Virus record (IMG/VR): IMGVR_UViG_3300027974_000142
Location: 1 to 26,507 of that record
Strand: one strand, 5' to 3'
Source of the DNA: a virus
Length of the DNA: 26,507 nt
Shown: positions 1 to 26,507 of the stretch, in pieces
Position numbering within the stretch: the stretch's first letter is position 1
How the letters are laid out: each line of letters opens with the position of its first letter
Notes under the pieces: generated by a model
What the model saw: the letters and a program-made list of their open reading frames with translations, nothing else
Told to the model about the DNA's origin: nothing
Databases searched by the model: none
Position numbers and translations under genes: made by a program

Positions 1-674
1 AGAATCTTGTCCGTGAGTTTCTCTTCGATGTCGGACTGTCGCAGAATGTAGAAGCTCTCGGCCCTGCAAAGCACTTTTGGGACTTTCTCGCCGACGAGAA
101 TGGTGAGCTTGGCGCTTCAGCTTACAATCGCCAGTGGCGGCGGTGGCCGGCATCCCGTCCAGGGTCTGAAGTGCCAAATGAGAGTTTAGTGACCGTGGGT
201 GCTGTAGATCAGCTTGACCGTGTGATGCATCTTCTCCGTGACACCCCAAATTCGCGTCACGGCACTGTCATCACCACAAATCCCACCGCGATGAATGTGG
301 CGTGCCCGCCCTGTCATCTCGCAATGCAGTTTATGCCTAGCAGTGGGTATCTCGATCTGATGGTCCCGGCCCGCTCGAATGATATGGTTGTGGGCTTCCC
401 ACTTGATATTGCCCGATATTCGATCATTCTAACGGTGATGTCACAGATGACTGGTTTCAAACCACGTTTCGTGTACATGCCTTCGGCGAACTCCCACATC
501 TACAAGAATTGCTACGGTCTCGTGGACGAGTTGCTTGCTCGGGCCCCTCGGCCTGAGTGTCAGCTTCTTATCGGAGCCGAGGCGCCCTTTTCGAGCTGGG
601 ACGATGTTCAGCTCGACGACTTTGATCTTTTGAATTATGACCATCATCCCGCCATCAAGGTGGAGGTCAACTGA
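1..674 (+). CDS. Thymidylate synthase-fold enzyme, probably dCMP hydroxymethylase type (5' partial)
   Basis: The frame is open from base 3 and runs off the left edge, so the N-terminus is missing; the ATG at 171 is internal. The start of the visible part (WADENG-like FLADENGELG, then QWRRWP) matches the thymidylate synthase core. The catalytic Cys-His pair (CPPCH) has its Cys codon at 312-314. The RSxD motif and the late SHIY motif (His and Tyr that bind the nucleotide sugar) are present. The Asn that recognises the uracil base in thymidylate synthase (Asn177 in E. coli) is Asp here, codon 405-407, in GFPLDIA. In the family, Asp at this site marks enzymes acting on cytosine nucleotides, such as T4 gp42 dCMP hydroxymethylase. 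The fold is certain; the substrate is inferred from this one residue. It would act in the cytosol, making 5-hydroxymethyl-dCMP (or dTMP) for phage DNA. Promoter cassette 1 follows its stop. Confidence 0.85.
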   Translation, partial: NLVREFLFDVGLSQNVEALGPAKHFWDFLADENGELGASAYNRQWRRWPASRPGSEVPNESLVTVGAVDQLDRVMHLLRDTPNSRHGTVITTNPTAMNVACPPCHLAMQFMPSSGYLDLMVPARSNDMVVGFPLDIARYSIILTVMSQMTGFKPRFVYMPSANSHIYKNCYGLVDELLARAPRPECQLLIGAEAPFSSWDDVQLDDFDLLNYDHHPAIKVEVN

Positions 675-706
675 TGGCCGAAAAGCGAATGTGCCAGTTG
701 AGGAAG

Positions 707-757
707 TGGCACAAGGTATGATCCAAAGGCCTTTAAATGTGGTATTATAAAGATATG
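707..757 (+). promoter_or_regulatory. Early promoter cassette, copy 1
   Basis: TGGCAC at 707-712, 30 bp, extended -10 TGGTATTAT with hexamer TATTAT at 743-748, then AAAGAT and ATGGAAAAC starting at 755. The geometry (36 bp from box start to -10 start, 6 bp from -10 to ATG) is identical in six copies in the window. With a normal discriminator the first transcribed base would be the A of the ATG at 755. That ATG opens a 12-codon leader whose TGA (791-793) overlaps the start codon of the next gene at 790. No TTGACA-like -35 is present at normal spacing. Confidence 0.75.
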
Positions 758-789
758 GAAAACCACAAACCACACATCATACAACAATC

Positions 790-1023
790 ATGACTGCAAC
801 CCCTAATGAGGAAATGATGGCTAAAATGGCCGAACTCGCTGCTGATACGGTCCGCGAGCGCATTATGGAAGAATTTGGAGACCTTATTCATGACGCTGTG
901 GGTAATGCCGTAATTGAAGTCCTCGGTGAGGACTTTGTTAATAACTTGGTTGAAGAAAGCGAAGAAGCTTATTTCGATCTTATGATGGATCTTACAACTC
1001 GCATTGTTATCACGACTGTCTAA
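790..1023 (+). CDS. Small acidic hypothetical protein (77 aa)
   Basis: Unrecognised. The predicted protein is helical and strongly acidic, with only four Lys/Arg residues. It has no signal peptide or membrane segment. No Shine-Dalgarno sequence precedes the ATG. Instead, the stop of a 12-codon leader ORF that begins at the predicted transcription start (755) overlaps this start as ATGA, so initiation may depend on termination-reinitiation. Its own TAA overlaps the ATG of the kinase gene as TAATG, so the two are probably translationally coupled and expressed together from promoter copy 1. An early host-takeover protein would fit the context, but that is only a guess from position and composition. 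Confidence 0.7.
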   Translation: MTATPNEEMMAKMAELAADTVRERIMEEFGDLIHDAVGNAVIEVLGEDFVNNLVEESEEAYFDLMMDLTTRIVITTV

Positions 1024-1469
1024 TGAAAGCTTACGTAATGGTCGGAGCACCTGCATCCGGTAAATCCACTTTTGCTTCTAAACTTGCTAAAACTGAAAAT
1101 GCTTTTGTCGTCTCAGGGGACGAAATAAGAGCCGAGCTTTATGGAGAGGAAGCCAACCAAGGCGATTGGGTCCAAATCCATGATCGAATAGAGGAATTGG
1201 TTTCTGAAGCGTGTGGGATGCCCGTCATTTTAGACGGAACCCACTACCTTGCATCTTATCGTCGTGAAGCCCTCGCGCTTCTTCGCTCTTACGGCTACGA
1301 CGAGGTTGAAGCTGTGGTGCTAAACACCCCACTTGAAGAGTGTTTACTAAGGAATGCCGTTCGCCATCGCGGAGTGCCACGCCACGTCCTTCTTGGCATG
1401 CATCAAAAACTTCAAGCCTCTCTTGAATTCATCAACGTTGAGGGCTTCAATAATGTCGTCGTCGTGTGA
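1023..1469 (+). CDS. P-loop nucleoside/polynucleotide kinase-like protein (AAA_33 type)
   Basis: A 148-residue single-domain P-loop kinase. Walker A is GAPASGKST near residues 8-16 (Lys14, Ser15), directly after the first beta strand. A second strand ending in VILDGTHY (about residue 75) carries the acidic residue typical of this kinase group, and the C-terminal part has Arg-rich lid-like segments (RNAVRHRGVP) followed by VLLGMHQKLQ. This arrangement is that of the AAA_33 / polynucleotide kinase-like family, which transfers the gamma phosphate of ATP to a 5'-hydroxyl or to a small substrate. It has no fused phosphatase, unlike T4 Pnk. The substrate cannot be told from sequence. It overlaps the preceding gene by one base and ends 12 bases before the box of promoter copy 2. 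Roles in RNA or DNA end repair or nucleotide metabolism are possible. Confidence 0.75.
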   Translation: MKAYVMVGAPASGKSTFASKLAKTENAFVVSGDEIRAELYGEEANQGDWVQIHDRIEELVSEACGMPVILDGTHYLASYRREALALLRSYGYDEVEAVVLNTPLEECLLRNAVRHRGVPRHVLLGMHQKLQASLEFINVEGFNNVVVV

Positions 1470-1481
1470 CAGTTCACAAAC

Positions 1482-1532
1482 TGGCACAAGGCATAGGCAG
1501 AAGCCTTGAAAATGTGGTATTATTAAGACATG
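1482..1532 (+). promoter_or_regulatory. Early promoter cassette, copy 2
   Basis: TGGCAC at 1482-1487, -10 TATTAT at 1518-1523 with upstream TGG (extended -10), 6-bp spacer, ATGGAAAAC from 1530. Between box and -10 lies a 22-bp imperfect palindrome (1487-1508) with arms CAAGGC and GCCTTG, a possible operator. The ATG at the predicted +1 is the start of the 50-residue ORF that follows. Confidence 0.75.
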
Positions 1533-1682
1533 GAAAACAGCCAAACAGCCATGGCAAAACTCACTCCCGCTCAAGCCTACGCCCTTCAAATCAAGGCAGA
1601 TCGCCGTGCTGCCGCTGTAGAGCGCCGTCAGCCTGAAATTGCAGCTGATAACGCCCGCTTGAAGGTGATGTATGCAGTGTGA
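1530..1682 (+). CDS. Very small hypothetical protein (50 aa)
   Basis: An open frame of 50 codons between promoter copies 2 and 3. The first ATG (1530) sits exactly at the predicted transcription start, so the message would be leaderless; an in-frame ATG at 1551 is the alternative. The start MENSQTAM resembles the starts of the genes at 3990 and 4456 (MENNQTTM, MENQTP), which follow the same cassette. The body is Ala-rich, helical and charged (AYALQIKADRRAAA), and may form one amphipathic helix. It is unrecognised. That it has its own promoter and is the only ORF in this slot argues that it is real; its shortness keeps confidence moderate. Confidence 0.55.
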   Translation: MENSQTAMAKLTPAQAYALQIKADRRAAAVERRQPEIAADNARLKVMYAV

Positions 1683-1694
1683 CACTTCACAAAC

Positions 1695-1745
1695 TGGCAC
1701 AAGGCTTGATCCAAAGCCTTGAAAATGGTGTATTATATAAGTATG
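1695..1745 (+). promoter_or_regulatory. Early promoter cassette, copy 3
   Basis: TGGCAC at 1695-1700, -10 TATTAT at 1731-1736, 6-bp spacer, ATGGAGAAA from 1743. It carries a perfect 22-bp palindrome at 1700-1721 (arms CAAGGCTT and AAGCCTTG, 6-bp centre), the best-preserved version of the element also seen in copy 2. The ATG at the predicted +1 opens an 11-residue leader ending at 1778, just before the gene at 1785. Confidence 0.75.
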
Positions 1746-1784
1746 GAGAAACACCTCCTACAAACCAACTCTCTCTAAACCAAA

Positions 1785-2288
1785 ATGAACAAATTTCTTG
1801 CTACCGCCACAAAATCCATCCGCAATCCCGTTAACGGCCGCTTCACTCAAGTGATCAAGGGCAACATTTACTCAAAGGCTCAAATTAAGCCTTGGCTAAA
1901 AAATGGCATTGCTCCTGATTTCTTAGTTGACGGAAATCTTTCACATTTTGAAAGGTTTATCCGTGGACGAGTTAGTTTCCTTGCTTCACAAGGTCTTGAA
2001 AGCGACACTTATTATGCTGTCTGCAAGGCCATCGTCCACTTCTTTGGTGGCGACACTAAAGCACTTCGCAAATTCGGCCTTGGCGGTGGCACCGTCCAAA
2101 TGGCCATGAAGCTTGAGCGCGATCTCAGCGAGCAGCTTGGCATTGCTTACGTGCCATGCGTTCACGAGGCTGACGACCCTCTTGCCTTCAGCCAACGCTC
2201 CTATGCTGGCTTCTACCCTTGCACCAAGCAACAAGAGGAGGCCATTATTGCTCTCACTATCAAGCACATCACTGAGCGCTATTCCTGA
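1785..2288 (+). CDS. Hypothetical protein (167 aa)
   Basis: Unrecognised. It is a soluble, mixed alpha/beta-looking protein with a basic N-terminus (MNKFLATATKSIRNP) and a glycine-rich stretch GLGGGTVQMAMKLE near residues 98-111. It has no membrane segment or signal peptide. No Shine-Dalgarno sequence precedes the ATG (AACCAAAATG). An 11-residue leader ORF starts at the predicted +1 of promoter copy 3 and ends seven bases upstream, so the arrangement copies that of the gene at 790. A strong rho-independent terminator begins 16 bases after its stop, so this gene closes a transcription unit that starts at promoter copy 3. Confidence 0.7.
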   Translation: MNKFLATATKSIRNPVNGRFTQVIKGNIYSKAQIKPWLKNGIAPDFLVDGNLSHFERFIRGRVSFLASQGLESDTYYAVCKAIVHFFGGDTKALRKFGLGGGTVQMAMKLERDLSEQLGIAYVPCVHEADDPLAFSQRSYAGFYPCTKQQEEAIIALTIKHITERYS

Positions 2289-2304
2289 TAGCGTACCCGC
2301 TGAT

Positions 2305-2326
2305 GGGGGCTTCGGCCCCCTTTCTT
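2305..2326 (+). terminator. Rho-independent terminator with UUCG loop
   Basis: Perfect 6-bp GC stem GGGGGC / GCCCCC (2305-2310 with 2315-2320) closed by the very stable tetraloop TTCG and followed by TTTCTT. It lies 16 bases after the stop of the gene at 1785 and 18 bases before the ATG at 2344. It is the clearest intrinsic terminator in the window. Confidence 0.85.
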
Positions 2327-2343
2327 CATCACAACTCATCGCT

Positions 2344-2826
2344 ATGACTAGCCTTCCCTACCATCTAATTCGCATTACGCCCGGCTTCGACCTTTCCTCT
2401 CTGCTGGCGGATCCCGACTGGGCTCCCCATAGTATAGACGGTTATCGCCGCCACCAAAAAGTTCTCGTCTCATTCATAGAGTACTGCCTTGAAAAAGGCT
2501 GGACAGTCGATCTTCCGGTCTTCGGTGAAGATGCGGGGTGGGACTACGGCGTGGACATCTTCGTCAACGGAAAAGCGATCGACCTCAAGTCATTTCCTCT
2601 TCGTGAAGACGCTAAAACCAAAACCTTTGACAGCCCCGCTTATAACGGCAAAGGCACTCATCCGAAGTCGTTAACCGCTTGGTTAATTTTCGCACCTCCG
2701 GGAACTTCGGCTGAGGCCTGGGAAGCTGCCCCCTTCAAGCGGCAGCAGAAGTCGAAGTATGGTTTTGCTCCCTACTTCTGGAAGAAAGACGTTGTTTCTT
2801 TCTCAGAATTTGCTTCCACTCTCTGA
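2344..2826 (+). CDS. Putative PD-(D/E)XK superfamily nuclease
   Basis: A 160-residue protein whose central part reads as a PD-(D/E)XK nuclease core: GWDYGVDIFVNGKAIDLKSF at about residues 65-84, giving a first acid (Asp67 or Asp71), a beta hairpin, then Asp80-Leu-Lys82 as the D-x-K motif. Glu46 in the preceding helix could be the extra acid. Such cores bind one or two metal ions and cut DNA; phage members include homing endonucleases, resolvases and recombination nucleases. The frame is open further upstream, but an earlier start would overlap the preceding gene and cross its terminator, so ATG 2344 is chosen. No Shine-Dalgarno and no obvious promoter lie between terminator and start, so it may be expressed by read-through. 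Fold moderately likely; exact role unknown. Confidence 0.5.
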   Translation: MTSLPYHLIRITPGFDLSSLLADPDWAPHSIDGYRRHQKVLVSFIEYCLEKGWTVDLPVFGEDAGWDYGVDIFVNGKAIDLKSFPLREDAKTKTFDSPAYNGKGTHPKSLTAWLIFAPPGTSAEAWEAAPFKRQQKSKYGFAPYFWKKDVVSFSEFASTL

Positions 2827-2850
2827 GGTGTGTTTTCATACACCTCGACA

Positions 2851-2882
2851 AATGGTTTTCACACTTTTTATGAGTTTGACCT
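2851..2882 (+). repeat. Intergenic repeat copy A (GGTTTTCACAC-N5-ATGAGTTTGAC)
   Basis: This element recurs at 6836-6864 with A/G differences at two positions and one missing T. Both copies follow the last gene of a transcription unit and precede a promoter region. It contains no gene. An inverted repeat (GAGGTGT / ACACCTC, 2825-2846) lies just upstream. Confidence 0.45.
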
Positions 2883-2907
2883 CTGTCCTATGCGACAGTT
2901 AAGGAAG

Positions 2908-2958
2908 TGGCACGAGGGTGGTCTTCAAAGCGTCGGGGCGTGGTAAAATAAAGTTATG
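2908..2958 (+). promoter_or_regulatory. Early promoter cassette, copy 4
   Basis: TGGCAC at 2908-2913, TGG plus -10 TAAAAT at 2944-2949, 6-bp spacer, ATGAATAAAAAC from 2956. The spacing is the same as in the other copies although the 30 bp between the boxes are quite different, which argues that the spacing is functional. The ATG at the predicted +1 opens a 7-residue leader ending at 2979, ahead of the methyltransferase. Confidence 0.7.
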
Positions 2959-2991
2959 AATAAAAACACAATCAAATAGGAGCAAATAGAA

Positions 2992-3927
2992 ATGAGCAAA
3001 CATTCAAACAAAATTGACGAATTTTATGCCACCTCCAAAGAAACTGCGCTTTGGCTTATTGAAGAGATTCGCAATAGGTATGACACAAAGGGTCGCACTG
3101 CTCTTGAGCCGTGCGTCGGTGGCTTTGTGTTTCCTAACGCTGCTCCTGAGCTAAAATGGACTACAAATGACCTTAATAAGTGGACAAGCCGGTCTCCAGA
3201 CACACTGCAGGACTTTTTGAACTCGGACTTCCCCCATTTTGACTTTGTTATCACAAATCCGCCTTTCGGCGCTGCAAACAAACTTGCTTTTGACTTTCTA
3301 AAGAAGTCTTCTCAGTTGGCGAGTGTTGTGGCAATGGTTGTTCCGTCTTCAATGGGCAATTTCAGTCCCCGCTTACACAACTCGCTTCCTAAAGACTTCA
3401 AGTTGGTGTTTTCTGAGCGGTGCCCATCTCAAAAGTTCGATCTTCCAGATGGCACCACTCGTAATGTTCGAACTCACGGAATTATTTGGGAGCGGGTTGA
3501 GGATTATGCCCGTAAACCCCCTTTTAAACCTGTTATTGATGATCGCACTCCTTTCTTTACGTTTTGTAATGATGGTGACTTTGCGTTGCGGGTTTATGGT
3601 GATGGCCTTGGCGATATGAAACCTTGGAGCCCCTCATGCACAGGAACTTGGGCTCGGTTTAAGTGCATGTCAGGGAAGCAAATCGTATCATTGAAGCTCA
3701 TTATGAGTTTTCCGTGGAGGCACGCTGTGGGCAGTTGTGGCAATGGGCGTGCACCTTGGGATGATACACCAGGTGTGGTGCCAGTTATATCGCCTAAAAA
3801 AGTTCTTCATTGGACAAATTGTGTAGCCGTGCTTGAAGGGCGCATTCCGCCATTAGAGGGTGTTGACTATGACGCATTTTATGAAGAAACCAAAGCAAAG
3901 CTGTTAGTGGGGTTGGAGCCTCCTTAG
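2992..3927 (+). CDS. N6-adenine DNA methyltransferase
   Basis: A 311-residue S-adenosylmethionine-dependent methyltransferase. The N-terminal FYATSKETALWLIEEI resembles motif X of adenine methyltransferases; LEPCVGG (residues 38-44) is the AdoMet-binding motif I; TNPPFG with Asn89-Pro-Pro-Phe92 is catalytic motif IV of N6-adenine enzymes. The C-terminal third would hold the target-recognition part and is not recognisable. Expected reaction: transfer of a methyl group to adenine in duplex DNA. No partner restriction endonuclease is next to it, so it is likely a solitary phage enzyme guarding phage DNA or altering regulation. The start is supported by GGAG 9 bases upstream of the ATG, one of the few good Shine-Dalgarno sites in the early region. 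Expressed from promoter copy 4. Confidence 0.85.
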   Translation: MSKHSNKIDEFYATSKETALWLIEEIRNRYDTKGRTALEPCVGGFVFPNAAPELKWTTNDLNKWTSRSPDTLQDFLNSDFPHFDFVITNPPFGAANKLAFDFLKKSSQLASVVAMVVPSSMGNFSPRLHNSLPKDFKLVFSERCPSQKFDLPDGTTRNVRTHGIIWERVEDYARKPPFKPVIDDRTPFFTFCNDGDFALRVYGDGLGDMKPWSPSCTGTWARFKCMSGKQIVSLKLIMSFPWRHAVGSCGNGRAPWDDTPGVVPVISPKKVLHWTNCVAVLEGRIPPLEGVDYDAFYEETKAKLLVGLEPP

Positions 3928-3941
3928 ACCACTTCACGAAC

Positions 3942-3992
3942 TGGCACATAGTTTGGTCCAGAGCACTCCAAATGTGGTATTATAAAGATATG
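3942..3992 (+). promoter_or_regulatory. Early promoter cassette, copy 5
   Basis: TGGCAC at 3942-3947, TGG plus -10 TATTAT at 3978-3983, 6-bp spacer AAAGAT, ATGGAAAAC from 3990. It is nearly identical to copy 1 from the -10 onward. Here the ATG at the predicted +1 is in frame with, and probably starts, the following gene. Confidence 0.75.
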
Positions 3993-4421
3993 GAAAACAA
4001 CCAAACCACCATGGAAACCATCCCCAAAACAAACCCAGTCGGCGAGTGGATCGAAGAGTGCCGCAATGTTAACAGCAGCTGGGCCTGCATGATCCCCTCC
4101 AACATCCTCCTCTATCGTCTTGAGCTCGATTCGATTTTCTCAACCGATGAAGGTTGGTATTCGGAATGGTACGAAGAGTTCAACGACGATCATGGCACTA
4201 ACTACACTGTCGAAGAGTTTGAAGAGCTAGTTCTCGAGTACATCATGCCTGAAGTTGCTGATTGGACCACGGAAAAGTTGGCTGAAATTAGCGTTGATGG
4301 TTGGCTTCAAACAATGGATCTGTACAACACAGAATGGGAGTACATTCGCGAAGCACTGAGCGCTGAAGGTGTTTCTGATGAGCGTCTCGAAGCACTCGAT
4401 GAAGAACTAGCACAAAACTAG
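3990..4421 (+). CDS. Highly acidic hypothetical protein (143 aa)
   Basis: Unrecognised. It contains more than 30 Asp/Glu and only 6 Lys/Arg, is rich in Trp and Tyr and looks mostly helical, with no signal or membrane segment. ATG 3990 coincides with the predicted transcription start (leaderless); ATG 4011 is an in-frame alternative, and an ATG further upstream at 3972 lies inside the promoter and is rejected. No Shine-Dalgarno site is present. The composition is that of DNA-mimic or anti-restriction proteins such as T7 Ocr, and it is next to a DNA methyltransferase, but no family motif supports that reading, so function is open. Its 3' end carries the upstream box of promoter copy 6. Confidence 0.7.
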   Translation: MENNQTTMETIPKTNPVGEWIEECRNVNSSWACMIPSNILLYRLELDSIFSTDEGWYSEWYEEFNDDHGTNYTVEEFEELVLEYIMPEVADWTTEKLAEISVDGWLQTMDLYNTEWEYIREALSAEGVSDERLEALDEELAQN

Positions 4422-4458
4422 TTTCCAAACCACTCCGCTTAGTTAAAATAGAACTATG
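4408..4458 (+). promoter_or_regulatory. Early promoter cassette, copy 6 (embedded in gene end)
   Basis: TAGCACAA at 4408 is the box with one mismatch, -10 TAAAAT at 4444-4449, 6-bp spacer AGAACT, ATGGAAAAC from 4456. The 36-bp box-to-hexamer distance is kept even though the box lies inside the last codons and stop of the upstream gene. Confidence 0.6.
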
Positions 4459-4785
4459 GAAAACCAAACACCTGACACACCCGAAGTTCCTAGCACCGTT
4501 CAGGACCTTCTCAATATTCAAAAAGGCCACAACGAGTGCGACCACGGCGAAAACCCGAATGAGTTTGCAGAGGCCGTTGATTGCCTCATGGACGACCTTC
4601 TTCCTGACCCAATGCAAACGCTGAGAGCAGCGAGAATGCTGGTCAAACGCCTTGCCATTTACCATTTTGACATGGTAGAAGATGACGAGATGGAGATGTG
4701 CAAATTTCAAAAGCGTCTCTGGAAAAAAGACTTCAGGTATCTCGAAAAAGCTCTTGAGCTTCTTACTCTTGTTCGTGAAGACTGA
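4456..4785 (+). CDS. Acidic hypothetical protein (109 aa)
   Basis: Unrecognised. The protein is helical and acidic in its first two thirds (many Asp/Glu, Met), with a basic patch FQKRLWKKDFRYLEKA near residues 83-98. It starts with MENQTP, like the other genes directly behind this promoter family, at the predicted +1 of copy 6. No Shine-Dalgarno site. Its TGA overlaps the ATG of the topoisomerase gene as TGATG, so the two are likely co-translated, and it may be an accessory factor of the topoisomerase or simply its operon partner. Confidence 0.65.
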   Translation: MENQTPDTPEVPSTVQDLLNIQKGHNECDHGENPNEFAEAVDCLMDDLLPDPMQTLRAARMLVKRLAIYHFDMVEDDEMEMCKFQKRLWKKDFRYLEKALELLTLVRED

Positions 4786-6779
4786 TGAACAAAAACACTA
4801 ACATTGTCCCAGTCAATGTCGCCGACCAGATGAAGGAGGACTATGGCAGTTACGCCATGGCCGTTCTTCTTGGCAGGGCGATCCCCGATCTCTATGATGG
4901 CCTTAAGCCAGTGCAGAGGCGAGTGCTTCAAACCATGTTTGAGGAAAACCTTAAGCCTGACGGAAGATTTGTCAAGTGTGCTCGGGTTACGGGCCTTACC
5001 ATGGCCTATTTTCACCCACATTCTGGTGCTTATGGCGCATTGGTCAACATGGCAACACCATGGAATAATAACGTGCCATGGATTAGTGGATGGGGCAATT
5101 TCGGTTCTACTGTGGACGGCCCCGCTGCGGAACGCTATACGGAGTGCAAACTGCGTGAGTCCGCAATCGATGTCCTTTTGCAGGACCGCACTACCTGGGA
5201 GACCCGCCCCAACTACGACGGCTCAAAGCAGGAGGCTATACGCTTCAACACCACACTGCCCTCCGTCCTTCTCAATGGCGACTCAGGAATTGCCGTGGGA
5301 TTTGCAACTACTTTGGCCTCTCACTCTCTTCGCGATATTGTCAAAGCAGTTGAATTCGTCTACAAAAAGGATTTGAAACGGGCGCGAGAAATTCTCCTTC
5401 CTGACTTCCCTACTGGTTGCGACGTTATCCAAGATGAAAACCTTACTGCTTATACTGAAACTGGCTCAGGCAGTATCCGTTGTCGTGCCCGTTACGAGTT
5501 GGGTATCCAAAAGAGGGACGGGCGGGCGAAAGATCGCTGCACTGTCACGTTCACTCACTTTCCTCCTCGGGTCAATCCTGAGAAACTAGGCGAGCAGATC
5601 AAGGATGCACTCGAGAGGGGCAGAATTGAGGGAGTTGCCGAAATCAACGATCTTTCTGATCTCAGTGGAGATCGCATTGAGGTTGTTGGAAAGCCGGGTG
5701 TTGAAGGTGAGCAGCTTGCTCAGCGACTCTTTGCTGCCACTGACCTTGACACCAAGTATTCGGCAAAGACGCTGGTTATTGACGGGACAAGACCCGTCGA
5801 GCTTAGCCCGACTGACATTTGTCAGAAATGGTTCACATGGCGGCTGGCTCGCCTGGAAGCAAAGTTTGTCAGAGAGCGGGACGTAGCCGAAACTCGTCAT
5901 GAGATCGTCATCGGCCTGATCAAAGCCATCAACAAGATTGACGAGGTTATCAAGACGATTCGTGGAGCTGCAAACCGCAAGGAAGCCCATGAGAAACTGG
6001 TCGATCGCCCTTTGAAGTTCACTCCTGAGCAGGCCAAAGCAATCCTTGAGATGCGCTTACACCAACTCACCGGCCTGGACGCCGGCGAGCTCGAGGCAGA
6101 ACGCGAAACTCTGGAAGCCCAACTCGCGGAACTGGAGAATCTTCTCAAAAGCGAGGATGCCCGGGCTAAGTGGGCGCTGAAGCAGATGGCGGAGTTTGCC
6201 AAACGTCATGGCCAGATACGCAGGTCGTCCCTGGTAGCACCTCCGACTCGTGAGGTGAAGATCCCTACATCTGACAGGTCCGGAGCTCCCCGGGTGTCAC
6301 CTGCGGCTAAGCCCCGCTTCATGATCGTGGACGTTAAGAAAGGAGTTGTCACTCAGGCTAAGGGCCCTCGCGGGGCTATGGTTCTGGATCAGAAGGACAA
6401 AGTGATCTTTATCATGCAGTCAGGCTTTTTCTGCAAGGTGCATGCCGCCTTTAAAGGGCCGGTCGCTGAGAACTACATACCCGTAGTCCTGGCGAAGCGA
6501 GAACGCGAGATAGTGGAACGCAAGTTCCTCGTTGTCTTTACTCTCGACGATTCACTCAAAGCTACTGTTCTCGACGGTGCTGATCTGGCCCGTGTCACTA
6601 GCAAGGGGAAGTCGTTTCTGCCCGAGGGAGCAGAGCTCGTCCACTTTGGCGAAGGCTCCTATAAGGTGGAGTTCGCCAGTGCCCGGAAGAAACCTGTAGT
6701 TCTCGACCTCTTGACTAAGACCGGAAAGCCGGGCGGGAAGGGCATCAAGATAGCGGCCCTCACTGACCTGGCTAATTAA
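4785..6779 (+). CDS. Type IIA DNA topoisomerase subunit A (GyrA/ParC-like)
   Basis: A 664-residue DNA-cleaving subunit. The N-terminal winged-helix/tower core is clear: SYAMAVLLGRAIPDLYDGLKPVQRR at residues 22-46, the active-site Tyr118 in AAERYTECKLR, and GIAVGFATTLASH near 167-179, followed by the long coiled-coil arm. It makes transient double-strand breaks through a tyrosyl-DNA bond and needs a GyrB/ParE-like ATPase partner, which is not in the window. It is longer than T4 gp52 (about 440) but shorter than GyrA or ParC. Its C-terminal part is a reduced beta-pinwheel-like region ending in GKPGGKGI, reminiscent of a GyrA box. Gyrase versus topoisomerase IV activity cannot be decided. The codon mix looks more GC-rich than that of its neighbours. 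Coupled to the preceding gene by TGATG. Confidence 0.92.
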   Translation: MNKNTNIVPVNVADQMKEDYGSYAMAVLLGRAIPDLYDGLKPVQRRVLQTMFEENLKPDGRFVKCARVTGLTMAYFHPHSGAYGALVNMATPWNNNVPWISGWGNFGSTVDGPAAERYTECKLRESAIDVLLQDRTTWETRPNYDGSKQEAIRFNTTLPSVLLNGDSGIAVGFATTLASHSLRDIVKAVEFVYKKDLKRAREILLPDFPTGCDVIQDENLTAYTETGSGSIRCRARYELGIQKRDGRAKDRCTVTFTHFPPRVNPEKLGEQIKDALERGRIEGVAEINDLSDLSGDRIEVVGKPGVEGEQLAQRLFAATDLDTKYSAKTLVIDGTRPVELSPTDICQKWFTWRLARLEAKFVRERDVAETRHEIVIGLIKAINKIDEVIKTIRGAANRKEAHEKLVDRPLKFTPEQAKAILEMRLHQLTGLDAGELEAERETLEAQLAELENLLKSEDARAKWALKQMAEFAKRHGQIRRSSLVAPPTREVKIPTSDRSGAPRVSPAAKPRFMIVDVKKGVVTQAKGPRGAMVLDQKDKVIFIMQSGFFCKVHAAFKGPVAENYIPVVLAKREREIVERKFLVVFTLDDSLKATVLDGADLARVTSKGKSFLPEGAELVHFGEGSYKVEFASARKKPVVLDLLTKTGKPGGKGIKIAALTDLAN

Positions 6780-6835
6780 CACTTTAGGCGGGAGTGACTT
6801 TGGCTTCCTCTGTGTAGTAACACTCATTCATGCAT

Positions 6836-6864
6836 TTGGTTTTCACACAAAAAATGAATTTAAC
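6836..6864 (+). repeat. Intergenic repeat copy B (GGTTTCACAC-N5-ATGAATTTAAC)
   Basis: Second copy of the element at 2851-2882. It lies in the 147-bp gap between the topoisomerase gene and the gene at 6927. That gap also holds a GGGTAAAAA motif (6868-6876) and a sigma70-like promoter. Confidence 0.45.
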
Positions 6865-6878
6865 ATCGGGTAAAAAAG

Positions 6879-6906
6879 TTTACGGCTTCCTATAGCCATC
6901 TATAAT
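6879..6906 (+). promoter_or_regulatory. Sigma70-like promoter
   Basis: TTTACG at 6879-6884, 16-bp spacer, TATAAT at 6901-6906. Predicted +1 is near 6913, giving a short leader before the ATG at 6927. Unlike the early cassettes it has a recognisable -35 and no TGGCAC box, so it may belong to a different temporal class, together with the promoter before the polymerase gene. Confidence 0.6.
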
Positions 6907-6926
6907 GGTTCTGTCAGCGTGAGAAC

Positions 6927-7475
6927 ATGACTCAGATTATCTACAGCACCAGCCGACTGCTTGCAAACCCTCGGATATTTGCAGCCATCGCAAACGAGCT
7001 TGAAGGTCCTGATGTTGAGACCCTCAAAGAGGCGTTTTTCGACTTACTTGAGCACACTCTTGAAGATTATGACGATCCTGACGAATGCGTTTTTGAAGTT
7101 ACGGAGGTCTGCTTCAGATGTGAAGCAGACGGCGGCAAATGCGAAATCATTTTCGACTCGGGCATAATGAGCGTACTTGAGCCTATCGAAGGTGAGTTTC
7201 GCACGATGATTACCAATGATGGAGAAATGGCTGCCACTTCGGCTATCTACCAGCAACTTGTAAAGGCCATTGAAAACAGCAATCCTGAGCTAAGCGGAAA
7301 CATAGCTCTTTGCTCGCCGCCCACTCCTGGCAATGGTTACCTTAGGTCTAGTGATGGTGACCGTTTCGAGGGAAGCTTCCACCTTCTGACCAATCCCGAA
7401 AAGCAATTTGCCTTTAATATCGAAATCATCGATGTTCAAAGCAATAATTTAAGGGCCATTATCAAGCCTATCTGA
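6927..7475 (+). CDS. Hypothetical protein (182 aa)
   Basis: Unrecognised. Soluble, acidic, alternating alpha/beta pattern, without signal peptide or membrane segment. Three Cys in the segment CFRCEADGGKC (residues 62-72) form a CxxC...C cluster that could bind metal, although no fourth ligand is obvious. It starts 14 bases after the predicted +1 of the promoter at 6879-6906, with no clear Shine-Dalgarno. The next gene begins one base after its stop, so the three genes from 6927 to 8633 form one operon. Function unknown. Confidence 0.7.
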   Translation: MTQIIYSTSRLLANPRIFAAIANELEGPDVETLKEAFFDLLEHTLEDYDDPDECVFEVTEVCFRCEADGGKCEIIFDSGIMSVLEPIEGEFRTMITNDGEMAATSAIYQQLVKAIENSNPELSGNIALCSPPTPGNGYLRSSDGDRFEGSFHLLTNPEKQFAFNIEIIDVQSNNLRAIIKPI

Positions 7476-7476
7476 A

Positions 7477-8283
7477 ATGACCTCCAACAACCTACTAGGA
7501 GCAACGTCCTCCTTAAGAAGTTCTGTGACATCCCTAAAGAAAAAAATGACCCATTTAAGGTCAAATTTAGAGTATTTGGGGACCGAAATAGACACACTGG
7601 ACACTAAGCTTGATAAGCTTGTTACAGAGTCGGAAATTTACAGAGCAAAGTTAGATCGTGAGATGGGCCGCGAAGTTCGGAGATTGGAAAAAGAATTAGA
7701 GTTGCTTAGAAAGCAAATTAGCTCTTCTCCAGAATTAGTGCCATCCCCTGAAGAAGACCTTCGTATTGCAAGTACAATTGCCATCATTGAGTGCTTACTT
7801 AGGGTAATTTGTGGGCCTACTGGAGACGACTTCCGTCTTATCTCCTATGCTTTCATCTTCCCAGCTGTGATAGAAAGAGTGGTAAAAGGCACTGAAGATG
7901 CCTACTTTTTAGAGGAGATACCAATTTCCGCAGATGTTATCATTCGAAGAGGGCAAGAGTATATCGCATGGATTAGAAGTGAATGTGACACACACCTCAC
8001 TGATCCTCAAGCATGGAAGGTCTTCTCTCCACAAATTAGTGATTGGTGGCGAAATGATGCGCTCCCACTCCTTTATGGGAGTCGTGATGAAAATTGGGAC
8101 ATTGACGAACCATTATCAAATCTCGAAATGATTTCATGGAGAGATGATGTTGCTGAACGCCCATTTCAATTTCCAAGTGTGTTTGACGCTTATGATGTTT
8201 ATAGGCGCCATAAAGACGAAATTTACAAAAGTTCAGGCATTCAAGACTTTGAAATGAAAACATTCTCCCACGAGGCAAACTGA
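7477..8283 (+). CDS. Hypothetical protein with N-terminal coiled coil (268 aa)
   Basis: Unrecognised. Residues about 14-85 form a long coiled coil with regular leucine/isoleucine spacing (LGTEIDTLDTKLDKLVTE). A globular alpha-helical domain follows, rich in Trp, Ile and acidic residues. The AGA/AGG and TTA codons are noticeably more frequent than in the surrounding genes and the gene looks AT-richer, which may mean a separate origin. It lies one base behind the gene at 6927 and overlaps the next by ATGA-type coupling. A structural or DNA-associated oligomeric role is possible, but nothing in the sequence decides this. Confidence 0.7.
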   Translation: MTSNNLLGATSSLRSSVTSLKKKMTHLRSNLEYLGTEIDTLDTKLDKLVTESEIYRAKLDREMGREVRRLEKELELLRKQISSSPELVPSPEEDLRIASTIAIIECLLRVICGPTGDDFRLISYAFIFPAVIERVVKGTEDAYFLEEIPISADVIIRRGQEYIAWIRSECDTHLTDPQAWKVFSPQISDWWRNDALPLLYGSRDENWDIDEPLSNLEMISWRDDVAERPFQFPSVFDAYDVYRRHKDEIYKSSGIQDFEMKTFSHEAN

Positions 8284-8633
8284 TGCTAACGACACGAGAA
8301 AACTTTTTCCATAACATCGGGAAGCCTGAAGCACTTCAGCGAGCAACAAAGAAAGACCCTAATCCCCGCGCAATGAAAAAAGCTGACTTTTTAATGAAGA
8401 AGCTTGGCGTGGCCTTTGTTGAAGCAGTGAAGAGTTCGTATGATGCTTATTTGGCTGACCCGAAAAATTTAAAAAAAGCCGCTAACTATTGTAAATGGCG
8501 ATTGCGCCTCCACATTAAATTAAACAATGACCGAGATCGTCTTGAGCTCCTTGACAACTATAGGGGTCTTGGACTCAATGATGATGGCCCCGGTCCTCTT
8601 TGTTGGGACTATGAGATACCTTTCCAAGGGTAA
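8283..8633 (+). CDS. Basic hypothetical protein (116 aa)
   Basis: Unrecognised. Lys/Arg-rich and mostly helical (AMKKADFLMKKLGVAF, KWRLRLHIKL), ending in a Gly/Pro/Asp-rich tail (GLNDDGPGPLCW). A GAGG sequence 7 bases before the ATG supports the start, which overlaps the stop of the preceding gene. Basic character would allow nucleic-acid binding, but no domain is visible. A candidate late promoter motif (8628-8636) overlaps its stop codon, so this gene ends one transcription unit where the virion protein gene begins. Confidence 0.65.
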   Translation: MLTTRENFFHNIGKPEALQRATKKDPNPRAMKKADFLMKKLGVAFVEAVKSSYDAYLADPKNLKKAANYCKWRLRLHIKLNNDRDRLELLDNYRGLGLNDDGPGPLCWDYEIPFQG

Positions 8634-8636
8634 AAC
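8628..8636 (+). promoter_or_regulatory. Candidate late promoter motif GGGTAAAAC
   Basis: The motif GGGTAAAAY occurs at 8628, 13965, 15829, 20809 and 22236, always on the + strand and 34-99 bases before a gene start. Taking TAAAAC as a -10 element, transcription would begin near 8643, 40 bases before the start of the virion glycoside hydrolase gene. Confidence 0.55.
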
Positions 8637-8669
8637 TCATTAACTCTGCGCGCTCGGTACCGTGATTCC

Positions 8670-8674
8670 AAGGA
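8670..8674 (+). promoter_or_regulatory. Ribosome binding site deciding the start at 8683
   Basis: AAGGA lies 8 bases before ATG 8683. A GTG at 8662 is in frame upstream but would place this site inside the coding region and has no site of its own. Confidence 0.7.
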
Positions 8675-8682
8675 CCGTAACA

Positions 8683-10743
8683 ATGGCAAACGAGGTTGCT
8701 AATACCTTTTCAGCACCTCAACTTGCCGAATATGGCAACATCATTCTCAATGGTTACTCTGAAACTGTCGCTAACACAGATAATGTGAAAGCATGGCAGT
8801 ACCGTGAGACGAATACTCCTCCAGTCGACTTGCCTTCTGTTCAGCAAGTAACTCCTGCTCTTAAGGGTTGGTCCACCAACTATATGGAGTATTACACACA
8901 GCTCATGCCTAACGCCTATGGCGTTAACCCTGGCGATCCGACGATGTTCCACTACAGCGTCAATTCGTTTGTGGCTGGACAACCTAAGTGGAATCAGGTA
9001 CCCCATCGCTTCTTCCAAAACCAAGTTGCGCCGTTTGTGCCGCCTAATAACAACTCTCAGGCTATTCCTTACAGTTATGTATATTCAATTGTTAATAATC
9101 TCACTTCGCCCCCGATTGGTGCCCTAACTGGCGCAACTCCGCCGCCGCCACCAGCAATTCCAACTTATACTCTATCAACAACTCCGACAGCAGCAACTGA
9201 AAATACCGTAATCTCTACAACTGTATCAACAACTAATGTCACTGACGGGACTTTAGTTTATTGGAGGATGAACGGCAGCGGAATCACCTCCTCATTCTTT
9301 ACTTCTAATGTTTTGCAAGGTTCGGCAACTGTTACTTCAAACACAGCCAGCTTCGCTCAAACTCTAGCCGCATCTTTGCCCGCTGGCGGTCCTTATACAC
9401 TTGGCGTAACACTTTATTCCAACCCCGGCTACACTCAGCAAGTCGGGACTACAAGTGTGGTTATCTCAATTACACCAGGGGTTACACCCTCTACCCCGGA
9501 GCTTGGGGTGTATATTGACCTTTACCAATACCGCAATACTGGCGGCGTTTACCCCGATGGTTCCTACGTCGGACTCAACCCCAATATGCGGGCAGCCAAC
9601 ATCAACACCCTCTTACCTTCACTCGACAAGTTCTATATCCTCATCGAAGCTCAAATTTACTCCGACGGTAAGTTATACTTCGGTACGAATGTTGGCAACT
9701 CTGCCGCTTTAGTGTTAAATGCTGGCGGTACTGATTGGGCAGATAATACTGGGTCAGTGTCTGGTGGTTATGTTAGCCCAACTAATCCAGACTATGCCTA
9801 TTCTGCCTACGCAATTAAGAATTCAATTTACTACTTATCTCAACAAACTGCCTGGACAACCAAGAACCTCATCCTGTCAGTTGGCGGATACAACTTATCT
9901 CAGTACATGGACCAAGCTGGCAGCAATGCCGGCCTGGCCCAAACTGCTGCCAACCAGATTGCGAAACTTGTGCAGATCACTGGAGCTGTTGGCGTCGATC
10001 TTGACTACGAACCAGTTGGTCAACCTTGTGTTCCTGCCAACATGGCTCTTCTCTGCCAAAAAATCCAGACAGCTGTTAAGGCTTTGGACCCCACTTACGA
10101 AGTCCACCTCACTATCATTCCGCCCCTGTCTCTGGCCGATCCCGATCTAAAGATAAGCACAGCACTTGCATGTCAAGGTTACGTTGATCAAATCAATATC
10201 ATGACCTACGATGACCCGAACAATCTTGACCAGTCCCCATATCAACCCGGAAATGCCACAGTCTACAACCACACCGGCGTGGGTCGCTCAGTTCAAAGCG
10301 TTCAGTGGTTCCTTGACCAGGGTGTAACTCGTGATAAACTTGGTATGGGCATTGCAGGATATGGACGCAATAGTGCTAGTGGTCAAGCATTTACTAATAA
10401 TGGAACCCCTTATGATCAAATCGTTCGCATTGCCGGTTCTGGTGGTGCGGCTGATCCACAATTCATGCTTGGTCGCCTCAATGCTGCTGTTCCTATAGTC
10501 AATCCCAACCCTACAACTCAAGGCAACTTCTACTATAGCCCAACAACAGCAGTTTGGGGCTTCGACTCTGTGGATACAATCGCTGATAAAGTTCAAGCAT
10601 CGTCCAACCTGGGTATCCGAGCTGTGTTCATGTGGCAGCTGTCGAATGACTACTCCAACCCCTCTTCTGCTCTGCCTGCTGGCAACCCGCTAGCCAACTT
10701 TGCTCTCGTTAAGGGTGCCCAAGCTGCCATTGCAGCTCTCTAG
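8683..10743 (+). CDS. Virion-type protein with Ig-like and glycoside hydrolase family 18 domains
   Basis: A 686-residue protein. Residues about 1-145 are an unrecognised N-terminal part, followed by a Pro-rich linker (TPPPPPAIP). An Ig-like beta domain (about 158-263) is of the Ser/Thr-rich kind frequent in cyanophage structural proteins. From about 275 to the end is a family 18 TIM barrel: LSVGGY strand, catalytic strand VGVDLDYEP with Asp439, Asp441 and the acid Glu443, INIMTYDD, and the late strand FMWQLSNDYS. Family 18 enzymes cleave beta-1,4 GlcNAc linkages in chitin or peptidoglycan using the neighbouring Asp and Glu, both present; the first Asp of DxxDxDxE is Val436. There is no signal peptide. 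With its Ig-like domain and candidate late promoter it is probably part of the tail or baseplate and may degrade host wall or surface glycans. Confidence 0.8.
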   Translation: MANEVANTFSAPQLAEYGNIILNGYSETVANTDNVKAWQYRETNTPPVDLPSVQQVTPALKGWSTNYMEYYTQLMPNAYGVNPGDPTMFHYSVNSFVAGQPKWNQVPHRFFQNQVAPFVPPNNNSQAIPYSYVYSIVNNLTSPPIGALTGATPPPPPAIPTYTLSTTPTAATENTVISTTVSTTNVTDGTLVYWRMNGSGITSSFFTSNVLQGSATVTSNTASFAQTLAASLPAGGPYTLGVTLYSNPGYTQQVGTTSVVISITPGVTPSTPELGVYIDLYQYRNTGGVYPDGSYVGLNPNMRAANINTLLPSLDKFYILIEAQIYSDGKLYFGTNVGNSAALVLNAGGTDWADNTGSVSGGYVSPTNPDYAYSAYAIKNSIYYLSQQTAWTTKNLILSVGGYNLSQYMDQAGSNAGLAQTAANQIAKLVQITGAVGVDLDYEPVGQPCVPANMALLCQKIQTAVKALDPTYEVHLTIIPPLSLADPDLKISTALACQGYVDQINIMTYDDPNNLDQSPYQPGNATVYNHTGVGRSVQSVQWFLDQGVTRDKLGMGIAGYGRNSASGQAFTNNGTPYDQIVRIAGSGGAADPQFMLGRLNAAVPIVNPNPTTQGNFYYSPTTAVWGFDSVDTIADKVQASSNLGIRAVFMWQLSNDYSNPSSALPAGNPLANFALVKGAQAAIAAL

Positions 10744-10770
10744 TTTACACAGCCTTGGGTCGCTTATAAT
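10744..10770 (+). promoter_or_regulatory. Sigma70-like promoter for the polymerase gene
   Basis: TTTACA at 10744-10749, 15-bp spacer, TATAAT at 10765-10770. Predicted +1 is near 10777, about 18 bases before the ATG at 10795. It resembles the promoter at 6879-6906 (TTTACR plus TATAAT) and lacks the TGGCAC box. Confidence 0.6.
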
Positions 10771-10794
10771 AAACCACAACAAACTCATCGTTCT

Positions 10795-13569
10795 ATGGAA
10801 TTTACCGCGCTTGGCTACCCAGTTATCAGTGACGATGTTCACACCCGAGTATTTGGTAGTGAAGCCCGGCCTGTGATGAGTCGCCTTAGCCAACAAAAAG
10901 CCACGGGTTTGCTAAAGCAATTCGGTGTACCCGTCCCAGTTGAATACCCTTCAGGGATGTATGACGGCCCATTGCCGTTGCCATCTTTGGAGGGTTTTGA
11001 CATTAAAGAGCACTTTGAAAACATTGCAAAAAAGCAGGTAGGCCATTACAAAAAGTGGGCCGATGCATTCTCCACAGCAAACCTTGCACCGTTGCCGCCT
11101 ATTGAAGTACTTCGCTTTGAAGCCGGTTGGACGCGATATACTTGGGTTGAAAATGATGCAGCTGCGGGTTGGTACACTGAGCAAGTGCCATTCCCTGAAG
11201 AAGATGCCTTTACATTTGATACTGAAACGTTTGTAAAAGGTGGGAATTTTCCTATCATTGGCACTGCACTCTCAACCGAAGCTGCTTATATCTGGCTCGC
11301 TGCTGAGCTTATCGACCCTACATTGCCACAAGATTTATGGGATCAGTATTCCCTTATTCCTGTAGGTAAAAACAAGTTTATTGCAGGCCACAATATTTCA
11401 TTCGACCGTGTTCGTGCACAAGAAGGCTATGATCTCGAAAACACGGCACCTGAAAACTTTTACTTTGACACATTATCAGCCCACATTGGCGTTGCAGGAC
11501 TTGCAGGTGGCCAAAGGTGGCTTTATATTCTAGCAGGGAAAGACCCAGAAGATCTCACTGAAGAAGAAAAAAGAAAGCTAAGGTTCGCACCAAAATGGCT
11601 AGATGAAGGTGCTACAAACTCTCTTGTGGAAGTTTATAACTTTCATGTTTATTCCGTCAAGAAATACTTTGGTGATGATACAGTACAGCCACTTGGGGCA
11701 GGTGATAAAGAAACGCGAAACATTTTCGTTGATGCTGAGAATCTCGGTCAAATTCGCCAGATGCTCACTGAATGTCTTGACTATGCACTGAAAGATGCTT
11801 TTTATACTGCTGAGTTATTTCAAGCGCTGTGGCCGAAGTATCTTGACTCTACACCTTCAATGGTTGCTCTGGCAGGTCACCACCATCTCAATGGTTCCGT
11901 AATTCCACTTGTGCCAGACTGGCCTCAATGGATAGAAAATGTAGAGAAGGTATTTGATAATTATAACGAGGAAATGACTGAAGTGTGTCAAAAACTAATG
12001 AATGACACTTATTCCACATGGCAAAGTTTTGAGACAGACGAAGAGCGAGCGGCGTGGGTTGCTGCTGATCCTTGGGTATCTCAACTTGATTGGGAAATAA
12101 AGTCAAAGCGGGGTGTTTATGCAAACGTGCCAAACTGGTTTCGCCCATTCCAAAAAGAGCCCGAAAGGAAAATTGGCGTGCGAACAGTGCTTGCACACTT
12201 GATGTTAAGGCTAAAATGGGAAGGGTCGCCAATTGTTACCACTAAAGAAAACGGCTGGTGTTATCACAATGCTGATGCCGAACTAACAAAAATCCCGCAT
12301 CCAAAGGGTAAGGGCGAAAATGTTGGTGGGGTATTGTCAAAAGATTTCGTAGGCGACATGGAAGTCGGTGTACTTAGTTCTGATATTCCTGAAGCAAAAC
12401 GTGCTCTCGACATTGCGAATGCCATTTCTTATTGGACATCGGTGAGAAAGCGGGTGATGTCACGCATCTTTCAAACAGTGAGCAATCCTCATGGTAAGGA
12501 TGCTATTATGTGCCTGCCTGAGATTTTGGCACATGGCACTGTTACTCGACGCACTGTTGAACCGCTTATGGTTACAATGTGTTCAACCAAAAACTGGCGC
12601 ATTGGCACAGAGTTGAAAACTCGAGTGACAGCCCCTGACGGTTGGAAGATTGTGGGCGCTGATTTTGATGGCCAAGAATTACAACTTGCTTCAATTTACA
12701 GTGACAAGTGGGAAGGTGGCCACATTGGCTGCTCACCATTTGGCTTCAATGTGTTGTGTGGTTCGAAAGAAAATGGCACAGATGCACACAGTGTTCTTGC
12801 AAAAAATGCTAGCATCGACCGAGACACTGCTAAAGGCGTTGGCTTTGCCATTCTCTATGGTGCTGGTCTTCGCACAGTGATGGGCACAATCAAACGGAAA
12901 TTTCCGAAAAAAGCTGACTCTGAAGTTCGCCCATTTGCCACAAAAGCCCTCGAAGGCAAAAAAGGTGTAAAGCATAATGGCATTTATGAAGGTGGCACTG
13001 ATTCTGGTTGTTTTAACTTGATGGAGGAAATCGCTATGAAAATGCGCATTCCTCAACTCCCATGCCTTGGCACCAAAATTTCAACTGCAATGCGTCCTGC
13101 TGCAGTTGGAAATGACTTTCACACAAGTCGAATAAATTGGACGATACAAGCTTCGGGCGCTGAAATTCTCTCGGTGATTCTTACTGCAACTCATTGGTTA
13201 GCTGACGAATTCAAAATTCCCTGTAGATTCATTATCAGCATACATGACGAAATCTGGTGGATGACCCCCGAGAAATACGCCGAGCAGTTTGCTGTGTTAT
13301 TTCAAATAGCACATCTCTATACCTGGGCCCTGTGCCAAAGCGCCAATGGCATTCCGGATGTCCCTCTCAGCCGCGCATTCTTTTCTTCAGTTGCTATTGA
13401 TGAGCGCATTCGCAAATCACCTCGCGAACGCACTGTCACGCCATCAAACCCTAACGGTGATGCTGAACCTAACGGTGTCGAACATTCAATGAAAGAACTT
13501 GCTGACATAGGCGCTATCGACAAACTCACTACTCGCTACAAAGCTATTCAAAAAGGACTTATCAAATGA
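10795..13569 (+). CDS. Family A DNA polymerase, mitochondrial Pol gamma-like, with 3'-5' exonuclease
   Basis: A 924-residue replicative polymerase. Proofreading domain: Exo I FDTET (Asp142, Glu144), Exo II AGHNISFD (Asn200, Asp204), Exo III YALKD (Tyr330, Asp334). Polymerase domain: motif A ADFDGQELQ (Asp623, Glu628), motif B RDTAKGVGFAILYGAG (Arg676, Lys680, Phe684, Tyr688), motif C SIHDE (His817, Asp818). Several segments match mitochondrial DNA polymerase gamma rather than Pol I or T7: GCSPFGFNVLCGSKENGTDAH before motif B, and FFSSVAIDERIRKS followed by TPSNPNG near the C-terminus. Such polymerases have been reported in some cyanophages, for example S-TIM5. There is no Shine-Dalgarno before the ATG. 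The stop overlaps the next start as ATGA. It copies the phage genome in the host cytosol. Confidence 0.95.
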   Translation: MEFTALGYPVISDDVHTRVFGSEARPVMSRLSQQKATGLLKQFGVPVPVEYPSGMYDGPLPLPSLEGFDIKEHFENIAKKQVGHYKKWADAFSTANLAPLPPIEVLRFEAGWTRYTWVENDAAAGWYTEQVPFPEEDAFTFDTETFVKGGNFPIIGTALSTEAAYIWLAAELIDPTLPQDLWDQYSLIPVGKNKFIAGHNISFDRVRAQEGYDLENTAPENFYFDTLSAHIGVAGLAGGQRWLYILAGKDPEDLTEEEKRKLRFAPKWLDEGATNSLVEVYNFHVYSVKKYFGDDTVQPLGAGDKETRNIFVDAENLGQIRQMLTECLDYALKDAFYTAELFQALWPKYLDSTPSMVALAGHHHLNGSVIPLVPDWPQWIENVEKVFDNYNEEMTEVCQKLMNDTYSTWQSFETDEERAAWVAADPWVSQLDWEIKSKRGVYANVPNWFRPFQKEPERKIGVRTVLAHLMLRLKWEGSPIVTTKENGWCYHNADAELTKIPHPKGKGENVGGVLSKDFVGDMEVGVLSSDIPEAKRALDIANAISYWTSVRKRVMSRIFQTVSNPHGKDAIMCLPEILAHGTVTRRTVEPLMVTMCSTKNWRIGTELKTRVTAPDGWKIVGADFDGQELQLASIYSDKWEGGHIGCSPFGFNVLCGSKENGTDAHSVLAKNASIDRDTAKGVGFAILYGAGLRTVMGTIKRKFPKKADSEVRPFATKALEGKKGVKHNGIYEGGTDSGCFNLMEEIAMKMRIPQLPCLGTKISTAMRPAAVGNDFHTSRINWTIQASGAEILSVILTATHWLADEFKIPCRFIISIHDEIWWMTPEKYAEQFAVLFQIAHLYTWALCQSANGIPDVPLSRAFFSSVAIDERIRKSPRERTVTPSNPNGDAEPNGVEHSMKELADIGAIDKLTTRYKAIQKGLIK

Positions 13570-13766
13570 CTCGCAAATCCCGCACTTCCTACGCCCTCAT
13601 TCAGACTTTTTTGGGAAAAACTAACGCCGAGGGAAACCATGAAGTTTACTATGGTGTAGTTGCCTATGATAAAAAGGGCCGCGAAATACCCTCTTCAGTG
13701 AATTGTTGCTTTAATAGTGACTATTATTCAACTGATCAAATACTCCCACTTGCTCAAGCTCTCTAA
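13566..13766 (+). CDS. Small hypothetical protein (66 aa)
   Basis: Unrecognised. A basic N-terminus (MTRKSRTSYALIQTFLG) is followed by short beta-like strands (HEVYYGVVAYDKKGREI). The ATG overlaps the polymerase stop as ATGA, and AAGGA lies 8 bases upstream inside the polymerase gene, so it is probably translated by coupling. Two bases separate it from the next gene. No function can be given. Confidence 0.6.
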   Translation: MTRKSRTSYALIQTFLGKTNAEGNHEVYYGVVAYDKKGREIPSSVNCCFNSDYYSTDQILPLAQAL

Positions 13767-13768
13767 CG

Positions 13769-14002
13769 ATGGCATTCCCTCTTCCAGCTGATCCTGAATA
13801 CCGAAAAGAGGTAATTATGCTCTGGCTTGATGATGTTGAGGATCGACTAAAAGCTTACTCAGTGTCAGATGCAGAGAAAAGTTGGAAGATTGCTCAATGC
13901 ATATATCTTAGTCTTCCTCCTGGAGGAGGCTCTAACGAAATAGAATCAGCTCTAGTGAAAGCTAGGGTAAAATTAGACAAACTCACTGAATCAAAAACAT
14001 GA
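13769..14002 (+). CDS. Small hypothetical protein (77 aa)
   Basis: Unrecognised helical protein (DDVEDRLKAYSVSDAEKSW, then a Gly-rich turn LPPGGGSNEIE and a final helix). No Shine-Dalgarno. Its last codons contain the candidate late promoter motif GGGTAAAAT (13965-13973) for the following gene, and its TGA overlaps that gene's ATG. It sits between the polymerase and the tail chaperone genes, so it could belong to either module. Confidence 0.6.
   Translation: MAFPLPADPEYRKEVIMLWLDDVEDRLKAYSVSDAEKSWKIAQCIYLSLPPGGGSNEIESALVKARVKLDKLTESKT
13965..13973 (+). promoter_or_regulatory. Candidate late promoter motif GGGTAAAAT
   Basis: Inside the end of the preceding gene, 34 bases before ATG 13999. 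Predicted +1 is near 13980. It would start the structural module with the tail chaperone gene. Confidence 0.5.
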
Positions 14003-14328
14003 GAACAGTTTCAGACGACAACGCCAAACCTACAACAGTAGCTAGTGCTGCCGCTAAAGTAAAAGCACTCGACACCTTCTCAACAGTTCTAAAGGATGGT
14101 CGCACTATTACCATTCGCGAAATGACCGGTCGTGACCTTCTTTATATGGAGAAGGACCTGACTAAAGCCGGTGATATTGAGAAAGGCATGCGCATCATTG
14201 AGCGCCTCATTGTTGGTGATGACAAGATCACCTATGATGAAATCCAAGACCTAGGCGTAAAAGACTTTAAGAAACTTAGCGAACTTGTTGCTAAGGCAAA
14301 CGGTGACGAAGACTCTGACCCAAACTAA
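13999..14328 (+). CDS. Tail assembly chaperone, short form
   Basis: A 109-residue protein: a flexible Ala/Lys-rich N-terminus, then FSTVLKDGRTITIREMTGRDLLYMEKDL (residues 27-54), the beta-hairpin and helix pattern seen in tail assembly chaperones of the Mu gp41 / P2 gpE group, and an acidic tail. Such proteins bind the tape measure protein and hold it for tail tube assembly; they are not part of the finished virion. The best support is the programmed -1 frameshift signal in its last codons, which would make a 248-residue extended form reading into the next frame, as in lambda G/GT and P2 E/E'. Its ATG overlaps the previous stop. Confidence 0.75.
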   Translation: MRTVSDDNAKPTTVASAAAKVKALDTFSTVLKDGRTITIREMTGRDLLYMEKDLTKAGDIEKGMRIIERLIVGDDKITYDEIQDLGVKDFKKLSELVAKANGDEDSDPN

Positions 14329-14366
14329 TAGTAGAAGACCAAGAGGATTTCACCTATTTGGTCTTC
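14319..14366 (+). promoter_or_regulatory. Programmed -1 ribosomal frameshift signal
   Basis: A canonical slippery heptamer C CCA AAC lies at 14319-14325 in the correct X XXY YYZ phase, immediately before the TAA stop (14326-14328) of the upstream frame. An 8-nt spacer follows, then a perfect 9-bp stem, GAAGACCAA (14334-14342) with TTGGTCTTC (14358-14366), around a 15-nt loop. The -1 frame has its last stop at 14316-14318, directly before the slip site, and is then open to 14744. Every element of a -1 frameshift cassette is present at standard spacing. Confidence 0.9.
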
Positions 14367-14744
14367 ATTGATGATTATCCGCCTATTCATTTTCGGGAAC
14401 TTTGTCCAAAGGATTTTTACTTTGCACAAGTTTTGAGAAATAAAGGAGAAGGGTCACTTGCTCTTATGGAGAGAGTCACTCTAAACTTTGAGGATCTTCT
14501 TGACCTTCCCTCACTAAAAATGCAAAGGATTGTTCGTTGGGTCTCAGAAGATCTCTTTCATGAAAAAATCATGACGGTTGAAAATTGGTTAAGGACTTCA
14601 TTCCATTTATGCAAACAAAGATGGGATTCATCTGTAGAGTGGTTAGAGTCTCAACCAGTAAGTAAAGTGTTCTTAATGATTGACATTCTCAAAGAACATC
14701 ACGACGAAGTTGAAGACCAAATAAAGAAAGCCAGTAGGAAATAG
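14325..14744 (+). CDS. Tail assembly chaperone, frameshift extension (T-like domain)
   Basis: An open frame entered by the -1 shift at 14319-14325, adding 139 residues to the 109 of the short form (248 in total). It has no ATG near its beginning; the only upstream alternative start is a TTG at 14358 inside the stem, with no Shine-Dalgarno, which supports frameshift expression. The protein segment is helical with conserved-looking aromatic residues (FRELCPKDFYFAQVL, ENWLRTSFHLCKQRWDSSVEWLE). In lambda the equivalent T part recruits the major tail protein while the shared part binds the tape measure. AGGA near its end serves as ribosome site for the next gene. Confidence 0.75.
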   Translation, partial: LIVEDQEDFTYLVFIDDYPPIHFRELCPKDFYFAQVLRNKGEGSLALMERVTLNFEDLLDLPSLKMQRIVRWVSEDLFHEKIMTVENWLRTSFHLCKQRWDSSVEWLESQPVSKVFLMIDILKEHHDEVEDQIKKASRK

Positions 14745-14745
14745 T

Positions 14746-15159
14746 ATGTTTCAGCTCAAGTTCAAAGGCAAAGGGCTTCGCCCTATGAACCTGAAATGGT
14801 GGCCGCCTACTCAAAAAGAGTGGGCACCTATCTTAATGAATGAACATAAAGCCAGTTGGCGTAAAGAATCAGATCCTACAACTGGGCGACCTTGGGCTTC
14901 TCTCACTCCTCAATACGCCATTGAAAAGGCCAAAACCTGGCCTGGACAGACCATCCTTCGTGCTTCTGGCGCAATGCAAGATGGAGCCAAAATTGTTCCT
15001 TTTGATGATGGCTTTAACGCAGTTATTCGTCCATACGGAATATACCATCAGTTTGGTACTAAAAAAATGGTTGCAAGACCATGGTTAGGACTTCCTGATA
15101 CGGCGCTTAAGAAATTGCCGCCTATTGCCTGGAAACACATTCTCTCACTAAATAAGTAA
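14746..15159 (+). CDS. Phage virion morphogenesis / tail completion protein (P2 gpS / Mu gpG-like)
   Basis: A 137-residue protein with the pattern of the phage virion morphogenesis family: GRPWASLTPQYA (residues about 46-57), ILRASGAMQDGAKI (about 69-82) and, diagnostic, IYHQFGTKKMVARPWLGLP (about 97-115), where an aromatic-His-Gln-Phe-Gly is followed by Arg-Pro and an aromatic-Leu-Gly. Family members cap or complete the tail and help head-tail joining. AGGA lies 6 bases before the ATG and the gene starts two bases after the chaperone stop. Confidence 0.75.
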   Translation: MFQLKFKGKGLRPMNLKWWPPTQKEWAPILMNEHKASWRKESDPTTGRPWASLTPQYAIEKAKTWPGQTILRASGAMQDGAKIVPFDDGFNAVIRPYGIYHQFGTKKMVARPWLGLPDTALKKLPPIAWKHILSLNK

Positions 15160-15163
15160 CACA

Positions 15164-15463
15164 ATGACACGCTCACGCACTCAAACCGCCAAAGAAGATA
15201 GCACTTCCCCTGTCAATATTGAATTGGTAACCCTCTCTGAGGAGCCCACTGTAGCACCAGTTGCCCAAGAGAAAGAAGCCATTCAAACTGACGTCAAAGC
15301 TAAACTTGCTCGTAAGACAGACGCCGAAGACATCTTTGTTCCTGCAAACCCCGTTGCCCTCGAAAAAGCCACTGAAATCGTGGCTGAAAAAGATGGTTTT
15401 GAACTTACTCGAGGCACTTCCATTGGTGCTCGCTTGATTGCTCGCTCACGTAAACTGGCTTAA
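15164..15463 (+). CDS. Hypothetical protein in tail module (99 aa)
   Basis: Unrecognised. The first 60 residues are Ser/Thr/Glu/Val-rich and look disordered; the C-terminal part (VALEKATEIVAEKDGFELT, then RLIARSRKLA) could form a helix and a basic end. It lies between a tail completion protein and a LysM-like tail protein, four and two bases from its neighbours, so a role in tail assembly is likely from context alone. No Shine-Dalgarno. Confidence 0.6.
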   Translation: MTRSRTQTAKEDSTSPVNIELVTLSEEPTVAPVAQEKEAIQTDVKAKLARKTDAEDIFVPANPVALEKATEIVAEKDGFELTRGTSIGARLIARSRKLA

Positions 15464-15465
15464 TC

Positions 15466-15828
15466 ATGATCACTGTTCCTTTTCAGCAGCAGTTTACTTG
15501 GCGAAAGCTCGGATATCTGTATTATACGAATTCGCTAGATTACCGTGCTGTTTTGGAACAGAATCCGCAATGGACTGTGACTGAATTACCACCTTTAGGT
15601 GCCACTCTGAGCCTACCCAATGTCAAAAATACCACAGGGGGTTTGGTTCAATCATCTTTTGTTTTTGGACTTCCTCAAAATACTACTGCGGAAGAAATTT
15701 ATCCTTTCAATACTCAAGATGAGTATGCACAATCTTTAGTGCGTTATACTGTTGCGGGTGTTCAAAATCGCGTTGCATTAAATGGACTTACTTTAGATTC
15801 TGATCAAGCCGTGTACGGTTTTCAATGA
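15466..15828 (+). CDS. LysM-like tail protein (P2 gpX-like)
   Basis: A 120-residue protein whose first 55 residues match the LysM-like tail protein pattern: FTWRKLGYLYYTNSLDYRAV, then LEQNPQW and PPLGATLSLP, that is a helix, the Asn-Pro turn and the final Leu-Pro strand. In P2-like phages gpX is a small baseplate or tail protein; LysM folds bind glycan or connect tail parts. The remaining 65 residues are an unrecognised beta-rich extension that makes it longer than typical gpX (about 70). The late promoter motif GGGTAAAAC overlaps its stop codon. Confidence 0.65.
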   Translation: MITVPFQQQFTWRKLGYLYYTNSLDYRAVLEQNPQWTVTELPPLGATLSLPNVKNTTGGLVQSSFVFGLPQNTTAEEIYPFNTQDEYAQSLVRYTVAGVQNRVALNGLTLDSDQAVYGFQ

Positions 15829-15837
15829 GGGTAAAAC
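15829..15837 (+). promoter_or_regulatory. Candidate late promoter motif GGGTAAAAC for the sheath gene
   Basis: The motif begins 1 base after the preceding stop and lies 99 bases before the sheath ATG. Predicted +1 is near 15844, leaving an untranslated leader of about 84 bases with possible long-range pairing (CCTCTTCGG at 15852 with CCGAA...GAGG near 15899-15910). Confidence 0.5.
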
Positions 15838-15927
15838 ACTTAAATAAGCTTTGCCTCTTCGGAGACCACGCCGGAATCTATCCCAGCCAGTAGCGAAGCC
15901 GAAAAAGAGGGTGCATAAAGTAAAAAC

Positions 15928-18900
15928 ATGGCAACATTTTCATTGGGCTCAGGGAACACACCTGGAGCTCCTGGCGTTTATATAAACGAACAAGCTGGCC
16001 TTGCTGCTTCAGCCGCCATTGCTAGTTTCAGCACCGTTTACATGTTGGTTGAGACCGAAGAGTCTGTCCCTGTGACAATCTTCCCTTACAACACACCTGT
16101 TCCCGTCACTTCATTAAACGACTATCTCGTTTTGAATGGCGGCGTTGTTCCTACTGAGCGCATTCCTGCTCTTAGTTATGAGTGCGTAAACGAATTCTTC
16201 CAAAATGCCCAAGTAGGTGACCTTCGCGTTGTTCGTGTTGGCACTCCTAACCAGATCGTAGAAATTGAGTTCCTGCCTAGCGGAACCAAAACAAGCTCTA
16301 CAGGTCTACCTTCTGCTTTGATGGCTGGCGATTTGGTGTATGTCCAAATGCTCATCAATGGCAACCGCCTGGTGGCCGGCGATGGTGCAACTGGTTTTGA
16401 TGCTAATGGTGAATGGCTTGGCGTTCCTGTGACAATTCCCGTCAACTATGTTGCCGGTGATGAAGTCAATAACCGTAAGATCTCTCGTGCTATTGCTGTA
16501 GCTGTGGCTGCTGCAATTTCCAGCAATCCTGCTGTTAGTTCTTCAGTGTATGTGCGTGACTTTGGTCTGCTGTACGACTTAGACCCCACTCAATATGTTC
16601 TGTCTGACACCTCCTATGTCAGCATTGCCGCAACAATCTTTGATGGTAGCGTCACGGTTATCACTGAAGTAGTCCCCGTTGGTAGCGAAAATGTGTTCAT
16701 GCAGAACACTTATAACATCGCTAACATTATTGGACAACAAGGCAACCTGCTGCGAGTTCCTCAAGACTACATCCAAACAATTGGTACAGCATTTGACGGT
16801 CAGCAAGATCAAGGCTATTTGGTAACTCCTACTGCCTATGCTCAATTTGATGCTGAGGGTCGTTCTGCTGTTGGCGCTGCTGCTGCTGCACACTGTGCTA
16901 GCAATAATTACAAATGGATGGCCCTGGCTGATCCAGGTCCTTTCCTTGTAACAGGCATCAATAAGTATCTGAACTTCACACCCCACCAAGCTGCTGCTAA
17001 TCTTGTTACTGGTCTCAGCTATTTGGTAGATAATGCTATCTATCAGTGGACTGGTGCTGATGTTGCCTACAATCGTGCAACTTATCAGTCATTGGTTTCT
17101 GGTGTTTCAGCTCAAACTGCTGTTACTGAGTCTACGAATTCAGTTTCTGCTTCCACAAAAATTGGATTGCTGGATTCCAATCTGTTCACTGCCGTTTCAA
17201 CTGCTGGTCAGTCTGACTACGGTGTATATGAACTTAATTCTACTGACTTCTGGCCGGTAACACTGCCGATTCAGAAAGTTACTTTGAGCGGTGCTGGTTC
17301 TTCTACAAACGATCTGTATCCATACAATGGCACAGAAGTTTATGTGATTGCCCCCAGTTACACACCTCTGACAACAAGCACTTATTCTCAGAACTACGTT
17401 TATCTTGCCACTAGCGCATCTGCTGCTTCAGCGATTCTAACTCAAGTGAACAATGCTGGTGGTACTGCTGCAGCTATTGCTGCAACTTTGACCCCCACAG
17501 GTGCTATCTTGCCTCAAGGTGGTGTTGGCACTGGCTCGACATTCACAGTGTCGTACGCTACTCCCTATTGGGACTTGCCTGTCACTATCAATGGTCAAAC
17601 TTCTGATCTCATTCAGAATGTTACAAGTGGCACAGTTGGTGTGAATACTTTGCATCTTCCTGGAACTTTGCAAGACCCCACTAATACTTACCGTCTTAAC
17701 TTTGTTAGCCGCACTATTCTCAACCCTTCAGTGGCTGTTGGTGGTATTGCTCCTGCTGGCAATGTTGGTCCTGTGGCTTCAATTGGAGCCATCATTGGTG
17801 GTTCTGCCTACACACCTGGCACTTACACGGGTGTTAGCCTGCTTGGCGGAAATGGTACACTTGCTGTCGCAACAATCACTGTTTCAGCGACAGGCACTGT
17901 TACCGCAGTAGCTGTTACTACACCTGGCACTGGCTATTATGTTGGCGATACGTTGACTGCTGCTGATACTGCACTTGGTGGTGGTGGTGGCTCAGGTTTC
18001 TCCTGCAAAGTGGCAACCGTTACTGGCCAAGTTAATAATAAGTACACTGGTGCTATTAAGTTTAACATTGTTGGGCATGGTTTGACAGCTGGGCAAAAAG
18101 TGTTCTTCACTCAGCCCATTCTTGCTGGTGCGACTCAAGTCATCAAGAACACTACAAAAGTTGTTCAAAATGCATATTATGCGACTCCGATTGACGCTAA
18201 CAACTTCGTTGTTTCAAGCTCACTGAATAACTACACTTCACAGTCGTATATTCAATTCGTTAACCAAACTATTTCGAAGTTGCCTACGATTTTGTATTCC
18301 AATACGATTGGTGGGAACATCACTGCAGCAACTCTTAGCGAATTGACCACAGTGCCTCTGGTTCGTGCTCGTAAGTATGCTTTCGACTCTAGCAGTGTAT
18401 TCAGTCAAGCCGCAAGTTCGGCTGTTGCCCCTACTACAAGTGCTTCAGCACCTGGCGTGTCTGTGTACTTCAACACTAGCGCTGTTATTCTTGGCAATAC
18501 TTTAATTTCGCCCTTCGGCGAAGATTACGCAACTGCTGGTTGGCTACCTTCGTTAAATCTGCCTACTCCCACAGTAACACCTGTTGCAACAGTGGATAAC
18601 GCATACTGCGTTCCTACAGTTGATCAAAACTTCGACTCTGAAGCATTCTTAGTTCCTGCCATTCAAGCCATTAATGGTGGTAACTACAGTGCGGCTGTTA
18701 CAGGTACTCTTGGCCCAATTCTAACATTTGGGGCCATCACTGTTGGTTCAGGTTACACTCCTGGCACTTACACCAATGTTGCTCTCACAGGCGGCACTGG
18801 CTATGGGGCTACTGCAGACGTCACAGTTGGTGCTCTTGGCACTGTTACAGGAGTAACTCTTGTTTCTGGCGGTTGGGGTTACACAGTTGGTGGTTCACTG

Positions 18901-20136
18901 ACTCTGGCTTCTCCTTTTGCCCTTGGCGCTGGTAATTTGTTCTCAGTGTTGGTTGGCACAGTCAATGTGTCTACAACTGGCTCATTGACAGCTCCTACAG
19001 CCTATGTTACTTCCAACTTCCTTGCTGCTACAAACAGTGCAAACTCCCTCCAAGCTGCTAAGTCTGCTTTGGTAGGTGTGTACTTCACAGTGGTTGGTTC
19101 AGGCTTTGCACCCGACGGCACCACCTCTGTTGCGGCTGGTCAGTTCCTGACTGTTGTTTACAATGGCGTGAACTACGCGTGGGACGTGATTAATTCAGTG
19201 GCAACAGGCGGAGACCTCACAAGCATTGGTCAAGTGTGCTATGGCGCACAAACTGCGCTTGTGTTCACACCTGAGCAAGCACCCCCAACAAATCTATGGC
19301 GCTTTGATGCCATCACCCCAACTGAAATCATCAGCGATGCTTTGCGTGGCGTTGGTTTCAATGGTGTGCCTCAGGCCAAATTTGTTGAGCGCGGCATTGC
19401 CTCTGTTAATGCGTTATCAACCGACAGCCAGCGTTATTTCAACCCCTTTGGCTTCATTGCCTATTATGGTTCATACATTCAGAACGCGGCTGGAGCGTTT
19501 ATTCCCCCATCACCTTATGTGACTGGTGTGGCAGTTCGCCGTTATCGCGCTGAAGGTTATCAGTTCCCTCCTGCTGGTGTTAAGTATCAGCTCGTTGATG
19601 CTGTGGCTGTGCAGATTCCTATCAACTCCGCTCAGCAAAACTTGCTGAATCCCGAGGGTTGCAATGCAATTCGCACACTGCCTGGTTATCCTCAAACTGC
19701 TGTGTTCATCTGGGGCGGTCGCACCCGCGTCAACGCCAAAGATGCTCAACAGAAGTTGTACCAGTTTGTGAACACACGCGTTATTCTGAACGTGGTGTAT
19801 GGTTCATTGCGCAATGCTTTCGACAGTCAAATCTTTAATGTGATTGACGGTTTTGGCGTGGCATTCAACCAAATCATCTCGGTTGGTAATAGTGTGCTGA
19901 ACCAACTGTATGTCCAAGGTGCTTTGTACGGCGCTCGCCCTGCCGACGCTTTCCAAGTCATTTGCGACAGTCGCATTAACACACCTGATACACTTGAGAA
20001 TGGCATCATTAATGCGAAAGTGTTTGTGACGCCTGTTCCGACTTTGGAACGCATTCAAATTGACCTCATTCGTGTGGCGATTGGCCAAATGTCCAACGAA
20101 CTCAGTGCACGTGGCCTAGGCACTGGTAGCAACTGA
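15928..20136 (+). CDS. Contractile tail sheath protein, giant form
   Basis: A 1402-residue sheath. The N-terminus (GAPGVYINEQ, residues 12-21) and the C-terminal domain (about 1180-1390, with GCNAIRTLPGYPQTAVFIWG, GRTRVN, YGARPADAFQVICDSRIN and PVPTLERIQIDLI) are typical of myovirus sheaths; these parts form the helical tube that contracts to drive the inner tail through the cell envelope. Between them is an insertion making it roughly two to three times the usual sheath length. It includes two copies of a Gly/Thr-rich beta domain (residues about 617-700 and 932-1014) with the signature YTPGTYT, and a segment with VGHGLTAGQKV between them. Such domains occur in other cyanophage virion proteins and would project from the tail surface. 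No Shine-Dalgarno is close to the ATG. Confidence 0.9.
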   Translation: MATFSLGSGNTPGAPGVYINEQAGLAASAAIASFSTVYMLVETEESVPVTIFPYNTPVPVTSLNDYLVLNGGVVPTERIPALSYECVNEFFQNAQVGDLRVVRVGTPNQIVEIEFLPSGTKTSSTGLPSALMAGDLVYVQMLINGNRLVAGDGATGFDANGEWLGVPVTIPVNYVAGDEVNNRKISRAIAVAVAAAISSNPAVSSSVYVRDFGLLYDLDPTQYVLSDTSYVSIAATIFDGSVTVITEVVPVGSENVFMQNTYNIANIIGQQGNLLRVPQDYIQTIGTAFDGQQDQGYLVTPTAYAQFDAEGRSAVGAAAAAHCASNNYKWMALADPGPFLVTGINKYLNFTPHQAAANLVTGLSYLVDNAIYQWTGADVAYNRATYQSLVSGVSAQTAVTESTNSVSASTKIGLLDSNLFTAVSTAGQSDYGVYELNSTDFWPVTLPIQKVTLSGAGSSTNDLYPYNGTEVYVIAPSYTPLTTSTYSQNYVYLATSASAASAILTQVNNAGGTAAAIAATLTPTGAILPQGGVGTGSTFTVSYATPYWDLPVTINGQTSDLIQNVTSGTVGVNTLHLPGTLQDPTNTYRLNFVSRTILNPSVAVGGIAPAGNVGPVASIGAIIGGSAYTPGTYTGVSLLGGNGTLAVATITVSATGTVTAVAVTTPGTGYYVGDTLTAADTALGGGGGSGFSCKVATVTGQVNNKYTGAIKFNIVGHGLTAGQKVFFTQPILAGATQVIKNTTKVVQNAYYATPIDANNFVVSSSLNNYTSQSYIQFVNQTISKLPTILYSNTIGGNITAATLSELTTVPLVRARKYAFDSSSVFSQAASSAVAPTTSASAPGVSVYFNTSAVILGNTLISPFGEDYATAGWLPSLNLPTPTVTPVATVDNAYCVPTVDQNFDSEAFLVPAIQAINGGNYSAAVTGTLGPILTFGAITVGSGYTPGTYTNVALTGGTGYGATADVTVGALGTVTGVTLVSGGWGYTVGGSLTLASPFALGAGNLFSVLVGTVNVSTTGSLTAPTAYVTSNFLAATNSANSLQAAKSALVGVYFTVVGSGFAPDGTTSVAAGQFLTVVYNGVNYAWDVINSVATGGDLTSIGQVCYGAQTALVFTPEQAPPTNLWRFDAITPTEIISDALRGVGFNGVPQAKFVERGIASVNALSTDSQRYFNPFGFIAYYGSYIQNAAGAFIPPSPYVTGVAVRRYRAEGYQFPPAGVKYQLVDAVAVQIPINSAQQNLLNPEGCNAIRTLPGYPQTAVFIWGGRTRVNAKDAQQKLYQFVNTRVILNVVYGSLRNAFDSQIFNVIDGFGVAFNQIISVGNSVLNQLYVQGALYGARPADAFQVICDSRINTPDTLENGIINAKVFVTPVPTLERIQIDLIRVAIGQMSNELSARGLGTGSN
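17776..18027 (+). repeat. Sheath insertion domain, copy 1
   Basis: Encodes residues 617-700: strand, YTPGTYTGVSLLGG, a valine/threonine-rich pair of strands, then GTGYYVGDTLTA and a run of Gly. Same order as copy 2 about 945 bases downstream. Confidence 0.75.
18721..18969 (+). repeat. Sheath insertion domain, copy 2
   Basis: Encodes residues 932-1014: YTPGTYTNVALTGGTGYGA, TVGALGTVTGVTLVSGG, WGYTVGGSLTLA. Clearly related to copy 1 in protein sequence, with diverged DNA, so the duplication is not recent. Confidence 0.75.
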
Positions 20137-20153
20137 TGATAAAAGAGAGCACA

Positions 20154-20435
20154 ATGTACAGGGATTTAAACCTCCGCATCCCGAGCGCTCTCCTTTTCTC
20201 TCTTGAAAAACGGGCGACAGAGCAAGGTTTGTCACTTGATGAACTTTGCCTGTCGCTTCTTTCAGGCCAAGAAATGGAAAAACCTTTGGTGGACCCAGAC
20301 TTCTATTCTTCTTTAAGTCATGCAGACTTAAGAAATGAAATACGTTTGGTCATTGAAAGTGCGCTCCCAACCCAAGAGACACGAAAGCGTGTCAACGCTC
20401 TACAATTTCTTATCACTAAGCGTTATATAAGATGA
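20154..20435 (+). CDS. Ribbon-helix-helix (Arc/CopG-like) protein
   Basis: A 93-residue protein. Its first 33 residues fit the ribbon-helix-helix DNA-binding fold: beta strand LNLRIP, helix A SALLFSLEKRATEQG, turn LS, helix B LDELCLSLLS. The rest (about 34-93) is an acidic and helical tail of unknown role. These proteins dimerise, insert the strand pair in the DNA major groove and usually repress. Start 20154 is preferred because it begins just before the strand and AGAG lies 4 bases upstream; ATG 20136, overlapping the sheath stop as TGATG, would add six residues. Its place between sheath and baseplate genes is unusual and suggests a late-gene regulator. Confidence 0.6.
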   Translation: MYRDLNLRIPSALLFSLEKRATEQGLSLDELCLSLLSGQEMEKPLVDPDFYSSLSHADLRNEIRLVIESALPTQETRKRVNALQFLITKRYIR

Positions 20436-20809
20436 GCCAACCGGTAGTTTTATCTCCCAATATTCGAGGATTGAGTTACCCACTAAAGGTGCTCAATGGA
20501 AACCTCTCAGTAAGCACAGACTATGCGCTCGTTACTCAGCAAATTCGCAGTGTCATAGAGACTCGTTACTACGAGCGGGTGATGAGGGCTAGTTATGGGA
20601 TTGGTGACTATGTTCTTGAGATTTTGAACCCTCCTCAAATCAATTCAGCAATTCAAACTTCAATCTACCAAAATGTAGACGGTCTTACAAATCTCAGTGT
20701 TAACGGGGACTGGGAGACCCAAGGAGAAAACGGGTTATATAAAATCATTATTTTGTATGAAGTGCAGGGTGTTCCACAACCCCCACTTAACTTCACTCTG
20801 GCCAGCTAG
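20432..20809 (+). CDS. Baseplate wedge protein, gp25 / gpW-like
   Basis: A 125-residue protein of the GPW/gp25 family, close in length to T4 gp25 (132). The core IRGLSYPLKVLNG (residues 11-23) and the key helix VTQQIRSVIETRYYERVMRA (about 34-53) followed by SYGIGDYVLE reproduce the family's I-x-x-I-x-T-x-x-x-E-R-x-M-x-x-x-Y-G pattern. In contractile tails this protein belongs to the conserved baseplate wedge and triggers sheath contraction. The ATG overlaps the preceding gene by ATGA; no Shine-Dalgarno. The candidate late promoter GGGTAAAAT overlaps its stop. Confidence 0.85.
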   Translation: MSQPVVLSPNIRGLSYPLKVLNGNLSVSTDYALVTQQIRSVIETRYYERVMRASYGIGDYVLEILNPPQINSAIQTSIYQNVDGLTNLSVNGDWETQGENGLYKIIILYEVQGVPQPPLNFTLAS

Positions 20810-20817
20810 GGTAAAAT
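20809..20817 (+). promoter_or_regulatory. Candidate late promoter motif GGGTAAAAT for the portal gene
   Basis: Overlaps the end of the baseplate gene and lies 41 bases before the portal ATG. Predicted +1 is near 20824. Confidence 0.55.
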
Positions 20818-20849
20818 CAATCAACAGAGGCAAACTCTAAGAGGTATGG

Positions 20850-22241
20850 ATGGCGAATAGATTTAAGACGGCGCCAGTTCCTAATGGTGAGGTTGCACGT
20901 TATACGAGCGATCCTTACAATTTATCAAGCATCTACATGTTTGGTTCGTCCTCACCTTTTACTGGTCAGGGCAACACCATTGTGCGTCCAAATGATGACC
21001 TTCTTATTCAAAAAGGCGGAAACAGGGCGTTATCAGTTTATCAACGATTGTTGTTTGATGAACAACTACAAGGGTGCTTCTCAAAACTTCTTCAAGAAGT
21101 AACATCGAGGCCGTGGTTTATTCAACAATACTCGGATAAGCCTGGTGACATGGCTGTTCGTGACTTTGTTGCTGAAGTCCTTGAAGAAATGCCCTTGGAC
21201 GATATCTACAAGGGCCTTGCAGAGTGCCTCATAGTTGGTTTTTCTGTAGGGGAGGTGATGTGGAAGAAAACTACTCGTGGTGTTATTCCTTATGACGTTC
21301 GAATGCGTGACCAGCGCCGGTTTGTGTTTCAAGAAGAGGAGAACGCACAAACGGGTTTCACAATGCGTTGCTTGACTTTCAACCGTATGTTCGAAGGTGT
21401 TGAGTTACCGCAACGTAAGTTCATCGTGAATCGTTATTGGGTGAGTCATAATGGCGATCCTTACGGTTCATCACTTGGCCGTATTCTCTACCCTCTCATT
21501 AAGTTTCGTCGTCGGGCTATTGAATCTTACGTTTTATACGGGGACCGCTATGCAACTCCTACAGCTGTTGCTAAAGCTCCGCTAAGTGCTAGCACACAAG
21601 AACTTGATACACTTTACGACCATCTCTCTAATTTGTCGCAGGAAACTGCAATGATTTTGCCAGAGGGTTATGAGTTGGACTTTGTGGAACCCCATGGCTC
21701 TCCAGACGTGTTCAAAAACCTTATTGACTACATTGATAAAGAGATCAGTGTGTTAATTTGTGGTGAAAATGAAGCAGGTCAAGCAGAGCATGGATCGCGC
21801 GCTTCTTCGCAAGTAGCCAATGTAGTTCGTGTGGTGAAAGCCTCGGAGTTGTCCGAGATGATTTCACAGAATCTCACTCAGTCGCTAATTCGTTGGATTG
21901 TTGATCTAAATTTTGGAACAGATGTTGCAGCACCTTTGCTGACTCGAGAGTTTCGTATTGAAGAATCACCATTACAAATGACGGATGTAGCTCTGATGAT
22001 TCAGTCAGGGTTTACACCAAGGAAACAATGGATTGAGCGTCACTTTCGAGTGGAGCTTGAAGATAAGAAAGAGGCTGCACCTCCTCCTCAGGAAAACACC
22101 ACCACCTACAATCCCGACCAAGACAAAGATCTTTTTGGGTCTGTGTTTGGAAATTCACAAGATAGTCAATCAAAACCTTTCGGGGATGAAGGTGTTTCTG
22201 AAGACACTACAGCGGACGACGCAGATGACGATGAAGGGTAA
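20850..22241 (+). CDS. Portal protein, Mu gp29-like (DUF935)
   Basis: A 463-residue portal. Recognisable parts are the stem-region lead LLFDEQLQGCFSKLLQEVTS (about residues 67-86), RPWFIQ, the segment NGDPYGSSLGRILYPLIKFR (about 201-220), FGDRYATP-like YGDRYATPTAVAKA, and CGENEAGQAEHGSRAS (about 306-321), corresponding to the GTHALGEVH-like region of Mu portals. The C-terminal 70 residues are acidic and disordered. Portals form a dodecameric ring at one capsid vertex through which DNA is pumped and to which the tail attaches. AAGAGG lies 5 bases before the ATG. The late promoter motif of the next gene overlaps its 3' end. Confidence 0.88.
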   Translation: MANRFKTAPVPNGEVARYTSDPYNLSSIYMFGSSSPFTGQGNTIVRPNDDLLIQKGGNRALSVYQRLLFDEQLQGCFSKLLQEVTSRPWFIQQYSDKPGDMAVRDFVAEVLEEMPLDDIYKGLAECLIVGFSVGEVMWKKTTRGVIPYDVRMRDQRRFVFQEEENAQTGFTMRCLTFNRMFEGVELPQRKFIVNRYWVSHNGDPYGSSLGRILYPLIKFRRRAIESYVLYGDRYATPTAVAKAPLSASTQELDTLYDHLSNLSQETAMILPEGYELDFVEPHGSPDVFKNLIDYIDKEISVLICGENEAGQAEHGSRASSQVANVVRVVKASELSEMISQNLTQSLIRWIVDLNFGTDVAAPLLTREFRIEESPLQMTDVALMIQSGFTPRKQWIERHFRVELEDKKEAAPPPQENTTTYNPDQDKDLFGSVFGNSQDSQSKPFGDEGVSEDTTADDADDDEG

Positions 22242-22244
22242 AAC
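22236..22244 (+). promoter_or_regulatory. Candidate late promoter motif GGGTAAAAC for the scaffold gene
   Basis: Overlaps the stop of the portal gene and lies 35 bases before the GTG at 22271. Predicted +1 is near 22251. Confidence 0.5.
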
Positions 22245-22270
22245 TGAAACACCAGGTCACTTTAAGTACT

Positions 22271-24928
22271 GTGTTCACAAAAAAGATACACGTCTTCAAA
22301 GCCGGTGATCAGACCTCTGCTCAAGGCGTCCAAAGGAAATTTACTCCTAAGGAACTTAAGCAAGTCGTTGACAACTATGACCCGTCTATTCATGAAGCGC
22401 CCTTAGTTCTTGGCCATCAAGGAGACAACGACAGTTTGCCTTCTTTTGGTTGGATTAAAGGTTTTCAAAGTGATGGTCAGAATCTGTTTGCTGAAGTAGC
22501 ATTCACAGATGTTGCCAAAGATCTCGTCAAAGACGGCCACTACCGCAAGGTTTCAATCTCTTTCTACTCCCCTGACTCCCAAATCAACCCACACAAGGGT
22601 GAGTGGAGTGCCCGTCATTTAGCATTGCTTGGAGCTTCACCACCAGCTGTGAAAGGCCTCGAGCCTTTCTCTTTTGCAGAATGGGGTGACTGCTTTGACT
22701 TTGCTGTTGCTTTGTCTCCCGCTGACCTCTTTGATGATGAACTTGGACCGACGATGATCGTCGATAAAAGTCCACTCGAAATGTTGAAAGAAAAGCTTGA
22801 GGAAGTCCGTAAAGACGTCACGTCTGCCGTGTCTGATTTACAGGACTCTCAACAAGACCAAAAAACACAACAGACTGACGAAGTTGCTGCCTCTGGCGGA
22901 TCTTCAGATGACGCCAGTCCAGATAACCCAAGCCAACAGTTTACCGAAAGGAAACGTGAAGGCACTGAAATCGCTCAGCAAACGGCTGAACTTGAAGACA
23001 ATCTCCCCGAGGACCAATTTATGGAAGATAAGAACATCAGCCGTAAGCGCACGCCCGGTGCCAACGGCCAAGTGATGCAAGTTGTAGAAAATATCTACAA
23101 AGAGCCTCGCAAAGAGCGCAAAGCCGCCGCTGACCGCTCAGAAGAAGCCAAACGCCAAATCAAAGAAGGCAAGTTTGGCAAAGCTCATGAAACTGAAGAG
23201 CTCGAAAAGGACGAAGACGCCAAAATGTCTGACGATCATAAAGAGCTGCACCCTAACCAGCGCAAGCTTGACAAAAACAAGAATGGCAAACTCGAGGCTG
23301 AAGACTTCAGGCACTTACAAAAGCACGGTCCTTTGAAGAAAGGCGAACACCCTGATGACAAGGCTGACCACTCTGAGCATGACTTTGACGAAGTGTCGGT
23401 GAAAACCAACCCCTCTCCTGGAGTTGTGAAGTTTGGTAAGAAGTCTGAGCCCGATGACGACGACGATACCGGTCGTTTTGAGACCGCCCGATCAACTAAG
23501 AACGGCTATGAAGACCGTATGCAAACTGGTAAGTCTGGCGATGGCAGCGACACAGGTCGCTTCAAAACCGCTAAAAGCAGTGCTCAAGATGTTAATCGTA
23601 TGCAAACTGCGATGAATGGCGAGCAAGACGCCGACCGTGTGAAGACTGCTAAAGAAGCCGAAATGGCCGAAGATGGCCCTGAGCGTTGGGCCGGTCAATC
23701 TGACAGTTATGAACGTGTTAACAACATGGACCAATATGATGTAGATGCCAAGTCTTACGGTGTGAATGCACCTAAAACAGCCTCTGGTGCAAACCCGGCT
23801 GGTCGTGAAGACTCTGCCACTAAGTTCCCTACAGAAACTGAAGAGACCCCCGACAACGAAGTGTTTGCTGTCAGCACTATCAACGTCATGTCTGACGGTT
23901 CAATGCGGGTTCTTCGTCAGAAGAGTTCTGATGGTCGTAAAGCTGTCAAAGGCGGTGCCATTGACCACGCTGAACCCGAAGCTGCTGAAGTTACTGGCCC
24001 TATGGGTGTTTCAACTCATGCTGAAGGTGATGACGAAGACGAACCCGGCAACATTAAACAAGGCAAAGTAAAACTAAACAAGGGTCAACTGGTTCCCGGT
24101 GAATATGAAGGCGGTGTAGCCCAAGTTGTTGGTCCTGACGGCGCTTTTGCCGAAGTTCCCAGTGGTGAGAAGAAAGCTACTAGCAAGCAGCTTACACCTG
24201 GCGCAATGGACGCAGTTGACGAAGCTGATCAAACCGTTGGTCCCGATGGTGCTTTCGCTGAGGATAACTTGAGCGGCACTTTCCAAGGCGGCCCCAACCA
24301 AACGACTAAAAAGTCTGGTGGCGTGTTTGCTGAAGAGCATGGCGAGAAGAAGCCCTACACCAAAACTGGTTTTGGCTCCACTTATGACGAAGATGGTGGT
24401 GATGACGAAGGCGGAGACAGCGATGCTGACTTCAATGAACTCTCTGCTGACCACTGCGGCATGAACTACAACATGGGTTCTTCAGGTCAAGCCCGTTCAG
24501 TTGGTTTCCCCGAGCAAATGTACGAAGAGCTTCAGTCACTGAAGAACAAGTATGCTGAACTTGAGCGTAAGCACGCTGAAGAGAAGATGAATGCTCGCCG
24601 TGAAAAAATGGCTGGTGCTATTGGTCATCTTTATACCGAGGGTCGCCTTACTGACGGCATCATGCCTGAGCAGGAGCTCATTTCCTACTGCGAAGGTCTG
24701 GAGTTTGGTACTCTTGAGTTTAGCGAAGGCGAAACTCCTGCCACCAAGCTGCTTGGCTTATTGAGCAAATTGCCTCCTATGGTTTCCTATGGAGAAGTAG
24801 TTCAAGGCGGCACATTCCAGTTTGCTGAAGAAGATCTTGACCCTCATGCTAAGGCATTGAAGATGGTTGAGTCTTCTGAAGGCAAAATGGACTATGTTGA
24901 AGCCCTGAAGAAGGCCATGTATTCCTGA
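22271..24928 (+). CDS. Head maturation protease/scaffold-type protein (Mu gpI-like)
   Basis: An 885-residue protein started by GTG (no in-frame ATG lies between the previous in-frame stop and this site). Residues about 1-130 resemble the N-terminal domain of Mu-like gpI: FTPKELKQVVDNYDP, HEAPLVLGHQGD, SFGWIKGF, LFAEVAF, YRKVSISFY, LALLGASPPAVKG. In Mu this gene makes the capsid protease and internal scaffold. From about 160 to 740 the protein is very hydrophilic and acidic, with repeats, an EF-hand loop (Asp334-Asp345) and several FAE tripeptides. The C-terminus is helical (YEELQSLKNKYAELERKHAE, about 753-772) and ends with a scaffold-like domain. No catalytic residues are certain. It should fill the prohead, guide capsid assembly and be removed before packaging. 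Confidence 0.7.
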   Translation: MFTKKIHVFKAGDQTSAQGVQRKFTPKELKQVVDNYDPSIHEAPLVLGHQGDNDSLPSFGWIKGFQSDGQNLFAEVAFTDVAKDLVKDGHYRKVSISFYSPDSQINPHKGEWSARHLALLGASPPAVKGLEPFSFAEWGDCFDFAVALSPADLFDDELGPTMIVDKSPLEMLKEKLEEVRKDVTSAVSDLQDSQQDQKTQQTDEVAASGGSSDDASPDNPSQQFTERKREGTEIAQQTAELEDNLPEDQFMEDKNISRKRTPGANGQVMQVVENIYKEPRKERKAAADRSEEAKRQIKEGKFGKAHETEELEKDEDAKMSDDHKELHPNQRKLDKNKNGKLEAEDFRHLQKHGPLKKGEHPDDKADHSEHDFDEVSVKTNPSPGVVKFGKKSEPDDDDDTGRFETARSTKNGYEDRMQTGKSGDGSDTGRFKTAKSSAQDVNRMQTAMNGEQDADRVKTAKEAEMAEDGPERWAGQSDSYERVNNMDQYDVDAKSYGVNAPKTASGANPAGREDSATKFPTETEETPDNEVFAVSTINVMSDGSMRVLRQKSSDGRKAVKGGAIDHAEPEAAEVTGPMGVSTHAEGDDEDEPGNIKQGKVKLNKGQLVPGEYEGGVAQVVGPDGAFAEVPSGEKKATSKQLTPGAMDAVDEADQTVGPDGAFAEDNLSGTFQGGPNQTTKKSGGVFAEEHGEKKPYTKTGFGSTYDEDGGDDEGGDSDADFNELSADHCGMNYNMGSSGQARSVGFPEQMYEELQSLKNKYAELERKHAEEKMNARREKMAGAIGHLYTEGRLTDGIMPEQELISYCEGLEFGTLEFSEGETPATKLLGLLSKLPPMVSYGEVVQGGTFQFAEEDLDPHAKALKMVESSEGKMDYVEALKKAMYS
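23270..23305 (+). other. EF-hand calcium-binding loop within the scaffold-type protein
   Basis: Residues 334-345, DKNKNGKLEAED, fit the 12-residue EF-hand loop: Asp at 1, Asn at 3 and 5, Gly at 6, Leu at 8 and an acid (Asp) at 12. Helix-like flanks QRKL and FRHLQKH are present. Only one such loop is seen. Confidence 0.6.
23465..23656 (+). repeat. Imperfect tandem repeats in the scaffold-type protein
   Basis: Residues 399-462 contain units beginning DTGRFETAR (399), DTGRFKTAK (427) and DADRVKTAK (453), with half-units DRMQTGK and NRMQTAM between them, giving about five 12-16-residue units with the pattern R-[FMV]-x-T. The repeat is visible in the protein more than in the DNA. Confidence 0.7.
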
Positions 24929-24935
24929 GACGATA

Positions 24936-25721
24936 ATGGACCTCCTTTCAACTGTAGGACAAGCTACTAAGCGAAGGGAGGATTACTTCTCACAAGCCAA
25001 AGCACTAGCCAAAAAGTACAAGACTCAGGAAAGTCTTGAAAGCATGATGGCAAAAGATGCAAAGGTTATCGTCAAAGGACTTCGTGATAAGCAAATGAGA
25101 TGGGATGAGTATGAGCGAACATTGCTCGACAAAACTCTCATCTCTGCGCTTGCGGCGGTTTATCTTGGTGCTGGAAACAGCAAACCAGACGATAAAATGG
25201 AGAAGGCATGGCCCACTATCATAGGTGACATGCTGCCGCCACTTGTGAAGTTCCTCTCTGAAACAAAGATGCGCATCGATGACGGCATACTACGCCTTGG
25301 GGACAAAACAATGGATTTTGCAGACTACGACGACACTGACGATGACTATGACCTTGAAGGAGTCATCCCTGGGGCAGACGACTTAGCCAATGATGAACTG
25401 CTAGGAACCAACCCCGCAGAACAAAATGCTATCAAAGCAGCGAAAAATGCTGGAATGGGGGCAACCTGGATTGGACTGGCCGCGCGAGTTATCCGCTACA
25501 TTGCAAACCCAACTTACTCTTTTTTCAATCTTGGCAGCTACATGAAGCACCAAGAACAAGGTTATAAAGAAATGCGCCGGGTTGGAGTCCAAGACAAAAA
25601 GACATGTAAAGACTGCACTCGATACCATGAGGCAGGTTGGCAACCCATTGGGTCATTGCCAATGCCAGGAAAAGGGTGCACGTGTTTTGACAATTGTCGG
25701 TGTTCGATTGAATACCGTTAA
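24936..25721 (+). CDS. Minor head protein, Mu gpF / SPP1 gp7-like
   Basis: A 261-residue protein. The N-terminal two thirds are helical with an Asp-rich acidic patch (about residues 128-140). The C-terminal 45 residues carry the cysteine pattern of the phage head morphogenesis family: KKTCKDCTRYHEAGWQPIG, LPMPGKGCTC and NCRCSIEYR, that is CxxC...CxC...CxC with the final CRC-hydrophobic-Tyr. Family members are minor capsid proteins bound to the portal and needed for head assembly or DNA ejection. It lies 7 bases after the scaffold gene, without a strong Shine-Dalgarno. In Mu the F gene precedes the protease gene; here the order is reversed. Confidence 0.75.
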   Translation: MDLLSTVGQATKRREDYFSQAKALAKKYKTQESLESMMAKDAKVIVKGLRDKQMRWDEYERTLLDKTLISALAAVYLGAGNSKPDDKMEKAWPTIIGDMLPPLVKFLSETKMRIDDGILRLGDKTMDFADYDDTDDDYDLEGVIPGADDLANDELLGTNPAEQNAIKAAKNAGMGATWIGLAARVIRYIANPTYSFFNLGSYMKHQEQGYKEMRRVGVQDKKTCKDCTRYHEAGWQPIGSLPMPGKGCTCFDNCRCSIEYR

Positions 25722-25807
25722 TGGGTAAGATTCTTTATCTAAACTGGGTACCAAAAACCAGTCCCAGAGCAAACAAACATTTGAAGTCCATTCTATAGGA
25801 TAAAATC
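25722..25807 (+). promoter_or_regulatory. Structured leader before the decoration gene
   Basis: The 86-bp gap holds paired elements CTGGG (25744-25748) and CCCAGAG (25763-25769), also ACTGG with CCAGT, then CATTTGAAGTC (25778-25788) and the ribosome site AGGA 7 bases before ATG 25808. The same hairpin-plus-CATTTGAAGTC order precedes the capsid gene. Confidence 0.45.
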
Positions 25808-26272
25808 ATGGCAACTAACGCCGCGCCAATTTACGGAAAGCAGTACATCCGTTACGCCGAAACATTCGAAGCTCCTTCTAACACCCAAGGTGGTGCTGTT
25901 GGCACCGTTGAAATTGGCGAACTCCGCGCTGTTTCTTACTCCACTTGGGCCGGCCCTAACACGGCTGCTGCTGGTGATGCTTTCACCGTGCCCCCTACAA
26001 CAATCGTTGGTATCAACCAGGCTTACATGCCTTCGGCTCTGGCCCAACCCTACACCGCTCGTCAGCTGACTGTCGCTACTAGCGGCCTGTTGCTGGTTGA
26101 AGTGGATCCCACCGTTCTGGTTGACATAACCCTGAACACCCAACTGCAAATCAATGTGCTCGGTCAAGCTACCAATGCCGGCACAGCTGTGAGTCTCGAC
26201 GGTACAACTCCTTTGATCCGTGAGAACATTGGCATTGGCGGTCGCAAGCTCGTGCTTGTTTCCTTCGCCTAA
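25808..26272 (+). CDS. Probable head decoration protein (154 aa)
   Basis: A small beta-rich protein, Ala/Thr/Gly/Val-rich, with few charges, located directly before the major capsid gene, where many phages encode the decoration or stabilisation protein. Segments such as GTVEIGELRAVSYS, ARQLTVATSGLLLVEVDPTV and NIGIGGRKLVLVSFA read as consecutive strands. No specific family signature is seen, so the call rests on size, composition and place. AGGA 7 bases before the ATG gives a good ribosome site, and the codon use appears optimised (GGC, GCT, CTG, ACC), as expected for an abundant virion protein. Confidence 0.55.
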   Translation: MATNAAPIYGKQYIRYAETFEAPSNTQGGAVGTVEIGELRAVSYSTWAGPNTAAAGDAFTVPPTTIVGINQAYMPSALAQPYTARQLTVATSGLLLVEVDPTVLVDITLNTQLQINVLGQATNAGTAVSLDGTTPLIRENIGIGGRKLVLVSFA

Positions 26273-26311
26273 TAGCTAGGTTGTTAACTGGTGGCTGGGC
26301 ACTTGTAGTTG

Positions 26312-26328
26312 CTGGGCACATAGCCCAG
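26312..26328 (+). promoter_or_regulatory. Hairpin in the capsid gene leader
   Basis: Perfect 6-bp stem CTGGGC / GCCCAG with loop ACATA. No T-run follows, so it is not a normal intrinsic terminator; it may be a processing or stability element. CATTTGAAGTC follows at 26364-26374. Confidence 0.45.
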
Positions 26329-26402
26329 AGAGACGTGAGATAAGTCCCAACCCTGGTTGCAACCATTTGAAGTCAAATTGCTAATTTCGGAGTTTACCTC
26401 CC

Positions 26403-26507
26403 ATGATGAATCTCTCGCAAACCTATGCGGGCGTAGATCCTATCTTGACTACGCTGGCACAAGGTTTTATGCTTCCGGCGACTAATATCGCCAACTTTAT
26501 TGCCCCC
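26403..26507 (+). CDS. Major capsid protein (3' partial)
   Basis: The first 35 codons of a gene cut by the right edge. The visible residues MMNLSQTYAGVDPILTTLAQ and then GFMLPATNIANFIAP resemble the N-termini of phage major capsid proteins, where an early VDPILTxLA segment leads into a hydrophobic 'IA..L.P' stretch. Its place after protease/scaffold, gpF-like and decoration genes fits. GGAG lies 10 bases before the first ATG; ATG 26406 is the alternative start. Assignment is based mainly on gene order because so little is visible. Confidence 0.65.
   Translation, partial: MMNLSQTYAGVDPILTTLAQGFMLPATNIANFIAP

Follow-up and report, generated by a model that had tools for sequence, protein, structure and literature searches.

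Between the thymidylate synthase and DNA topoisomerase II genes of the window (26,507 nt, the entire IMG/VR virus record IMGVR_UViG_3300027974_000142), a short box recurs six times at an invariant distance from a -10-like hexamer and an ATG, which raises the question of what this repeat is and what might read it. The window phage is a cyanophage whose gene order follows that of Synechococcus phage S-CBWM1.

Repeat geometry and a 24-bp dyad

All six coordinates of the original prediction were recovered. TGGCAC lies at 707, 1482, 1695, 2908 and 3942 and TAGCAC at 4408, and downstream of each box lie 30 bp without exception, then a -10-like hexamer (TATTAT in four copies, TAAAAT in two), 6 bp and ATG, which reads ATGGA in five of the six copies and ATGAA in copy 4. 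In the comparison with randomised sequence that had been set beforehand as the test, TGGCAC-N30-(TATTAT/TAAAAT)-N6-ATG occurred five times exactly and six times with one mismatch allowed, all at 0.7-4.5 kb, whereas 200 first-order simulations gave on average 0.0 and 0.015; similarly, TGGCAC-N30-TATTAT gave four matches, compared with 0.00 in 100 dinucleotide shuffles. Within the window, the full pattern was absent at all spacings between 20 and 40 apart from N30, and likewise on the reverse strand and outside positions 1-5000. A generic promoter scan of the window returned as many matches as the shuffles did, and Rfam and tRNA scans returned none.

The TGGCAC box is indeed recurrent, but it is not the complete unit that it had been taken for: in copies 1-5 it forms only the right, promoter-proximal arm of a 24-bp near-palindrome, TGTGNCASTT-N4-AASTGNCACA. 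If the A of 'ATG' is +1, this dyad spans -65 to -42 with its centre at -53.5, directly upstream of -35, and the box itself is centred at -45.5, in agreement with the expected position near -45. Copies 1-5 match 15-18 of the 18 defined consensus positions and copy 6 fails the threshold, while all six copies have the -10 at N30 after the box and A at +1. Copy 6 is a degenerate member of the class with an unrecognisable left arm. The absence of a usual -35 was borne out by the poor -35 boxes of the window copies, and the extended -10 holds for copies 1, 2, 4 and 5 of the six, which carry TGn.

The six predicted promoters and their genes

All features of the region lie on the + strand. The conserved left flank is the 3' part of thymidylate synthase (171..674; PHROG 160, E=3.9e-41), which is 89% identical in the related contig L005. 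Copy 1 follows with the dyad TGTGCCAGTT-GAGG-AAGTGGCACA (690..713), matching 18/18 cyanophage consensus positions, and a -10 TATTAT (743-748) preceded by TGG; its putative +1 is A755 of ATGGAAAAC (743..755), as indicated by the geometry and the purine +1 consensus of 670 sites. Behind it lie a small ORF (790..1023), matched in L005 by a 37% homologue that sits at the opposite end of the region behind a dyad promoter of its own, and a polynucleotide-kinase-like P-loop protein (1023..1469; PHROG 505, Pfam AAA_33).

The remaining start sites are likewise predicted from the geometry. Copy 2 (TGTGACAGTT-CACA-AACTGGCACA, 1465..1488, 18/18) has its -10 TATTAT at 1518-1523 and a putative +1 at A1530 (1518..1530), and its small ORF (1530..1682), the L005 orthologue of which also lies behind its own dyad, has its start codon either at +1 or at the in-frame ATG that follows. 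For copy 3 (TGTGACACTT-CACA-AACTGGCACA, 1678..1701, 18/18), with a -10 TATTAT at 1731-1736 and a putative +1 at A1743 (1731..1743), the orthologous promoter at L005:5101 is also of the N30 type. Its leader contains an 11-codon reading frame, MEKHLLQTNSL* (1743..1778), of equal length in L005 (METSLLSTNSL*), and is followed by the copy 3 protein (1785..2288) and a further protein (2344..2826), both without assigned function and respectively 80% and 81% identical in L005.

Copy 4 (TGCGACAGTT-AAGG-AAGTGGCACG, 2891..2914, 16/18) combines a -10 TAAAAT at 2944-2949 with a putative +1 at A2956 (2944..2956), and the gene behind it, preceded by AGGAG, begins at 2992. A 58% homologue of its DNA-methyltransferase-like product (2992..3927; PHROGs 5172 and 799) is encoded on L082, another phage contig with the dyad. 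Copy 5 (TAGACCACTT-CACG-AACTGGCACA, 3925..3948, 15/18), with a weaker left arm, a -10 TATTAT at 3978-3983 and a putative +1 at A3990 (3978..3990), precedes an acidic protein (3990..4421) that matches no family. Copy 6 (4405..4456) retains a degenerate half-site, AACTAGCACA (4405-4414), a -10 TAAAAT (4444-4449) and a putative +1 at A4456, and it overlaps the end of ORF 3990-4421, consistent with its predicted location inside a gene end. The copy 6 protein (4456..4785) also matches no family, and its start codon possibly coincides with +1, i.e., the transcript would be leaderless. The conserved right flank is DNA topoisomerase II (4785..6779; PHROG 551; 51% to S-CBWM1). No DNA-binding family was detected among the cassette genes in Pfam, PHROGs or NCBIfam.

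Dyad promoters across cyanophages and their predicted mode of action

The dyad was found in at least 120 contigs of IMG/VR and in some 150 phage records, almost all from Synechococcus or Prochlorococcus phages, including the T4-like Syn9, S-PM2 and ACG-2014f, and a class of dyad-type promoters was defined from 670 distinct sites. Dyad counts greatly exceeded the Markov expectation in the cyanomyoviruses tested (for example, 34 v 0.2 in ACG-2014f and 20 v 0 in S-CRM01). Over the 670 sites, -10-like hexamers are concentrated at N30 (349) and N31 (321), most other offsets having 15-60, and a purine occupies the seventh place after the -10 in 588 (88%). This purine at +1 argues that 'ATG' is mainly a start-site consensus, RTR, and the ATG of the cassettes is best read as this putative transcription start. 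Logos of the class display a -35 TTG at N8 and a -10 TATAAT. The description of the 30-bp spacer as unconserved does not extend across the cyanophages, where many sites have a TTG(AC)-type -35 at N8 and often a hairpin.

The class is carried by the small-gene regions of many cyanophages. ACG-2014f has some thirty dyads at N30, and in Syn9 such dyads lie at 47204, 48558, 51000, 52996 and 148742, and four of the five fall in a small-gene cluster. The nearest known counterparts are the early promoters of Kyanoviridae, the T4-like cyanophages: in their member Syn9, the same dyad precedes small-gene-cluster genes at N30, whereas the window phage, with its Mu-type portal and S-CBWM1-like synteny, is not T4-like. 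These comparisons establish, at the level of sequence, the dyad, its geometry and its conservation across unrelated cyanophages. The Syn9 transcriptome of Doron et al. 2016 reportedly revealed a novel regulatory element controlling early genes, and we presume that the dyad class is probably the one behind that element. For Ma-LMM01, P-HM2 and S-PM2d, the accessible portions of the reports describe sigma-70-type early promoters or timing instead of such a dyad.

A palindrome of this kind could also serve as an RNA hairpin or a terminator for upstream transcripts, and a stem is possible in copy 1 (-12.2 kcal/mol). However, folding is weak in copies 3-6, the dyad is not followed by a T-run, and at positions 7/16 the arms are complementary in 181 sites v 307 expected, with G/G and C/C favoured. 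As the half-sites avoid complementarity at one position, protein binding is argued for rather than an RNA hairpin, and the hairpin or terminator reading, disfavoured by this test, is very improbable.

The explanation that we favour, and consider likely, is that the cassettes are early promoters of the sigma-70 kind that depend on an activator and move as shuffling units. All six early-type promoters, each comprising a -10, a weak -35 and, at a constant -65 to -42, the dyad, would be read by the RNA polymerase of the cyanobacterial host together with the principal sigma factor. The dyad would be bound by a dimeric DNA-binding protein that is there from the start of infection and that recruits or stabilises the polymerase (class I/II-type activation), the constant 30-31 bp to the -10 holding both on one helix face, and transcription would begin at the A or G of RTR, 7 bp after the -10 (ATG in the window phage). 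We infer from sequence patterns the protein binding, the activation rather than repression and the start site, and from gene context and relatives the early timing. Of the activator or phage-specific RNA polymerase factor originally proposed, the former suits the position at -53.5, immediately upstream of -35; nothing points to the latter, given the ordinary sigma-70 character of the -10 and, elsewhere, of the -35. Against the favoured explanation stand the lack of a recognisable left arm in copy 6 and of a dyad promoter in S-CBWM1, the nearest isolate, as well as a search of the available, fragmentary contigs that found no DNA-binding protein common to the window relatives and the T4-like cyanophages.

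The fixed position alone is also compatible with a repressor. The dyad might be the operator of a phage-encoded repressor, for late shut-off of early genes or for superinfection, with the promoters first firing unaided, as several cyanophage copies with a good TTGAC -35 and TATAAT -10 could do; moreover, a set of similar operators in one genome is reminiscent of a repressor regulon. However, the window promoters have poor -35 boxes, and repressor operators as a rule cover -35, -10 or +1 and are tolerant of displacement, whereas the dyad lies upstream of -35 in one helical phase at 670 sites. We thus regard repression as unlikely.

Several known systems invite comparison. TGGCAC is the -24 element of sigma-54 promoters (TGGCAC-N5-TTGCW). 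This reading was rejected: the place of the -12 element holds no TTGC (the bases are ATGAT, ATAGG, TTGAT, TGGTC, TTGGT and TAGTT), the sigma-70 -10 is clear, and no cyanobacterium is known to have sigma-54. A CRP class II site (TGTGA-N6-TCACA at -41.5) was also rejected, as both half-site and centre differ. The P2/P4 Ogr-Delta late promoters have a TGT-N12-ACA dyad near -55 and a poor -35, and their activator contacts RNA polymerase alpha; the dyad centre and the poor -35 are similar here, but the spacing is TGT-N18-ACA, the genes are early-type rather than late, and no Ogr/Delta-like protein was found. In T4 middle promoters, a MotA box at -30 stands in for a weak -35 alongside a sigma-70 -10. 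A phage box is likewise joined to a sigma-70 -10 here, but with the box at -45.5 and the dyad at -53.5 instead of -30. The motA and asiA genes are reported missing from T4-like cyanophages (PMC5780444).

Cassette shuffling and host sites

In the related contigs L005, L006 and L007 the flanking genes are kept and the cassettes differ; the relatives are not alike in gene content, and the repeat lies at the borders of the modules. This comparison shows that a predicted promoter with its small gene or genes is a cassette gained, lost and reshuffled between thymidylate synthase and topoisomerase II. In T4-like phages, PeSL cassettes (Arbiol 2010, Comeau 2014) reportedly combine a compact early promoter with a stem-loop at the boundaries of shuffling genes, whereas here the dyad is constant and of protein type and the stem-loop is optional. 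No dense PeSLs were observed in S-PM2 (PMC4503421). The repeat could itself be such a recombination cassette, selected for homologous shuffling and not for protein binding, and in addition to its place at the boundaries of varying modules, spacers of the class fold strongly in 38% of sites v 10% of shuffled ones, 39 sites having a hairpin plus T-run; in the window, copy 3 alone folds well (-9.0), without a T-run. However, the spacer is fixed in length and free in sequence, where homology would favour the reverse, and the same half-sites occur in phages too distant for frequent recombination, so that we give this alternative little credence.

A sub-form of the activator explanation, in which the protein is a host picocyanobacterial transcription factor adopted by unrelated phages, is possible but doubtful. 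The site is common to unrelated phage lineages, and no regulator gene common to the window relatives and the cyanomyoviruses was found among these fragmentary contigs, which share only a tail sheath, a lysis-like protein and a 112-aa protein; the last was rejected as regulator, as it is also present in S-CBWM1, which is without the dyad. A visible regulon would be expected of a host factor, yet host genomes are nearly empty, with 12 dyad sites in 300 Cyanobiaceae genomes and 21 matches, near chance, in a GTDB-wide scan. A few host sites do have a similar layout. Near-identical sites lie in unrelated host loci in the vicinity of restriction-modification genes of types IIG, I and ISP, and also precede orthologous two-gene operons of two genomes, L310 and L440. 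A recurrent host site, TGACAGGTGAATTAGTGGCACA, downstream of dnaG was discarded as a regulon, being a single orthologous locus. It is conceivable, if rather unlikely, that some picocyanobacteria place the dyad promoter, an early cyanophage activator target, before defence or toxin-like operons, with infection itself as the trigger of defence.

The dyad, as read from these sequences, is probably the docking site of one early-gene activator. The analysis provides a precise, searchable signature for a large cyanophage promoter class, with hundreds of copies, spanning T4-like phages and at least one unrelated lineage in marine and freshwater cyanophages. This signature can be used for predicting early genes in uncultured cyanophages, for assigning contigs to picocyanobacterial hosts, for fishing out the binding protein and for asking whether hosts exploit the signal for defence. 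In the most abundant photosynthetic cells, the takeover by the phage may begin with the putative dyad-binding protein.

The dyad and its fixed spacing

Re-reading of the window confirmed the position of every TGGCAC-like box in the original prediction (707, 1482, 1695, 2908, 3942 and 4408), and the invariant spacing claimed for them was upheld. The full pattern of box, -10-like hexamer and ATG, with five exact copies and a sixth carrying TAGCAC, is confined to 30 intervening bases (N30), to the plus strand and to the first 5 kb, compared with 0.0 (exact) and 0.015 (with the looseness of the sixth copy) in simulated sequence. TGGCAC-N30-TATTAT occurred four times, against 0.00 in shuffles.

On reading upstream, TGGCAC was found to form the right arm of a longer element, an imperfect dyad of 24 bp (TGTGNCASTT-N4-AASTGNCACA) located on the plus strand at 690-713, 1465-1488, 1678-1701, 2891-2914 and 3925-3948 (copies 1 to 5); copy 6 has the right arm only. 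Taking the A of the ATG as +1, the dyad covers positions -65 to -42, with its centre at -53.5. A class set of 670 distinct directional sites was assembled from viral contigs and known genomes. At position 7/16, the sole two-fold degenerate symmetric position, complementary bases were present in 181 of the 670 sites versus 307 expected by independence, G/G and C/C prevailing; counted by locus, the majority was heterotypic in 104 and homotypic in 28. Selection for a hairpin would give the reverse, and thus the dyad is a putative protein site rather than a hairpin. Heterotypic half-sites (one AACTG and one AAGTG) are favoured over perfect palindromes across the 670 sites, and are seen in window copies 1, 3, 4 and 5.

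Promoter geometry and the predicted start site

Across the class, -10-like hexamers peak at N30 (349) and N31 (321), with a lesser bump at N36 (104) and mostly 15-60 at other offsets. The logo displays a -35 TTG at N8 in many sites, a TATAAT -10 and a purine-T dinucleotide 7 bp past it; the +1 base is A in 379/670 and G in 209/670, and the start trinucleotides are most often ATA, GTA and ATG. Most listed sites continue with an A-rich leader of about 20 nt and then a start codon. Similarly, in window copies 1-5 a second ATG follows ATGGAAAAC... 21-42 nt further down, the frame of the first ATG ends within 7-12 codons in copies 1, 3 and 4, and gene 2992 has AGGAG ahead of its own ATG. Based on these features, we conclude that the constant ATG is the predicted transcription start site, and that copy 6 alone would need to be leaderless. 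The copy 3 leader (1743-1778) contains an 11-codon frame, its length kept in the orthologue on the related contig L005 (~5149-5184); at its predicted 5' end lies an inverted repeat, GGAG...CTCC.

Gene content and cassette shuffling

Genes in the 26.5-kb IMG/VR virus record run in this order: the 3' part of thymidylate synthase, a 4.1-kb small-gene region, DNA topoisomerase II, a family A DNA polymerase of PolG type, tail genes and a portal of Mu type. Directly ahead of the polymerase gene, a large protein (8662-10743) bears a glycosyl hydrolase family 18 domain. Since Synechococcus phage S-CBWM1 is the nearest isolate by topoisomerase (51% identity) and shares the order topoisomerase, small ORFs, polymerase and tail genes, the window phage is a cyanophage, its inferred host being Synechococcus or a relative.

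With [P] denoting a promoter of the class and numbers denoting ORF starts, the window reads [P]-790-1023-[P]-1530-[P]-1785-2344-[P]-2992-[P]-3990-[P]-4456-topoisomerase, and L005 reads [P]-1530'-[P]-1785'-2344'-[P]-790'-small ORF-topoisomerase (primes mark homologues), with thymidylate synthase as the left neighbour in both. Gene 790 comes first in the window and its homologue last in L005, each behind a class promoter. For gene 2992, another dyad-bearing contig, L082, carries a 58% homologue. Strong hairpins occur in 38% of class spacers versus 10% in shuffles; the spacers that combine a hairpin with a T-run (39 sites) resemble terminator-promoter composites.

Distribution and identity of the promoter class

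In three relatives of the window (L005, L006 and L008; topoisomerase 86-68% identical), the dyad lies at N29-N30 before the -10. One dyad form was found in at least 120 stretches of viral contigs, and a 36-base consensus probe matched 150 of 50,697 phage records (130 Synechococcus, 8 'Cyanophage', 8 Prochlorococcus, 2 marine viruses and 2 others). Match counts in whole-record scans (at most 2 mismatches, both strands; one palindrome may count twice) were 62 for ACG-2014f, 42 for S-CRM01, 21 for S-PM2, 13 for P-HM2, 11 for P-SSM4, 8 for Syn9 and 23 for AG-345-F15 (35 kb), with 0-3 for the reversed control; T4, P-SSP7, Syn5, P-SS2, Ma-LMM01 and S-CBWM1 had 0-1. Therefore, the dyad is common in T4-like picocyanobacterial phages and patchy beyond them.

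In S-CBWM1 (MG450654), which is without the dyad promoter, a 24-bp repeat of its own, TGGGACAGTTTCGAATCTTTCACA, occurs about 10 times with hairpin-like sequence after it (e.g., at 10462, 26546, 84560, 84648, 84737, 96364, 96453 and 135658). In viral contigs L132 and L137, dyads are clustered, partly head to tail at ~57-58 bp, each followed by TTGACA or TTGACT, perhaps forming a promoter array or an origin. Several copies also occur on contigs C52 and C54 (L239, L286) of the Flavobacteriales MAG TMED113 (G003), which are probably misbinned cyanophage contigs.

Among hosts, the symmetric form (at most 1 mismatch) gave 12 sites in 9/300 Cyanobiaceae genomes versus 1 control site, and the near-identical TGNCARTTNNANTAGTGGCACA gave 18 matches in 9/400 genomes versus 1 control, some being a single orthologous locus near dnaG. 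The placement of these few sites is not random. Several near-identical sites are close to type IIG, type I and type ISP restriction-modification genes, and one form precedes two-gene operons that are orthologous between two genomes (proteins 52% and 30% identical) and include a 170-aa protein without known family; these loci are L305, L308, L310, L311, L314 and L440 (Cyanobiaceae genomes G012/G137, G153, G095, G034 and G192). Part of the host sites have TTGAC at N8, as in phage promoters; not every one is a promoter, as some sit between convergent genes, and the host sites as a whole are a lead only. Downstream of dnaG (L399-L401, L406, L407 and L409), a conserved stretch that may be a small RNA begins TGACAGGTGAATTAGTGGCACA and continues for ~100 conserved bases.

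The original prediction had proposed a promoter class served by an activator or a phage-specific polymerase factor, an interpretation that the analysis supports in part. A dyad-binding activator is favoured by the site geometry and by how poor the -35 is in the window, and the class itself is most likely of sigma-70 type. No DNA-binding family was found among the cassette genes, nor was any regulator common to the window relatives and cyanomyoviruses within the sequence compared; the putative protein may be phage-made, virion-borne or host-made. The abstract of the Syn9 transcriptome study reportedly mentions a 'novel regulatory element', and the class in the window is probably the one behind it. 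Taken together, the system is most likely a class of sigma-70 early promoters that cyanophages use with the help of an activator on which they depend, met here in a non-T4-like cyanophage.
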